This document shows, piece by piece, positions 1 through 64,000 of a stretch of DNA of 64,000 nt. The position numbers were made by a program, and so were the translations under genes. Below the pieces are notes generated by a model. That model searched no databases, had not been told where the DNA came from, and worked only from the letters and a program-made list of their open reading frames with translations. Within the stretch, counting starts at the first letter, position 1, and the number at the start of each line of letters is the position of its first letter. Where the stretch lies: the NCBI GenBank assembly GCA_002110465.1, contig NEED01000082.1, forward strand, positions 62,001-126,000. Reading direction: 5' to 3'. The stretch comes from an unicellular cyanobacterium SU2. Lineage in GTDB: Bacteria; Cyanobacteriota; Cyanobacteriia; Cyanobacteriales; Microcystaceae.

Positions 1-276
1 CTTAAAGGCGATGCTTGGAAAGAATTAGAGATACCTTTGATATTAGGAGATATTTTTAAGATTAATAGTGATAGGATTGATGTGGTCAATCTCAATCATT
101 GTTCTCCTTTAGTTGGCTATCAAGTTGCTAAAAATGGTCAACTTATTTATGAATCTAGTTTAGGTCAATTTCTTAAATTTAGGATTCAAGCATGGAAAAA
201 ATACGCTGATACTGCTCAATTTCGTCAAGCAGAAAAGCAAAGCATTTACTTATGGTTACAGCAAAGAGGATTATAA
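1..276 (+). CDS. mntA: MntA-like nucleotidyltransferase antitoxin, C-terminal part
   Basis: The reading frame is open to the window edge, so this is a partial gene; the first possible internal start (TTG at 37) is probably not the real one. The visible 91 residues, ending KQSIYLWLQQRGL, resemble the C-terminal half of minimal nucleotidyltransferases of the MntA type. The catalytic GSxxDxD region would lie upstream and cannot be checked. The assignment rests largely on the next gene, a HepT toxin starting 4 nt after this stop. In known MntA-HepT modules MntA polyAMPylates a HepT tyrosine and so silences the RNase. Confidence 0.7.
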   Translation, partial: LKGDAWKELEIPLILGDIFKINSDRIDVVNLNHCSPLVGYQVAKNGQLIYESSLGQFLKFRIQAWKKYADTAQFRQAEKQSIYLWLQQRGL

Positions 277-279
277 TAA

Positions 280-699
280 GTGGAAAGAGAAATTGTTACA
301 AGTAGAATAAGGTTGATGATAAAGTACATAGACCGTCTTCAAAAGTTTGAATCAATTACTTTACAAGACTATCTTGATAACTTCGATTATCAGTTAATTG
401 CTGAAAGACTAATTCAATTATTAGTAGAAGCAGCTTCAGATATTAATAGTTATCTGCTATTACAGTTACATAATATTACACCACCGACGTATTATGATTC
501 TTTTATTGAAGCAGGAAAACAAGGATTAATTAGTTTAGAACTTTCTCGAAAATTAGCACAATCAGCAGGAATGCGTAATCGTCTGGTTCATCAATATGAA
601 AAGATTGATAATACAATTGTTTATCAATCTTTTCCTAAAGCTTTAACTCAGTATCCCCTTTATATAAAAGAAATTACTGTTTACTTAGATTCTTTGTAA
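280..699 (+). CDS. hepT: HepT-like (DUF86/HEPN) RNase toxin
   Basis: This 139-residue, largely helical protein carries the HEPN RNase signature R-x4-H-x-Y at Arg99, His104 and Tyr106 (RNRLVHQY), which is the catalytic motif of HepT toxins and includes the tyrosine that MntA AMPylates. Length fits the family. The start is GTG at 280, 4 nt after the mntA stop, so the pair is translationally linked in the usual antitoxin-first order. Its stop lies only 5 nt before the cas10d ATG, which implies co-transcription with the CRISPR effector genes. Family assignment is firm; activity is inferred. Confidence 0.85.
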   Translation: MEREIVTSRIRLMIKYIDRLQKFESITLQDYLDNFDYQLIAERLIQLLVEAASDINSYLLLQLHNITPPTYYDSFIEAGKQGLISLELSRKLAQSAGMRNRLVHQYEKIDNTIVYQSFPKALTQYPLYIKEITVYLDSL

Positions 700-704
700 C
701 TATT

Positions 705-3700
705 ATGGCTAAAAACAAAAACCCAAACATTCAGCAACTAAGTTTATTTGATGAAGAAACAATGATGAATAATCAACCATTTGATGATAACTATGACGAT
801 GAAGATTACAATGAAGGTTATGATGATCTTCCTAATCCTACTCCAGATATAGAAGATGATAGTTCTCAAAAAGAATGGATACCTTTGAAGCTATTTAAAG
901 AGGCTATTATTAAACAAAATCCTCATGATCCAGTCATGATAGATTTTGCTGAATATGTATTATCTTCATTTTTAAAAGCAACCATTGGAGTGACAGCAAA
1001 AGGAGGTAAATGGATAGAAGAAAAATTAGCTGAAGGAAGCATTAAAAGCACAAGAGCATTAGAAGATCAATCCCTTAATACTCATATTCTTAATGGTTTA
1101 TTTGCAGCTAATTTCATTGAACAAGAATTAGAAAAACTCTATACAACTATTAAAGGATGTATTAAGGAATTAGATAGACGAATTGGCATAGCTGGATTTA
1201 TTTTACATGATTTCGAGAAATTTGATTATAATCGCTTTTCTGAAATGCCAGAAAAATATAAAAATGTTGAAAATATTCGTAAATTATCTAATCAAGAAGA
1301 TAAAAAAACATTAATACAAAAACATAGAAAAATTATTGATATAATTATTCGTCAACTTCACTTAGATTATTTTATTAATCCCAGTGATCCAGAAGCTTAT
1401 AAAGAATACATAGATGATTTTTTAACCATAGCTTATAATGCACAAACCCGTTGGGATACTAACTGGAACTTTTCAGAATATAATGGGTTGTCTCCTAAAT
1501 TACTTGGAATCAACCGAAAGAAATTAGTCTCATTAACAAGTTTAGCTTGTTTAGCAGATCGCCTATCTTCTATTATTAAACATCCTCAAGATGCTTTAAG
1601 TTCAAGTCTAGATAATATTTTAGGACAATTAAGTAATAACCAATTAAAATTAACCTATCATCGTATTGCTGAAAATAGAGGGGTTTTAACCAACATTCTT
1701 AATAATGCACTGATTGATGAATATACAGGAAAAGATTCAAATGACTGCGAATTCTATGAACCCTTTTGTCAATATTATAAACCAATTTTATATTTACCGA
1801 CAGGAGTTATTTATTTAACCCATAAAAATGCGCCACCTATTTCTTTAGATAATATTCCTAATAAAGTGATTCAAAAAATGAAATCCCTTTGTGCAGAAAA
1901 ATTACGGATTAGATATACTGGTTTTAACCGTGATGGAAAAGGAATAAAATATGCAGACTACTATAACCTTTTCTTTAATACTACTGAACTTATGGAAGTA
2001 GGATTAAATGCAACTTTCAATATTCTAAATGATAATAAAAAGCCTGTTTCTAAAGCTAGAAGTGAGACTTTACAGAAATTTCAACAACAAGACATTTTAT
2101 CTAAAACCTATAATTTTCAATTCGATGATAATCCTAATATTGATAGAATAGCAGAATTTTTTGATTTAATTAGTCGTAAAATTTGGGAGGTTAAGTTAAA
2201 TGAAATCAAGAATATTTGTAAACAAAATAAAGACTTACCTAAACTACCTGAACTAAGTTTAATCGATGAGGTTATTGAGTTTTGGAACTTATCTGACTAT
2301 TTACCTGCTATTCGAGAAATTCAACGAATTAATGAAACTCTCAAAGAGCATAAAATTAAAGGAAATACAGGAGGTTTACCTCTAGAATGGTATTATTTAG
2401 CTGCCAAATATTTAGAACATAATCAAGGAATTGAAGATGTTAAACCTATCTGTGAAAAATTATTAAGTCATCTAATTCAGAAAATTAATCCTATCTTAGA
2501 ACATTATGATATTCCTGATGGTTGGGATGATTTACGGGAGTGGGTAAAACGAGTGATTATGTTACCTAACCAAGAAACAGAAAATATCTCACCTGATAAG
2601 TTTTTAGACGAATTAAACCGTTATCAACTCGCAAAAAAATCAGGACGAGGAAAGCAATTAATTTGCTCAATTTCCCATTCTGCTTATACCGTAACCGAAC
2701 AAATGGAATCTTCTGTTTTATTTACCCCTCAAGTTTATACCAATAAACAAATGTTAGGGGGATCAAATGCGAAACGAAATATTGATAGTATTGCAGCAAT
2801 TGAAATGATGTTACGACAAATTTTAATGAGTCAAACTGGATCAAGTGGGAAAAACTTTGAAGAAAATAAATATCGTTATCTCTACTTATATCCTACCTAT
2901 TATTGTACTCCCGAAACGAATACTTTTTTACATCAAGCGTATGAAACAATCAGACAATCCCGTTTTGATACAGGGATTCGGAATCATTTTGTTAGCAAAC
3001 AACAAACCGCTAACTTAACTCTTGAAAATTATCAAAATTTAGATATTTTCCACCTTGAGGATACCACCAGAAAAAACAAAATCTTTAAACTTTCTTATCC
3101 CGAAGATCAACCTCTCACCTTTTATTTTATGGCATTACCGCCAGAGATAAAAGGAAAAGATAAAAAACCAACTGATACTGAGTCATGGATTATGCCAGCA
3201 TGGTTAGGGTTAGCATTTCCCATGATTTTAGATATCAAAGTTGTTGTATCTGAATCTCCTATTCCTCCTTTTAAAGAAGGTTCAGATTTTCCTGAAACAG
3301 TCTTTTTGGATAGCGCACCTCAAGCATTTAATGCACTCTTAAAAGAGGATAAATTTCGCTTAGATTATATCTTGGAAAATTATCAAGACCTAGAAAATAA
3401 GCAAAATTATTCTGCCCCTTTAAATTCTTTAACGGCTGCTTATACCATTCATCTTGATGTTAATTCTAAACAAGGAAAAGGAGGATATGATCCCAATTGG
3501 GGAAAGTTAACTGAACTTGCTAAAGACTTTGAAACCAGTTCTCTTTATGTCTTTTCTTATCTGAAAAAAATAGCTAGATCAAAAGATATTGAGTCACCAA
3601 GTATTAGCAAAATTAAGCTATATGCTTATGACTTTTACCCCTGTTTTGATCCCTATGTTCAATTTAATCCTAATAAGGAGGAATTTATCATGTTAAATGA

Positions 3701-4220
3701 AGAAGGTTTACCTTTAATAGAACCTAAAGAGTCCAAGTCACCTCTAAATCATCCTAAAGAGTTAACTATTCGTTATCGTGAATTTTATCGTGCTAAATCA
3801 GGTTATCCCATGAAAGCAAATGCCATTCTAAAACCAATTGATGAAGCTGCAAGTATTATTCTAAACGCAGATAATGCTATTTGTTCAGGAGACGCTTTAA
3901 TACATTTAGTTGCAGCAAGAATTTCTAAATTAATGGATCGAGTTCATTCTAGTACAGCAGAAGGACGCTGGATATTTTCAGGAAAAGAACGAGACAAAGA
4001 ACGAGAAAAAATTATAGAATTTTCTACCTATTTTGTTAAAGATGTTTTTCAGAATGCTTTTGGTGGCGATCGCGCACGTTTAGCCGGTCGTCAACTTAAT
4101 ATTATTCGTGATACCTGTGAGTTTCTTTATCGTTTAGAAGAGGATAAAGAGTATCAAAAACGTAAAGCTAATGGAGAAATCAAGACTTCTAAAAATTCTA
4201 ATCATTCAGAGGAAGAATAA
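705..4220 (+). CDS. cas10d: Type I-D CRISPR large subunit Cas10d (Csc3)
   Basis: This 1171-residue protein is the signature large subunit of type I-D effectors, which combines a Cas10-like fold with an N-terminal HD nuclease domain. An acidic, Asp-rich N-terminal tail (about residues 20-55) precedes a helical HD region with His127 and the His168-Asp169 pair (FILHDFEKFD). A GKQLICSISH stretch near residue 650 lies where the family normally has a Cys-x2-Cys zinc site; here only one Cys is evident. There is no good ribosome-binding site, and translation probably couples to hepT, 5 nt upstream. It should form the interference complex with Csc2, Csc1 and Cas6. Confidence 0.95.
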   Translation: MAKNKNPNIQQLSLFDEETMMNNQPFDDNYDDEDYNEGYDDLPNPTPDIEDDSSQKEWIPLKLFKEAIIKQNPHDPVMIDFAEYVLSSFLKATIGVTAKGGKWIEEKLAEGSIKSTRALEDQSLNTHILNGLFAANFIEQELEKLYTTIKGCIKELDRRIGIAGFILHDFEKFDYNRFSEMPEKYKNVENIRKLSNQEDKKTLIQKHRKIIDIIIRQLHLDYFINPSDPEAYKEYIDDFLTIAYNAQTRWDTNWNFSEYNGLSPKLLGINRKKLVSLTSLACLADRLSSIIKHPQDALSSSLDNILGQLSNNQLKLTYHRIAENRGVLTNILNNALIDEYTGKDSNDCEFYEPFCQYYKPILYLPTGVIYLTHKNAPPISLDNIPNKVIQKMKSLCAEKLRIRYTGFNRDGKGIKYADYYNLFFNTTELMEVGLNATFNILNDNKKPVSKARSETLQKFQQQDILSKTYNFQFDDNPNIDRIAEFFDLISRKIWEVKLNEIKNICKQNKDLPKLPELSLIDEVIEFWNLSDYLPAIREIQRINETLKEHKIKGNTGGLPLEWYYLAAKYLEHNQGIEDVKPICEKLLSHLIQKINPILEHYDIPDGWDDLREWVKRVIMLPNQETENISPDKFLDELNRYQLAKKSGRGKQLICSISHSAYTVTEQMESSVLFTPQVYTNKQMLGGSNAKRNIDSIAAIEMMLRQILMSQTGSSGKNFEENKYRYLYLYPTYYCTPETNTFLHQAYETIRQSRFDTGIRNHFVSKQQTANLTLENYQNLDIFHLEDTTRKNKIFKLSYPEDQPLTFYFMALPPEIKGKDKKPTDTESWIMPAWLGLAFPMILDIKVVVSESPIPPFKEGSDFPETVFLDSAPQAFNALLKEDKFRLDYILENYQDLENKQNYSAPLNSLTAAYTIHLDVNSKQGKGGYDPNWGKLTELAKDFETSSLYVFSYLKKIARSKDIESPSISKIKLYAYDFYPCFDPYVQFNPNKEEFIMLNEEGLPLIEPKESKSPLNHPKELTIRYREFYRAKSGYPMKANAILKPIDEAASIILNADNAICSGDALIHLVAARISKLMDRVHSSTAEGRWIFSGKERDKEREKIIEFSTYFVKDVFQNAFGGDRARLAGRQLNIIRDTCEFLYRLEEDKEYQKRKANGEIKTSKNSNHSEEE

Positions 4221-4222
4221 TC

Positions 4223-4828
4223 ATGAAAGTATTAGATCCCAATCAATCTTACACATTTAGTAAAATCTTCGATTTAAAAGTTGAAGTCGATGAATTAGTC
4301 AAAGACTTTGGCTATACTTTTTCTCGAAAATGCCTCAATTTACCTCAATATCAAGGGGAATTAAACCGACTCCAACAATTAGAAGAACGCATAACAGGTA
4401 TTTTACCAAATGTTCTTTTAAGTACCGAAATTGCCAGACGGGAAATTTTGATTGCACCTGTAATCACTGACCTTGTTTACTATACTAATGCTCAACTCAG
4501 AATTGAATATGCACTCAAGGTTTCTGAACAACTACAAGGGTCTTTAGATTACTTTCTTCATAATGATAATCATGTCATTGTTATTGAAGCAAAAAAGGGG
4601 GATCTAGACTATGGTTTTAATCAACTTGCTACCCAACTGATTGCTTTAGATAAATGGTTAGATACTGAAGAAATTAGCCTTTTAGGTGCAGTGACAACAG
4701 GTAATATTTGGCAATTTGGATGTTTAAACCGAGAGAAAAAACACATTGTTCAAGGTTTAGAAAATTATCGCGTTCCTGAAGATTTAGACTCCTTAATGCG
4801 GATTCTTGTTCAAGCTTTAACTGCTTAA
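4223..4828 (+). CDS. PD-(D/E)XK nuclease-like protein inside the I-D operon
   Basis: This is not a standard cas gene. The 201-residue protein starts 2 nt after the cas10d stop with a GAGG ribosome site at 4209-4212. Its second half has a PD-(D/E)XK-like pattern: Glu95 in a helix (RIEYALKV), Asp109 (GSLDYF), then a hydrophobic strand ending Glu122-Ala-Lys124 (VIVIEAKKG) and a following helix with Gln134. This is the classical restriction-nuclease core, seen also in Cas4 and RecB. The N-terminal 90 residues are unassigned. Position between cas10d and csc2 implies co-expression with the effector complex. The nuclease call comes from motif reading and is not proven. Confidence 0.7.
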   Translation: MKVLDPNQSYTFSKIFDLKVEVDELVKDFGYTFSRKCLNLPQYQGELNRLQQLEERITGILPNVLLSTEIARREILIAPVITDLVYYTNAQLRIEYALKVSEQLQGSLDYFLHNDNHVIVIEAKKGDLDYGFNQLATQLIALDKWLDTEEISLLGAVTTGNIWQFGCLNREKKHIVQGLENYRVPEDLDSLMRILVQALTA

Positions 4829-4890
4829 AGTTTTCCCTAACCTAATTCTATTTATTTTGTCAACTTTATTCATTTTACGGAAACAAAACA

Positions 4891-5961
4891 ATGTCATTAC
4901 TCAAAACAATTGATCCTAAATTCTTTCATTCTGACATTCCTTATAAACCGATGGGAAAATATGTTCACTTTCTCACCATACGAGTTACGGAATCTTATCC
5001 CTTATTTCAAACAGATGGAGAGTTAAATAAAGCAAAAGTTCGTGCTGGAATTCAAAATAAAACTCCCATCAGTCGTCTATCTATGTTCAAACGCAAACAA
5101 TCAACCCCAGAACGTTTAGTTGGTCGAGAATTATTACGAAACTATGGCTTTATAACAGCAGAAGAATGTGAATATAACGTTCGTTTTGCAATGAATAATC
5201 CTGATTGTATTATTTACGGTTTTGCTATTGGTGACTCTGGTTCAGAAAAATCAAAAGTTATCGTAGATACTGCTTATTCTATTACATCATTTGATAATTC
5301 TCATGAAACCTTTACTCTAAATGCACCTTATGAGAATGGAACAATGGCTTCAAAAGGAGAAATGAAAGAACTACCAAAAGGCAAGAATAAAGGTAGGCTA
5401 GATGGAGCAATTGGAACCACCACTTCTCGAATTAATCAGCAAGATCACATTCGTCCTCAAGTATTTTTTCCTAGTATTGTCACTTTAAAAGATCCTACTG
5501 AAGCTGGATTTTTATATGTATTTAATAATATATTGAGAACCCGTCATTATGGCGCACAAACAACCCGTACCGGAAGGGTGAGAAATCAATTATTAGGAGT
5601 TGTCTTTGCTGATGGAGAAACTGTTAGTAATTTACGTTGGACTCAAGCTATTTATGATCTAATTCCTGAAGACATTTTACAATCAATTGATCCTTTAGAG
5701 GAAGATTTAGTCATGGAAAAGGCAACTGAAGCGATTCAAACTTTAATGTCAGAGGAATTTATCGTTCATACTGATTTCATTGGGAACAATTTTCAAGCTC
5801 TATTAGCAGAAGTAAAAGCGTTAACAGGTAGTGAAGAAGGAATTAACTCTATTCTGAACCAAGCTAATGAAGAAGCTAAAGCTTATGCAGAGAAATATAT
5901 CAAAACAACAAAAGATCAAAAAAATGAAGACAGGAAAAGTAAAGCAGGTTCAAAAGCTTAA
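4891..5961 (+). CDS. csc2: Type I-D backbone protein Csc2 (Cas7d)
   Basis: The 356-residue protein begins MSLLKTIDPKFFHSDIPYKP and matches the Csc2/Cas7d family in length and in the opening segment. Csc2 subunits polymerise along the crRNA to form the effector backbone. The stretch around residues 210-235 (ILRTRHYGAQTTR) is typical of the RNA-binding core. A 62-nt gap separates it from the PD-(D/E)XK-like gene, and a hairpin and heptamer repeats follow it. The C-terminus is rich in Lys, Asp and Glu and probably flexible. Confidence 0.95.
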   Translation: MSLLKTIDPKFFHSDIPYKPMGKYVHFLTIRVTESYPLFQTDGELNKAKVRAGIQNKTPISRLSMFKRKQSTPERLVGRELLRNYGFITAEECEYNVRFAMNNPDCIIYGFAIGDSGSEKSKVIVDTAYSITSFDNSHETFTLNAPYENGTMASKGEMKELPKGKNKGRLDGAIGTTTSRINQQDHIRPQVFFPSIVTLKDPTEAGFLYVFNNILRTRHYGAQTTRTGRVRNQLLGVVFADGETVSNLRWTQAIYDLIPEDILQSIDPLEEDLVMEKATEAIQTLMSEEFIVHTDFIGNNFQALLAEVKALTGSEEGINSILNQANEEAKAYAEKYIKTTKDQKNEDRKSKAGSKA

Positions 5962-5980
5962 TTGTGTAGTCTAATTTGTT

Positions 5981-5998
5981 GGTGGGCATTGTCCACCC
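5981..5998. repeat. GTGGGCA-type hairpin element
   Basis: An inverted repeat (GGTGGGCA, loop, TGTCCACC) lies 19 nt after the csc2 stop and is followed by CTAC. Related hairpins occur at 27026-27048 and 51348-51372, so this is probably a dispersed cyanobacterial repeat rather than a dedicated terminator. There is no T-run here. Confidence 0.55.
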
Positions 5999-6000
5999 TA

Positions 6001-6030
6001 CTATTAACTATTCACTATCAACTATTAACT
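6001..6030. repeat. Heptameric tandem repeats upstream of csc1
   Basis: Four degenerate 7-bp units (CTATTAA, CTATTCA, CTATCAA, CTATTAA) run right up to the csc1 ATG and occupy the place of a ribosome-binding site. They resemble the short tandemly repeated repetitive (STRR) sequences described in cyanobacteria. Confidence 0.85.
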
Positions 6031-6798
6031 ATGAATGTTTATCGTTGTCAAATTAAACTCCATGATAGTCTCTATTTTGCCACTCGTGAAATAGGAAGAC
6101 TTTACGAAACTGAACCAATTTTACATAATTATGCTTTGTGTTATGCTCTGGGATTAGTTGATAATGAAATCTATGGAACAACTGTCTCAGAAGAAGACGC
6201 TTATCGTTATTTTTGTTCTTCCCAAATTCCTCAATATGAAGCACATTTAACTAAACTCAATGAGCAAGGAATTTATGTAACTCCTGCTCGTTCAATTCAT
6301 CACACAACAATCCTTAATACTTGGAAATATGCTAACAATGATTATCATGTAAAAATGGCAAAGACTCAAAAAAATATTCCGAGTTTTGGGCGTAATAAAG
6401 AAATTGCTCCAGAAAGTACATTTGAATGTTTTATTTTGTCCAAAGAATCTTTAAAAAAAGAAAAAACTAACAATAATTGGCCTTGGAAGATTCCTAAATT
6501 TATTCGTCTTGGTAAATGGATGAGTAAAGCTGAAGTAACTTTAATTGAATTAGTTGCCTCAAAAACAAAAATAGGTATCTTTACTTATCTTTATCCATTG
6601 AATCCTTTAGATGTCATGTTTACCAATCAAATAACGACTTATGATGTTATTAATATGCCTCCTGTTAGTTTAATTCGCAATATAAATATTCAAGGAGAAT
6701 ATTTTGAAATAATTGGCGAATATAATGATCAAAAAAATATAGAGAAATACGAAAAAAATTTAAAATTACCTGTCAAAATGCAATACTGTTTTCACTAA
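6031..6798 (+). CDS. csc1: Type I-D effector subunit Csc1 (Cas5d-like)
   Basis: The 255-residue protein is Csc1, the Cas5-like subunit that caps the 5' handle of the crRNA. I chose the ATG at 6031 (MNVYRCQIKLHDSLYFATRE), which matches the start expected for the family. The longer open frame from TTG at 5962 would translate the upstream hairpin and heptamer repeats into a non-conserved leader. The segment YETEPILHNYALCYALGL is characteristic. It sits between csc2 and cas6, the usual I-D order. Confidence 0.92.
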   Translation: MNVYRCQIKLHDSLYFATREIGRLYETEPILHNYALCYALGLVDNEIYGTTVSEEDAYRYFCSSQIPQYEAHLTKLNEQGIYVTPARSIHHTTILNTWKYANNDYHVKMAKTQKNIPSFGRNKEIAPESTFECFILSKESLKKEKTNNNWPWKIPKFIRLGKWMSKAEVTLIELVASKTKIGIFTYLYPLNPLDVMFTNQITTYDVINMPPVSLIRNINIQGEYFEIIGEYNDQKNIEKYEKNLKLPVKMQYCFH

Positions 6799-6803
6799 GT
6801 TTA

Positions 6804-6838
6804 GCTATCAACTATCAACTATTTACTATTTACTAAAA
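6804..6838. repeat. Heptameric tandem repeats between csc1 and cas6
   Basis: Units of the CTATCAA / CTATTTA type fill the csc1-cas6 gap and end at the cas6 ATG. There is no recognisable Shine-Dalgarno sequence. Confidence 0.8.
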
Positions 6839-7663
6839 ATGCCTCACAGTCTAGTCATTAACCTTACCCCCGTTTCTACTATTTCACCCAATTACCTCAA
6901 CGGGCGACATATACACGCACTTTTCCTAACCTTAGTTAGTCATGTAGATCAACAATTAGGAAACAGTTTACATCATCCACAATCTGATAAAGCCTTTAGT
7001 CTTTCTCCTTTACAAATAACAAGAAAAAATGGTAATCATCACAATCTTAAATGGACTCACCATAAATCAATTGCTCCTGGTACTTCTTGTTGGTTTCGAG
7101 TTTCCTTGTTAGACGATACATTATTTAGTCAATTAACTCAATTATGGCTAAATCTTAATCCTAATCAACCTTGGCATTTGGGGTCAGCCGATTTACAGAT
7201 TACTAGCATTTTAGGCACTCCTCAATCTACACAACCTTGGGCTAATGCTTATCCTTATCAACAATTATATGAACAAGCTTCTTCAACAGAACGCACTTTT
7301 AAATTCATTTTTGCTACTCCTACCGCTTTTCGTCAAGGAAAATATGACACGCCTCTTCCTACTCCTGAATCAGTCTTTAAAAGTCTTTTAACCCGATGGA
7401 ATAAGTATAGTCCTATTCAAATTACAGATCTTTCAATAGATAGTATATTTCCTAGTTTTTTTGATATTAAAACTGAAATAGTCACTGACTCTCGTAGTAA
7501 GTTTATTGGTTGTGTTGGAAACGTTGAGTATCGACTATTAGGACAAGTTGACTCTTTACAAATCAAATACTTTAATGTCTTAGCTAATTATGCCCTTTAT
7601 TCTGGCATCGGACGGAAGACAACTATGGGGATGGGAATGACAAGAAGAGTGAATAGTGAATAG
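6839..7663 (+). CDS. cas6: CRISPR repeat endoribonuclease Cas6
   Basis: The 274-residue protein has the Cas6 layout: two ferredoxin-like halves and a C-terminal glycine-rich loop (GIGRKTTMGMGM) that binds the repeat RNA. The N-terminal half contains NGRHIHALFL, with His residues that may take part in catalysis. It should cleave the 37-nt repeat downstream to leave an 8-nt 5' handle ATTGAAAC. The last codons (V-N-S-E-stop) are made of heptamer repeat units, so the repeat tract has overwritten the native 3' end of the gene. Confidence 0.92.
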   Translation: MPHSLVINLTPVSTISPNYLNGRHIHALFLTLVSHVDQQLGNSLHHPQSDKAFSLSPLQITRKNGNHHNLKWTHHKSIAPGTSCWFRVSLLDDTLFSQLTQLWLNLNPNQPWHLGSADLQITSILGTPQSTQPWANAYPYQQLYEQASSTERTFKFIFATPTAFRQGKYDTPLPTPESVFKSLLTRWNKYSPIQITDLSIDSIFPSFFDIKTEIVTDSRSKFIGCVGNVEYRLLGQVDSLQIKYFNVLANYALYSGIGRKTTMGMGMTRRVNSE

Positions 7664-7706
7664 TGAATAGTGAATAGTGAATCGTTGATAGTTGTTTACT
7701 ATTAAA
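7649..7706. repeat. Heptameric tandem repeats overlapping the cas6 stop
   Basis: Tandem GTGAATA units start inside cas6 and supply its stop codon. After a few units the tract changes to GTTGATA / GTTTACTA variants. Orientation is opposite to the tracts that precede csc1 and cas6. Confidence 0.85.
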
Positions 7707-7729
7707 TATTGATGCTTTAGGAGAATATC

Positions 7730-8080
7730 ATGGAGAGTTTAGTTTATCAAAAAGCTTATAAATTAGCAATTAGAATAGTTAATGCCTACAAATATCCAAT
7801 AGAAGAGAAAAAAGAATTTGTTTTATCTAAACAACTTTTAAGAAGTGGTACATCAATTGGAGCAAATATTGCTGAAGCAAACGGGGCAATATCAAAAGCA
7901 GATTTTAGAAACAAAATGTCTATTACTTATAAAGAATCTTTAGAAACTCAATATTGGCTTTCTCTTCTCAAAAATACAAACTACATTAATCAACAATCAT
8001 TTGACAGTATTAACCAAGATGTCATTGAAGTCAGTAAAATGCTTTGTTCAATCGTTAAAAATTCCAAGAATTCAACTTAA
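7730..8080 (+). CDS. Four-helix bundle (S23/IVS-type) protein inside the cas operon
   Basis: The 116-residue, all-helical protein matches the family of four-helix bundle proteins first found in 23S rRNA intervening sequences. Typical features are the N-terminal VYQKAYKLAI helix, LLRSGTSIGANIAEA and ETQYWLSLL. It has its own strong AGGAG site at 7719-7723, unlike its operon neighbours. It separates cas6 from cas4, which normally adjoin. Members are also known as accessory proteins of retroelements, but no reverse transcriptase is seen here. The molecular role is unknown. Confidence 0.85.
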   Translation: MESLVYQKAYKLAIRIVNAYKYPIEEKKEFVLSKQLLRSGTSIGANIAEANGAISKADFRNKMSITYKESLETQYWLSLLKNTNYINQQSFDSINQDVIEVSKMLCSIVKNSKNST

Positions 8081-8110
8081 ATAACTATTCACTATCAACT
8101 ATTAACTATC
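8081..8110. repeat. Heptameric tandem repeats upstream of cas4
   Basis: Four units (CTATTCA, CTATCAA, CTATTAA, CTATC) lead directly to the cas4 ATG. The tract is almost identical to the one before csc1 at 6001-6030. Confidence 0.85.
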
Positions 8111-8695
8111 ATGGATTATATTCCTATTGCTTCTCTTAATCATTACGCTTATTGTCCTCATCGTTGTTGGCTGATGTTTTGTGCTTCAGAATTTATTGAT
8201 AATCAATATACTATTGAAGGAACGACTTTACATGAACGAGTCCATACAAACAGTGAAGAAAATCGAGGTGAGACTTATCAAATTAGGGCAATTTGGCTAA
8301 AGTCTGAACATTATCAACTTATCGGTAAATCAGATTTAATTGAAGAAATTGATGGTCAACTTTATCCCATTGAATATAAACGAGGTAAAAAAGGAGAATG
8401 GGATAATGATGAATTACAAGTTTGCGCTCAAGCTCTTTGTTTAGAAGAAATGACAGGACAATCTATTAATACAGGATACATTTATTATGCTCATTCCCAT
8501 CAACGTCAAGAAGTCTCTATTTCTAACTCTTTACGACAACAAACGATTATGACTATTAATGCTATTCAAACGATGATGAAAACTGGAAATATGCCCACAG
8601 CTAATTATACAAAACGATGTAAAGGCTGTAGTCTTTACACTCATTGTTTACCCCAATCTGTCAAAAAAGTCAAGAGTTATCGAGAAGATAATTAA
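8111..8695 (+). CDS. cas4: CRISPR adaptation nuclease Cas4
   Basis: The 194-residue protein is Cas4, a RecB-like nuclease that trims prespacers and sets PAM and orientation. Visible residues are His41 (TTLHERVH), Asp75 (GKSDLIEE), Glu88-Tyr-Lys90 (YPIEYKRG) and Gln103. Iron-sulfur cluster cysteines are Cys15 or Cys19 at the N-terminus and Cys170, Cys173 and Cys179 at the C-terminus (CKGCSLYTHC). It lies directly upstream of cas1, with heptamer repeats on both sides. Confidence 0.96.
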   Translation: MDYIPIASLNHYAYCPHRCWLMFCASEFIDNQYTIEGTTLHERVHTNSEENRGETYQIRAIWLKSEHYQLIGKSDLIEEIDGQLYPIEYKRGKKGEWDNDELQVCAQALCLEEMTGQSINTGYIYYAHSHQRQEVSISNSLRQQTIMTINAIQTMMKTGNMPTANYTKRCKGCSLYTHCLPQSVKKVKSYREDN

Positions 8696-8706
8696 ATTTA
8701 TTGTTG

Positions 8707-8737
8707 ACTAACTATTCACTATCAACTATTAACTAAA
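8707..8737. repeat. Heptameric tandem repeats upstream of cas1
   Basis: Units CTATTCA, CTATCAA and CTATTAA precede the cas1 ATG, again at the position of a ribosome-binding site. Confidence 0.85.
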
Positions 8738-9742
8738 ATGGGTACTGCTTACATTACACAACAAGATGCTTTCATTGGCAAAACTGATGAACGTTTAGTT
8801 ATCAAAGCTGAGAAGAAAAAGCTGTTAGATATTCCTTTATTAAAAGTCGATGGGGTTGTTGTTTTAGGACGTGCAACCGTATCACCTGCTGTTATCAAGG
8901 AAATGTTAGAACGACATATTCCTCTGAGTTTTCTAACAGCTACAGGAAAGTATTTAGGACGACTGGAACCTGAAGTTACTAAAAACATCTTTGTTAGAAA
9001 AGCTCAATGGCAAGCTGCTGGTGAATCTGACCAAGCGATTCATTTAGTTCAAGGTTTTGTTAGGGGTAAACTCAAAAACTATCGTAATAGTTTAATGCGT
9101 CGTCAACGTAATCATGAATATCTAGACCTCAGTAAAAGTATTACTAAAATTGAACAGGCGATCGCTCCTATTAATGAAACCACTTCTATTGATTCATTAA
9201 GAGGATTAGAAGGGTCTGGAAGTGCTGCTTATTTTGGTAGTTTTGACAAGTTAATTACTAATAAAAATTTCCAATTTACTCATCGAAATCGTCGTCCTCC
9301 TACTGACCCTGTTAATGCTTTGCTCAGTTTAGGATATGCTTTACTCCGTCATGATATTCAAAGTGCTATTAATATTGTTGGATTTGATCCTTATTTGGGT
9401 TATTTGCACGTTGAACGTTATGGTCGTCCTTCTTTAGCTTTAGATTTGATGGAAGAATTTCGTCCTTTGATTGTTGATGCAGTTGTTCTTAATGCTATTA
9501 ATCATGAACTTCTTAAACCTGAAGATTTTGAACAAGAATCTTTAAGTAAAGCAGTTTCTCTAAAAAAAGAAAGTTTAAAATTTTTTTTGAAAGTTTATGA
9601 ACAAAAAAAACAATCAAAATTTAAACATCCTGTTTTCAAAAGACAATGTACTTATCAAGAATCTTTTGAATGGCAAGCTCGTCTAATGGCTAAATATCTT
9701 ATGGGTGAAACTGATAAATATCCCCCACTAATCCTTAAGTAG
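8738..9742 (+). CDS. cas1: CRISPR integrase Cas1
   Basis: The 334-residue protein is Cas1 of the I-B/I-D type. Metal-binding residues are in place: Glu158 (RGLEGSGSAAYF), His224 (YLHVERYGRPS) and Glu239 (LDLMEEFRP). The N-terminal beta domain (residues 1-75) and the helical catalytic domain are complete. With Cas2 it inserts new spacers at the leader end of the array about 600 nt downstream. Confidence 0.97.
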   Translation: MGTAYITQQDAFIGKTDERLVIKAEKKKLLDIPLLKVDGVVVLGRATVSPAVIKEMLERHIPLSFLTATGKYLGRLEPEVTKNIFVRKAQWQAAGESDQAIHLVQGFVRGKLKNYRNSLMRRQRNHEYLDLSKSITKIEQAIAPINETTSIDSLRGLEGSGSAAYFGSFDKLITNKNFQFTHRNRRPPTDPVNALLSLGYALLRHDIQSAINIVGFDPYLGYLHVERYGRPSLALDLMEEFRPLIVDAVVLNAINHELLKPEDFEQESLSKAVSLKKESLKFFLKVYEQKKQSKFKHPVFKRQCTYQESFEWQARLMAKYLMGETDKYPPLILK

Positions 9743-9837
9743 TAAACAATGAATAATGAATAGTCAATAGTGAATAGTAAATATTATTTAACAGTAATTG
9801 CTAACTATCAACTATCAACTATCAACTATCAACTATT
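9743..9837. repeat. Long two-orientation heptamer tract between cas1 and cas2
   Basis: The whole 95-nt gap is repeat. The left part has units in the TGAATAG orientation and the right part has four or more CTATCAA units in the opposite orientation ending at the cas2 ATG. The two arms could pair into a long imperfect hairpin in RNA. Confidence 0.85.
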
Positions 9838-10110
9838 ATGTTTGTTTTAATTAGTTACGATATAAGTGACAATAAACGCCGTACTAAAATCCATAATATT
9901 CTGAAATCTTATGGTCAATGGGTACAATACAGTATCTTTGAATGTGATTTAACTGAAACTCAGTATGCTAAACTCCGACATCGGTTGAGTAAACTGATTC
10001 AAGGAGACACTGATAGTATTCGGTTTTACTTTCTTTGTCAGTGTTGTCAAGGTAAAATTGAACGTATTGGTGGAGAAATGCCAAGAGACAATACTGTTTT
10101 TGTCGTTTAG
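9838..10110 (+). CDS. cas2: CRISPR adaptation protein Cas2
   Basis: The 90-residue protein is Cas2, with the ferredoxin-like start MFVLISYDISDNKRR carrying Asp8 and the conserved WVQYSIFEC strand. It forms the central dimer of the Cas1-Cas2 integrase. It is the last cas gene before the leader and array. Confidence 0.96.
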   Translation: MFVLISYDISDNKRRTKIHNILKSYGQWVQYSIFECDLTETQYAKLRHRLSKLIQGDTDSIRFYFLCQCCQGKIERIGGEMPRDNTVFVV

Positions 10111-10343
10111 CATTTTTGCGCTATAGGGTAGGCGTAGAGATGACTAAATTTCTAAAAGCATCTCTAACCCTTATGCAACAAAGCTTAGAGGTTACTATGT
10201 TAATTCAACCCCAAGCGCACCAGTGACAGCAAGGGTTTCAGCGATTTTGTGTTATAATAAAGACGCTGCTAGTTCAGTTTTTGAGGCCTCAAGCGCAAAC
10301 GTACCTTGAAAACTTCATAATCTATGGCTTTCAGCGTACCGCT
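10111..10343 (+). promoter_or_regulatory. CRISPR leader
   Basis: The 233-nt segment between cas2 and the first repeat carries no convincing gene and precedes the perfect repeats, while the degenerate repeat is at the far end, so this is the leader side. Two short words recur in the same order: CAAGCGCA at 10212-10219 and 10290-10297, and TTTCAGCG at 10236-10243 and 10329-10336. They may be motifs for integrase, IHF-like or transcription factors. Confidence 0.75.
10250..10258 (+). promoter_or_regulatory. Candidate extended -10 promoter for the array
   Basis: TGT followed by TATAAT (10253-10258) forms a textbook extended -10 element. No good -35 is visible at 17 nt. Transcription from about 10265 would cross the rest of the leader into the first repeat. 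Confidence 0.45.
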
Positions 10344-10763
10344 GTTTCAACTATTAGTAATCCCTATGAGGGATTGAAACAAAAAATGAAATATTTTTTC
10401 GATACCGAATTTATTGATAATAAAGTTTCAACTATTAGTAATCCCTATGAGGGATTGAAACTTGAATGCTGACAAAACCTATTATCTTGATTTTACTAAC
10501 GTTTCAACTATTAGTAATCCCTATGAGGGATTGAAACATTATCTACCGATTGGAGAGATTTCATCATAGATTCCCAATGTTTCAACTATTAGTAATCCCT
10601 ATGAGGGATTGAAACATTATTATTCCTCTTGCAAGTATTCATTCTAAAGGTTTCAACTATTAGTAATCCCTATGAGGGATTGAAACATCTCTAAGGATTA
10701 AATCTTCCCATCTATCTTTCCATAGTGTTTCAACTATTAGTAATCCCTATGAGGGATTGAAAT
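10344..10763 (+). CRISPR. Type I-D CRISPR array: six 37-nt repeats, five spacers
   Basis: Repeats lie at 10344-10380, 10425-10461, 10501-10537, 10579-10615, 10650-10686 and 10727-10763. The first five are identical; the last ends in T instead of C, marking the distal end. Each repeat starts GTTTCAACTATTAGTA, has a 6-bp stem ATCCCT-ATG-AGGGAT, and ends TTGAAAC, which is complementary to its start. Spacers are 44, 39, 41, 34 and 40 nt. The expected crRNA 5' handle is ATTGAAAC. Spacer 1 (10381-10424) contains an ATG and an open frame for an exonuclease N-terminus (see findings). Confidence 0.98.
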
Positions 10764-11022
10764 TATCCTCTAAATTATTAAGATCACCTTCAAAGCCTGA
10801 CGCTCAAGGGGGAGTCTTCCCTAATCCGAGATCGTTGAGACTAGGGTAATGACGCGCATTTGTTCAACGGTGATTTCTTGCATAGAGGCAAAAAGTTTAA
10901 CTTTTGTTGTTTATTGTGGTATTTTCGCAATAAGTATTGTACAATCTACTTATAAGCTATGCAGTTAGATTAGATTATCTAACGTAATTATCCTTATTTA
11001 GAGGGAAAATCCCGAAAGTGTT
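10764..11022. other. Intergenic region after the array
   Basis: No gene is evident. On the minus strand a 20-codon frame at 10821-10883 (MQEITVEQMRVITLV) could be the start of a truncated small gene, but this is weak. The last 100 nt are AT-rich and probably hold the promoter of the following small gene; a TATAAG lies about 70 nt before its ATG. Confidence 0.4.
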
Positions 11023-11220
11023 ATGAAGTTAGGTGAGATCTTACTTCGGAAAAAGTTGATTTCTTCAAGGCAACTCGATGAAGCAATCAATCTTCAGAAC
11101 TCCAAGCAAACTATGTTAGGGGAAATTCTGTTGCAGCAAGGACTCATTGTCAATGAACAGTTAAATATAGCTCTTCAAGAACAATACTGGCGAAATAACG
11201 GCTTCTGGGTTATTGACTAA
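11023..11220 (+). CDS. Stand-alone MshEN (type II secretion ATPase N-terminal) domain protein
   Basis: The 65-residue protein consists of two 24-residue motifs of the MshEN type, residues 2-25 (KLGEILLRKKLIS...LDEAINLQ) and 31-54 (MLGEILLQQGLIV...LNIALQEQ), separated by exactly five residues. That 24-5-24 layout is the c-di-GMP-binding unit known from MshE and PilB ATPases. Here it stands alone, without an ATPase. It may be a minimal c-di-GMP receptor or a protein-interaction module. Family recognition is good; ligand binding is inferred. Confidence 0.75.
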   Translation: MKLGEILLRKKLISSRQLDEAINLQNSKQTMLGEILLQQGLIVNEQLNIALQEQYWRNNGFWVID

Positions 11221-11370
11221 GGGATTATACAGTCACTCGGTAATAAGTCATTTAACAATCAACTTTAAAACTCATTAACCATAAGGTAACTAACGCTCTT
11301 GGCGAGAATCATAAAAAGATGGGAAGATAAACTTTAGATTGATAATTAACCAGTTTATCCTCGTCAATAT

Positions 11371-11802
11371 ATGATTCATAGATGGTTAAGCCTGATCCTG
11401 ACAACTATTTTAATGGGTGTAATGGTAGGTTGTAGTTCCCCGACTCCCCCAATTGAATTTGCTCCGAATGGAGAGATCGTCGAAAAAGCGATCGCCTTAC
11501 AATTAAATCAAAACTTCAAGCCTTTGAGTGATCAGTTAAACGCGACTCCTCCTCAACTCGAAATTAAACAAATTCAGGTTAAACAACTTGACTCAATTTT
11601 AGTAGAACAATTGCCGACCTATCATCTCAAGGGAACCTATAATTTAAAATTAATTCTTCCCCGTCAAAAAATAGACCAAAAAAAGAATCAATTTGATATT
11701 TATTTACAGCGACAAATAGAAGGGGAAACTTGGCGTTTACTAAGACAAGATAGTAAGATGTCTTCCCAAAATCCCCAATGGACAAGTTACTTAATAAAAT
11801 GA
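11371..11802 (+). CDS. Small putative lipoprotein
   Basis: The 143-residue protein has a hydrophobic signal segment and a lipobox-like MVGC with Cys21, then Ser-Ser-Pro-rich linker residues. The remaining about 110 residues form alternating beta-type segments (YHLKGTYNLKLILP, IYLQRQIEGETWRLL) and have no recognised catalytic motif. It is probably anchored to a membrane facing the periplasm. It converges on the next gene with an 8-nt gap. Confidence 0.65.
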   Translation: MIHRWLSLILTTILMGVMVGCSSPTPPIEFAPNGEIVEKAIALQLNQNFKPLSDQLNATPPQLEIKQIQVKQLDSILVEQLPTYHLKGTYNLKLILPRQKIDQKKNQFDIYLQRQIEGETWRLLRQDSKMSSQNPQWTSYLIK

Positions 11803-11810
11803 TCACTAAT

Positions 11811-12704
11811 TTAGTGTTTGGGGATAATCGTTTCTAAAATCCAAGCGCGAATTAAACGATTAACTTGTTCAGGAACTTCATCATGGGGACAGTGGCCAGC
11901 CTTGAGGTAATATTCCGTTAATTGGGGATAATATTGACGGAACTTTGCCCCTCGTTGTTGAGCATTGATCCAAGGATCACTCTCGCCCCATAACATTAAC
12001 AAAGGATGAGTTAACTGTTGTAAAAGTACATCAACTTTTTCCCCTTGAGGGGTCTTAAACACAGAAGCAAACACATCAGCAGCACCGCGATCACAAGAAG
12101 GACGATAAATATTTTCAACTAAATCATCCGTCACCGCAGTTTGATCAAGATAAACTTTTTTTAGGGTTTTCCGAATATTCCCAGGGCGACGCATATATTG
12201 AAATAACAGATAACTCGCCCAAGGTTGTAATAAGACAGAACGCATAAACTGTTGGACAACACTAGGCTTTTGGGAGGGCGTATCACTAAAAGGACCAGCA
12301 CTGTTGAGTAAAATTAATCCAGTGGCCTGATCTCGACACTGCGCAGCTAAACACAAAGCCGCATATCCTCCCAAGGAATTCCCCGCTAAGACTACAGGTT
12401 GTCCGATCACCTCTGTAATGAAATCCCGTAGTTGATCACGCCAAAGATTTCCACTATATGGTATGTTAGGCTTCGCAGACCGTCCAAATCCCAAGAGGTC
12501 GATCGCCCATACATCAAAGTCTTCTTGCAATTGGCTTATATTCTTACGCCAGTGATCGGTAGATGCACCAAACCCATGAATCAGAAGTAAGGGGGGACGC
12601 TGAGGCTGTTGAGATCCGGCTTGGACATAATAAATTGAATGCCCTTGCCATTGCCAATAGTTTCCAGGGACTGAAGATATTGAGGGAACAGAAGCTAACT
12701 GCAT
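11811..12704 (-). CDS. Alpha/beta hydrolase
   Basis: The 297-residue protein has the complete alpha/beta-hydrolase signature: oxyanion-hole strand LLLIHGFGAS, nucleophile elbow GNSLGG, acid on the strand LLMLWGESDPW, and catalytic His in KAGHCPHDE. Similar cyanobacterial proteins are annotated as haloalkane dehalogenase-like or esterase-like hydrolases; the substrate cannot be told from the sequence. Start is the ATG at 12704 (MQLASVPSIS). It is probably cytoplasmic, as no signal peptide is seen. Confidence 0.88.
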   Translation of the reverse strand: MQLASVPSISSVPGNYWQWQGHSIYYVQAGSQQPQRPPLLLIHGFGASTDHWRKNISQLQEDFDVWAIDLLGFGRSAKPNIPYSGNLWRDQLRDFITEVIGQPVVLAGNSLGGYAALCLAAQCRDQATGLILLNSAGPFSDTPSQKPSVVQQFMRSVLLQPWASYLLFQYMRRPGNIRKTLKKVYLDQTAVTDDLVENIYRPSCDRGAADVFASVFKTPQGEKVDVLLQQLTHPLLMLWGESDPWINAQQRGAKFRQYYPQLTEYYLKAGHCPHDEVPEQVNRLIRAWILETIIPKH

Positions 12705-12824
12705 AAAGCGATCGCAATATATTAAGTAATGTTAATTTATCTATTTTAACTTGTGTTTTTTGAAGTGTCTTTCTCTCAACCAAACAAGGTAAAATAAAAG
12801 GGTTGTATTCGGTAAAAACAGGCA

Positions 12825-14120
12825 GTGATTGAGCGTTATACCCTCCCCGAAATGGGGGAACTCTGGACAGATACCTACAAACTAAAAACCTGGCTACAAG
12901 TAGAGATCGCTGTCTGTGAAGCCCAAGCAGAATTAGGATATATTCCCCAAGACGCAGTAGAAGAAATCAAAGCTAAAGCCAATTTTGACCCCCAACGGGT
13001 TCTCGAAATTGAGGCCGAAGTCCGCCATGACGTGATCGCGTTTCTCACTAATGTTAATGAATATGTGGGGGATGCAGGGCGATATATTCACCTAGGGTTA
13101 ACCAGTTCTGATGTCCTCGACACCGCCTTAGCTCTTCAAATGGTGGCTAGTCTTAACTTGATTTTAGAACGCCTGGAAGATTTGGTACAGGCTCTGCGTT
13201 ACCAAGCGCAAGAACATCGTAATACGGTGATGGTAGGCCGATCGCACGGCATCCATGCTGAACCCATTACCTTTGGCTTTAAATTGGCAGGATGGTTGGC
13301 TGAAGTGTTACGGAACCGCGATCGCCTAGTTGCCTTACGCAATAGTATTTCTGTGGGCAAAATTTCGGGGGCTGTGGGAACCTATGCTAACGTTGATCCT
13401 AGGGTCGAAGCCCTCACCTGTCAGAAATTAGGACTTGAACCTGATACCGCTTCAACTCAGGTGATCTCCCGCGATCGCCATGCAGAATTTATCCAACAAT
13501 TAGCCTTATTAGCAGCGTCTGTCGAACGGTTTGCAGTGGAAATTCGGAACCTACAACGCACGGATGTCTTGGAAGTCGAAGAATTTTTCTCTAAAGGGCA
13601 AAAAGGGTCTTCTGCTATGCCTCACAAGCGTAACCCCATCCGCTCAGAACGGTTAACGGGAATTGCTCGTATTATTCGAGGATACACCGTTGCTGCCCTA
13701 GAAAACGTTGCTCTATGGCATGAACGGGATATTTCCCATAGTTCCGTGGAACGGGTTATGTTACCCGATACTTGTATTTTAACCCATTTTATGCTAAAGG
13801 AAATTACTAATTTAGTGAAGAACTTGTTAGTTTATCCTGAAAACATGAAGCGCAACATGAATGTTTATGGGGGAGTTATTTTCAGTCAACGGGTGTTATT
13901 AACCTTAGTCGAAAAAGGAATGAGTCGGGAAAATGCTTACAAAATTGTTCAAGGATGCGCCCATCAAGCTTGGAATAAATCTGATGGTAATTTCTATGAG
14001 TTAATTAAGCAAGATCCCCAAGTGACTCAATATTTATCGCTTGAAGAAATTGATGGTTGTTTCGATCCTCAACATCATCTACAGAATTTAGATCAAATCT
14101 ATCAACGATTAGGCATTTAG
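12825..14120 (+). CDS. purB: Adenylosuccinate lyase
   Basis: The 431-residue protein is PurB, which catalyses two fumarate-releasing steps in purine synthesis. The family signature GSSAMPHKRNP is present (KGSSAMPHKRNPIRSE), as are the substrate loop TSSDVLDTALALQ and the GRSHGIHAEP histidine region. Length is typical. Translation starts at GTG (12825), giving MIERYTLPEMGELW, which matches the usual N-terminus. It is read away from the hydrolase gene, so the 120-nt gap holds a divergent promoter region. Confidence 0.97.
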   Translation: MIERYTLPEMGELWTDTYKLKTWLQVEIAVCEAQAELGYIPQDAVEEIKAKANFDPQRVLEIEAEVRHDVIAFLTNVNEYVGDAGRYIHLGLTSSDVLDTALALQMVASLNLILERLEDLVQALRYQAQEHRNTVMVGRSHGIHAEPITFGFKLAGWLAEVLRNRDRLVALRNSISVGKISGAVGTYANVDPRVEALTCQKLGLEPDTASTQVISRDRHAEFIQQLALLAASVERFAVEIRNLQRTDVLEVEEFFSKGQKGSSAMPHKRNPIRSERLTGIARIIRGYTVAALENVALWHERDISHSSVERVMLPDTCILTHFMLKEITNLVKNLLVYPENMKRNMNVYGGVIFSQRVLLTLVEKGMSRENAYKIVQGCAHQAWNKSDGNFYELIKQDPQVTQYLSLEEIDGCFDPQHHLQNLDQIYQRLGI

Positions 14121-14315
14121 GGCGTTGCTGAAAAAGCCCCAACGATAATCTTTGATTTAGTTGAGGTAGATAAGCTATAACATCATATGAAACTCAGCTT
14201 GTCAATCATGCAACTGGGGGAAGAAACGGTTATAAAAAGGGAAGTAGAATCGAGTTAAGGCTTGAAAGTTAATCTCTTCAATTCTTCTAGCTTACTGTTT
14301 TCGGAGATCCTCCCC

Positions 14316-14642
14316 ATGAAGCCAATTTTTGCCTTAAACTTGCTGGCAAGTAGCTTACTAATTAGTTTTAGTTCATTCTCATTGTTTAACTCTCCAGTCA
14401 AGGCTCAAATTATAGAACTTGGTGATGACATTCGGGTTAATCTTTCTAATGAACGTCGTCGCCGTGACAGAACGAATGTAAGAGTTTATAGTGAAAATGG
14501 TCGCCTAAATGTAGGACTAGAAGAAGAAAGAAGACCCCAAACACGAATTAGGGTATTTGATCGCAACGGTTCCCCTTCTATTGATATTCGAGAAGAAAGA
14601 CCTGCACCCGAAGAAAGAGTCAGACTTTCCCTTCCTTTTTAG
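14316..14642 (+). CDS. Small secreted protein, unknown function
   Basis: The ATG at 14316 (MKPIFALNLLASS) is preferred because GGAG precedes it closely and it begins a clean signal peptide with a probable cleavage after SPVKA. The mature about 75 residues are highly charged and repetitive, with Arg-rich and Glu-Arg-Arg segments (NERRRRDRTNVRV, LEEERRPQTRIRV, DIREERPAPEERVR) spaced by short beta-like stretches. A longer frame from TTG 14262 exists but lacks support. The gene resembles exported basic repeat proteins with no assigned role. Confidence 0.6.
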   Translation: MKPIFALNLLASSLLISFSSFSLFNSPVKAQIIELGDDIRVNLSNERRRRDRTNVRVYSENGRLNVGLEEERRPQTRIRVFDRNGSPSIDIREERPAPEERVRLSLPF

Positions 14643-14755
14643 GTATTTTCAACAGTAGACAGTCAGGGAATTTTAGGTGATTTGACAAAATCTATTACTT
14701 TCTTATTTCCCTGTTCCCTATTCCCATACTCAGGCTATGTAACATAGATAAAGTA

Positions 14756-16567
14756 TTAATTATATTTTTTCAACAATTCTGGTAAATTATCATAACCATT
14801 AACTCCAATAACTTTAATAATTTGGGAGCGATAGTTTTCTAAGATACTTTCAAATTCATTATCCTTCATACTGCCTTTAATAATTGTGAGTAACCCTGCT
14901 GGTTGTCGCCATTCTCCAGACTCAATTCTAGCTAACAGAGACATTCCTAGGCAAGCATAAAAGACGGCATTAGCTTGATTTCCTAGACTGTAATAAGCTT
15001 CCCCTAAATAAGCAAAGTTCAATCCTTGAAGATAAATATCTCCCGACCTTAAAGCAACATTTGTTCCTTTTTCTAGAGTTGTAATGGCCGCCGATGGTTT
15101 AGATAAAACAACATAAGCAATTCCTAAACTATTATAAGCCAAGGCTTGACTTTGAAAGTCTTCTAATTTTTGTGATAATTTTAATCCTTGTTCAAGATAA
15201 CTAATTGCTTGTTCATAAACCGTTGGTTCCATTGTTTCCAATTGACGCGCTTTAAAAACTTCACTATAACCTAAATTAACTAAGGCGTTAGCTTCTCCTA
15301 AACGGTTTCCTATTTGACGAGATAAAATTACAGCCCTTTGACTATAATTAATCGCTTCATTGTAATTTTTTTGATAAACTTCGAGACGACTGAGATGGTT
15401 AAGATTGGCAATTTCGCTAGGACTATCGGAAGCTTCACGGGCAATAGATAAAGCTTCATTATGGAATAACTTAGACCTCTCATATTCTCCTAATGTCCGT
15501 TGAGAATAGCCTAACAATGTTAGGATTCTGGCTTTTTCTTGACTTCTTTCTACTTGTTTTAGAGGATCATTAAAATAATTCAGGGTGTTTTGGAGATAAT
15601 CTCCTGAAAAAGAGGCAAAAATACCGCCATAAAGAGGAAAGTCATCCCGTCTGGCAAACTTCCTCAAAATTTGCAACATCATTAAAAAACAACTTTCTCG
15701 TAATTGTTTTTTGCTGTCGTCAAATCCCTGAGATAATTGACCCCAAATAACTGCAAAAGTTAAAAAGGTACTATAAGATAATTTTTTGCCAAATTGAGCA
15801 TCATAGGGCTGTTGATCAAACCAATTGACTAATCCTTTTTGTAAATATTGAAGTAAAATAATTAATTCAACCCAAGCTCTTAATTCGACTTGATACGCTA
15901 CTTGAGCCAATTCTATCATTGAGCCTTGCTGATTTAAGGTTTCAAATAGCTGTTTAGGTAAAGGACTATTAATCTTTTTTGCCCACCAACTCCAAGGACT
16001 ATTTTTTTCTGCCCCAAACCCTAAAGCACTTTGATTTTGTTCATAAATCCAACTAATTAAATCAGGTTCTAAAATAGAAAATATCGTTAGTCCATCAACT
16101 ATTCCTTGCCCTAATTCAGTCAATTCAGGCGATAAATTAGACCCTTTTAAAGACTGGGCTAATTTCGGTAATTGTTCTCTGGTTAATCCTAGGGGATTAT
16201 TCGGATCAATTAGCTGAATAAATATTAATAAATAATGGTCAGCATCACTTTGGGAAATTTGCTCGACTGCTGTAGCGATCGCCTGATCAATTTGGTTTTC
16301 TTTCTGCCATCTTTCCCATTCTCCTTGAATGGTTTGTAATGCCCTAAAAATTCGAGTGGCTTTAACTTTAGTTTCTAATTGAGCTTTGGTTGTTTCTAAG
16401 CGTTGAGAAAGGGCGCGTTCAAAAATTTCTCCCGTTCCTTTAGCAATCCCTTGAACCAACATTTTATAAACTTGTTCTTTAGAGCGGATTTTTCCTTTTA
16501 GAGTAGTATCTACAATGGAATCAATTAACTGAAAATATTGCTCGGATAGGGGGTTAGTTTTAGACAT
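14756..16567 (-). CDS. TPR-repeat protein, cyanobacterial conserved
   Basis: The 603-residue protein has an N-terminal all-helical part (to about residue 330) with no recognised domain. The C-terminal half has at least five tetratricopeptide-type helix pairs, for example ILTLLGYSQRTLGEYERSK, AINYSQRAVILSRQIGN, ALAYNSLGIAYVVLSKPSA and LNFAYLGEAYYSLGNQ. Such repeats mediate protein-protein contact. No signal peptide or transmembrane helix is evident. Partners are unknown. Confidence 0.75.
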   Translation of the reverse strand: MSKTNPLSEQYFQLIDSIVDTTLKGKIRSKEQVYKMLVQGIAKGTGEIFERALSQRLETTKAQLETKVKATRIFRALQTIQGEWERWQKENQIDQAIATAVEQISQSDADHYLLIFIQLIDPNNPLGLTREQLPKLAQSLKGSNLSPELTELGQGIVDGLTIFSILEPDLISWIYEQNQSALGFGAEKNSPWSWWAKKINSPLPKQLFETLNQQGSMIELAQVAYQVELRAWVELIILLQYLQKGLVNWFDQQPYDAQFGKKLSYSTFLTFAVIWGQLSQGFDDSKKQLRESCFLMMLQILRKFARRDDFPLYGGIFASFSGDYLQNTLNYFNDPLKQVERSQEKARILTLLGYSQRTLGEYERSKLFHNEALSIAREASDSPSEIANLNHLSRLEVYQKNYNEAINYSQRAVILSRQIGNRLGEANALVNLGYSEVFKARQLETMEPTVYEQAISYLEQGLKLSQKLEDFQSQALAYNSLGIAYVVLSKPSAAITTLEKGTNVALRSGDIYLQGLNFAYLGEAYYSLGNQANAVFYACLGMSLLARIESGEWRQPAGLLTIIKGSMKDNEFESILENYRSQIIKVIGVNGYDNLPELLKKYN

Positions 16568-16616
16568 ATGACAGTTAGATTTTCAATGAATAGATTATAA
16601 TTTATAGTTAGGAATT

Positions 16617-16644
16617 CAGCCCTAAAGAGCTTACTACAAACGTA
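16617..16644. repeat. Dispersed CTAAAGAGC...ACTACAAAC repeat
   Basis: The 20-mer CTAAAGAGCTTACTACAAAC at 16622-16641 recurs identically at 17518-17537, and variants occur at 17435-17458 and 59836-59891. This is a small interspersed repeat in non-coding DNA. Confidence 0.6.
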
Positions 16645-16698
16645 GATTCTGATTAAAGGAAAATAATAAGTTTTTAAGAATTCATAAAAAAATAGCCT

Positions 16699-17379
16699 TC
16701 AATATTTAAGGTAATGTACCATTTCTTGGGCTTCATAAAGAAGGCGTTGGGCAATGCGAAATAATTCTGTTCCTGTGTGTAAATGACTATCATCGTAGTT
16801 TAGAACAAACCACTCCAATTCATCAATTCCATCCCCAACTTGATTAAGGCAGAAATATAGAGATGCTGCTACTTTAGCAGCTTGAGGGGGATTGGGTTGT
16901 GAGGAAAATGTAGATTTTGCTTGTTGTAAATAAATTCGACATTGATGTAAATACTCTTGAAAAGCTGTCATTAATTGATCATCAAAAGGATCGGCGGCTA
17001 AATAATCAATTTGACTTTCTAGGGAATTAATAATTAAATCAATTAAGCGATGAGTGGGGACATAAATTTCTTGTAACCAAGACTCTAAACAAATACCTGT
17101 GGCTTGTTGAGCTTCTCGACGACGTTTATAGTAAGATTGAGCATCGGCCGTTCTCTGTTGTCGATAATTTGGCGTAAATTGTCGGTCGTAATGTTCTCGT
17201 CGCTCTGGATCTCCTAGTATTTCGTAGGCAGTATTGAGGCGGATAATTTTTTCATGGTTAGCACTGTCCCCTTGAGTATCGGGATGAAACTGCTTAGCTA
17301 ACCGTCGGTAAGCCTGTTTTATCTGCTTTTGGCTGGCACTTGGGCTAACTTCGAGAATTTGGTAGTGATTGCTTGTCAT
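16699..17379 (-). CDS. DnaJ-domain protein
   Basis: Residues 1-70 of this 226-residue protein form a J domain with the HPD tripeptide at 32-34 (KQFHPDTQGD) and the usual flanking helices, so it should stimulate an Hsp70/DnaK ATPase. The G/F-rich and zinc-finger regions of true DnaJ are absent; residues 90-226 form a helical domain of unknown function. It is a type III J-protein, so the client must be set by the C-terminal domain. Confidence 0.88.
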   Translation of the reverse strand: MTSNHYQILEVSPSASQKQIKQAYRRLAKQFHPDTQGDSANHEKIIRLNTAYEILGDPERREHYDRQFTPNYRQQRTADAQSYYKRRREAQQATGICLESWLQEIYVPTHRLIDLIINSLESQIDYLAADPFDDQLMTAFQEYLHQCRIYLQQAKSTFSSQPNPPQAAKVAASLYFCLNQVGDGIDELEWFVLNYDDSHLHTGTELFRIAQRLLYEAQEMVHYLKY

Positions 17380-17434
17380 GAAGCCTTAGACCAAAATAAG
17401 AGGCGATCGCGGTTTATTTTTTCATTATTGAAAA

Positions 17435-17537
17435 GGGACTAAAGCCCCAACTACGAACTTTTTTTTTACATACATTTAATTGTTTATAGTAAGAGCTTCA
17501 GGGTCATCAGACAAGTCCTAAAGAGCTTACTACAAAC
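17435..17537. repeat. Dispersed repeat pair downstream of cysK
   Basis: Two related 24-nt units, one starting GGGACTAAAGCC and ending ACTACGAAC (17435-17458) and one starting AGTCCTAAAG and ending ACTACAAAC (17514-17537), flank an AT-rich 55-nt segment. The second contains the 20-mer also found at 16622. They lie between the dnaJ-like and cysK genes and may come from a small mobile repeat. Confidence 0.55.
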
Positions 17538-17550
17538 AGACAATTTTCTT

Positions 17551-18513
17551 CTAATTGACCATCGCTAGTTGGGGTGGTTCTAAATCTTGAAATAGAGGGG
17601 TACTTAAATAACGTTCGCCAAAACTCGGTTGAACCATGACAATGAGTTTTCCTTGATTTTCGGGACGTTGAGCAACTTTAATGGCCGCAGCTAAAGCAGC
17701 CCCCGTAGAAATTCCGGATAATAAGCCTTCTTCGCGCGCTAAACGACGACCATAACGAATGGCTTCCTCATCAGTCACTGTCACTACCTCGTCAATGAGT
17801 TCTACTTTGAGGACTTCGGGAATAAAACCTGCCCCAATGCCTTGAATTTTATGGCCGCCAGGGTTTCCCCCTGATAAAACAGGACTATTGGCTGGTTCAA
17901 CCGCGATCGCCTGAAAGGTGGATTTACGTTCTTTAAGTGCTTCAGCGACTCCTGTGATGGTTCCGCCTGTTCCCACTCCTGCAATGAGGATGTCTACTCG
18001 GCCATCCGTATCCTCCCAAATTTCTTGGGCCGTGGTTTGGCGATGAATTTCAGGGTTAGCGGGATTGTTAAATTGTTGCAGCATATAGGCATTAGGCAAG
18101 GTTTCTAAAAGCTGATAAGCCCGCCGAATACAGCCCCCCATTCCTTCGCTTCCAGGGGTTAATTCTAATTGTGCGCCATAGGCTTTTAACATAGCCCGTC
18201 GTTCTCGACTCATGGTTTCAGGCATGGTCAAAATCAGTTTATACCCTTTAGCGGCCGCGGCCATGGCTAAAGCAATTCCTGTGTTACCAGAAGTAGGTTC
18301 AACTAGCAGGGTTTTTCCTGGGATAATTAGTCCTTCCCGTTCGGCTGCGTTAATCATATTTACCCCGATACGGTCTTTTACCGAGGCCGCTGGATTCATT
18401 CCCTCTAATTTCACCACAATTTGAGCGACGCATCCTTCAGATTGTGGAATACGGTTTAATTGGACTAATGGGGTGTGACCAATCAATTCTGTAATGTTGT
18501 GGGCAATTTTCAT
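17551..18513 (-). CDS. cysK: Cysteine synthase (O-acetylserine sulfhydrylase)
   Basis: The 320-residue fold-type II PLP enzyme has the PLP lysine Lys46 in [10 protein letters not shown], the phosphate-binding [13 protein letters not shown], the GTGGTITG loop and a C-terminal [10 protein letters not shown] segment. It makes cysteine from O-acetylserine and sulfide. Length and motifs fit CysK rather than cystathionine synthase. It follows purQ with an 87-nt gap and may be co-transcribed, though there is no metabolic need for that. Confidence 0.95.
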
Positions 18514-18599
18514 TATTATTCTTTCTAAAGTCTACTTACCTGTAATTCTTTTGTTGTAGTCTTTTTCTTGTCTGTTGAAGGCCAATCTTTAGGTTTTTT

Positions 18600-19301
18600 T
18601 TAGACCGTAATCGAAAATTGCGCCTCAATTAAGCCTTCAAACAATGCTCGTCCGTCTGTTGTTCCTAAAAGGGGATCAGACGCTCTTTCGGGGTGGGGCA
18701 TCATGCCACAAACATTCCCTTTTTGATTACTAATTCCCGCAATGTTATTCAGGGAACCATTGGGATTTCCCACCTCACTAATTTCTCCTGTTGCTGTACA
18801 GTAACGAAACAAAATTTGTCCGTTGTCTTCTAACGTTTTGAGGGTATCTTGATCGGCATAATAACGACCTTCTCCGTGGGCGATGGGTAAAGTCATTACC
18901 TGGTTTGGTTTATACTCGTTTGTCCAAGGTAGATGGTTATTTTCCACTCTCACGGGGACTTGATCGCAGATAAAATGTAAGTCTCGATTACGAATTAATG
19001 CTCCAGGTAAGAGGCCAATTTCGGTTAAGATTTGAAAGCCATTGCAGATTCCTAACACCCATTTTCCTTGGTTAGCGTGAATAATAATTTGTTCCATCAC
19101 CCGCGAAAAACGGGCGATCGCGCCACAACGTAGATAGTCCCCATAACTAAACCCCCCTGGAATTAAGACGACATCTAAATCGGAAATATCGGTTTCTTGG
19201 TGCCATACCATGCGAGTGGGTTGGTTGAGTAGTCCTTGGGTGACGGTTGCTAAATCGCGATCGCAATTAGATCCTGGAAAAACGATAATCCCAAATTTCA
19301 T
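18600..19301 (-). CDS. purQ: Phosphoribosylformylglycinamidine synthase, glutaminase subunit PurQ
   Basis: The 233-residue class I glutamine amidotransferase has the nucleophile Cys in VLGICNGFQIL and the His-Glu pair in MMPHPERA. It supplies ammonia to PurL in purine synthesis. The purS gene lies 6 nt upstream, the standard purSQ arrangement of organisms with small PurL; purL itself is not in the window. Confidence 0.97.
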   Translation of the reverse strand: MKFGIIVFPGSNCDRDLATVTQGLLNQPTRMVWHQETDISDLDVVLIPGGFSYGDYLRCGAIARFSRVMEQIIIHANQGKWVLGICNGFQILTEIGLLPGALIRNRDLHFICDQVPVRVENNHLPWTNEYKPNQVMTLPIAHGEGRYYADQDTLKTLEDNGQILFRYCTATGEISEVGNPNGSLNNIAGISNQKGNVCGMMPHPERASDPLLGTTDGRALFEGLIEAQFSITV

Positions 19302-19307
19302 CCGTGT

Positions 19308-19589
19308 TTACCCCTTTGATGATTCCATGACGTTGACAGGTGCTATCTCAAAGCAATAATTTTCAATGACTGGATTAGCTAATAGGCGATCGCACATCTG
19401 ATCGAGTTGTTCTTTGGCTTCAGTGTCGTCATTAGCTGTTAAAGTAAGCTCAATATACTTACCGATTCTTACTCCTTCAACGCCTTGGTATCCTAGCTGT
19501 TTTAGTCCAGTTTCTACTGCGGTTCCTGCTGGATCTAAAACGGATGGTCTGAGGGTAACGTAAATGCGACACTGGTATTGTTGAAACAT
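19308..19589 (-). CDS. purS: Phosphoribosylformylglycinamidine synthase subunit PurS
   Basis: The 93-residue protein has the PurS features: a first beta strand (CRIYVTLRPSVLDPAGTAV), the KQLGYQGVEGVRIGKYIEL segment and a C-terminal strand IENYCFEI. PurS dimers bridge PurQ and PurL. Its start is only 33 nt from the start of the divergent Fur-family gene. Confidence 0.94.
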   Translation of the reverse strand: MFQQYQCRIYVTLRPSVLDPAGTAVETGLKQLGYQGVEGVRIGKYIELTLTANDDTEAKEQLDQMCDRLLANPVIENYCFEIAPVNVMESSKG

Positions 19590-19622
19590 AGGAATCTTAA
19601 GTTGTTAGAAGAGAAAATAATT
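19590..19622. promoter_or_regulatory. Short divergent promoter region purS / fur-family gene
   Basis: Only 33 nt separate the two divergent start codons, so any promoters must overlap each other or the coding starts. I cannot identify a Zur box or -10 element with confidence. Confidence 0.35.
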
Positions 19623-20021
19623 ATGAAGACTCAATACACTCGTTCTCAAGCGCGAATCGTTCGGGTACTCAAGTCTTTAAATGCGGCAATTTCTGCTCAA
19701 GACTTATATTTAGAACTCAAAAATAGAGAGCAACCCTTAGGACTAGCCACAGTTTACCGTTCTTTGGAGGCTTTAAAACTTCAAGGAACTGTGCAAGCGC
19801 GAACCTTACCCACTGGCGAATCTCTTTATAGTTTGATTTCTCAAGATCAGCATCATTTAACCTGTGTCAATTGTGGCCAATCTATTCCCATTGATGAGTG
19901 TCCTGTCCATAATTTAGAGGAGCGATTACAGCAGTCCCATCGCTTCCAAGTTTACTATCATACTTTAGAATTTTTTGGGCGATGTTATCAATGTCAATTA
20001 ATCGATTCAGCAAATAGTTAG
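19623..20021 (+). CDS. zur: Fur-family metal regulator, probably Zur
   Basis: The 132-residue protein starts at ATG 19623 (MKTQYTRSQARIVRVLK). It has a winged-helix region with GLATVYRSLEALKLQG and two CxxC pairs for structural zinc (HLTCVNCGQ and GRCYQCQ). The region IPIDECPVHNLEE and the pattern YHTLEFFGRCYQCQ resemble cyanobacterial Zur/FurB more than FurA or PerR, from memory of the family. It is therefore likely to repress zinc uptake genes. The frame from TTG 19578 would overlap purS and is not used. Confidence 0.75.
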   Translation: MKTQYTRSQARIVRVLKSLNAAISAQDLYLELKNREQPLGLATVYRSLEALKLQGTVQARTLPTGESLYSLISQDQHHLTCVNCGQSIPIDECPVHNLEERLQQSHRFQVYYHTLEFFGRCYQCQLIDSANS

Positions 20022-20072
20022 TTTTTCAGACTTAATATCAAGTTCATGTTATCACGTCCGTATTGATTTGCT

Positions 20073-21560
20073 TTAAAGCTGTAACCACTGGGCTACTGTT
20101 CCAGGTAAAGGAAGCAAAATGATGAGCAGCAAAGCCAAAGAAAATAACCCTAAAGCATCTCGTGTGTTGTCTAATTCTGTGACATCATTAAGGGCAGGTT
20201 GCTCAGAACTTGGCATAAAAAAGAGGATAATTGCCCATAATAAAAACTCTCGTCTAATCATGGCATAAATTAACATAAATAATCGAGTAAACTGACCAAT
20301 GATAATCGCTGTTCGTTGACCAAACATCCCATGAACAATGTGTCCTCCATCTAGTTGTCCTACAGGCATTAAATTCAAAGCCGTAATCACCAACCCCACA
20401 TAACCAGCAATGGCTAACGGATGAAGATGAATCCCTTTTCCAGCAATTAAACTACTTCCTAGAACCAGTTTCCCTAAAACAGCAAACAGAAAAGAGAACC
20501 GAGGGTCAAACGCTTCTAAACTTAATAGGGTTGACTCTTCTGTCAGAGGGACGACTTCGGATAGAGATAATCCCCATAATAGTATGGGAAGGGTGACAAT
20601 AAATCCCCCTAATGGTCCAGCGATCCCGACATCAAATAAAGCTTTACGATGAGGGATAGGAGATTTCATCTGGATAAATGCGCCAAAGGTTCCCAAGAAA
20701 AAAGGAATGGGAATAAAGTAAGGTAAGGTAGTGACAATTTTATAGCGAATAGCGGTTAGATAATGACTGAGTTCATGAATCCCTAAAATAGTAATGACTC
20801 CCAAACTATAGGGTAATCCTTTTAACAGCAATGTTAGATCGTCTTGCCATTGTTCTAAGGAAATCCCTGCCATTTCAGTCCCAATAATTGTTGTGGTACA
20901 TAGGGTAAGTAAAAGTAACCCTAACGCAAACAAGGGACGAGTAGTGGCTAGTTGAGGTTCTTTGTGTTGAGATTTAGCCCAAGGATTAGCAACTAAGGCA
21001 AAAAAGGGTTGCCCCTGTAAGCTTTCCTGAAAAAGAATTAAAAAGCGATCGCCAAATACTTCTTCAATATTATTCTTAATAGATTGATAAGCTTTTTCAG
21101 GGGCTGTTCGTAACTTTCCCCGACAAAGAATTGCTTGGGGGCGATAATCTAAATTCTGTAGATAATACACGCCCCAAGGAAAACAATCTCTTAAAGACTG
21201 TTCCTCGGTAGCTGTAATCGGACGAATTGACACCGAATCTTGTGGGATATTGGTTGTTTTTTCGAGGTTGGGGGATGGGGACGGAGTCTGGGTATTACTT
21301 TGGGTTTTTGTGGGAATACGTCCCAGGGAAATTAACCATCCATAGACAATAAAACAAATCAATAAAGGTAACGTGATCCACACCAAGGGAATAGGTTCGT
21401 CGTCTCCCATCACCATATACCACGCGGTCCAAGCGATGGGAGGAGTCATAATAACTAACCACAATAGCCAAGCAGGGGTGCGGGTAATAGACGTTACCGT
21501 GCGTTTTATGAGGGCGTAAGTAATAATGCTGAGAACCAGTAACAGTAAAAGTAACCACAT
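20073..21560 (-). CDS. Membrane site-2 protease (M50 family)
   Basis: The 495-residue multi-spanning membrane protein has the zinc motif HELSH at residues 262-266 and the second motif NLMPVGQLDGGH with its metal-binding Asp. Two transmembrane helices at the N-terminus are followed by a soluble insert (about residues 85-205) and the protease core with some six helices. Its architecture resembles the EGY1-type proteases of cyanobacteria and chloroplasts. Such enzymes cleave substrates inside the membrane, for example anti-sigma factors. Confidence 0.9.
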   Translation of the reverse strand: MWLLLLLLVLSIITYALIKRTVTSITRTPAWLLWLVIMTPPIAWTAWYMVMGDDEPIPLVWITLPLLICFIVYGWLISLGRIPTKTQSNTQTPSPSPNLEKTTNIPQDSVSIRPITATEEQSLRDCFPWGVYYLQNLDYRPQAILCRGKLRTAPEKAYQSIKNNIEEVFGDRFLILFQESLQGQPFFALVANPWAKSQHKEPQLATTRPLFALGLLLLTLCTTTIIGTEMAGISLEQWQDDLTLLLKGLPYSLGVITILGIHELSHYLTAIRYKIVTTLPYFIPIPFFLGTFGAFIQMKSPIPHRKALFDVGIAGPLGGFIVTLPILLWGLSLSEVVPLTEESTLLSLEAFDPRFSFLFAVLGKLVLGSSLIAGKGIHLHPLAIAGYVGLVITALNLMPVGQLDGGHIVHGMFGQRTAIIIGQFTRLFMLIYAMIRREFLLWAIILFFMPSSEQPALNDVTELDNTRDALGLFSLALLLIILLPLPGTVAQWLQL

Positions 21561-21687
21561 AGTTATCTATTGAAGAATGTGTCAAGCAACCTTCTCCATA
21601 ATGAGGGATGAAGATGATTTACTAACTTGAGGAATAATAGAGTCTTAGTGAAAGATAAATTAACAACGATTGTGCCTTTTACCTATT

Positions 21688-22368
21688 ATGTTTCAAAAGA
21701 CAGCTAAGCTCTTTAAACCCCCTCATCAAATATTAGAGGGGTTGTTTGTCCTCCCCCCTAATCGGGATACTTTAGGAGGGACATCTTATTTTATTCTAGA
21801 AAATACTGGCAATATCTTGATTGATTGTCCGAGGTGGGATCAACAAACTCAAGACTTTCTTCAGGAACACGGCGGAGTGCGTTGGCTATTTATTACCCAT
21901 CGTGGAGGAATGGGAAAATCAGTCAAATTCCTACAAAGTTCCCTAAACTCTACCGTTGTAATCCAAGAACAAGAAGCTTATCTTCTCCCAGACGTTAGGG
22001 TAACTTCTTTCCGAGACGAAATTCTCCTTAGTCAAGCTATCAAAGGAATTTGGACTCCTGGCCATTCTCCAGGATCTTCTTGTGTTTATTGGAACCACCA
22101 CGGGGGTGTTCTCTTTACGGGACGACATCTTCTCCCTGATCATTCCGGACACCTCACTCCTTTGCGGTTAGCTAAGACGTTTCACTGGTTACGTCAATTA
22201 AAGAGTGTGGAGATGTTACGCGATCGCATGACTCCTGAAACCCTTACTTATATTTGTCCAGGAGCTAATACAGGATTTTTACGGAAAAAAAGGTTAATTG
22301 ACGGGGCTTACTCCAAATTATCTACCTTAGAGTTAGATAGTCTTCGTCAAACTCCTATCGGAGGATAA
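21688..22368 (+). CDS. Metallo-beta-lactamase-fold protein lacking metal ligands
   Basis: The ATG at 21688 (MFQKTAKLFKPPHQ) is chosen over TTG 21670. The 226-residue protein keeps the fold landmarks, including TPGHSPGSSCVYW and a GGVLFTG strand. The key HxHxDH zinc motif is replaced by THRGGMGK, and the Asp after LFTG is Arg (LFTGRHLL). Hydrolytic metal chemistry is therefore unlikely. Complete length and a clean frame argue for a retained protein with another function, not a decayed one. Confidence 0.75.
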   Translation: MFQKTAKLFKPPHQILEGLFVLPPNRDTLGGTSYFILENTGNILIDCPRWDQQTQDFLQEHGGVRWLFITHRGGMGKSVKFLQSSLNSTVVIQEQEAYLLPDVRVTSFRDEILLSQAIKGIWTPGHSPGSSCVYWNHHGGVLFTGRHLLPDHSGHLTPLRLAKTFHWLRQLKSVEMLRDRMTPETLTYICPGANTGFLRKKRLIDGAYSKLSTLELDSLRQTPIGG

Positions 22369-22492
22369 TGTGATTGATCCTGAACCTTGTGAGATCATAT
22401 TTTTATAACTTTTACTGATTTTTATGATAATTTTTGATAAAATTTAATATAACGAAATAATTTTCTCAGAAATTTTAGGAGAGTATCATTCA

Positions 22493-22870
22493 ATGGCAGG
22501 ATTATTTGGCTTGTTTGGAAACAAAACCAAGTATGTTGATGAACCGACGGCAGAAGCTCCTCAGCCAAAAAAAGGAGCCTTTTTCCTGGAGTCTGATGAT
22601 GCAAAAAGCTTAGGTAACGCAGAATTCATGCGGAAACCTATCACCATCAGACGGACATTTCCCAAGCGTCCTGGGGGTAAAGGAGGAGAAATCATCCAAG
22701 AAATCTCCTCAATGGAGAAAACCCGCGCTGGAAGTAATGGAGTTGTCCCTCAAAAATCTACCGCACCCAAACCTCAATCTAGCCCCGCAGCAACGGCTAA
22801 TACTGAACGTCGCCGGAGTGACAACAGTATGGATATGTTCCGTCAAATGGCCCGTGATATTAAGAAGTAG
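22493..22870 (+). CDS. Conserved cyanobacterial hypothetical protein
   Basis: The 125-residue basic protein starts MAGLFGLFGNKTKYVDE after a good AGGAG site. The centre (FMRKPITIRRTFPKRPGGKGGE) is strongly positively charged, and the remainder is Pro/Ser/Ala-rich and probably disordered, ending in the helix MDMFRQMARDIKK. No domain is recognised. Charge and disorder would suit nucleic-acid or complex binding, but this is only inference. A clear intrinsic terminator follows. Confidence 0.65.
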   Translation: MAGLFGLFGNKTKYVDEPTAEAPQPKKGAFFLESDDAKSLGNAEFMRKPITIRRTFPKRPGGKGGEIIQEISSMEKTRAGSNGVVPQKSTAPKPQSSPAATANTERRRSDNSMDMFRQMARDIKK

Positions 22871-22924
22871 GCTGATGGACGTTTCGCAAAATGATTTAAT
22901 AAAACCTTAATTAATTAGGTTCAG

Positions 22925-22958
22925 TAGGGATAATTCTTCAATTATCCCTATTTTATTT
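22925..22958 (+). terminator. Intrinsic terminator
   Basis: A perfect 11-bp stem (TAGGGATAATT pairing with AATTATCCCTA) with a CTTC loop is followed by TTTTATTTT. It ends the transcript of the preceding 125-residue protein gene. Confidence 0.9.
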
Positions 22959-22962
22959 TGGG

Positions 22963-23229
22963 TTATTTTTGCTTATTTTTTTGAAGCAATTCTCGTTTAA
23001 AAAACATACCATAAGCAATAGCAGCACTTGAACCAAGAATCGTTAAAGGTTCAGGGACTGGCTGCGTCGGAACTGGGACTATAGGTCGTCGTCTTGGTCG
23101 CCTGGGTTGTATGAATCTTTGAGCTTCTACTGGTGAACAAAAAATAATATCTGAGAAAAGAATCAAAGCTGTGATAGCAAAACCAGAAAAAAAGTAAGTA
23201 GGTTTAAAATTTTTCCACCAAACTAACAT
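22963..23229 (-). CDS. Very small PEP-CTERM exported protein
   Basis: The start at 23229 (MLVWWKNFKPTYFFSG) is backed by GAGGAG a few bases upstream. The 88-residue product has an N-terminal signal helix ending near SPVEAQ, a short basic-proline linker (QPRRPRRRPIVPVPTQ) and a PEP-CTERM tail: VPEPLTIL, a hydrophobic helix and KRELLQKNKQK. There is almost nothing between the export signal and the sorting signal. PEP-CTERM tails are recognised by exosortase; none is in the window. Confidence 0.8.
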   Translation of the reverse strand: MLVWWKNFKPTYFFSGFAITALILFSDIIFCSPVEAQRFIQPRRPRRRPIVPVPTQPVPEPLTILGSSAAIAYGMFFKRELLQKNKQK

Positions 23230-23318
23230 CACTTGCTCCTCATACATATCTGTACATTATCATGTACTCTAAACACAGATTACTCCCCGTGTCAAACATT
23301 CTAAGATGATTAATTAAC

Positions 23319-23888
23319 CTATATAAGTTTAGCTAATTCAACCCAATGGTTAATTCCTTTTTTACTTGGTTGTCCTGTTGTTGTAAATGTCCAGAGATCT
23401 CGTTTATGTTGAAAACCATAGCTAATATGAATAGGTCTATTTTTTCCATAAAAGTAGAGGGAGTCAAAAGGAAGTTTTCGGTCTAAAATCCAATCAACTA
23501 AGTGATCGCTCTCAAGATTAACAACAAAAAAGTCACAAGCCGCCCCTAATCTAGTACAATAATAATTCCCTCGGCGATTTATTTCATGGGACATATGTTG
23601 ATCTCTAGCTGGATCAATACGACCATTTTTAAGACCCGTTACAGGGTCTTTTTGATTAAGATATTTTTTGAGATCAGGAGAACAAAACCCATAGGTTAGC
23701 TTAAAGTTGCTATAGCTAAAATAGTCAATAATAGGGTCAACTATTATTTGGTTTAATTGTTGTAAAGCGGTAATAGTTGCGGGATTTTTGGGAAATGGGT
23801 CAATTTGATTGAGATACTTTTTATAAGTCTGGGTACAGGTGCAAAAATCTTCTAGGGTGAAGTATTTACCAAGAGTCGTTGTTTTCAT
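23319..23888 (-). CDS. Hypothetical protein, possible M15-like peptidase fold
   Basis: The 189-residue protein has LTYGFCSPDL, DQHMSHEINRRG, CTRLGAACDFFV and PIHISYGF blocks. The order and spacing recall M15/hedgehog-type zinc peptidases, where His and Asp ligands lie in GxAxD and a late His strand. Here the Asp of GAACDF and the His of PIHISYG could be ligands. The catalytic His-Ser pair is not clear, so activity is uncertain. No signal peptide is seen, so a cell-wall role is doubtful. Confidence 0.5.
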   Translation of the reverse strand: MKTTTLGKYFTLEDFCTCTQTYKKYLNQIDPFPKNPATITALQQLNQIIVDPIIDYFSYSNFKLTYGFCSPDLKKYLNQKDPVTGLKNGRIDPARDQHMSHEINRRGNYYCTRLGAACDFFVVNLESDHLVDWILDRKLPFDSLYFYGKNRPIHISYGFQHKRDLWTFTTTGQPSKKGINHWVELAKLI

Positions 23889-24027
23889 TAGTTTTGATTG
23901 GTTAATATTTTAATAGATGAGATTTCGAGAAATAATATTGCTCAAGGTTCCGTCAATGAATTAGAAACACATCTTCTTTGATCAGTAAAGATACAATTAT
24001 GTAGGTTTAACGAAATTGCTATATCAA

Positions 24028-24840
24028 TTATTTTGCCCTAGAAGAGACTTTAATCTTAAACTTTTTAACAATCAAATTGGTTAACCGAGGAAAGTGCATT
24101 TTAAGAAAAACAACGAGTTTGCCATAATAAGTTAAAACAGTTTCCTTTTTCTTTTATTTAATTGCTTTAACAATTTGTTTAGCGGCGGTTTCACAACTCA
24201 TTAAAAGACCAGGAGAAATAGGTTCTTTCCAATCAGAATGTAATTTTCCTTGATTATCGATTTGTCTAATTTCTGTCGCAACATATGCTGGACAAATATG
24301 ACTAACAGATATCCCATAAGGCTCTAATTCTTGTGATAAAGATTCACATAAAGCTCTTAAAGCAAACTTACTCATACTGTAAGGGGAATCTCCTTTTAAA
24401 GCAATATAACTTTTGACACTACTCATAATAATTAACCGTCCTTGAGTTTTTTTCAAATCATCTAAGGTAGCATAAATAGTCCGTAATATCCCGAATAAAT
24501 TAACGTCCCATAATCTTTTCTAATCTTCTAGACAAATCTCTTCTAAATTACCTGTTAAAGACCATCCAGCGTTAACAATAAAAATATCAATTTTTTTGAA
24601 TTTTTCTCGTGTTAAATGAACCGCTCGTTTTAAATCTTGTTCTTGAGTAACATCTCCAGAAATAACTAAAACATTTTCTTTTGAATGATTGATATTTTCC
24701 GCAATTTTTTGTAACCGATCCCCTCGACGGGCGAATAAAACGACCTTTGCCCCTTGACTTACCAATTCTTGAGCAAGGGCGGCTCCAATTCCCGATGATG
24801 CCCCAGTAATCAATGCGACTTTCTGACTAAAATAAGACAT
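24028..24840 (-). pseudogene. Short-chain dehydrogenase/reductase with two in-frame stops
   Basis: One continuous frame of 271 codons encodes an SDR: TGASSGIG at the start, VNAGW, then a TAG stop (24520-24522), LWDVNLFG, SSVKSY, the active-site YSMSK, a TAA stop (24154-24156), and the C-terminus TVLTYYGKLVVFLKMHFPRL ending at 24028. No frame shift is needed; only two codons are stops. Length and all motifs fit a complete NAD(P)-dependent SDR. This points to recent point-mutation inactivation, or less likely read-through. Confidence 0.85.
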
Positions 24841-24872
24841 AATTTTCTAGGTAATCTCTAAGTGAAACAATA

Positions 24873-25364
24873 ATGTCTGATCTAATTTGGTTAGGAATTG
24901 ATCCAGGGTTAGCGATTCTAGGATGGGCAATTTTAAAAGAAACAAAATCGAATCATCCTTTACTCATTGATTATGGAATTATTGAAACCCCGAAAACCCT
25001 GTCAACCTCTCAGAGATTAGTAGAAATTGAACAGGATTTAGTAGAGTTATTCCAAGAATTTCGCCCTCACAGAATTGCTATTGAAATGCCCTATTTTAGC
25101 CGTAAGATTAAAGCAGCAGGAGGAGTAATGCAAGCTTTAGGGGTAGTGAATTTAGTGAGTTATCGAGAGGGGAAAATCGAGCCAATCTTTCTCCATCAAT
25201 CAAGTTGGAAATGTCACTTAGGAAACGGACGAGCCACCAAAGAAGAAGTTGCTCAAATGGTGGGTAATTTATTTGGCTTAGAATCCCTTCCCATTGATGA
25301 TAGTGTGGACGCGATCGCCATTGCCTATGCAGGGTTATGTGGACTCACCAATAACATTAATTAA
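24873..25364 (+). CDS. ruvC: Holliday junction resolvase RuvC
   Basis: The 163-residue protein starts MSDLIWLGIDPG with the first catalytic Asp, has IAIEMPYFSR for the Glu region and ends with DDSVDAIAIAYAG for the final acidic pair. It cleaves Holliday junctions during recombination repair. The 3' end overlaps the convergent amidase gene by 8 nt. Confidence 0.95.
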   Translation: MSDLIWLGIDPGLAILGWAILKETKSNHPLLIDYGIIETPKTLSTSQRLVEIEQDLVELFQEFRPHRIAIEMPYFSRKIKAAGGVMQALGVVNLVSYREGKIEPIFLHQSSWKCHLGNGRATKEEVAQMVGNLFGLESLPIDDSVDAIAIAYAGLCGLTNNIN

Positions 25365-26175
25365 AGACACGATGTTCGAGAGAAGGCATTTGTCTACGAA
25401 CCTGTTGAATACGGGTGGGGTTAATTTCTGCGATCGCCATTCCTGGTTGTTGTCCAGCATCGTCTAATATTGTCCCCCAAGGATCGATAATGCAAGCATG
25501 GCCATGAGTATAGCGTCGTTCGTAGTGATTTCCGGTTTGAGCCGGGGCAATCACATAACAGGTATTTTCAATCGCTCTAGCTTGAAGTAAAACCTGCCAA
25601 TGATCTTTTCCCGTAAAAGCAGTAAAAGCGGCAGGAATAAAGAGAATATCAGCCCCTTGGTGAGACAGGTGGCGGTAAATTTCAGGAAAGCGGACATCGT
25701 AGCAAATCGAAACCCCTAAATTTCCAAATTCTTCAGAAGGATAAATATTAGGCAAGGTTTGTCCAGCCATTACCGTACTCGACTCCTGATAAGTGTTACC
25801 ATCAGGAACATTGACATCGAACAGATGAACTTTTTGATAACGAGCGACTTCGGTTCCCGTAGAATCAACTAAAATGGCCGTGTTGTAAGCTTTGGTGGAA
25901 TCTCCTTCGACCGGGACGGGAAAACCTCCCCCCAAAATGGTAATTTGAAAGCGTTGTGCCATAGTTTTGAGGAATTTTTGAGATCTTTCATTAATGACTT
26001 CGGCCTTCCTTAATTTTTCTTCTTCTTTCCCCAAAAATGCGAAATTTTCTGGTAGTCCAATTAACTCAGCCCCTCGACGTACAGCCAATTCGATTAGTTC
26101 TTCGGCCTCAGCTAAGTTATTTTCAAGGTTGGGCTGACTGGTCATTTGAATAGCTGCAGCAAGATAGGATTTCAT
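25357..26175 (-). CDS. Carbon-nitrogen hydrolase (Nit2/omega-amidase type)
   Basis: The 272-residue nitrilase-superfamily protein has the Glu-Lys-Cys triad: Glu43 in GLPENFAFLG, Lys in QKVHLFDV, and Cys in VSICYDVRFPEIYR. Sequence style and length suit the Nit1/Nit2 branch that hydrolyses deaminated glutathione or omega-amides in metabolite repair. The precise substrate cannot be told. Confidence 0.9.
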   Translation of the reverse strand: MKSYLAAAIQMTSQPNLENNLAEAEELIELAVRRGAELIGLPENFAFLGKEEEKLRKAEVINERSQKFLKTMAQRFQITILGGGFPVPVEGDSTKAYNTAILVDSTGTEVARYQKVHLFDVNVPDGNTYQESSTVMAGQTLPNIYPSEEFGNLGVSICYDVRFPEIYRHLSHQGADILFIPAAFTAFTGKDHWQVLLQARAIENTCYVIAPAQTGNHYERRYTHGHACIIDPWGTILDDAGQQPGMAIAEINPTRIQQVRRQMPSLEHRVFN

Positions 26176-26251
26176 CAGTTCCGTTAATAATGTTGTAGTA
26201 GATGAACCGTCAACTTTTATTTTAACTTTTAAGGTTCCTTAGATTATTTTT

Positions 26252-26989
26252 TTAAATCCAATCTTGATCTTCTTCTTGATCCAAACTCGAAGACTCTTGA
26301 TCATTGGGATAGGGAGGGGTTAAGATTCGGTAGTTAGCATCATAAACTTGGTCAACTGTTTGGTTTTTTGACCGAGGAGTTTCTGGTTTTTTTGGGGGAG
26401 GTTTGACCGATTCTTGGAAGGGTGGACTGTCTTCGGACTCGCGGAGTTCACGGTAGGTATAGGAATAAACTGAGCCTTCATGAGCGGTTTTTTTCGGGGG
26501 TTGCTGAACCTCAAAATCTGTTGTTTGCTCCTCTCCTTCTTGCAGTTCGCGTTCTAATTTTTCGCGGGTAAATGTGGGTTCTGTTGGTGGTTTTTCAATA
26601 TCCCAACCATCTTCTTCTTCAATTTCTTGCTCAATTCCCTCCCAATTTTTCTGGGGCATTTTTCCCCAGTCAGCTTCTTTTGAAGAGGAAGAAAACTCTG
26701 AGGGCTCAGGGGGTTGAGAAGGGGGTTTAGGAGGTTCTCGACGGGGAGAAGGAGGAGTAAAGGTTCTAGAAGATGATGATGCAGAAAATTGATTGAGAAA
26801 TTGTATGATTAAACTGGTTAAAATTCCTGCAATACTAAACAAAATAACCCCGATTCCGATAGGAAGTTTCAACGTAAATAAAGCGGTTTGGGTATTAACT
26901 CCTAAAAAGTAAAGGTCAATCGGCTGCTGATTTTGGATGAGAAAAACAACGGTTGAAACTAAAATTAATAGCAGAAATAATAACTTCAT
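26252..26989 (-). CDS. LapA-domain membrane protein with charged tail
   Basis: Start at 26989 (MKLLFLLLILVSTVV) gives 245 residues. Two transmembrane helices flank QNQQPIDLYFLGVNTQ, the DUF1049/LapA pattern. Residues 80-245 are Pro-, Ser- and Glu-rich, probably disordered and cytoplasmic. LapA-type proteins in bacteria link to lipopolysaccharide or envelope assembly. It lies 90 nt after recA but is separated by a terminator. Confidence 0.75.
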   Translation of the reverse strand: MKLLFLLLILVSTVVFLIQNQQPIDLYFLGVNTQTALFTLKLPIGIGVILFSIAGILTSLIIQFLNQFSASSSSRTFTPPSPRREPPKPPSQPPEPSEFSSSSKEADWGKMPQKNWEGIEQEIEEEDGWDIEKPPTEPTFTREKLERELQEGEEQTTDFEVQQPPKKTAHEGSVYSYTYRELRESEDSPPFQESVKPPPKKPETPRSKNQTVDQVYDANYRILTPPYPNDQESSSLDQEEDQDWI

Positions 26990-27020
26990 CTTACAGTTTT
27001 TTACGATAAGGTTATTGATC

Positions 27021-27048
27021 AAAAAGGTGGGCAACAGTCTTACCCACC
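27021..27048 (-). terminator. Intrinsic terminator of recA
   Basis: On the minus strand a 9-bp stem (GGTGGGTAA pairing with TTGCCCACC, one G-T pair) is followed by TTTTT. It lies about 30 nt past the recA stop. The stem belongs to the same GTGGGCA hairpin family found at 5981 and 51348. Confidence 0.85.
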
Positions 27049-27079
27049 CCAATTTTAATAGTATTTAACTTAAGTCTTT

Positions 27080-28123
27080 TTATTCTTCTTCATCGGTTTG
27101 GGAAATAGCGAAACTGAGAGAGCCTAATTCAAGTTTTTCTCTAACTTGCTGCTCGATAGTTTCAGCAATTTTGGGATTTTCTTCGAGATACCTAACGGCA
27201 TTATCTCGGCCTTGGGAGATATTATCTCCATTGTAGCTGTACCATGCCCCTTTACGATTAATGACATCGGTTTTTTCAGCTAAATCTAACATACACCCCA
27301 TTTGGGAAATTCCTTGGCCAAAGATAATATCAAATTCAGCGATGCGAAAAGGAGGGGCGACTTTATTTTTAGCAACTTTAACTTTAGCGCGAATTCCATA
27401 CTCTCCTTCGCTACCTTTTTTGAGAGTTTGAATACGGCGAATATCTAAACGGACTGAGGCATAAAATTTAAGGGCATTTCCTCCTGTGGTTACTTCAGGA
27501 CTACCATAGGTTATGCCGATTTTTTGGCGTAGTTGGTTGAGAAAAATGACTACACAGCCGGATTTACCAATATTTCCTGCAATTTTCCGTAACGCTTTAC
27601 TCATGAGACGCGCTTGTAACCCCACTTGGGTATCTCCCATTTCTCCTTCAATTTCCGCACGGGGAACTAAGGCGGCGACAGAGTCTACCACAACAATATC
27701 AACGGCGGCGGATCTAACCAACTGATCGACGATTTCTAAGGCTGATTCTCCCGTATCGGGTTGAGCAACCAGTAAGTTTTCAATATCAACCCCTAACGCT
27801 TGGGAATAGGTGGGATCGAGGGCGTGTTCTGCATCGACGAAAGCGGCTACTCCTCCGGCTTTTTGGACTTCGGCGATCGCATGGAGGGCGAGGGTGGTTT
27901 TCCCAGAACTTTCAGGTCCGTAAATCTCAATAACCCGTCCTTGAGGGAGTCCTCCCCCTAGGGCTAGATCTAAGGTTAATGCACCACTAGGGATGGTTTC
28001 TACCTTCATCCGCGCCGCATCTCCTAGGCGCATAATGGAGCCTTTACCGAAATTTCGTTCAATTTGATTGAGAACTAAGCCTAGGGCTTTCTCTTTGTCA
28101 GGATTATTCGTGATAGTAGCCAT
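27080..28123 (-). CDS. recA: Recombinase RecA
   Basis: The 347-residue protein is RecA: Walker [10 protein letters not shown], the Walker B strand [11 protein letters not shown], the L1 loop region [17 protein letters not shown], the L2 region [21 protein letters not shown], and an acidic tail ending DEEE. It forms the strand-exchange filament and co-operates with RuvC. Length is typical, with no intein. Confidence 0.98.
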
Positions 28124-28428
28124 TAACGCCTCAAAAAGTTTTTATACAACAAGATTATAGTACAAGAATATCTGTCCATTGTAGCTGTTTTTTGTGGCAA
28201 CTGACACAACTATGTCAATTTTGTTATGGTTTTTGTGATTTAAAGTGGGATTGAAGGTGATTATAATCAGTCATCCCATGATTCCTAAAAATCAGAACAT
28301 TGATACCAATAAAAACCTTCTTTTTAGTCATAGCTAATCATCTATAGCTGAACCTTTGCCCACTCTACAAAATGATCAAACTTATTCTTGATTTTCTGTT
28401 AACAAACAGTCTCTCAAACACTACCTAT
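28124..28428. other. Intergenic region upstream of recA
   Basis: About 300 nt of AT-rich DNA lies between recA (leftwards) and the aminopeptidase, whose 3' end is at 28429. Apart from the recA -10 candidate nothing is recognised; no RNA gene or repeat stands out. Confidence 0.4.
28154..28159 (-). promoter_or_regulatory. Candidate -10 element of recA
   Basis: TATAAT on the minus strand lies 31 nt before the recA start. I see no good -35 at 16-18 nt, and no convincing cyanobacterial LexA box. Confidence 0.4.
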
Positions 28429-31011
28429 TTATTCTGGGTTATTTTTAGCTTCTAATTTAGCTAAACGACTTTTGAGATCTTGGTTTTCTTGTTGAAGTTT
28501 TGCTACTTCTTCACGTAAGTCTTTTAAACCTTTATCAGATCCCAATTTTTTCTGTACCTTTTTGATAGCTTCTTCTGCCGCTCGACGAACCCGTCCGTCA
28601 GGGGTTCGATCTGCTAAACTTTGTAAAATACTAATGGCTTTTGGGGTTTCCATTTGTCCTAAAGCATTAGTAACAGCGACTTGGGTTAAGAAGAAATCTT
28701 CTAAGGAAATGGCTTCTAATTGTTCAAGAATTATTTCTAATTTATCAGGGGTTTGTCCTGTTGAAACACCTCCTAAAGCACGGATAGAAGCTAAACGTAA
28801 TGGTTGGGGAATCCCTAGCTTTGTGTATTGAGAAATAATCTCCGCAGCAGTAGCAGAGATTTTTAGTTTACTTAACCCTCCAATTGCCCCTGATCTGACG
28901 ACTTCATTCCATCCTGATCGAGTTTCTAACACCTTTTTTAGTAATTCAATAACTTCAGTTTCTTTCTCTTTTAAATTCCCTGATATGATTGCACCTAAAC
29001 TTCTGGCAGTCGAAGCTTCTACATAATAACTTGCATCTCCTTTTTCTAACTGAGATTTTAGGGTTTTATAGCAGGATAAATTTTTGATTTCACTTAAGCT
29101 TTCAACCACAGCACGACGAACCCTAGCATTATCATTCGTTAATCCCTGAATTAATACTTCTCCTGCTTGATTGAGTTTCACTTTTCCTAACTGTTTAGCT
29201 GCTTCAACTTGTACCCCCCAGAAAGCATCTTGAGTTAAGCTTTCTCCTAATGCTTCAACTGCTTCTAAACCTCCTTTTTTGCCAATGGCTATAGCAGCAT
29301 AAATGCGAGAAATGGGATCAGGGTCATGTTTTAGTTGAGCTTTTAATTCTGCGATCGGATACTCAAATTCAACCGTTTTTAGAAAGTAATTTTCTTGATC
29401 AAAACTAATAAAATCAGGTTTTTTATCTAAAGGCAGGTAAAAACTTTGTTGTTTTTCATGAATACGCAGGGTGAAGGTTTTAGAATTATCGCTTTGGTTA
29501 ATGTAGTTAAAAGCAATGGGAATTTTTAGATCAAACAACTCATTATTTTGACTATCATTATTATCTTTAACCTGTTTCTGTTCAATAGTTAACTTCACTA
29601 AATTATTATCACCATCCCAATTGTAGGAGACTTTATAATCAGGATGTCCTCCTCGAAATACATATTGATCAAACAGGAATAGTAAATTATATCCTGTGGC
29701 TTTTTCAATTGCTCGCAATAAATCAATAGTTTCTACTGTTTTATGGGCATTATCATTAACAAAAGTATGGATTGCTTTATTAAATAATTCATCTCCTAAA
29801 ATACCTCGGATCATGTGATAAACACAAGCCCCTTTTTCATACAAATGGCGATCATAAAGCTCAATTGCTTCTCGATAAATATGGGTGACAATAGGACGAC
29901 GATAACGAGACGAATCCTCTTGTAAATAACTCCTTGCCTCGTTTAATAAATAATAAACTGCGTCATCTTTTCCATATTCATTATCGACCCATAAAACCTC
30001 AGCATAGGAAGCCATTCCTTCTTTGATCCAAGCATGAGACCAATGTTTAATAACGACTAAATCACCAAACCATTGATGTGCCAATTCATGGGCAACTAAA
30101 CTTTCGGTTCTTTGGTTATCAATGGCTGCTCTTTTATCTAATAAACAACGGTCTGTTAACAGAGTAGTTGAGGTATTTTCCATTCCCCCAAAAATAAAGT
30201 CATCAACACACACTTGATCGTATTGAGGATAAGGATAAGTATAACCGAATTTTGAGGAGAAAAACTGAATCATTTGTGGAGTTTTGCCCATGCTTAATTT
30301 AGCCTGTTCTTCCCGTCCTTTCTCCACATAATAATTAACAGGAATTTCATCCCACTTATCCTTAATTTCGCTAAATTCTCCCACTGCTAAGGCCATTAAA
30401 TAAGTTGGGTGAACTTGTTTTTGTGACCAATGATAAATTGTATTTTCTCCAATGGTTTCAGTTCCGACTAATTCGCCATTAGAAATAGCTAAATATTGTT
30501 GAGGAACCTTGACGCGAATTTCAGAGGTTGCTAGTTGTCCTGGGTAGTCAAAACAGGGAAACCAAAAACGAGAGTCTTCGTCTTCTCCTTGAGTCCAAAC
30601 TTGAGTGGGTTTGTTAGGATAGTATTCATCGGGACTGACAAAATATAAACCCCTTTTCGGGTGATTAACTTGATAAGCGATCGCTATTTTTATCGCCTTT
30701 TTTTCAGTAGGTTTTAACAAATTAATAATTAATTTTTCTTGATCATAATCAAAGGGTTGGCTAATGCTATCAATTAAGACTGATTTAATGGTTAAATCTA
30801 CAGCATCCAAGCTTAATTGAGTAATCCCAGGACGGACTGGAGTCAAGGTAATAGTACAAGTTCCCTGAAAACTTTGGTTAGGAATATCTATGGCTAAATC
30901 AAGGAAAATATGGTTAACTTGTCCAGGACGATCAGGGTTATAATTAGGTTTTGCTCCAGGTAACTCAAATTTACGGTTATTATTTTCAGTATCAAATATT
31001 TGAAGGTTCAT
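28429..31011 (-). CDS. M1-family aminopeptidase with C-terminal HEAT repeats
   Basis: The 860-residue zinc peptidase has the exopeptidase motif FGGMENTST and the zinc site HELAHQ with His308, His312 and Glu331 (HExxH-x18-E). After residue 560 come helical HEAT-like repeats (IYAAIAIGKKGGLEAVEALGE, ARVRRAVVESLSEIKN, RLASIRALGG) and a terminal coiled coil (LREEVAKLQQENQDLKSRLA). The HEAT part replaces the usual ERAP1-like domain and probably forms a substrate or partner scaffold. No signal peptide is seen. Confidence 0.9.
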   Translation of the reverse strand: MNLQIFDTENNNRKFELPGAKPNYNPDRPGQVNHIFLDLAIDIPNQSFQGTCTITLTPVRPGITQLSLDAVDLTIKSVLIDSISQPFDYDQEKLIINLLKPTEKKAIKIAIAYQVNHPKRGLYFVSPDEYYPNKPTQVWTQGEDEDSRFWFPCFDYPGQLATSEIRVKVPQQYLAISNGELVGTETIGENTIYHWSQKQVHPTYLMALAVGEFSEIKDKWDEIPVNYYVEKGREEQAKLSMGKTPQMIQFFSSKFGYTYPYPQYDQVCVDDFIFGGMENTSTTLLTDRCLLDKRAAIDNQRTESLVAHELAHQWFGDLVVIKHWSHAWIKEGMASYAEVLWVDNEYGKDDAVYYLLNEARSYLQEDSSRYRRPIVTHIYREAIELYDRHLYEKGACVYHMIRGILGDELFNKAIHTFVNDNAHKTVETIDLLRAIEKATGYNLLFLFDQYVFRGGHPDYKVSYNWDGDNNLVKLTIEQKQVKDNNDSQNNELFDLKIPIAFNYINQSDNSKTFTLRIHEKQQSFYLPLDKKPDFISFDQENYFLKTVEFEYPIAELKAQLKHDPDPISRIYAAIAIGKKGGLEAVEALGESLTQDAFWGVQVEAAKQLGKVKLNQAGEVLIQGLTNDNARVRRAVVESLSEIKNLSCYKTLKSQLEKGDASYYVEASTARSLGAIISGNLKEKETEVIELLKKVLETRSGWNEVVRSGAIGGLSKLKISATAAEIISQYTKLGIPQPLRLASIRALGGVSTGQTPDKLEIILEQLEAISLEDFFLTQVAVTNALGQMETPKAISILQSLADRTPDGRVRRAAEEAIKKVQKKLGSDKGLKDLREEVAKLQQENQDLKSRLAKLEAKNNPE

Positions 31012-31183
31012 AGATTTTGAAGGTAATGACTTTTTAGGCGTTCGACAATAGCTATCTGCTGAATATTATAAACGATGAAAGTTTTCTTTTTCGTCTTATC
31101 AAAACATTTTTTTGTAAAACCTTGTAATTTTTAAAAAGATAAAACTAAAAAATACAATCTTATTGGTACATATTTCTATTAAG

Positions 31184-31471
31184 TTACTGCACAACACAAT
31201 TTTGTATAATCGGTTGACATTCTTCCTGAGAAAACGGTTTAATATCACCTAAGTCAGGATAACTCATTTTACAAAAAAGCCGAAATATTAATGGAGTTGG
31301 GGGTAAGTTAACTCGCTCTACTCTAACATCAATGCTATGAGGTTGGTACTTAACAATTTCAAATACATAATTAATTAAATATTTGGGACAATATCCAAGA
31401 ATATGATGATCTTTTGTTGTTAACATTAAAGCCTTGGAATCATATTCATTTTGAAATTCACAGCCGTTCAT
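31184..31471 (-). CDS. HIRAN-like small protein paired with HipA-like kinase
   Basis: The 95-residue protein has a pattern close to HIRAN domains: NEYDSKALMLTTKD, then HHILGYCPKYLINYVFE, followed by a hydrophobic core (IDVRVERVNLPPTPLIFRLFCK). HIRAN domains bind DNA ends in repair proteins. Its ATG overlaps the last 14 nt of the upstream HipA-like frame, so the two form one translational unit. The frame is intact although its partner is interrupted. Domain call is from pattern, not from a search. Confidence 0.55.
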   Translation of the reverse strand: MNGCEFQNEYDSKALMLTTKDHHILGYCPKYLINYVFEIVKYQPHSIDVRVERVNLPPTPLIFRLFCKMSYPDLGDIKPFSQEECQPIIQNCVVQ

Positions 31472-32291
31472 CAGGAAATGTCCGTAGAATTAAGTTTAGC
31501 TGTTCAGGGAAGATATTTTCAAGACGACTCAGCCAGACTTCTACTGCTTGAGGATAACGGTTAACTACCTCACAGAAAAGCTCAAAAGTCTTATAAGGTT
31601 TTTTATTCTTAACATCTCGATAAAAAGCACATACACATTTGTTCGCATAAGCTTCTACAGAACGAGCTTGACGCTTTTTGTCAGGTAATTCTCTCCCTAA
31701 AGATGAGGCATGATCATAAGTTGGGGCTAAATATAGTATAGTCTCAGTGTTTTGCTTGTGACGAATAAAACCCCAATTTTTATGATGGCGATCGCCATTT
31801 CCAATCCAAGCATCTAACAGTAAATAACCAATAAAAAGATCTGTAGCCTGTTGAATTCCTGTGGAAATTGAGACATTAGGAGGTAAAATAACTTGAGAAT
31901 TTTAAATGACATCAAAAACTAGATCTATCGTATGTTGCGATGCGCCATACTTAACGTAGGTGGGATAATTAGGAACAAGAGAACTCAAAATTTCATTGCC
32001 ATGAATCAAAGTTCCTCCTTGTGGAACAAAATTACGAGAAATAATCCCCAAACGTCCTTCCCATGTTTGTGCCAACTCATAGTAGGCATGAGGTAATGAT
32101 AATAATTCAGATAATTCTGCGGCTATTTTTTCCGCCCAATCTTCTCCTGTATTGTAGCGAGTATACTTATAAAGACAACGACCAAATGTTGGATCTTCAA
32201 ACCAAAACTTTGACTTGCTTCCCATCGTTTCATCCTGGGAAAGTTCGTAAGCATCTTGAGTAATTTGAATCACTTGGAATTTATCCACCAT
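31458..32291 (-). pseudogene. HipA-like kinase interrupted by one in-frame stop
   Basis: A single frame of 278 codons begins MVDKFQVIQITQDAYEL and is broken once, by TAA at 31902-31904, after which the same frame continues. The upstream part has the N-lobe (GRCLYKYT, IAAELSELLSLP). The part after the stop holds the HipA-type catalytic core: LLDAWIGNGDRHHKNWGF and the metal-binding APTYDHASSLGRE. So the ribosome would stop before the catalytic residues. The final codons overlap the HIRAN-like gene. Confidence 0.8.
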
Positions 32292-32348
32292 TGGCTCAAT
32301 ACTTCTCTAATTTTTTTACTCTATCCACTTTTTGAGGTATCTTCTAAT

Positions 32349-33317
32349 TTGCTAAATCAGACCTATTTTATCTCTAAAGGACACAAAATTCAGGGGACTT
32401 TAACCCTACCTAATGAAATCAATAACCCTCCTGCTTGTCTATTCATTGGGGGATCTTTTCCTCAAACTCGTGATGGAAACCTAGATAATTCTAAAACAGA
32501 TTGGTTTCCAGTTTCTTTACCGCAACGAAATCTATTTAGAGATGAAGCTGATCTTTTAGAAAAAATTGGAATTGCTACCTTTCGGTATGATAAAAGAGGA
32601 TGTGGAGAAAGTGAAGGAGATTTTGATAAAATGAGCCTTTTAGACTTATTAGAAGATGCGCGTTCAGCCTTACAGTGGTTAAGAACTATACCAGAAATTG
32701 ATGGAAAGAGAATCGGAATTTTAGGACAAAGTGAAGGAGCGTATATTGCCTTAATGTTAGCAGCAGAAGATCCCAATTTATTGTTTTATATTTGGCAAGG
32801 GGGAATCTATAATAACCTAGAGACCATTCTTCGATGGCAAACTCAAGAATTTTGGAAACTAGACTCTAATTCTATTGCTAATTTCAAAAAAAATATGCCT
32901 TTAATGTATTGGATTTATCGTCAAAGTGATGACCTGTGGCATAATATTAAACAGAATCATACTTATTTTAAACTTGGAGATAAGATTTGGTCAAAAGACT
33001 TTTATCTTCCTCCTTGGAAACAACATCTTGATTATCCTCCATCTCAATTTGCTAACAAAATAAAATGCCCTGTATTACTATTGCATGGAAAATTAGATCA
33101 TAATACTCCTTCTACTGAAGCGTTGCTGATGGAAAAAGCATTAATTGAGTCAGGTAATAAACGAGTTACCACCTATATTTTACCAGGATTAGATCATAGT
33201 TTTAGAAGACTTAGTAACCCCAATGAAGACTTTGTAACCGCTATGGTCAAACCGTTAGATCCTAAAATGTCTCAAGTTCTGGTAAATTGGTTAAAGGACA
33301 ATATTCCCATTCACTAA
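32349..33317 (+). CDS. Alpha/beta hydrolase (dienelactone hydrolase/esterase type)
   Basis: The protein has nucleophile GQSEGAY, acid HGKLDHNTP and His LPGLDHSF of the alpha/beta-hydrolase triad, and a cap segment between (about residues 160-240). The frame is open from 32256 but has no ATG before the fold; TTG 32349 with GAGG at 32334-32337 gives 322 residues and avoids overlap with the divergent HipA-like gene. The start remains uncertain. It is followed 2 nt later by a methyltransferase gene. Confidence 0.75.
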   Translation: MLNQTYFISKGHKIQGTLTLPNEINNPPACLFIGGSFPQTRDGNLDNSKTDWFPVSLPQRNLFRDEADLLEKIGIATFRYDKRGCGESEGDFDKMSLLDLLEDARSALQWLRTIPEIDGKRIGILGQSEGAYIALMLAAEDPNLLFYIWQGGIYNNLETILRWQTQEFWKLDSNSIANFKKNMPLMYWIYRQSDDLWHNIKQNHTYFKLGDKIWSKDFYLPPWKQHLDYPPSQFANKIKCPVLLLHGKLDHNTPSTEALLMEKALIESGNKRVTTYILPGLDHSFRRLSNPNEDFVTAMVKPLDPKMSQVLVNWLKDNIPIH

Positions 33318-33319
33318 TT

Positions 33320-34000
33320 ATGAATCAAGAAACGCGAAAAATTTTAATAGAAAAAGTTCAAAAATTAGCCGCCGAGTCCCAAAAAAATAATGATCCTACA
33401 GGATGGTTTGAAACATTTTATGTTGAAGCGAATGAGGATACATCGAAAATTCCTTGGGCAAAAATGACTCCTCATCCGTCCTTAGAAGATTGGTTAAAAT
33501 ACGCTAACCTTACTGATCAAAAAGTGTTAGTTATTGGGTGTGGATTAGGAGATGATGCCGAAAAATTAGCAGAGATTGGGGCAAAAGTAACCGCTTTTGA
33601 TATTTCTTCTACGGCTATTAATTGGTGTAATCAACGTTTTAAAGAATCATCTGTTAACTATTTAGTAGCTGATTTATTAGCGTTAGATGATAGTTGGAAA
33701 CAATCTTTTGATTTCGTCTTTGAATCACGAACTATTCAAGCATTACCCTTAACCATTAGAAACCAAGTAATAGAGGCGATCGCCAGTTTAGTGTCTCCTG
33801 GAGGGACTTTATTAATTGTTACCCGCTTAAGGGAGACAGAAGCAACCCCAGAAGGACCTCCTTGGCCTGTTTCTGAGTTGGAATTATCCCAGTTACAGAG
33901 GTTCGGGTTTCAAGAAGTTTCTCGTACCCCTTATATTGATGTTAATCAACCCACGATTAAACAATCAAGAATTGAATATAAGTTGATAGTTGATAGTTAA
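33320..34000 (+). CDS. SAM-dependent methyltransferase (thiopurine methyltransferase-like)
   Basis: ATG 33320 (MNQETRKILIEKVQ) gives 226 residues. The class I motifs are clear: VLVIGCGLGDDAEKL for SAM binding, VTAFDISSTAINW for the acidic ribose loop, and VADLLALDDSW. The PWAKMTPHPSLEDWL segment resembles thiopurine methyltransferase relatives. The substrate is unknown. It starts 2 nt after the hydrolase stop, so the two are one operon. The last residues LIVDS are encoded by heptamer repeat units. Confidence 0.85.
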   Translation: MNQETRKILIEKVQKLAAESQKNNDPTGWFETFYVEANEDTSKIPWAKMTPHPSLEDWLKYANLTDQKVLVIGCGLGDDAEKLAEIGAKVTAFDISSTAINWCNQRFKESSVNYLVADLLALDDSWKQSFDFVFESRTIQALPLTIRNQVIEAIASLVSPGGTLLIVTRLRETEATPEGPPWPVSELELSQLQRFGFQEVSRTPYIDVNQPTIKQSRIEYKLIVDS

Positions 34001-34008
34001 TAGTTGAG
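33981..34008. repeat. Heptamer repeats overlapping the methyltransferase stop
   Basis: Units of GTTGATA and GTTAATA type run through the last codons and the stop of the methyltransferase gene. This is the same repeat family as in the cas operon, 24 kb away. Confidence 0.75.
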
Positions 34009-34035
34009 TTATATTTTCTTAGAAAGAATACTCAA

Positions 34036-34725
34036 TTAAATTAAATGACGATAGGAATTAAGAGGTAATCCTGTTCGTATTTGCACGTCAATAACTGATT
34101 TATATCCTCCATTTATTTGTCTTTCTTCAACAATTTTTTGAGCAACTTTTGTATCTAGTCCCTCTTGAATTAATTCTTCTAGAGAATAGGAATTTAAGCG
34201 TCGCCAAGAGACATCAGCTTCTTTATTGATATCGTAGCTAAAAGTAACTAAAGGAGATAGCTTTCTAATATAATTCTCAGGTAAACCTGCTATTTCGTGT
34301 AGTTCTTCAACATGAGTAAATAAATAACCTTGACTGCGAATAGCATCAATATCGTTTGCATAAACAATAGGTAGATCTAGACAGTAAACTAAGTCATCTT
34401 TAGAACAGGTATTAATATCAATTTTTTCTTGAGGGTTTCCACTCAATTTTCTAGTTCTTCTAGCTTTTAAAGAATTTTGATTATTTCCCGATCTTACATC
34501 CCATTGTTTTTTGAGATAAAAAGCTGTCCCAATTTGAGCCAACCAAATTAATAATACAACTTCCGAATATCCCAAAATAAAACTCATAATAACGCTAGTA
34601 ACTCCCAGTCCAATTAAATTATTATTTTTAAATTTATTACCAACATAAGCAATGGCTAATCCCCCAAAAAAAGGAAGAAAAGCAAACCAAAACCATTTAG
34701 GGGAATGATTAGAAAAATTAAACAT
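34036..34725 (-). CDS. Membrane protein with helix-hairpin-helix (ComEA-type) region
   Basis: The first about 75 residues of this 229-residue protein form two or three hydrophobic helices (WFWFAFLPFFGGLAIAYVG, GLGVTSVIMSFILGYSEVVLLIWLAQI). Residues 100-229 hold two helix-hairpin-helix-like units (IDINTCSKDDLVYCLDLP and LIQEGLDTKVAQKIVEERQ). HhH units bind DNA non-specifically in ComEA; here they may serve DNA uptake or another membrane task. It is the last gene of a three-gene minus-strand cluster. Confidence 0.65.
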   Translation of the reverse strand: MFNFSNHSPKWFWFAFLPFFGGLAIAYVGNKFKNNNLIGLGVTSVIMSFILGYSEVVLLIWLAQIGTAFYLKKQWDVRSGNNQNSLKARRTRKLSGNPQEKIDINTCSKDDLVYCLDLPIVYANDIDAIRSQGYLFTHVEELHEIAGLPENYIRKLSPLVTFSYDINKEADVSWRRLNSYSLEELIQEGLDTKVAQKIVEERQINGGYKSVIDVQIRTGLPLNSYRHLI

Positions 34726-34768
34726 AATAACTAGCCAGTATTAAATCAATAGATTTGAGAAATACCTA

Positions 34769-35131
34769 TTAAATAGAATCTAATATTTTTCGACGTTTTT
34801 CTTCAAATTCTTCTGCCGTAATAATACCTTGATCGTATAATTTTTTAAGATTGATTAAAGTTGTGGTTTTATCACTATAAGTTTTATTATTGTCATATTC
34901 AGTCTGAGATTTATGACTAATAAGATAAGCATAATTATATTTAGCATCAAAAGCGTTGTCTGACATGAACACTAATCCTAAAAACTCAAAAAATGAGATA
35001 ATATACGGGATAAATGTCCACGAAAAAAGCAAATATAAGACCCCGGTGCAATTTTCCCCCAAATAAAACTTATGAAGTCCAAAACATCCAGTAAATAAAG
35101 CAAGCAAAGCAGCAACCAATCTGTTTCTCAT
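34769..35131 (-). CDS. TM2-domain protein with SHOCT tail
   Basis: The 120-residue protein starts with a TM2 domain: two hydrophobic helices around FTGCFGLHKFYLGE, as in small membrane proteins of this family. Residues 92-120 form a SHOCT motif (LKKLYDQGIITAEEFEEKRRK), a short oligomerisation module. It lies between two other membrane protein genes on the same strand. Function unknown. Confidence 0.85.
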   Translation of the reverse strand: MRNRLVAALLALFTGCFGLHKFYLGENCTGVLYLLFSWTFIPYIISFFEFLGLVFMSDNAFDAKYNYAYLISHKSQTEYDNNKTYSDKTTTLINLKKLYDQGIITAEEFEEKRRKILDSI

Positions 35132-35171
35132 CTTTTCTCCTTCAATATATTTTTGCTCAAAAAAATATCAG

Positions 35172-35387
35172 TTATTTATTATTATATTTGTGCTTCAAAT
35201 ATCTTGCTAAAAAGTAGAGAATTACCAGCCCAATTTGGGATTCTAATAAAACTAAGTAGCCTTTAACTAAATAATTGACAGATAGCATAGAATTCAAGTG
35301 AAAAACTAAGGAACCAAAAACCAGATAGGGAAAAAGACGTAAGATATTCGGCTTAATTTTAAGCTGTTGGTTAGATAGGTTCATCAT
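35172..35387 (-). CDS. Small membrane protein, unknown function
   Basis: This 71-residue protein has two likely transmembrane helices (LFPYLVFGSLVFHL and LVLLESQIGLVILYFLA) and a basic tail KHKYNNK. It is not recognised. It heads the same-strand trio with the TM2 and HhH membrane proteins, which may act together. Confidence 0.5.
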   Translation of the reverse strand: MMNLSNQQLKIKPNILRLFPYLVFGSLVFHLNSMLSVNYLVKGYLVLLESQIGLVILYFLARYLKHKYNNK

Positions 35388-35812
35388 CTAAAGTTACCTA
35401 GGGTATTCTTCTTGTATTTTAGCTTAAAGTATTATTGAAGTTTGCTTGTTGCCGATCTACATTGAAGACAAAGAGAACCTGAGCTTTTTTCTGAGTCCCA
35501 AAAAATAGCTAAAATTACCATTATTTGCTCTATCTATGCTTATTCTACAGTTCATAGCGGTTATAGAAGTAGGTAAGCAAAAATAGAGTTAACGTTGTCG
35601 TCAGTCTTCACAGACAACAAAGCTGGTCATAATTACGGCTAAAACCCTGCTTTTCTACTTTAGGTTGAATTATATCTACCCCATAGATGTTATATGGTCT
35701 AAGGGATACAATGTGTGAGTAGTCGCCTCAAAAAAATGTTGCATCATAAAGATATGAGGGGATAAGAGGTTAATCAAAAAAAATATTCACGCAAAACAGA
35801 TGAGAGAAAACA
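35388..35812. other. Intergenic region before the Ser/Thr kinase gene
   Basis: This 425-nt divergent gap has no ORF of note. I see AT-rich segments and weak inverted repeats (for example ATCTA and TAGAT around 35670-35690) but no clear promoter, RNA gene or terminator. Confidence 0.4.
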
Positions 35813-37306
35813 ATGTTTAAATCTGGGGATATTCTCTTAAAACGGTATCAACTACAAACGCAGTTAGGACAAACCGCTGTTGGACATCAAACGTGGTTGG
35901 CTAATGATTTACAATCACCCATTAAAGATACTTCAACAAATTGGACTAATTTACTTGGCTTGACATGGATCAATTTTTTTACTTCCCTATTTCGTTCTAA
36001 ATCTTATCAAAAAGTAACGGTAAAATTATTAGGGTTTAGTCCCCAAATAGAGTGGGATCAATTTAAACTTTTTGAAAGAGAATCCCACGTTTTGCAAGCC
36101 TTAAATCATCCTCGCATTCCTCGTTATCAAAACTATTTTGAAATTAATCCCGAACAGGGAGATGGAATTTATTGGTTTGCTTTAGTACAAGACTATATTC
36201 CTGGGGTATCTTTACAAGAATTGTTGGATAAAAGAGAACTGTTTTCTGAGCAGAAAATTCGATTTTTTGCTACTGAAATTCTTGAAATTTTAATCTATCT
36301 TCATGGATTAAATCCTCCTGTTTTACATCGTGATATTAAGCCTAGTAATCTTATTTTAGGAGAAGATAATCATATTTATCTTATCGACTTTGGGGCAGTA
36401 CAAGCTAACATTAATGTAACAAAATTAACTTTAACTGTTGTGGGAACCAGTGGTTATACTCCCTTAGAACAATTTTGGGGAAGAGCAGTTCCTGCCTCTG
36501 ATTTATATGCTTTAGGAGCTACTTTAATTCATCTTTTAACAGGAATTTCTCCGGCTGATTTACCGAAAAAACAAGGTCGTTTTCAGTTACAGAATAGAGT
36601 GAAAATAAAACCTTATTTGAGAAAATGGCTAGAAAAATTAACAGAAGCAATAACAGAAAATCGTTACCAGAAGGCAGAACAAGCTTTAACAGAACTTGAT
36701 AAAGTTAACGCGCAACCTGAAACTCTAAAGCCAACAACCTATTTATTCAATAGGATAGAAGAAACTCAGGTTAAATTAACTAAATCGGACACGGAATTAA
36801 AGATTTGCTTGAATTCATCTGGCGTTAAATTTTTTACTCGATTAGTCAAACAAAACAATGTATTTACAGGAAAAATCCTAAGAACTAACACCCTAGTTAA
36901 ATTAGTTCTCGTCATGAGTTGTTTCTTTATTCCTATTTCTTTGGCGATCACCGGAATTATCTTACACAATAAATCAATGATGGTTGGCTCATTTTCAATG
37001 ATGGCAGGACTTTATTTTATATTAATTTTTGGGTTAGTTTTGCTTTATTTCATTAGTTTATTAAAAGGCAAAACCTATTTAGAGATTAAAGACAATACAT
37101 TGACTATACAAGAGAAAATTATCGGCTTTAAATATTATCAAGGACAAGAATCGTCTAAAAATATTGTTGGAGTTTTTATTCACCAACTTTTTAATCAGTA
37201 TGAGGTAAGTATTAATACTAGAAACACAATTTATTTTCTAGGTAATAAGTTAACTAGGGATGAAGCACTTTGGTTAGCGAAGGAAATTCAAGATTGGTTT
37301 GTATAG
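35813..37306 (+). CDS. Membrane-associated serine/threonine protein kinase
   Basis: Residues 10-310 of this 497-residue protein are a Hanks-type kinase domain: catalytic loop LHRDIKPSNLIL, DFG loop LIDFGAVQ, activation-segment GTSGYTPLEQ. The glycine loop is poor (LGQTAVGHQTW), and an insertion (about residues 42-65) precedes the lysine strand KVTVKLLGF. Two transmembrane helices near residues 365-425 and a C-terminal domain that may resemble a PH-like fold follow. The ligand or substrate is unknown. Confidence 0.88.
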   Translation: MFKSGDILLKRYQLQTQLGQTAVGHQTWLANDLQSPIKDTSTNWTNLLGLTWINFFTSLFRSKSYQKVTVKLLGFSPQIEWDQFKLFERESHVLQALNHPRIPRYQNYFEINPEQGDGIYWFALVQDYIPGVSLQELLDKRELFSEQKIRFFATEILEILIYLHGLNPPVLHRDIKPSNLILGEDNHIYLIDFGAVQANINVTKLTLTVVGTSGYTPLEQFWGRAVPASDLYALGATLIHLLTGISPADLPKKQGRFQLQNRVKIKPYLRKWLEKLTEAITENRYQKAEQALTELDKVNAQPETLKPTTYLFNRIEETQVKLTKSDTELKICLNSSGVKFFTRLVKQNNVFTGKILRTNTLVKLVLVMSCFFIPISLAITGIILHNKSMMVGSFSMMAGLYFILIFGLVLLYFISLLKGKTYLEIKDNTLTIQEKIIGFKYYQGQESSKNIVGVFIHQLFNQYEVSINTRNTIYFLGNKLTRDEALWLAKEIQDWFV

Positions 37307-37408
37307 AGATGGATGTTTTGATTAAGCGATCGTCAAACTCCAAAACTTATATATATATGACAACTACTTTTTACTATAAAAATAAGATTGAGGTGTTTTT
37401 TAGGATTT

Positions 37409-37609
37409 TTAATTAAGCATTCTCAGTTGTTGACATTGATTGATTGCTTCATCGAGTAAATCAATAACTTCTTGATTTCCTAATTTTTCTAGTCGGGATT
37501 TAATTTCATAAAGATTGTCAATCAAGTCTACTAAACTCGATAATCTTTCTTCTCTTTGAATAGATAAAATAGTGGATAAAGAATTCATCGATTGACATAG
37601 AGATTGCAT
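37409..37609 (-). CDS. Small helical protein, unknown function
   Basis: From ATG 37609 this is 66 residues (MQSLCQSMNSLSTILS), an amphipathic two-helix protein with regular Leu/Ile spacing (LVDLIDNLYEIKSRLEKL, VIDLLDEAINQCQQL). No family recognised. Its coiled-coil look suggests dimerisation. Confidence 0.5.
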   Translation of the reverse strand: MQSLCQSMNSLSTILSIQREERLSSLVDLIDNLYEIKSRLEKLGNQEVIDLLDEAINQCQQLRMLN

Positions 37610-37960
37610 AAAAAGCCTCGTCAAAAATTTAAATTACGAAAGTGGTGTGCCTATCACTTATAAGTGTTTTAACTGAGTATTACTTATTGTGATTAAATTG
37701 GTCATAATCAAATCTTAACAAATATATTAATTTATGTAAACCTTTTTATGTAAAATCTCTTTTATAAAGCTTTTTGGTGTATGGGAAATGTAATTTAGAC
37801 TCAAATAGCGATCGCTCTCTAGCTCAGGCTTTAAGTAATATCTCCTACGATTCAAAGGAGATTTATTGTAACAATTAATACATTATTGATTAAGAGGGAT
37901 TGATTTTTGTCCACCCAATAAGGTTAAATAAACATATAACTGTATAGGAATAAAATTTCT
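37610..37960. other. Intergenic region
   Basis: This 350-nt AT-rich divergent gap contains a HIP1 site (37808-37815) and a 7-bp hairpin at 37840-37862 (ATCTCCT pairing with AGGAGAT). No RNA gene or promoter is assigned. Confidence 0.4.
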
Positions 37961-38299
37961 ATGAAGCAGACAAATAACCGAGCAAAGGAAATTCAGGAAG
38001 TCACTGGACTTAAGCCCAGGCACTTTGCAGACCTAGTTAGGGCAGCACAATTAATATTTGATCCGACTGGTGGAGTCTCTGGAGTAAAACTCGACGTTGA
38101 CTGGTCTTACTTTGGGATTTCCGATAGTGTTGTCGAAAATTTACAACAAATTGGACGAAAATATCAGTATGCGTCTCCTCATATGGCTATAGATATCATT
38201 TGGGAGCAGTTAATTCCAGAAAGCCGTAGTTGGTTTATCGAAAATAAAGAAAATTTGTGGCAACTTGAGGAAGCGTTTCCCCCTCTTGATGAAGATTAA
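37961..38299 (+). CDS. Conserved hypothetical protein
   Basis: The 112-residue acidic protein starts MKQTNNRAKEIQEVTGLKP and is soluble, with two likely helical regions around SDSVVENLQQIGRKYQ and MAIDIIWEQLIPES. No domain is recognised, and no weight can be put on a function. The intact frame and normal codon use suggest it is real. Confidence 0.55.
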   Translation: MKQTNNRAKEIQEVTGLKPRHFADLVRAAQLIFDPTGGVSGVKLDVDWSYFGISDSVVENLQQIGRKYQYASPHMAIDIIWEQLIPESRSWFIENKENLWQLEEAFPPLDED

Positions 38300-38594
38300 T
38301 GGTTACCGTCTAACACTAAAGCTAATTTGGGGACTTGACTTAGGAACCATTATCTTATGGTTGCAATGGAATTCTGATAAGTGAGTCCCATGTTAAGCTT
38401 TATTAAAGCATAAGATTTCAGAGCTTAAAAACACAAAAACAGCAATTATACAGTATTTTAGAAGAGCATAAATCTATAATATAGCAATTCCCATCCTTGC
38501 GAGCCTTCGTCGTGAATTTAAGAATTTCTTGTCAAACTGCGTCATCTGAATTTAAGAATAAGCTTTATTTTTTGAGCAAAAAATCGAAAAAACT
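38300..38594. other. Intergenic region upstream of the phospholipase D gene
   Basis: The word TGAATTTAAGAAT occurs twice, at 38513-38525 and 38547-38559 (34 nt apart), within 85 nt of the next start codon. This direct repeat could be an operator, but there is no further support. Confidence 0.4.
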
Positions 38595-39866
38595 ATGAAC
38601 ATCTCGATTATAAGTTTGTTATTTTTTGTTTTTTTGGTTCTTTTCAGTTTATACCTACAGGGATATTTTCAGAAACCAAAATATTATAAATTTGAAAATT
38701 TTCCGAAAGTAAACGCTGATCATTTTCGCTTGACAGTTGCCAGTCTTTCTGACTCTTTAATCGTATCAGGAAACATTACTAACTTTTGGGTAGGTGCAAC
38801 TGAAATTTATTCAGCAAGACTGAAAGCGATTGAAATGGCTAAAAGGTTAATTCAAGTCGAAACCTATATTATGACTCCAGGTTCTCGTGCTGATGAGTTT
38901 TCTCAAGCTATCATAGAAAAAGCAAAAAAAGGGGTCAAAGTTCAATTATTGGTAGATAATTATGGAACAAAATCTCTCCCGAATTCTTACTGGAAAAAAC
39001 TTAAAACAGCAGGAGTAGAAGTCCGTAAATTCAATCAATTTGACTGGCGTAATCCCCTGAAAAGTTTAAGACGAAACCATCGAAAATTGTTGATTATTGA
39101 TAATAAAATTGCCTTAATTGGGGGAGCCGGAATTTCTGATCGTTGGGATGGTTGGTCAAAAATTGGAGATCAAGAACCTTGGTTAGATTATGAAGTAGCT
39201 ATACAAGGTAATATAATAGCTAGACTGTCTGGGCTTTTTTGGCAACATTGGATTGATACAGGAGGAATTGTCAATTTTGCTCAAGTTTATGATAAAAAAC
39301 CAGATAATCATTTGACAGAAACTTTAGTCACCGCTAATGATTATCCAACTTATCAAGACTCATCTATTCGCGCGCTTTTTCAAGCATTAATTTTGGGTTC
39401 AACTCAAAGACTTTGGATAGCAAGTCCTTACTTTTTACCAAATGATAATTCTTGCAAAATGTTAGTTGATGCCAAAAATAGAGAGGTTGATGTTAAAGTT
39501 TTAACCATGGGAAAACATTGTGATAAAGGATTTGTTCGACAAGTATCTCGTGAACGTTATGGTGAATTGCTAAGAGGAAAAATAGCAATTCATGAATATC
39601 AGCCAAGTATGGTTCATGCAAAAATTGTCTTAGTCGATGATTGCTGGGTAAGTTTGGGGAGTGCTAATTTCGATCCCCGTAGCTTTTTCTACAATGATGA
39701 GTTAAATATTTCTATTAACGACAATAATCTTATTAAAGAAGTCGAAAAGTTTTTCATTCAAGGGTTTCATAAAAGTGAAAAAATTAGGATCACTGATTGG
39801 GAAAATAGAAGTTTTAGTAATCGATTAAATGGGTCTCTATGGTCATTGTTTTATTGGCAGCTTTAA
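38595..39866 (+). CDS. Phospholipase D-family protein, cardiolipin synthase-like
   Basis: The 423-residue protein has one N-terminal membrane helix (ISIISLLFFVFLVLFSLYL) and two HKD motifs, HRKLLIIDNKIALIGG and VHAKIVLVDDCWVSLGSANFD, which form the two-His active site. Layout resembles bacterial cardiolipin synthases, though with one membrane helix rather than two. It probably works on phospholipids at the membrane. Confidence 0.88.
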   Translation: MNISIISLLFFVFLVLFSLYLQGYFQKPKYYKFENFPKVNADHFRLTVASLSDSLIVSGNITNFWVGATEIYSARLKAIEMAKRLIQVETYIMTPGSRADEFSQAIIEKAKKGVKVQLLVDNYGTKSLPNSYWKKLKTAGVEVRKFNQFDWRNPLKSLRRNHRKLLIIDNKIALIGGAGISDRWDGWSKIGDQEPWLDYEVAIQGNIIARLSGLFWQHWIDTGGIVNFAQVYDKKPDNHLTETLVTANDYPTYQDSSIRALFQALILGSTQRLWIASPYFLPNDNSCKMLVDAKNREVDVKVLTMGKHCDKGFVRQVSRERYGELLRGKIAIHEYQPSMVHAKIVLVDDCWVSLGSANFDPRSFFYNDELNISINDNNLIKEVEKFFIQGFHKSEKIRITDWENRSFSNRLNGSLWSLFYWQL

Positions 39867-40063
39867 CTGAGATGTTGTCTAACTTAAATCAAGATGAATT
39901 GGGATAATTTTAAGGATAGTTATCGAGAAAAGTTAAAGACAACCTTAAAATAGTTGTCTAACGATGCACCATATTATCTAGGGCTGACTAAAATTGAGAT
40001 TGAAAGGTAAATCAAGAAGAAACCACTTCAATAAAAGATAGAAACGATAAACGAATTAATAAC

Positions 40064-42448
40064 ATGGTGCAACTATCCCCCAAAACCGAAGAAACCGCCC
40101 CTCAACTCATAGTAGAGACCGTTACCCTTGACGTACAAGGAATGAAATGTGCCGGATGTGTCAAAGCAGTAGAAAAGCAGTTAAGTCAACAGTCTGGGGT
40201 CATCTCCGCTTGCGTTAACCTGATTACTGAAGTTGCCGTCGTTAAGTATACTTCGGGGGAAGTGCAACCTCAAACCCTAGTAGAAAAACTGACGAATGTT
40301 GGCTTTCCCTCGAATTTGCGAAACTCAGAAGAAATTTCCCTAACCGAAACCCATCTCAATGCCGCCCAACGCAAGAAACAAGAACAGCAAGAATATCGAT
40401 GGCGGTTAATTACAGCAGCTATCTTATTAGTATTTTCAGGACTCGGACACCTACAACATTTGGGCAGTCCCACCATTCCTATTGTTAGTCATCTTTGGTT
40501 TCATGCTGGGTTAGCCACCTTAGCCTTATTAATACCCGGACGAGAAATCATCATCGATGGTTGGAAAGGGTTACGCCACGGGATGGCCAATATGAATACC
40601 TTAGTCGGGCTAGGAACTCTCAGTGCCTATTTTGCCAGTTGTCTTGCCTTATTATTTCCTCAGTTGGGGTGGGAATGTTTTTTTGATGAACCCGTCATGC
40701 TATTAGGGTTTATTCTCTTAGGACGCACCCTAGAAGGAAGGGCAAGAAACCGCGCCTCATCAGCCCTAGAAGCTTTAATTGCCTTGCAACCATCCGTTGC
40801 TCGTTTAATTGGTGATCCTTTCACCGAAGATACGTCTAGTATAGAAATTCCCGTCGAACAAGTACGGGTAGGGGAATGGATACGGGTGCTACCAGGGGAA
40901 AAAATTCCCGTTGATGGGGAAGTTGTCGCCGGGAAAACCCTCATTGATGAATCTTTAGTGACAGGGGAGTCATTACCAGTTGCCAAACAACCAGAAGACG
41001 GCGTGATCGCAGGAACCCTTAACCAGTCAGGAGCGATCGCCATCAAAGCCACCCGTATCGGCAACGATACCACCTTAGCCCAGATTATCGCCTCTGTGGA
41101 AGATGCCCAAACCCGCAAAGCCCCAATTCAACAATTCGCTGATACCGTCGCTGGTTATTTTGCCTATGGAGTAATGGCCATCGCCTTATTGACGTTTCTC
41201 TTTTGGTTAGGAATCGGTACAAACCTCTATCCCCAAGTTTTAGAAACCATTCATCATAGCCATTCCCACGAGGTAGTTCCAATACAGTCGCCCTCATCTC
41301 CTGTTCTCTTAAGTTTAAAATTAGCGATCGCCGTTTTAGTTGTTGCCTGTCCCTGTGCCTTGGGGTTAGCCACTCCAACCGCTATTTTAGTAGGAACCGG
41401 GATCGGGGCTGAACGGGGGTTATTGATAAAAGGGGGAGATGTTTTAGAAAAAGTGCATCAACTCGATGCCATTGTCTTTGATAAGACCGGAACCTTAACC
41501 ATCGGACACCCCACCGTCACCCACTGTATTCCCCTAACGCAGATCAGTCCTCAACGGCTGTTACAACTGGCTGCCACTGTGGAAAGCGGGACAAACCATC
41601 CCCTAGCCATTGCCATTTTAGAAGCCGCTCAACAGCAAGAATTACCCCTACTGAAGGCTGATAATTTTCAAACGGAAGCCGGACTAGGAGTCAGTGCTAC
41701 AGTCGAGGGAAAATCGGTTTTATTAGGAAATGAAGACTGGTTGCAACAACGGGGTATTAGGTTAAACCCAGAACAGGAATTAATCGAAGGATGCAAAACC
41801 TTAGTTTATGTGGTGGTTGACCAAGAGGTTCAAGGAATGATTGCCCTTGAAGATACCCTACGTCCCGATGCCCAAGAAACCATCACCCGCCTTCAAGACC
41901 AAGGACTAGAAGTCATGTTAGTCACAGGCGATCGCCAGAACGTCGCCGAGTCCATCGCCCAACAATTAGGCATTTCTCAAGTATTTGCCCAAGTGCGACC
42001 CTCAGAAAAAGCCCGCATTATTCAATCCCTTCAACAACACAAAGCAGACGTTTCCTCCTTGTCTTCCCCTAACCCTATCTCCCGAAAAGTCGCCATGATT
42101 GGAGATGGCATTAATGATGCGCCCGCCTTAGCCCAAGCAGACTTAGGCATTTCCCTACAGGGGGCTACTGAGGTGGCCTTGGAGACAGCAGATATCGTCT
42201 TGATGGGAACCCGCTTGTTAGGGGTTGTCCAAGCCATTGAGCTTAGTTTAGCCACCTTCAATAAAATCCGTCAAAATCTCTTTTGGGCCTTGGGATATAA
42301 TGTTTTTGCCATTCCCATTGCCGCAGGAATTTTATTACCGACCCTAGGATTCGTTCTCAGTCCAGCGTTAGCGGGGGCGTTAATGGCTTGTAGTTCTATT
42401 ACTGTCGTGACCAATTCCCTATTGTTGCGCCGTCAATTCCCTAGTTAA
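40064..42448 (+). CDS. ctaA: Copper-transporting P1B-type ATPase
   Basis: The 794-residue pump has an N-terminal heavy-metal domain with GMKCAGC (Cys29 and Cys32), the transmembrane CPC motif in VVACPCALGLATP, the phosphorylation site DKTGTLTIG, and the hinge MIGDGINDAPALAQAD. A His-rich loop HHSHSHE near residue 400 may bind copper. In cyanobacteria CtaA imports or delivers copper across the plasma membrane and PacS works at thylakoids; the opening GMKCAGC resembles CtaA more, from memory. The family is certain; the symbol is less so. Confidence 0.9.
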   Translation: MVQLSPKTEETAPQLIVETVTLDVQGMKCAGCVKAVEKQLSQQSGVISACVNLITEVAVVKYTSGEVQPQTLVEKLTNVGFPSNLRNSEEISLTETHLNAAQRKKQEQQEYRWRLITAAILLVFSGLGHLQHLGSPTIPIVSHLWFHAGLATLALLIPGREIIIDGWKGLRHGMANMNTLVGLGTLSAYFASCLALLFPQLGWECFFDEPVMLLGFILLGRTLEGRARNRASSALEALIALQPSVARLIGDPFTEDTSSIEIPVEQVRVGEWIRVLPGEKIPVDGEVVAGKTLIDESLVTGESLPVAKQPEDGVIAGTLNQSGAIAIKATRIGNDTTLAQIIASVEDAQTRKAPIQQFADTVAGYFAYGVMAIALLTFLFWLGIGTNLYPQVLETIHHSHSHEVVPIQSPSSPVLLSLKLAIAVLVVACPCALGLATPTAILVGTGIGAERGLLIKGGDVLEKVHQLDAIVFDKTGTLTIGHPTVTHCIPLTQISPQRLLQLAATVESGTNHPLAIAILEAAQQQELPLLKADNFQTEAGLGVSATVEGKSVLLGNEDWLQQRGIRLNPEQELIEGCKTLVYVVVDQEVQGMIALEDTLRPDAQETITRLQDQGLEVMLVTGDRQNVAESIAQQLGISQVFAQVRPSEKARIIQSLQQHKADVSSLSSPNPISRKVAMIGDGINDAPALAQADLGISLQGATEVALETADIVLMGTRLLGVVQAIELSLATFNKIRQNLFWALGYNVFAIPIAAGILLPTLGFVLSPALAGALMACSSITVVTNSLLLRRQFPS

Positions 42449-42494
42449 CCTTAAGCCAAAACCAAGACGGTGGTGGGTCGGTGAGAGTCTCTAA

Positions 42495-42842
42495 TTAACT
42501 GGTAGCAGAGGCAACTAAATGCCATGGTTGATGTTGACTCACCATCTGCTGAATTTCCTCAAATCGTTGCCGACAATGGTTACTGGTTTGTAAAGGTAAC
42601 TCATCATTGGTTACCACCCAAGTGACAGGAACCTCATTACTTTTTGCTTTAGTGCTATCAATAAGAATTTCGATGGTCACTAACTTTGAAAAAGCCACCT
42701 GACCGGGGATTTCCCGTGCCATAACGTAGTCCGTTGCTTGGTAAACTTGTTCAAATCCACACGATTGCAATATTTTATTAATTATCGTAGGAAGTTGATT
42801 TAAGGGTAGATTAACGAGATAAGAGGAAGTATATCGAGCCAT
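42495..42842 (-). CDS. Conserved hypothetical protein
   Basis: The 115-residue soluble protein begins MARYTSSYLVNLPLNQLP and has an alpha/beta pattern (VTIEILIDSTKA, PVTWVVTNDELPL). No family is recognised. It is divergent from holB with a 53-nt gap. Confidence 0.5.
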   Translation of the reverse strand: MARYTSSYLVNLPLNQLPTIINKILQSCGFEQVYQATDYVMAREIPGQVAFSKLVTIEILIDSTKAKSNEVPVTWVVTNDELPLQTSNHCRQRFEEIQQMVSQHQPWHLVASATS

Positions 42843-42895
42843 AAATTTTAAATTCCTAATTGAGTTCTTGAGTCATTGAAACTGTTGTTATCTTA

Positions 42896-43867
42896 ATGAG
42901 TATCCACCCTTTTCGGCAACTAATTGGACAACCCCAAGCCGTTGAACTGTTACAACAAGCGATCACCAAAAATCGTATTGCTCCAGCCTATTTATTCGCC
43001 GGTCCTGAGGGAGTTGGACGGAGTTTAGGCGCAAAATGTTTCAGTGAAGTTCTCTTATCTTTAAAAATTTCCCCTGAAAAACAAACCTTACTAGAAAAAC
43101 GCATTCGAGAAAGGAATCATCCAGATTTATTGTGGGTTGAACCAACTTATCAACATCAAGGTCAATTAATTACAATTGAAGACGCTAAACAATCAGGAAT
43201 AACTCGTAAAGCTCCTCCCCAAATTCGCATTGAACAAATTAGAGACATTACTCGATTTCTCAATCGTCCTGCTCTAGAAGCGTCTCGTTCTTTAGTCATT
43301 ATTGAAGATGCTCAAACCATGACAGAAGCAGCAGCCAATGGATTATTAAAAACCCTAGAAGAACCTGGACAAGGAACGTTGATTTTATTAGCTCCAAGTA
43401 CCGATAATCTTCTGCCAACCTTGGTCTCTCGCTGTCAAACAATCCCCTTTTATCGTCTCTCCCCTGAAGACTTAAGCAAGGTTTTAGCAGAAAAAAAACA
43501 GCTAGAAATTTTGGAAAATGAAGAGATATTAGCTCTGGCTCAAGGGAGTCCAGGGGCAGCGATCGCCCATTGGGAACAATTACAAACAATTCCTGAAACC
43601 TTAAGACAAAAACTCAAAGAATTCCCGATAAATATTTTAGAAGGCTTAGACTTAGCCCAAGAAATTTCTAAGGACTTAGAGTATCAAGGTCAATTATGGC
43701 TGATCAACTACCTACAGTATTATTATTGGAACAAGTCCCAGAATAAGAATTTATTAGAACTGTTAGAAAAATCCCGTTCCTACCTTTTGAGTTATGTTCA
43801 ACCTCGATTAGTCTGGGAATGTTTATTATTAGAAAGTCTTTGTTTTAGAGACCGTTCGTCAAGTTAA
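42896..43867 (+). CDS. holB: DNA polymerase III clamp-loader subunit delta prime
   Basis: The 323-residue AAA+ protein begins SIHPFRQLIGQPQAVELLQQA and has YLFAGPEGVGRSLGAK, a P-loop with Arg in place of Lys, as commonly seen in this non-ATPase subunit. Further marks are the DAQTMTEAAANGLLKTLEEPG strand-helix and the sensor LVSRCQTIPF. The zinc-module cysteines of E. coli delta prime are not seen, as usual for cyanobacteria. Confidence 0.93.
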   Translation: MSIHPFRQLIGQPQAVELLQQAITKNRIAPAYLFAGPEGVGRSLGAKCFSEVLLSLKISPEKQTLLEKRIRERNHPDLLWVEPTYQHQGQLITIEDAKQSGITRKAPPQIRIEQIRDITRFLNRPALEASRSLVIIEDAQTMTEAAANGLLKTLEEPGQGTLILLAPSTDNLLPTLVSRCQTIPFYRLSPEDLSKVLAEKKQLEILENEEILALAQGSPGAAIAHWEQLQTIPETLRQKLKEFPINILEGLDLAQEISKDLEYQGQLWLINYLQYYYWNKSQNKNLLELLEKSRSYLLSYVQPRLVWECLLLESLCFRDRSSS

Positions 43868-44074
43868 TCTTAAGAAAAGGAAAATTGATAGTTGGGAATA
43901 TCAATCAAATTTGATCTCAGTTACTCTCCCCATCAAGTTAAAATTGAACAAATAGGATTTCAAGCTCCTGACAACTTGAGCAACAAGTAGTTTTTTGACT
44001 CAAACTGGGTACTCTAAACGGGAAGAGGCTAGTTGGCAGCGACCAAGTACGAGACACACCGACAGGATCAACAC

Positions 44075-47000
44075 ATGATGAGCCGTAACCCCAACCAAGA
44101 CAACATCACCGATAATTCCTTTGATAATGACATTGCCGAATTGCTAGATGACTTGGCCAGCGAGTTCGAGTCATCAGAGTCTGATAGGGAACTTGACGAA
44201 TTAGTCAATTTGTTTGATGCAGACCTATCAGGATCTTTAGCTACCCCCTCTCCACTGGCTTCATCTTCGACCCCCTCTTCAGAGGATGACATAGACCGAC
44301 TCTTTAATCAAAATCTGACGAAGACTCCACCAAACCCCCAGTTAAATGCAATCCAACCATCAGTCACACCTGAGGAAGACCTAGACCTACTTAACCTTTT
44401 TGAAGAGAGTTCCTCATCATGGGATCACGAAAACGCCTCAGCAGAATTTTTGAGTCAGTTAGATATTGATAGTTCTCTAGACGAAAGGGGAATGGAGACT
44501 ATTATCGACCATTTAGGCTCCCAAAGCCAAGGGATAGCTAAACCCATTGATTCTAGCTTCGACAACCCTTTTGCTCTTCTTTACCCCCAATTTGAAGATC
44601 TAGACTCATTGATCAAGCAAGCTCTTTTTGCAGACAGTCAAGAAAGTCTCGATGAAACCACCGCAGCAGAGTTAATTGCCTTTATTGATACTCCCATTGA
44701 CCCATTTTTGAAGGAGAAAGCATCTGAAACCGTTGAAGAAATAACCCCAATAGGAACAGCAGGAGAATTTGACGATGATTTTAAAGATTTAGAAGCTCTC
44801 CTTGAACAAACCGATCGCACCATGGGAGGCAACGTCGGGGCTACCATGGGGAAAAAACAGCGACTGACCCGCCCACGCACCAAAGTCTTTGAACAAACCA
44901 TGCGGGTTGACGTTAAACAACTTGATAACCTCAGTAACTTAATCGGAGAACTGGTAGTTAAGCGAAACCGTCTTGAACAGGATCAAGAAAGACTCCGAAG
45001 GTTTTTAGACAATCTCCTCCATCAAGTCCAAAATCTCAGTGATGTGGGGGGACGAATGCAGGATTTATATGAAAGAACCCTCCTTGAAGGCGCGCTCCTA
45101 GCTAGTCGAGGTCAAGGTCGCTCCTCTGGCTTAGGAGCGATGAAATCTCAGGGAACTCACACAACCGAACTTGACGATAATGGCGAAGATAAAGACTTAG
45201 ATGCTTTAGAAATGGACCGCTTTACGGGATTCCATCTCCTCTCTCAAGAAATGATCGAACTGATTGTTCGTGTCCGAGAATCAGCATCTGACATTCAATT
45301 CGTCGTCGATGAAACTGAACAAGTTTCCCGAAATCTACGCCAAGCAACCACTCAGTTACAAGAGGGAATGACCAAATCCCGAATGGTTCCCTTTGCGCAA
45401 ACGGCTGATCGGTTACCCCGTGCTGTGCGCGAAATCTCCTTAAAATTAAACAAACAAGCCAAACTACGAGTCGAAGGGAAAGAAGTCTTGGTAGACAAGA
45501 TGATCCTTGAACATCTCTATAATCCCATGACTCACCTCGTGAATAATGCCATGACCCACGGCATTGAAAAGCCAGAAAAAAGATTAAAATTGGGCAAATC
45601 TGCTGAAGGAAATATTACTCTACAGGCCTTTCTCCAGGGAAACCAAACCGTAATTACTGTGTCCGACGATGGGGGAGGAATTGACCCTCACAAAGTCAAA
45701 ACCAAAGCTATTGAAAAGGGAGTGATTAATGCCCAAACAGCTGAGGAATTGACTGAACAAGAAATTTATGATCTCCTGTTCCATCCTGGGTTTAGTACCC
45801 GTGACAAAGCCGATGATTTCGCCGGTCGTGGGGTAGGACTAGATGTGGTACGAACCAGTTTAAGTGAAGTGCGAGGATCAGTCACTATTGATTCAGTTCT
45901 CGGACAAGGAACCACTTTTACCATTCGCTTACCCCTGACGTTGAGTATTTGTAAAGCATTATGTTGTGTGAGCGATCGCGCCCGAATTGCTTTTCCGATG
46001 GATGGGGTTGAAGACATGAAAGATTGTATCCCCAAAGATTTGATCATCAATAAAGATGGACATAAATTTATAAACTGGAACGATCAGACGCTGCGGCTTT
46101 TTCCCTTAAGAGACTTGTTATCCTACAATCGTCAACTGAGTCGCGCGAGTGTCTATGGGGGAAATAATGAAGACGATACCATTTCCGTGATTATCTTACG
46201 AGGGGCTGGCAATGTTCTGGCGGTTGAAGTTGACCAAGTGATCGGGGAACAAGAAATCGTGATTAAACAAATTGAAGGCCCTGTTCCCAAACCCGCAGGA
46301 ATCGCCGGTGCCACGGTTCTCGGAGATGGTAGTATTATGTCCATCGGGGATGTATTGGAATTGATAGAAATTTCTCAAGGACGAATGAGAACTGACGGAA
46401 CAGGTAGTTTGTGGCAGAAAATAACGCCTCTGAATGCAACCAGCTTGATTGATCGAACTGAGCCAACTGTTCTCATTATTGACGACTCCATTACCGTTCG
46501 TGAACTCTTGTCCTTAAGCTTTAGTAAGTCTGGATATCGGGTTGAACAAGCCCGTGATGGTCAAGAAGGTTGGGAAAAAATACGCGCTGGTTTGCCCTGC
46601 GATTTGGTATTCTGTGACATCGAAATGCCCCGCATGAATGGCTTAGAATTGTTGTCGAATATGCAAAAAGACCCACAACTGGCCGAAATTCCGGTAGCTT
46701 TACTCACCTCACGAGGGGCTGATCGTCACCGGAAAGTCGCTGCTAAATTGGGAGCAACGGGTTACTTTACGAAACCCTGTCCGGATCAAACCCTACTCGA
46801 TGCTGCCCAACGGATGCTTGCGGGAGAAGTTTTACTACCAGAAAGCGTTAAAAAACCTCGCCAAAAACCTTTAGCAGACTTTAAGGAGTTAGTTTACCCA
46901 GAAACCCCAACTCCTGTTGATCAGACCAACAATTCTGTACTGATTATTGATGATTCGGTGATGGTGCGCGAGATGTTGTCCATGACCTTTACCAAGGGAG

Positions 47001-47320
47001 GTTACGACATCGAACAAGCGCGAGACGGTCAAGAAGCTTGGGAAAAACTTCGTGGGGGCTTATCATGTCGATTGATTTTGTGTGATATCGAAATGCCCCG
47101 CATGAATGGGTTAGAGTTATTGTCCCGTCTCCAAGAAGATAAACAACTCTCACAAATTCCCATCGCTATGATTACCTCCCGTGGCGCACAAAAGATGCAG
47201 CGTATTGCCGCAGAAAGGGGAGCCAAAGGTTATTTTGTTAAGCCTTATATTGAAGAGGTTCTGCTCGATTCTGCTAAACGATTGATGGACGGTGAGAGCT
47301 TATTAGATCTCAATAGTTGA
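44075..47320 (+). CDS. CheA/PilL-C-like hybrid histidine kinase with two receivers
   Basis: ATG 44075 (MMSRNPNQDN) gives 1081 residues. The first about 260 are acidic, Ser-rich and low in structure; I see no Hpt phosphotransfer histidine. Then follow a dimerisation helix pair (QLDNLSNLIGELVVKRNRL), an HATPase (SDDGGGIDP, FAGRGVGLDVVR), a CheW-like domain, and two receivers (VLIIDDSI...DIEMPRMNG, twice). This matches the split PilL-C of cyanobacteria, which pairs with a separate PilL-N carrying Hpt. It is probably part of a type IV pilus phototaxis system. Confidence 0.85.
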   Translation: MMSRNPNQDNITDNSFDNDIAELLDDLASEFESSESDRELDELVNLFDADLSGSLATPSPLASSSTPSSEDDIDRLFNQNLTKTPPNPQLNAIQPSVTPEEDLDLLNLFEESSSSWDHENASAEFLSQLDIDSSLDERGMETIIDHLGSQSQGIAKPIDSSFDNPFALLYPQFEDLDSLIKQALFADSQESLDETTAAELIAFIDTPIDPFLKEKASETVEEITPIGTAGEFDDDFKDLEALLEQTDRTMGGNVGATMGKKQRLTRPRTKVFEQTMRVDVKQLDNLSNLIGELVVKRNRLEQDQERLRRFLDNLLHQVQNLSDVGGRMQDLYERTLLEGALLASRGQGRSSGLGAMKSQGTHTTELDDNGEDKDLDALEMDRFTGFHLLSQEMIELIVRVRESASDIQFVVDETEQVSRNLRQATTQLQEGMTKSRMVPFAQTADRLPRAVREISLKLNKQAKLRVEGKEVLVDKMILEHLYNPMTHLVNNAMTHGIEKPEKRLKLGKSAEGNITLQAFLQGNQTVITVSDDGGGIDPHKVKTKAIEKGVINAQTAEELTEQEIYDLLFHPGFSTRDKADDFAGRGVGLDVVRTSLSEVRGSVTIDSVLGQGTTFTIRLPLTLSICKALCCVSDRARIAFPMDGVEDMKDCIPKDLIINKDGHKFINWNDQTLRLFPLRDLLSYNRQLSRASVYGGNNEDDTISVIILRGAGNVLAVEVDQVIGEQEIVIKQIEGPVPKPAGIAGATVLGDGSIMSIGDVLELIEISQGRMRTDGTGSLWQKITPLNATSLIDRTEPTVLIIDDSITVRELLSLSFSKSGYRVEQARDGQEGWEKIRAGLPCDLVFCDIEMPRMNGLELLSNMQKDPQLAEIPVALLTSRGADRHRKVAAKLGATGYFTKPCPDQTLLDAAQRMLAGEVLLPESVKKPRQKPLADFKELVYPETPTPVDQTNNSVLIIDDSVMVREMLSMTFTKGGYDIEQARDGQEAWEKLRGGLSCRLILCDIEMPRMNGLELLSRLQEDKQLSQIPIAMITSRGAQKMQRIAAERGAKGYFVKPYIEEVLLDSAKRLMDGESLLDLNS

Positions 47321-47344
47321 AGGGATAGTATATAGGAGATATCG

Positions 47345-47971
47345 ATGACCAAACAAGATTGGTTAGTCAAAGACAATGGTAATTGTTTGGGGTTTGATTC
47401 CCCTAGAGAATGGGATTTACTATCACAAACGAACCCCTATCGATTGTATCGATTCTTGGGAGAACTCGAAGATATTCTCAATCAAGGAGAAATGGCCAAC
47501 CAAGGGGAAGAAGACTTACTAAAGTCTATCCGTCACCTGGTAAGAAAGTTGATTCTTAATGTTTATTGGGTGACAACTACTGTTCCTGACCCCTCTCCTC
47601 AAACAGGAACTTCAGTATCGTTACTCTATGATGAACCTGGATTTTCTCTAACCCTTCAAACCGAAATTATGTTACCAGGAACTAGCACCTCTATTCATAA
47701 TCATGGAACTTGGGGAGTAGTCGCTGCTTTGGGAGGACAGCAAAAAAATACCTTTTGGAAGCGATCGCCAACTCCTGAATTTCCCGATAAAATTGAACAA
47801 GTGGCAGAAAAGCTGTTTCACCCTGGAGATATTATTGGTTTCACCACTGATGCCATTCATCAGGTAGAAGCAATTGGAGATGAACCGACTTTTACTTTAA
47901 ATCTTTATGGAGAAACCCTCTCAAAGCGGTTTAATTTTGATCCGATTACCCATCAAGCACAAAAGTTTTAG
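47345..47971 (+). CDS. Cupin protein, cysteine dioxygenase-like
   Basis: The 208-residue protein has the cupin metal motif HNHGTWGVVAALGG plus a later His in TTDAIHQVEAIGDE, as in cysteine dioxygenase relatives. It begins 25 nt after the CheA-like gene and may be co-transcribed. The crosslinked Cys-Tyr of true cysteine dioxygenase cannot be confirmed. Substrate unknown. Confidence 0.75.
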   Translation: MTKQDWLVKDNGNCLGFDSPREWDLLSQTNPYRLYRFLGELEDILNQGEMANQGEEDLLKSIRHLVRKLILNVYWVTTTVPDPSPQTGTSVSLLYDEPGFSLTLQTEIMLPGTSTSIHNHGTWGVVAALGGQQKNTFWKRSPTPEFPDKIEQVAEKLFHPGDIIGFTTDAIHQVEAIGDEPTFTLNLYGETLSKRFNFDPITHQAQKF

Positions 47972-48169
47972 GATGATAATTTCCGATAATAACTCCTAAT
48001 ACTAAACTCAGGTTTACTCCACTATCATAAATCGTTTCTATGAAATGGATTATAGAAAGTCAAGAGATAATAATGACTTTGGATTTGAAGAAAACTTTAA
48101 CAGACCATTTCTTGCAGCAACTTTTCATTTTTTAAAGTGTTATAGATGATTAGATTAAACCTAAAAAAA

Positions 48170-48694
48170 TCAGTCTTTCTCTGTTAAAATTAAACGAATA
48201 CTAAGAGCGATCGCGATAATTGAAATAGGAATCACTAAAATATTCCAAGTTAAAATTTTAATCGTTTCAGATTCTAAAATCCCCTTAATAAAAACGACAG
48301 TTAATAATACGACTAATATTTCTAATAAGGTCTTTTTCAGGTTAGTAATACTATTAACACGCAACCAACTTGCATAATCAACTAAATCATCTTTAGATCC
48401 CAGAAACAAAGAATAAATGCCCCAAGCAAAATATAACAAAGCCAACGCTACTAAAAAATCATCCAAAGCTTCTAATAAATCAACAATTATAATAATACTT
48501 GATTCTACTTGTCCTCTTGCCACTTCATTTCCTGTCGCAACTTTAACAAACACTTTGACAGTATCCACTGTTCCCAAACCAAACATAAAGATGGCACTAA
48601 TGAGAGAAGAAGCAATGGCTAAAATACTACTAAAACGACTCCAAGTAATTATTTTGAGAAGAATATCAGTTTTTGGGGGTTCTGGGGTTGACAT
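48170..48694 (-). CDS. YqhA/UPF0114-family membrane protein
   Basis: The 174-residue protein has three to four transmembrane helices (SSILAIASSLISAIFMFGLG, DDFLVALALLYFAWGIYS, ILVVLLTVVFIKGI, WNILVIPISIIAIALSIRL). The pattern VDLLEALDDFLVALAL is typical of YqhA. Function is poorly known. Reads towards the cupin gene with a 200-nt gap that holds no feature. Confidence 0.85.
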   Translation of the reverse strand: MSTPEPPKTDILLKIITWSRFSSILAIASSLISAIFMFGLGTVDTVKVFVKVATGNEVARGQVESSIIIIVDLLEALDDFLVALALLYFAWGIYSLFLGSKDDLVDYASWLRVNSITNLKKTLLEILVVLLTVVFIKGILESETIKILTWNILVIPISIIAIALSIRLILTEKD

Positions 48695-48788
48695 AATGAT
48701 TGCTTAAAGATTTTTTACCATTCCTGATATATTGTATATTAAAGTAAAATTATAATTGTAATTATTCCTTAATTAAAGGTTAGTCATT

Positions 48789-49379
48789 ATGGTTGTCACT
48801 TCTTCAATTATGTCTTTAGAGGACTATTTTAACTATGAAGATGACACAGATACCCGCTATGAATTAGAAGATGGAGAGTTATTAATGATGCTCCCTGAAA
48901 GTGACTTGAATCTTCGTATTGCCTCGTTTTTATTAGTGTATTTTGCTCAGCAAGAAATTCCATCCTATCGTTTAAGAATTGGGACAGAAATTGTGGTTAC
49001 AGGAACTAGAGCAACGGTACGTTTACCTGATTTAATAATATTAACAGAAGAATTAGCAACTGCCTTAAAATCATCCAGTCGTTCGACGGTAACAATGGAT
49101 ATGCCACCCCCTCACTTAGTGGTAGAAGTGGTTTCACCAGGAAAAAAAAATAGAGATAGGGATTATCGTTACAAGCGATCACAATATCAAGCCAGGGGAA
49201 TTTCTCAATATTGGATTATTGATCCCATCGAACAACAAGTTACTATATTAAATTTAGTAGACGGATTATACGAAGAAGCAATATTTAAAGGAAATGATAA
49301 AATTACCTCACCCATATTATCAGCGTTTAACGTAACCTCTCAACTAACAGTAACAAAGGTTTTACAACAGGAGTTTTAA
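48789..49379 (+). CDS. Uma2-family endonuclease-like protein (DUF820)
   Basis: The 196-residue PD-(D/E)XK protein has RLPDLIIL, HLVVEVVSPG, then RDYRYKRSQYQARGISQYWIIDP. This is the Uma2 family, greatly expanded in cyanobacteria and of unclear cellular role. It may be a passenger or a mobile gene; no terminal repeats are seen. Metal residues (Asp in PDLI, Glu in VEVV, Lys in YKRS) are present. Confidence 0.9.
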   Translation: MVVTSSIMSLEDYFNYEDDTDTRYELEDGELLMMLPESDLNLRIASFLLVYFAQQEIPSYRLRIGTEIVVTGTRATVRLPDLIILTEELATALKSSSRSTVTMDMPPPHLVVEVVSPGKKNRDRDYRYKRSQYQARGISQYWIIDPIEQQVTILNLVDGLYEEAIFKGNDKITSPILSAFNVTSQLTVTKVLQQEF

Positions 49380-49424
49380 AAATTATGGTAAGGTGGGGAG
49401 TGCATCGGCCTACAAGCTGATAAA

Positions 49425-50402
49425 TTAAGGATTTTTCACCAAACGAAACCCAATATGAGTGGTTCCCGTATCAGGAGACTGAGACTCTCTTGCTGCCGGA
49501 CGATAACGACTACAATAATTCTTAGCACAAAGATGAGAACCGCCCTTAATAACATGGACTAGCTTATCTTGGGGCTTTTTCGGATCATAGCCCATCTTAG
49601 GCCCTTTAGGGTTCGTTTTATGAGCCATATTGTCCCGTTGAACCTGATACCAGTCTTGCGTCCATTCCCACACATTTCCTGACATATCATATAATCCATA
49701 GCCATTGGGTGGAAAGGAACCAACAGGCGCAGTGCCTAAATAACCATCTTCTTTAGTATTAAAAAAAGGGAAAATGCCTTGCCAAGTATTAGCTTGTTTG
49801 GCCGAATATTGGTCTCCCCAAGTATAGTCTTTTCCGGTGAGTCCTCCTCGCGCTGCATATTCCCATTGCGCCTCGGTGGGGAGTTGTTTATCGGCCCATT
49901 TTGCATAGGCCAACGCATCGTCATAGGAAATATGCACAACGGGATAATTATCTTTGCTAACAATGTTACTATCTTCCCCATAGGGGTGTTTCCAGTTTGC
50001 CCCTCTTACCCAATGCCACCAACTGAGATAGGCTACCCGTTCTATCCCTTCATTGGGTGGTTGAAATACCAAAGAACCGGGTTTTCGTTGTTCGTCAGGG
50101 AGGTTGGGAAACTGTTCTTTTGATAAGGGACGTTCCGCAACGGTTTTATAACCTGTTTCCTTGACAAATTTAGTAAACTGTGCGTTAGTAATTTCATAAG
50201 TATCGATACAAAAACTATCGACGGTGACATCATCAACGGGTTTTTCTTCTATAAATTCCTGATTATCAGATCCCATACGGAAGGTTCCCCCAGGCATATA
50301 AGTCATTCCTTCTGGACAAGAAAAGGCGGTTTCAGCAAGTACATTGGCAGAATTTAACAAGAGGAAAAAAGATAAAAGTACGATAAAAATAAAAGATTTC
50401 AT
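49425..50402 (-). CDS. Formylglycine-generating enzyme (SUMF1/FGE)
   Basis: ATG 50402 begins a signal peptide (MKSFIFIVLLSFFLLLNSANVLA); the frame from TTG 50411 is rejected. The 325-residue protein has the FGE fold (MPGGTFRMGSD, TEAQWEYAARGG, GNVWEWTQDWY) and a C-terminal GGSHLCAKNYCSRYRPAAR segment. Both active-site cysteines (about 292 and 297) are kept as in aerobic FGE. It converts sulfatase active-site Cys to formylglycine. Two sulfatase genes follow in this island, so they are its probable substrates. Confidence 0.92.
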   Translation of the reverse strand: MKSFIFIVLLSFFLLLNSANVLAETAFSCPEGMTYMPGGTFRMGSDNQEFIEEKPVDDVTVDSFCIDTYEITNAQFTKFVKETGYKTVAERPLSKEQFPNLPDEQRKPGSLVFQPPNEGIERVAYLSWWHWVRGANWKHPYGEDSNIVSKDNYPVVHISYDDALAYAKWADKQLPTEAQWEYAARGGLTGKDYTWGDQYSAKQANTWQGIFPFFNTKEDGYLGTAPVGSFPPNGYGLYDMSGNVWEWTQDWYQVQRDNMAHKTNPKGPKMGYDPKKPQDKLVHVIKGGSHLCAKNYCSRYRPAARESQSPDTGTTHIGFRLVKNP

Positions 50403-50508
50403 TGTTCTCAACAGTCAGCATTAACTTAGTTAGGGAATTTGATTATAATTTAGCAATCTAGAATTGACTTACAAAAATTAGGTTTAATTAATTATCATTG
50501 AGTAATTA

Positions 50509-50960
50509 TCATTGAGAAGCAAAAGAAAAAATTTGTTTAAAATCTTGTTTCATACTAATCACTTGCCAATGATATTGTTTAGCAAGTTCTAAAGCTTTTT
50601 TTACCCTTAGTATAGCTATATTCTCTACTTTCGTCATCGTGTTTTACCAACAGTGCTAAAGATAGTTGATGTTCAATAATAGTATATTGTATCATCTCAA
50701 TATCTCCGTCATAATTTCCCACGGCAATAATAGGCTTTTGATTAATATAACGCTCGATATTAATCGGTTTACCTGCTCGATCATTAATGGGTTATATTAG
50801 TTGCGGTTGACGAATAGATTGAGAACCATTAGCAACAATTTTGTAGGGTTTAAGGATACTCAAACCAATCAAATTTTCAGGAAAAATATTCTAAACTTCT
50901 TTAGAAAAAAGTCGGATAAATCGAGTCCACCTCCTGAACAAATATAGATTTTAAACTGAT
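50509..50960 (-). pseudogene. Decayed HAD-type hydrolase
   Basis: Minus-strand fragments in several frames read ICSGGGLDLSDFF, NLIGLSILKPYKIV, then GKPINIERYINQKPIIAVGNYDGDIEMIQY and LALLVKHDDESREYSYTK. These are the C-terminal half of a haloacid-dehalogenase family phosphatase, with the metal-binding GNYDGDIEM. At least one internal stop and one frame shift (after SYTKGKK) break it, and the N-terminal DxDxT region is missing. Such hydrolases often lie beside sulfatases. Confidence 0.7.
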
Positions 50961-51116
50961 TATTTTTAAAAGACGATTATTAATTGTATTGTATTTAACT
51001 AAATTTTCTTAATCATAGGGAGTTAGGTCGGTCTAATTTAGAATTGGAAAAATGAGCAAATTTTTGAAGATTGATCGGCATTGGTTTTGTAAACTGCTTT
51101 TAGCTTAACCTTTCAT

Positions 51117-51365
51117 TTAATTAAGTTTTAAGAGGTCTTTTAAAATGAGTGCTTGAATTTGAATACTAACGAGAATAATCTCTAAGCCTAACGCCAACTG
51201 CATCACGCCTAAAACCAGTCCTGAGATGTGTAATGTAGGTAGTTTAATCGCTTTCAGGATAGGACGAGTAAATAACATAGCTAACAAATTTAAAAACATT
51301 ACTAGAATAAGCATGATTGGTACAATAAACATACGATCAGAAAAATTACAACGTAGGGTAAGCAT
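51117..51365 (-). CDS. Short membrane protein, MarC-like C-terminal fragment
   Basis: The 82-residue frame has two membrane helices (MFIVPIMLILVMFLNLLAML and LHISGLVLGVMQLALGLEIILVSI). The second resembles the end of MarC/UPF0056 family proteins, which are about 200 residues; the N-terminal half is missing. It may be a gene remnant or a small gene in its own right. The start is uncertain. Confidence 0.4.
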   Translation of the reverse strand: MLTLRCNFSDRMFIVPIMLILVMFLNLLAMLFTRPILKAIKLPTLHISGLVLGVMQLALGLEIILVSIQIQALILKDLLKLN

Positions 51366-51372
51366 TGCCCAC
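51348..51372. repeat. Palindromic GTAGGGT...ACCCTAC hairpin element
   Basis: A near-perfect 25-nt palindrome (GTAGGGT arms with an inner TGGGCA-type stem) lies between the sulfatase and the MarC-like frame. Same family as at 5981 and 27026. Confidence 0.6.
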
Positions 51373-51389
51373 CCTACAGGTTTTATCTT

Positions 51390-53741
51390 CTACTTAATAT
51401 CGATCGCAACTTTTTCAATTTCTCCAGTAAACTTAAAAGGCGGTTGATATTGATTACTCACAGGTGCTTGAAAGTCTGCCCCGACATCCATCGTATCTAC
51501 ACCAAAGCGACCCGGAACGGTCTTCTCAATGTAACTTTCTGCTACTTTGCGGTTATTAATATAAAGGGTTGCAGTTCCCCCTTCACCCACACCACCGTCA
51601 TAATTAAAGTCAAAACGTACCTTAACTTTACCGGTAGGAAGAGAAGTATTAGAAGCAATATCGGTACGTTCTAAGTCAAACCAGTTGTAATGGTAGTGCA
51701 ACTTACCATCTTGGAAGTATAAGCTATAACCCCCAGTGGTTCCACCCATTGCAAGGATAACTCCTTCTGCACCGTTTTCGGGAATCATTAAATCTGCTGT
51801 AATACTATGGGAGGTATTTTTAGTATTTGGGGCAGTTCCTTCGGGAATATGCGCCATCCCCGGGTAAAGATCAAAATGGTCACGTCCACTGGTAAAACTA
51901 GGACGCAAGCTAACATCTATCCTCTCAGCAAAACGATCATCTAGAGGAAAGACGTTATATTTGTCCCCTTCTAAAAAGAATAATTGTCTTAATTCTTGTA
52001 ACTTTTCAGGATTTTCGTCCGAGAGATCCGTAGACTGGGTAAAATCTTCTTCTAGGTTAAAGAGTTCCCATTTATCTTCATCAAACGGAAAACTCCCTGA
52101 TGTTATCCAAGGGTAACGGTTATGAAACGCCGAAGCCATCCAACCTTGATCATAGATAGCACGATGACCTAACATCTCAAAATACTGAGTTTTGTGTTGA
52201 TCTTCGGCTTTATCTGCTCCCTTTTGAAAAGTATAAGCCATACTCACCCCTTCAATGGGTTTCTGGGGAATACCATTATAAAAACGCGGTTCCGTAATAC
52301 CTGCCACGTCTAAAAGGGTTGGCGCAATATCGATGACATGATGAAATTGATCCCTAACTTTCCCTGTGTCCTTAATTTTAGCTGGCCAAGACATCACCGT
52401 TGCGTTACGAGTTCCCCCAAAATAAGATGCAACTTGTTTTGTCCAGCGAAAGGGGGTATCCATGGCCCAGGCCCAACTAACCGCAAAGTGAGGAGAAGTT
52501 TCGGGACTCCCCCAATAATCATAACAACGACGGTTATCTTCCATCGTTAAGTTATAACCATTGAGGTTTAGCAGTTCATTGCAAGTGCCAATAAGACTAC
52601 CTTCTGCACTCGAACCGTTATCCCCATTAATATAGATAATGAGAGTATTATCAAGATCGCCAAGTTCGTCAATAGCATCCACAACTCGACCAATTTCGTA
52701 ATCAGTATATTCTAAGAAACCGGCGTAAGTTTCCATTTGACGAGCAAGAATTTTTTGATCCTCTGGACTGAAACTATCCCAAGCTGGCATTGCTTCAGGA
52801 CGGGGTGTTAACTTAGCATTAGCAGGGATAACCCCTAATTTCTTCTGTCTTTCAAAAATAATCTCCCGTTCCTTGTCCCAACCGTGATCAAATTTCCCCT
52901 TGTATTTTTCAATATAAACTTGAGGGGGTTGGTGAGGGGCATGAACGGCACCGGGGGCAAAATAGGCGAAGAAGGGACGATCGGGCGCAATAGACTCGTT
53001 ATAATGTATCCAGGTGATCGCTTTATCTGCTAAATCATGGCTTAAATTATACCCGTCTTCGGGGAATACGGTTTGTTCTACGGGGTTCTGATTGTCAAAT
53101 AGGGTAGGATACCATTGATCCGTTTCACCTCCGATAAAGCCGTAAAAATAGTCAAATCCTAAGCCATTTGGCCACCGTTCGTAAGGACCGACTTGACTGG
53201 TTTGGTTATCCGGTACGTTGTGATTTTTGCCAAACCAAGCGGTACTATAACCACTTTTTTGTAAAATTTGTCCGATGGTGGCGGTACTTTCAGGAATTAA
53301 CCCGGTATAACCCGGATAACCGGTTGCCATTTCTTGAATGGTTCCTGAAGCAACAGAATGATGGTTACGTCCGGTTAATAAGGCTGCGCGAGTGGGGGAA
53401 CATAAAGCCGTGGTATGAAATCGGTTATAGCGTAACCCATTATCTGCTAATTTATCAAAGGTTGGGGTGGCAATGGAACCCCCAAAGGTACTTGCAGAAC
53501 CAAAACCAGCATCATCAATTAAAACCAGTAAGATATTAGGAGCATCTTTTGGTGCTTCTATGGGTTTTAATAAGCTAGGATCAGATTCTGATTGTTTGTA
53601 GGTTATGCCAATTTTACCGTCGAATTGGGGATCAGGTCGAGGTAATAATTCTTGTGCGATCGCAGGTAATATAGTTGATTGAAGGATCAATGCAAGCATT
53701 ACTGCAATACTCAGCAATGGTTTCCAAAGAAATTGTGACAT
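51390..53741 (-). CDS. Arylsulfatase with C-terminal lectin-like domain
   Basis: ATG 53741 (MSQFLWKPLLSIAV) begins a good signal peptide; the longer TTG frame to 53780 lacks support. The 783-residue type I sulfatase has metal-binding IDDAGFG, the formylglycine site CSPTR (Cys about 114) in ALCSPTRAALLTGR, and a large alkaline-phosphatase-type core. The last about 150 residues have a jelly-roll pattern (KVRFDFNYDGG, TATLYINNRKVAES). It is exported and probably activated by the adjacent FGE. It should remove sulfate esters for sulfur supply. Confidence 0.92.
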   Translation of the reverse strand: MSQFLWKPLLSIAVMLALILQSTILPAIAQELLPRPDPQFDGKIGITYKQSESDPSLLKPIEAPKDAPNILLVLIDDAGFGSASTFGGSIATPTFDKLADNGLRYNRFHTTALCSPTRAALLTGRNHHSVASGTIQEMATGYPGYTGLIPESTATIGQILQKSGYSTAWFGKNHNVPDNQTSQVGPYERWPNGLGFDYFYGFIGGETDQWYPTLFDNQNPVEQTVFPEDGYNLSHDLADKAITWIHYNESIAPDRPFFAYFAPGAVHAPHQPPQVYIEKYKGKFDHGWDKEREIIFERQKKLGVIPANAKLTPRPEAMPAWDSFSPEDQKILARQMETYAGFLEYTDYEIGRVVDAIDELGDLDNTLIIYINGDNGSSAEGSLIGTCNELLNLNGYNLTMEDNRRCYDYWGSPETSPHFAVSWAWAMDTPFRWTKQVASYFGGTRNATVMSWPAKIKDTGKVRDQFHHVIDIAPTLLDVAGITEPRFYNGIPQKPIEGVSMAYTFQKGADKAEDQHKTQYFEMLGHRAIYDQGWMASAFHNRYPWITSGSFPFDEDKWELFNLEEDFTQSTDLSDENPEKLQELRQLFFLEGDKYNVFPLDDRFAERIDVSLRPSFTSGRDHFDLYPGMAHIPEGTAPNTKNTSHSITADLMIPENGAEGVILAMGGTTGGYSLYFQDGKLHYHYNWFDLERTDIASNTSLPTGKVKVRFDFNYDGGVGEGGTATLYINNRKVAESYIEKTVPGRFGVDTMDVGADFQAPVSNQYQPPFKFTGEIEKVAIDIK

Positions 53742-54154
53742 TGTTTTATTTTGAGTTAAAGTCTTTTGAAGAAAGTCCAAGGAAAATAAGTAAGTTATCC
53801 GCTAGTTTATCATAAATAATAAAAGTCAATTTTTTCTCTATATTTCTTTCTTTTAAGATACGATATATAAGAAAGTTAAATCTTTTAAAAATAAGGTTAA
53901 TCTGATTCTATAAAATTCATCATAAAACTTAACAGTTCTATTGTCTCTAAAGAAAGTATTAATCATTCTTGTCACTAAGTTCCTCAGATAATATTAAACC
54001 CATAAAATCTTAACGCTTCATTGTTTTGAAGTTAATTTAAGGTTAATCAAATCAACTATTCTAGCTAAGTAATTATATTTACCTAGAAAACAGTTCCAAA
54101 ATTCAACAAGGTGTGATATTTTAGGGGGCAAGCATTCACCTTTTAGTCTTTTTC
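53742..54154. other. Divergent intergenic region between the two sulfatases
   Basis: About 410 nt, very AT-rich. It must hold the promoters of both sulfatases. I see no confident -10/-35 pair and no known sulfur-regulator site. Confidence 0.4.
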
Positions 54155-55807
54155 ATGATGAAATTAATAGAATCTATAGAGGTTAAGCGATCGCTTAAAC
54201 AAATAATAAAAAGTTTATCAGCGATCGCTTTAACTATCATTTTTTTGGTGGTAGATGGCTTAACCTTAAGTCATACTGCCTTAGCACAAACCTATCAACC
54301 CACATCCCCATCAGTGGAAACTATGACCTCCGGTAAACCAAATATAGTGGTTATTTGGGGAGATGATATTGGGCAAAGTGATCTGAGCATCTTTACTAAA
54401 GGTATGATGGGCTTTAAAACCCCAAATATTGACCGTCTTGCCCAAGAAGGAATGTTATTTACCGATTACTACGGTGAACAAAGTTGTACTGCCGGCCGTT
54501 CTGCCTTTATCACAGGACAAAGCGTTTTTCGCACAGGTTTAAGTAAAGTTGGACTACCGGGGGCTGATCTTGGTTTACAGGAAGAAGATCCCACCATTGC
54601 AGAGATGCTCAAGCCTTTAGGGTATGATACTGCTCAGTTTGGTAAAAACCATTTAGGGGATAAAGATAAATTTTTACCCACTAATCATGGGTTTGATGAA
54701 TTTTACGGCAACTTATACCATTTAAACGCAGAAGAAGAACCCGAACTTCCTGATTATCCTACTCCTGAAGATTTTCCTGAGTTTCGTAAAAGATACGGTC
54801 CTCGCGGCGTTATTCATAGTTTTGCTGATGGACGTATCGAAGATACTGGGCCGTTGACCAAAAAACGCATGGAAACTATTGATGACGACATTGCTAACCG
54901 TTCTGTCGAATACATCAAAAAACACGCCAACGCTGCTGAACCCTTTTTCCTGTGGACCAACTTCACCCATATGCACTTTCGCACCCATACCAAACCCGAA
55001 AGTTTAGGACAAGCAGGACGATGGCAGTCTCCCTATCATGATACGATGATCGACCACGATAAGAATGTCGGTCAAGTTTTAGACGCTTTAGACGAAGCAG
55101 GACTCACTGAGAATACCATCGTTATCTATAGCACCGATAACGGCCCTCATATGAATAGCTGGCCTGATGCTGCTATGACTCCGTTTCGAGGGGAAAAAGA
55201 CACTGGTTGGGAAGGAGCGTTCCGTGTTCCCTTTATGGTTCGTTGGCCAGGACATATTGAACTAGGAACCGTCTCTAATGAAATTATGTCCCATCTCGAC
55301 TGGATGCCGACTTTAGTCGCTGCGGCCGGTGATCCCGATGTTAAGGAAAAACTGCTGAAAGGCTACCGAGTGGGACGGAAAAATTATAAAGTTCACCTCG
55401 ATGGTTATAACTTCTTGCCCTATTTAACCGGAGAAACAGAAGAAAGCCCACGGCGAGACTATTTCTACTTTTCCGACGATGGTGACTTACTCGCTTTGCG
55501 TTACGATAACTGGAAAGTTCATTTCGCCCAGCAACGCACCGAAGGAACTTTGGCCTTGTGGGGTGAACCTTTCGTTAAAACTCGTATTCCTTGGCTGTAT
55601 AACCTACGGACTGACCCTTACGAAAGAGCAACCTTGACCTCTAATACCTATTGGGACTGGTATATCGATCATGCTTATTTATTAGTTCCGGCTCAACGGT
55701 TTGTGGGTGAGTTTCTTGAGACGTTTAAGCAATATCCACCCCGTCAAGAAGCGGCAAGTTTTACCATTGATCAAGTTCTAGAAGAGTTAGTACCACCTCA
55801 TAGCTAG
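54155..55807 (+). CDS. Arylsulfatase, CxAxR class
   Basis: The 550-residue sulfatase has a signal peptide ending near HTALAQ, metal-binding WGDDIGQ (Asp70 and Asp71) and the modification site CTAGR at Cys111 (SCTAGRSAFITGQ). This is the C-x-A-x-R form of the motif, different from the CSPTR of its divergent neighbour. The core is complete (YSTDNGPHMN for a conserved metal site). Exported; dependent on FGE. The substrate is unknown. Confidence 0.92.
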   Translation: MMKLIESIEVKRSLKQIIKSLSAIALTIIFLVVDGLTLSHTALAQTYQPTSPSVETMTSGKPNIVVIWGDDIGQSDLSIFTKGMMGFKTPNIDRLAQEGMLFTDYYGEQSCTAGRSAFITGQSVFRTGLSKVGLPGADLGLQEEDPTIAEMLKPLGYDTAQFGKNHLGDKDKFLPTNHGFDEFYGNLYHLNAEEEPELPDYPTPEDFPEFRKRYGPRGVIHSFADGRIEDTGPLTKKRMETIDDDIANRSVEYIKKHANAAEPFFLWTNFTHMHFRTHTKPESLGQAGRWQSPYHDTMIDHDKNVGQVLDALDEAGLTENTIVIYSTDNGPHMNSWPDAAMTPFRGEKDTGWEGAFRVPFMVRWPGHIELGTVSNEIMSHLDWMPTLVAAAGDPDVKEKLLKGYRVGRKNYKVHLDGYNFLPYLTGETEESPRRDYFYFSDDGDLLALRYDNWKVHFAQQRTEGTLALWGEPFVKTRIPWLYNLRTDPYERATLTSNTYWDWYIDHAYLLVPAQRFVGEFLETFKQYPPRQEAASFTIDQVLEELVPPHS

Positions 55808-55859
55808 TTTTCGATCAATTTTTTGGTAGGGGTCAAAGGATTGCCGATTGTAGATTGTA

Positions 55860-56090
55860 CCCACGACTGAAGTACGTGGGCTTGGGAGGGTTGATTGTAG
55901 ATTTAAGACGGGCGGCTTAAAGGTCGGAATTATTTCCGACCCCGCGCCCTCATTTATTGTTGATTGTTGAGGGAAGATTTTAGATTTACCAATGCCGAAA
56001 TAAATGGCTTGTTCTCATTCAATCTGAAATCTGCAATCTACATTCTCCAATCTTTCTGTCACAGCGTTAGCTTGACGGCGGGAGTGTCAA
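55860..56090 (-). mobile_element. Possible IS200/IS605-derived hairpin element
   Basis: No gene in this 231-nt stretch. It holds a hairpin CCCACG...CGTGGG (55860-55880), a perfect 8-bp hairpin GGTCGGAA-TTAT-TTCCGACC (55922-55941), and on the minus strand TGACACTCCCGCCGTC near 56076-56090. From memory, the first and last resemble the end hairpins of cyanobacterial IS200/IS605 transposons. It may be a non-autonomous remnant. The call is tentative. Confidence 0.45.
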
Positions 56091-56165
56091 AGTATTAGAT
56101 TAACCAATTGACTTGAGTTAGTCAGATTAATTTTAATATTACCCTGATATTAATCAGCTTCTAAT

Positions 56166-59100
56166 ATGAATAGCAATCTATTACTAGAAATTATAAATTT
56201 TTGGTCTAATTTAATTGAATATACTAATATTCTAGAAAAAACTGTTCAAGAACAGACACAAGAACTAACCGATATTAAAGCTCAACTTCATCAAGAAACA
56301 ATCGCTCACCAAAAAACTCAAGAAACTGTAAAAGATTATAAAAATCAATTATATTGCCTCTTTGAGAAGACTTTTCAATTTATAGGATTACTACAACCTG
56401 ATGGTATCTTAGTTGAAGCTAACCAGACAGCCCTAGATTTTGGGGGATTAACTCGAGAGGATGTGATCGGTAAACCCTTCTGGGAAGTACGTTGGTGGAC
56501 TATTTCCTCAGAAACCCAAGAAACCCTTAAACAAGCTATTGCACAAGCTGCTAGGGGGGAATTTGTGCGCTATCAAATGGATGTATTAGGGGCAGGCGAT
56601 CGCGTCATTACTATTGACTTTTCTCTGACTCCAATTACAGATGACACCGGACAAGTTATCTTTCTCATTGCTGAAGGGCACAATATCAATGATATGCAGC
56701 TTAGAGAACGAATGCAAGCTATTTTTGACGCAAGTTTCGATGGGATTGCTATTGTTGATGATTATGGACAGTATCTCGAAGTTAATCCCGCTATCTGTCA
56801 GCTATTGGGAGTAGAGCGATCGCAACTCATTGGGCAAAACTTCGCACATTTTGTAGCACCCGATCACGATTTTCAGCCGATCTGGGACAACTTTCAACAT
56901 CAAAAAGAATTAAGTCACCTCTTACCTGTATTAAATACTGATGGGAATTGTCGATATACTGAATGCTTAGCTAAAGCTAATGTTCTTCAGGGCCAACACT
57001 TGATTATTTTACGAGATATCATTGAACTTCGAGACGAAGAAAGGCGATTAAAGTTAGCACAGGAACGACTAAACTACTTACTTAATAACAGTCCTGCCGT
57101 GATTTATTCTTGTCTTCTGACAGAAAATTTTGAGACCAGCTTTATTAGTGATAATGTTACTGAAATACTTGGTTATCAAAAGGAAGAATTTATCCAAGAT
57201 CCTGATTTTTGGGTTAATCATCTTCATCCCGATGAAAGAGAATCAATTCTTCACCAAATACATCAGATCTCAGAACAAACTCCGATAACTGTTCAATACC
57301 GCTTTCGCAAAAAAGATGGAACCTATCAATGGATTCAAGATTGCATGAAGTTAATGGTAAATTGCCAAAGTAATTCCCTAGAAATTATTGGCTATTTTAT
57401 TGATGTTAATGATTATAAAAAAGCTCAAGAAGCGTTACGCTTAAGTGAGGAACGTTTACAGTTAGCTCTAGAAGCTTCTGGTGATGGACTGTGGGACTGG
57501 AATATTAGCACTGATGAGGCTTATTTAAGTTCTCGCTGGTTAAAAATGCTAGGCTACGATGTTAATGAAACTCCAATTAGTTTCAGGACTTGGAAAAGTC
57601 TGATTCATCCTGAAGATAAACCTAGGGTAATGGAGATTTTCAATTCCCACTTAAAAGATAATTCAGTTCCTTATGATTTTGACTATCGAGTCCGAACCAA
57701 ATCTGGTTATTGGAAATGGATCAGCAATTATGGTAAGGTCGTTGCTTGGGATCAAAATGGTAATCCTGTGCGGATGGTAGGAATTCATAAAGATATTAGC
57801 GATCGCAAATTAACAGAAGAAACTTTACAAGAAAATGAGCGGCAACTTAGGCAATTTTTGGAAGCAATACCTATGGCAATTATTGTTCTCGATAACACAA
57901 GAAAATTGTCTTATGTTAACTCAATGGCAAGTGCAATACTAGGCAAATCATTAAAACCAGAACTTAGAACAGACGAAGTTTCCCAATTTTATCAAATTTA
58001 TCAAGCAGGAACTAACCAGCTTTATGACCCAGAAAATTTACTAGGAGCTAGAGCATTACAAGGAGAAAATACCTATAAAGATGATATTGAAATTCGCCGA
58101 GACAACAAAATTATTGCCATCGAAGCTTGGGGAAAACCTATTTTTGATAATGAGGGGAATGTAGTTTATGGTTTGGTAGTTGGGAATGATATTACTGAAC
58201 GGAAAAAAGCTGAAAAAACTTTACAAGAAAGTGAGCAGCAACTTAGGCAATTTTTAGAGGGGATACCATTAGGGGTGAGTGTTGTGAATAAGAATGGAGA
58301 TATTGTTTACAAAAATTATACTTCCAAAAAATTAGTAAAAGTACCAAAAGTTGATGAACTAAAACCAGAAAATTTTAGTAAAGTTTGTCACTTATATCAG
58401 GCAGAAAATCATGAATTTTATCCTTGGCCAAACTTACCTGTTGTTAAAGCATTAATGGGAGAACATAGTTACGCTAATGATATATTAGTTCGCCACGATG
58501 ATAAATTCATTTATACTGAATCTTGGGGAACTCCAATTTTTGATAGCGAGGGGAATGTGGCTTACGGTTTGGTGGTTTGTAATGATATTACTGAACGTAG
58601 AAAGGCTGAAGAAATTTTACAAGAAAATGAGCAGCAACTTAGGAAATTTTTAGGGGAGATGCCACTAGCAGTTAGTGTCTTCAATAAAGATGGAAAATGT
58701 ATCTATACAAACGAATTGGCTAAAAAGTTATTTAAAACATCAGGCTTGAAGACAATTCCACTAGAAAAATCAAGCGAAATTTTGCATTTATATAAAAGAG
58801 GAACTGATGAATTTTACCCCTGGAAAGATGTTCCTATTGTCCAATCATTAAAAGGAAAAAATGTCCATACCACTGATGTAGAAATTCGTAAAGAAGAACA
58901 AATTATTAACCTGGAATGTTGGGGAACTCCTATTTTTGATAGTGAGGGTGATGTGATTTATGCTGTGGTGGTTTGTAATGACATCACTGAACGAAAAAAA
59001 GCAGAAAAAATTCGTTTAGCTTTAGAAAAACAAAAAGACATTAGTCAAATACAATCACAGTTCTTTTCTATGGCTTCCCATGAATTAAGAACCCCCTTAA

Positions 59101-59753
59101 CTGGTATTATTATGATATCTCAATTACTATTATCAGAAACAGCTAAACAATGGGCAGAAGATAAAAAAATCAGAAAGCTAAAACAAATTGAATCCTCAGC
59201 TAACAAGATTAAATATATTCTTGAGAAAGTTTTTGTGATTAATAAAGCTGAAACTGGAAATCTAGACTTTAATCCTCAACCCTTAGCTCTTAGAGAATTT
59301 TGTCAAGGATTAATGGAAGAAATTCGACTTCAGATAACGACAAAACACATCCTTAATTTTGTCATTAAAACTCAGTTAGATACAATTGTTGGCGATCAAA
59401 TATTACTCAATTTGAGTTTAACGAATCTTCTCGGTAATGCTATAAAATATTCTCCTAATGGAGGAAAAATTAGTCTACAGGTGACGGAGCAAACAGAATC
59501 TTTCATCTTTGAAATTCAAGATCAAGGAATGGGAATTGATTTGTCAGAAAATCCTGATCTTTTTGCTCCTTTTTATCGAGGGAGAAATGTAGAGAATATT
59601 ATGGGTTCAGGACTGGGATTAACGGTGGTTAAAAAATGCGTCGATAGACATGGAGGAATGATTACTGTAACCAGTGAAATTGGAGTCGGTACAACCTTTA
59701 TTGTTAGTTTTCCTAAAACTCCTTTTTTAGATAATGAAACCCATAGGGAATGA
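56166..59753 (+). CDS. Multi-PAS sensor histidine kinase
   Basis: The 1195-residue protein has a short N-terminal coiled coil, at least six PAS/PAC domains between residues 60 and 945, a HisKA domain with phospho-His 972 (SMASHELRTPLTG) and an HATPase (LTNLLGNAIKYSPNGG, GSGLGLTVVKKC). No membrane helix is seen, so it probably senses a cytoplasmic cue. Three of the PAS domains are equal 132-codon units. No response regulator follows, so it is an orphan kinase. Confidence 0.92.
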   Translation: MNSNLLLEIINFWSNLIEYTNILEKTVQEQTQELTDIKAQLHQETIAHQKTQETVKDYKNQLYCLFEKTFQFIGLLQPDGILVEANQTALDFGGLTREDVIGKPFWEVRWWTISSETQETLKQAIAQAARGEFVRYQMDVLGAGDRVITIDFSLTPITDDTGQVIFLIAEGHNINDMQLRERMQAIFDASFDGIAIVDDYGQYLEVNPAICQLLGVERSQLIGQNFAHFVAPDHDFQPIWDNFQHQKELSHLLPVLNTDGNCRYTECLAKANVLQGQHLIILRDIIELRDEERRLKLAQERLNYLLNNSPAVIYSCLLTENFETSFISDNVTEILGYQKEEFIQDPDFWVNHLHPDERESILHQIHQISEQTPITVQYRFRKKDGTYQWIQDCMKLMVNCQSNSLEIIGYFIDVNDYKKAQEALRLSEERLQLALEASGDGLWDWNISTDEAYLSSRWLKMLGYDVNETPISFRTWKSLIHPEDKPRVMEIFNSHLKDNSVPYDFDYRVRTKSGYWKWISNYGKVVAWDQNGNPVRMVGIHKDISDRKLTEETLQENERQLRQFLEAIPMAIIVLDNTRKLSYVNSMASAILGKSLKPELRTDEVSQFYQIYQAGTNQLYDPENLLGARALQGENTYKDDIEIRRDNKIIAIEAWGKPIFDNEGNVVYGLVVGNDITERKKAEKTLQESEQQLRQFLEGIPLGVSVVNKNGDIVYKNYTSKKLVKVPKVDELKPENFSKVCHLYQAENHEFYPWPNLPVVKALMGEHSYANDILVRHDDKFIYTESWGTPIFDSEGNVAYGLVVCNDITERRKAEEILQENEQQLRKFLGEMPLAVSVFNKDGKCIYTNELAKKLFKTSGLKTIPLEKSSEILHLYKRGTDEFYPWKDVPIVQSLKGKNVHTTDVEIRKEEQIINLECWGTPIFDSEGDVIYAVVVCNDITERKKAEKIRLALEKQKDISQIQSQFFSMASHELRTPLTGIIMISQLLLSETAKQWAEDKKIRKLKQIESSANKIKYILEKVFVINKAETGNLDFNPQPLALREFCQGLMEEIRLQITTKHILNFVIKTQLDTIVGDQILLNLSLTNLLGNAIKYSPNGGKISLQVTEQTESFIFEIQDQGMGIDLSENPDLFAPFYRGRNVENIMGSGLGLTVVKKCVDRHGGMITVTSEIGVGTTFIVSFPKTPFLDNETHRE
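57824..59011 (+). repeat. Three tandem 396-nt PAS repeat units
   Basis: Marker words (for example CTTTACAAGAAA and ACTGAACG) recur at spacings of exactly 396 nt: 58194, 58590 and 58986 for the latter. The units encode successive PAS domains starting QLRQFLE or QLRKFLG and ending DITER, with diverged middles. Confidence 0.85.
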
Positions 59754-60115
59754 TCAGAGTTTCTTCTGATGATACAAAATCCACGTTACAAATTAGGATA
59801 AATACTTTTGTGTATTTTTTGTTCATTTTTTCAAAGTTCGTAGTAAGGACTTTAGTCCTATCGCAGCAGTCCTCAAGAACTCACTACAAACATAAAATTA
59901 ATTTTGCTTACCTACTTAAAACTGTGTCAATCTTGAGAACTGGAGTTTTATTATTTTCACAATATCTGTTCCCCGTTCCCTGTTCCCCATCTTCAAAAAC
60001 TACTGTTTTCAACATAGACGCATTTTATCTGATAAACTAATCGATTTTCAACATGAATTTGTCTTGACCAATATCCTGACAAATTGGTTTTACAGAAAGC
60101 GTCACAATTTCGGAA
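59754..60115. other. Intergenic region with dispersed repeat
   Basis: A 96-codon frame at the start of this gap has no protein-like character. The element at 59836-59891 has imperfect inverted ends (GTTCGTAGT and ACTACAAAC) with inner AGGACTTTAGTCCT, and is related to repeats at 16617 and 17435. The remainder shows nothing further. Confidence 0.5.
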
Positions 60116-60652
60116 TTAACTTAGTTTTTGAGTATTTGTTACTAAACTCATAGCAAAGCGATCAAAGCGTTCCGATAATTTTTCATCGAGTAACTTTCCT
60201 TCGTCATTAAATGCTTGCCACGCCTGTCCAATAGCAATTTGTTCAGGAATTACCCATCCATGCACCCATCTCATAATTAATCTTAAATCATTGAGCGCAT
60301 TACTATTAGGTTGACCTCCTAATACACTAATTAAACCCGTGACTTTCCCCGATAATTCATCAAAACTCATTAAGTCTAAAGCATTTTTGATAACTCCACT
60401 GACACCACCATGATATTCTGGGGTCGCCAATATTAATCCATCGGCTGCTTTCACAGTTTGACGTAATTTCTCCACATCGGGATAGTCGGGATATTCTTTT
60501 TCCCCATTACAAAACGGTAGGGTCATGGTACGTAAGTCCAGAAATTCCACTTCCCCCCCTAATGCTTCTACCCTTGTTATTGCTATTTTAATCGCTTTTG
60601 CACTATAGGAATTGTCACGTAAACTTCCATTGATTGCAGCAAATTTTACCAT
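60116..60652 (-). CDS. NADPH-dependent FMN reductase
   Basis: ATG 60652 (MVKFAAINGSLRDNSYS) gives 178 residues with a flavodoxin-like fold: GSLRDNS binds the FMN phosphate, TPEYHGGVSGVIKNALD is the family signature and the sequence ends after a helical C-terminus. Such enzymes reduce free flavin or quinones. The frame extending to 60679 adds non-conserved residues. Confidence 0.9.
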   Translation of the reverse strand: MVKFAAINGSLRDNSYSAKAIKIAITRVEALGGEVEFLDLRTMTLPFCNGEKEYPDYPDVEKLRQTVKAADGLILATPEYHGGVSGVIKNALDLMSFDELSGKVTGLISVLGGQPNSNALNDLRLIMRWVHGWVIPEQIAIGQAWQAFNDEGKLLDEKLSERFDRFAMSLVTNTQKLS

Positions 60653-60815
60653 AGTTTTCACCCTGAATATTAAATCCATAAAATAAGGTTTTATTTGATC
60701 TTAAATATACAACAATTTTGCTAATTTTCAAACACATATTGAGCATAAATTATAGACTTTAATCCTCAAAAGTCAACCTTGAAAAATAAAGTCCACCGAC
60801 CCGAACTGATGAATT

Positions 60816-60833
60816 AGGCTGTGTAGACAGCCT
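60816..60833. repeat. Small hairpin after the ABC binding protein gene
   Basis: A 7-bp stem (AGGCTGT pairing with ACAGCCT, loop GTAG) lies 50 nt past the stop of the minus-strand binding protein gene. It has no T-run on that strand, so its role as a terminator is unclear. Confidence 0.35.
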
Positions 60834-60884
60834 TAGCTTTTATATCATCAGAATTAAGTCTGTATTTTAAGGATTAATCTTGCT

Positions 60885-61784
60885 TTAATAACGAATCAGG
60901 GGTATCCATTCATAACTGTTAACAATACCTTGGAAATAATCATTAATCGCTTCCCGTGAGTAGGGAGTAACTCCGGTTTCTTCATCAAACCATTTTTCAT
61001 AAATTGCTACCATTTTGGGTTGATCGCTGACAATTCCTTCCATGAATTTGACTAAACTATAATTAACCATATTACGCCACGCTGATTCATCTTGGGGAAC
61101 CATACAAGCATAAGATTCATAGACATACGGAAATTCTGGAACTACTTCTAAGGCACTAGGATTCTTTGATTCTTTCTTTAATCCTTCTAGGATAATACCA
61201 TCACTAGCAAAGGCATCTATTGTTCCTGCTTCTAGTTTTTTTAACCCATCATTACGGTCTTTTACGATTACTAATTTAGCCGCAGGTTGTTGTTGTTTAA
61301 TCGCCTGTTCATTGGTGGTTTTCGGGATCACTCCTACTTTACGACCCGCCAGCGTATCAATGGTTCCTAGTCCGCTATCTTTTTTAACTAAAATTTTAGT
61401 TCCACTAGCAAAATAACTCACGGTAAAATCTACCATTTGGTTTCGTTGCCAAGTGAAAGTTGTCGAAGCGCATTCAAGATCGATTTTTCCATTTTTAATA
61501 AAATCAAAGCGATTCTTAGGCGTTACTTCTACCAAATTAAGCTTAATAGGTTTCCCTAATTTTTGTTCCACATCTTGACGAATTAATTCGAGAATATCCA
61601 GAGAATATCCAACCCATTCTCCTTGTTCATTAACATAACCAAATGGGATAGCATCTTTACGAGTTCCGGCGGTAATTACTCCAGTTTGTCTGATTTTTTC
61701 TAAAACTCTACTTGCCCAAACGGGAGATTGGCAAGTTGTAATAAAAAGTAAGCTTAATACGATTAACGCTAATTTTTTCCCCAT
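60885..61784 (-). CDS. ABC transporter substrate-binding protein, amino-acid type
   Basis: The 299-residue protein has a signal peptide (LALIVLSLLFITTCQSPVWA) and the family 3 solute-binding fold: ITAGTRKDAIPFGYVNEQGEWVG, the DLECASTTFTW loop, and RKVGVIPKTTNEQA. The Cys at about 18 does not clearly form a lipobox. The ligand is probably a polar amino acid. No permease or ATPase gene adjoins it, so it must use a transporter encoded elsewhere. Confidence 0.88.
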   Translation of the reverse strand: MGKKLALIVLSLLFITTCQSPVWASRVLEKIRQTGVITAGTRKDAIPFGYVNEQGEWVGYSLDILELIRQDVEQKLGKPIKLNLVEVTPKNRFDFIKNGKIDLECASTTFTWQRNQMVDFTVSYFASGTKILVKKDSGLGTIDTLAGRKVGVIPKTTNEQAIKQQQPAAKLVIVKDRNDGLKKLEAGTIDAFASDGIILEGLKKESKNPSALEVVPEFPYVYESYACMVPQDESAWRNMVNYSLVKFMEGIVSDQPKMVAIYEKWFDEETGVTPYSREAINDYFQGIVNSYEWIPLIRY

Positions 61785-61996
61785 CGTTTCCTTCCTGCAA
61801 TGATTTTATTTCATAGACTGACATAAAAGAATCTATGTTTCGCAGAAGTTGGGCTACCAAAAAATAAGAGTATAACTTATATTAGTCGTAAGATTGACTT
61901 TAAATGTTCCCCTTGCTTGTAATAAAGTGATAGTGATCTAACGAGCCAAGTGTGTTAACTTATTGAGTAAACTTGCTGAGTTGTGCCTAGGCAAAC

Positions 61997-64000
61997 ATGA
62001 CCACTAATCCACCAAATCCTCCCCCAGAACCGTCTGAAGAAAATAATTTACTTACCCCACTGGTTAATTTTGTCAGGCGACCCTCAACCCTGATTACGGG
62101 TGGTGTGTTGCTAACTCTAGGGATAGGAGTCTATGGTGGAATTAATTATTTTGTCTATCAAAAGTTATCTCCTTTACTCTCAACACAATTAAGTAAAGTC
62201 CTTGAACGAGAGGTTAAAGTCGGAAAAGTAGAAAGCTTTTCTATCAATAGTATTCGCATTGGACGGTCTTCTATTCCTGCTACCCAAACCGATCAAGATT
62301 ATGCTGAATTAGAAGAAATTGCGATTAATTTTAATCTTCTTCCAATTTTTATTGGTCAACCTTTAACGGTTGATATTGCTATCAATGATCCTAATCTTTT
62401 TATTGATCAAAATAAAACAGGCGAATGGATAAAATTACCAGAAATGAAAGAAGGAGGAGAACTCAATCTTCCCATTGATATTGATGCTAATATTCGCCTT
62501 AAGGATGTAGACATTGCAGTTCGTCCCTACGGGTTTAAAAAATCTTTGACTCTAGAAGCTGAGGGAAAAGCAGGATATAATTATAAGTCTAATGAAAATC
62601 AACAAGTTAGTTATGATCTTGGGGTTAATCTTCTCAACAGTGATATCAATATAGCAGGGGAAACCAACATTAAAAGTTGGCAAACTCAAGCACAATTAAA
62701 GGTGAATCAATTAGGGTTAAGTGAGTTAGTTTCTTTGATCCCTAATTCCCCCGTCACCCTGAACAGTGGAGAAGTAAATGGGGATGTCAGTCTTTCTGTT
62801 CCGTCTTTAGAGAAAATAGAAGGAACAACCGGGTTAGGAGAATTTAATATCTCGACGATTGAAGCCAATATTAATTCTATTAAAGAACCGTTAAAAGTTA
62901 ACTTGAATTTGGACTTTAAAGGAAAAACTGTTCAATTACAAAATACAGAAATTAGTCTAGGCAAATTAGTTACTAAAATTACAGGGGGGATTAATTGGGA
63001 ACAAGGTTATAATTTAAACATTGATCTTAATCCCGTTTCTTTGAAAAACTTAGTTGATATTGTTCCCCTCAAATTACCGATTAAATTAGGGGGAGGAATT
63101 CAAGGAAAGATCAACCTCAATGGGGAGATCAGAAATCCCATCTTAACAGGAACAATTAATAACACAGAATCTTTATTAATCGATAAAGTTCCCATCAAAA
63201 CCTTTAAGACAAATTTTCAAGCTAATTTAGATCAATTTCTCCTCAAACAAGTTCAAATTATTCCGACGGCTGGCGGAGGAATTACAGCCAAAGGAAAAGT
63301 AGAAACCGGCATTCTGAAAGCTATTGAAAAACAACAGGGGATTGATTGGCAAAAAATGCCTTTAGCCTTTGTGTTTGAGGCACAACTTCCCACAGAAAAA
63401 TTAGCCACTCCTTATTATCAAACCACTCAAAATGTTAGTTTAGGAAATATTGCCGCTAAAGGGGCGATCGGGGGAACATTAGGCAAGCCATCCGGTAAAA
63501 TACAATGGCAGGCCCCAAACCTCGTTAACGTCTCAGGAGAAGAGGTTTCAGGACAAGGAGAAGTTGCCTTATCCGGACTAAATATACTGTTAAAAGATAC
63601 GGTTTTACGATCTACCGGGGGAAATATCACCGTTAATGGAGTCGGAGATCTCAAAGAGATGGACTGGCAAACGGTTTTGACAGCTAACGCCTTTTCTCTC
63701 GATCCATTTTTAAGGGTTGCTTGTTCGTTTACCACCTGTCCCGATCAAGTCTTTAGTCAGTCGGTGAACCTCAGTAACGCCAATGTCAGGTTATCGGGTT
63801 TATTAGATGACTTTGACCTAGCTAAGATAGACGGTAGGGCGAATTTAACCTTGAATATAGATGGTGGGGCGATCGCTGTTAATAGTCGTCTGGCAAAAGG
63901 GAATATTAACGCCATAGCTACTGCATCAGGAATTTCTCTAGATCCCTACGTTCCTAATTTAGCGATTCCCGTAATTTTAGGACAAAGTCGCTTTAACCTA
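61997..64000 (+). CDS. TamB/Tic236-like translocation protein, N-terminal part
   Basis: An uninterrupted frame of 668 codons begins MTTNPPNPPPEPSEENN at 61997 and runs past the window end. One membrane helix (TLITGGVLLTLGIGVYGG) precedes long beta-rich repeats of the AsmA/TamB kind (LEREVKVGKVESFSINSIRIG, GGIQGKINLNGEIRNPILTG). Proteins of this type span the periplasm and guide outer-membrane protein or lipid transport; the chloroplast homologue is Tic236. The C-terminal DUF490 domain would lie outside the window. Confidence 0.82.
   Translation, partial: MTTNPPNPPPEPSEENNLLTPLVNFVRRPSTLITGGVLLTLGIGVYGGINYFVYQKLSPLLSTQLSKVLEREVKVGKVESFSINSIRIGRSSIPATQTDQDYAELEEIAINFNLLPIFIGQPLTVDIAINDPNLFIDQNKTGEWIKLPEMKEGGELNLPIDIDANIRLKDVDIAVRPYGFKKSLTLEAEGKAGYNYKSNENQQVSYDLGVNLLNSDINIAGETNIKSWQTQAQLKVNQLGLSELVSLIPNSPVTLNSGEVNGDVSLSVPSLEKIEGTTGLGEFNISTIEANINSIKEPLKVNLNLDFKGKTVQLQNTEISLGKLVTKITGGINWEQGYNLNIDLNPVSLKNLVDIVPLKLPIKLGGGIQGKINLNGEIRNPILTGTINNTESLLIDKVPIKTFKTNFQANLDQFLLKQVQIIPTAGGGITAKGKVETGILKAIEKQQGIDWQKMPLAFVFEAQLPTEKLATPYYQTTQNVSLGNIAAKGAIGGTLGKPSGKIQWQAPNLVNVSGEEVSGQGEVALSGLNILLKDTVLRSTGGNITVNGVGDLKEMDWQTVLTANAFSLDPFLRVACSFTTCPDQVFSQSVNLSNANVRLSGLLDDFDLAKIDGRANLTLNIDGGAIAVNSRLAKGNINAIATASGISLDPYVPNLAIPVILGQSRFNL

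Follow-up and report, generated by a model that had tools for sequence, protein, structure and literature searches.

The window analysed here, a stretch of 64,000 nucleotides, is part of a 5.24 Mb cyanobacterial assembly of 82 contigs (contig C82, 62001-126000). It holds a run of type I-D genes in the order cas10d, cas7d/csc2, cas5d/csc1, cas6d, cas4d, cas1 and cas2d, followed by a CRISPR array (Table 1). The effector genes characteristic of type I-D, encoding Cas10d, Csc1 and Csc2, are all recognized by PADLOC (Cas10_Id, Cas5d and Cas7d models), and the locus is an ordinary I-D array. A helicase-like ORF of 729 aa upstream of the window (L145 4968-7157) is probably cas3', judging by its sequence and place. 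The locus resembles the type I-D system of Synechocystis sp. PCC 6803 (reviewed in PMC10212523) in the order cas10d, csc2, csc1, cas6, cas4, cas1, cas2 and in the 37-nt repeat ending in GAAAC, the putative cas3' lying upstream here. It differs in the small size of the array, with five spacers, and in the presence of additional genes in the three intervals cas3'-cas10d, cas10d-csc2 and cas6-cas4. The first of these intervals contains what appears by eye to be a nucleotidyltransferase-like and HEPN-like ORF pair (window 280-699, L145:7830-8276), the second a 201-aa ORF, perhaps a nuclease (window 4223-4828), and the third an ORF that looks like a four-helix bundle of the 23S rRNA intervening-sequence type (window 7730-8080).

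Table 1. Type I-D genes, leader, array and first spacer, with positions in the window.
Feature	Position	Strand	Remarks
cas10d (csc3), type I-D large subunit	705..4220	+	PADLOC Cas10_Id, E 0
cas7d (csc2)	4891..5961	+	PADLOC
cas5d (csc1)	6034..6798	+	PADLOC
cas6d	6839..7663	+	PADLOC
cas4d	8111..8695	+	PADLOC
cas1	8738..9742	+	PADLOC Cas1c and Cas1d models
cas2d	9838..10110	+	PADLOC
Leader	10234..10343	+	last part similar to the leader of a Cyanothece sp. BG0011 array with identical repeats
CRISPR array	10344..10763	+	six 37-nt repeats GTTTCAACTATTAGTAATCCCTATGAGGGATTGAAAC; five spacers of 44, 39, 41, 34 and 40 nt
Spacer 1, 44 nt, leader-proximal	10381..10424	+	ATG at 10386; encodes MKYFFDTEFIDNK

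The first repeat occupies 10344-10380 and the second starts at 10425, which fixes the limits of spacer 1 exactly. Two features orient the array: the 110 bases preceding repeat 1, read in repeat orientation, resemble those ahead of the Cyanothece sp. BG0011 array with identical repeats, and the final repeat is decayed, with a terminal T in place of C. On this evidence the leader lies at the left end, which makes spacer 1 the newest and gives its crRNA the sense of ATG AAA TAT, in agreement with the first-pass annotation, which had taken this spacer to be the most recent and its crRNA to run in the sense of the mRNA. No spacers common to the array and Cyanothece sp. BG0011 were found, and the other spacers of the array gave no match to phage sequences. 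Elsewhere in the genome there are two more arrays of 17 spacers each (C23:218846-220125 and C60:16868-18159), whose repeats are two mismatches away from those of the window. Some 11 kb away from the C60 array, at C60:5583, lies a single isolated repeat copy, and the array itself is followed by the apparent start of an IS630-type transposase, recognized from its sequence.

Spacer 1 (AAAAAATGAAATATTTTTTCGATACCGAATTTATTGATAATAAA) consists of five A residues followed by ATG and 12 more sense codons, from AAA TAT TTT to GAT AAT AAA; this reading, made in the first pass, is confirmed by the repeat boundaries and the codons themselves. The encoded peptide carries motif I in the form M-[KR]-Y-F-x-D-T-E-F-I, in frame from the start codon. 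The same N-terminus, with the D and E of motif I, is found in RNase AS (Mycobacterium Rv2179c, PDB 4oke; 6s0m) and in the phage homologues of PF16473 and phrog_2259, whereas the source protein is known here from 13 residues alone. The spacer peptide has D at position 11, where E is usual, though D does occur in viral members; likewise, DN as residues 11 and 12 is less common, yet present in true viral members such as MKVFFDTEFIDNGKTIELISIG.

The RNA-cutting enzyme whose start the spacer peptide matches is common in bacterial viruses: relatives are carried by 342 phage records and by 426 of the 485 candidate stretches retrieved from IMG/VR, of which the best 80 were kept. All ten of the IMG/VR contigs encoding MKYFFDTEFI have the peptide at the start of an RNase AS-like gene, and these proteins continue with T-I-D/E-L-I/V-S-I-G or a close variant. 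PF16473 was matched by seven of the ten proteins scanned, a set that includes the protein of Cellulophaga phage phi4:1 and two truncated frames. Among solved structures, those nearest to a viral member are Rv2179c/RNase AS (4oke) and 6s0m, the annotation 'RNase H' being a PHROG label. At the nucleotide level, the closest gene-start homologue is identical to the spacer at 36 of 44 positions.

The search of phages by BLASTN proposed in the first-pass annotation led to the same genes. We compared the 44-mer, blind to frame, with 50,697 phage records (2.3 Gb of phage DNA), and the matches of lowest E-value (0.02) fall in the Cellulophaga phages phi4:1 and phi17:2, where 28 of 32 nt agree in register from the ATG of the RNase gene. 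The phi4:1 match begins at 107196, where the start of the annotated 'Rnase H' gene coincides with the ATG of the spacer. Weaker matches, also in the RNase gene and in the same register, occur in Bacillus phage Bobb and Streptomyces phage Faust. None of these is a protospacer: the codons of a conserved peptide are held in common, and the two Cellulophaga phages infect Bacteroidota. Together with the peptide comparisons below and the viral gene starts, the BLASTN matches support the earlier proposal that the spacer was taken from a gene for an RNase AS-like exonuclease, in its identity, frame, start-codon position and orientation.

Several viral contigs rich in HIP1, an octamer (GCGATCGC) that marks cyanobacterial DNA, carry an RNase AS-like gene next to genes for portal, scaffold, terminase or tail proteins. 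One of them (L108) has ten copies of the octamer in 3.5 kb, where about 0.02 are expected, and the gene lies between the portal and head scaffolding genes; another (L010) has 25 copies in 13.9 kb, with the gene downstream of a terminase and a sigma factor; a third (L115) has eight copies, with the gene beside tail genes. Judging from these contigs, the RNase AS-like gene very probably occurs in cyanophages, and no named cyanophages of the phage collection were seen among the RNase AS matches listed. Spacer 1 almost certainly derives from an unsequenced invader, and the invader was probably a virus. Our main reading, to which we assign a probability of about 0.88 on the sequence comparisons, is that spacer 1 is the memory of a virus, likeliest a cyanophage outside the collections searched, taken across the start of an RNase AS-like (PF16473/phrog_2259) gene.

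The same gene might instead have resided on a plasmid or another non-viral element. Relatives are indeed carried by 43 plasmids, including pC052_F of Nostoc sp. C052, but the Nostoc copy, the single cyanobacterial case looked at, is without the motif (MNYFLATKNFISD), and the viral carriers counted above are far more numerous and closer to the spacer in their N-termini. A non-viral source is thus unlikely, and a phage is favoured over a plasmid, though not proved. The pC052_F gene itself (L146:2001-2549) is annotated as a 3'-5' exoribonuclease; given the replacement of motif I DTEF, its product is probably not catalytic.

A further alternative is that an AT-rich spacer spells the peptide by coincidence and that its protospacer lies in unrelated sequence. 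The query is short, HMM E-values reach just 0.005-0.1, and the collections searched returned no protospacer: there was no match with up to three mismatches in 386 genomes of the cyanobacterial phylum, and no protospacer came from exact sub-patterns in IMG/VR (20-mers of the middle and the 5' end), from the peptide pattern in GTDB genomes, from a degenerate 13-codon pattern or from the patterns DTEFIDNK and FFDTEFIDNK. Nor was there, in these collections, a near-perfect protospacer in unrelated sequence, the outcome that the first-pass annotation had named as fatal to its proposal. Matches to the 5'-end 20-mer lie in unrelated frames and reach 30 of 44 positions at best. A match of 34/44 in Tenacibaculum phage JQ falls between annotated genes; the frame into which it opens has 17 aa and no DTEF, and we attribute the match to chance.

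The likelihood of such a coincidence can be estimated directly. We built a 13-column PSSM from the viral relatives kept from IMG/VR, using 36 distinct N-termini and excluding any with the decapeptide of the spacer itself. Spacer 1 scores 35.6, inside the range of family members (34.3-48.3), against null maxima of 10.2 among 60,000 Markov spacers and 5.3 among about 60,000 44-mers of the window, so that none of the roughly 120,000 nulls comes close. Per spacer, the analytic P amounts to 0.9-2.4e-12; it stays below 1e-6 after multiplication by the number of spacers (five) and of families (63,616, which takes in every family start of Pfam and PHROG). In hmmscan against PHROGs, phrog_2259 ('RNase H') is the sole family found, with an E-value of 0.1 when the repeat is included on one side and 0.0047 when residues derived from the repeats flank the frame on either side, the flanking residues contributing part of the score. 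As a control, we scanned the 28 open frames found in the 39 spacers of the three arrays of the genome: the spacer 1 frame alone matches a named family, phrog_2259, and the next best, which is the single other match, has an E-value of 0.22. The Pfam scan of the 25-aa frame yielded nothing, the query being so short. The match of the spacer peptide to the N-terminus of RNase AS/Rv2179c-like proteins (PF16473, phrog_2259) is far above chance, and with the best DNA matches sharing this register at the starts of RNase genes, a coincidence is very improbable.

Origin from the chromosome of the host itself, with self-targeting, is excluded for the 82-contig assembly, which has no PF16473 gene and no copy of the sequence other than the spacer: PF16473-like genes do occur in some other cyanobacteria (31 of 194 genomes at E <= 0.001), but most are weak matches or other DEDD exonucleases, and in the chromosomal proteins of cyanobacteria that come closest the sequence is MKIFFDTEFTGL or MQVFFDTEFTGL.

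With an invading virus as the source, the history and action of the spacer may be sketched as follows. The sampled site would lie across the start codon of the invader's gene for an RNase AS-like DEDD 3'-5' exonuclease, and the I-D Cas1-Cas2-Cas4 machinery would have inserted spacer 1 at the leader end. Cascade of type I-D reads a GTN motif that lies 5' of the protospacer, on the non-target strand, and brings in Cas3'; it can in addition cut single strands of nucleic acid to which the crRNA is complementary (PMC10212523). The predicted protospacer context is GTN-AAAAAATG. In the invader DNA, a crRNA in the sense of the mRNA would pair with the gene's template strand, which makes that strand the target and DNA interference possible: the complex of Cas10d, Cas7d and Cas5d would recruit Cas3', and the invader DNA would be degraded. 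The exonuclease mRNA cannot pair with such a crRNA, so the RNA cutting by Cascade would not act on the transcript.

This is routine CRISPR immunity, and the spacer is notable solely for a target gene that can be named from its sequence: 44 bases alone name a gene of an otherwise unseen invader. They also provide a probe for recognising the virus once it is sequenced, namely DTEFIDNK together with GTN upstream of AAAAAATG. The HIP1-rich and presumably cyanobacterial viral contigs show RNase AS-like genes in the neighbourhood of genes for head and packaging functions. A broader proposal, which we hold tentatively and consider somewhat less probable than its opposite, is that an unsampled phage lineage of Cyanothece-related unicellular cyanobacteria encodes a catalytic RNase AS-like exonuclease and was the recent source of the I-D spacer, the gene being a regular part of cyanophage genomes. 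If this is true, the role of the gene in cyanophages might be RNA turnover or nucleotide recycling, and perhaps counter-defence.

The 39 spacers of the genome gave no match of 78% or more to the retrieved viral loci. In Microcystis phage Ma-LMM01 (NC_008562.1 35836-35961; L157), annotated 56-bp repeat units contain GTTCCAATTAATCTTAAACCCTATTAGGGATTGAAAA, a sequence similar to a cyanobacterial CRISPR repeat and also matched by the phages MaMV-CH and MaMV-DL. A CRISPR array has been reported in Nostoc phage N1 (PMC4916379), and the repeats of this phage (KU234532.1 16775-17028) match the CRISPR repeats of the present genome.
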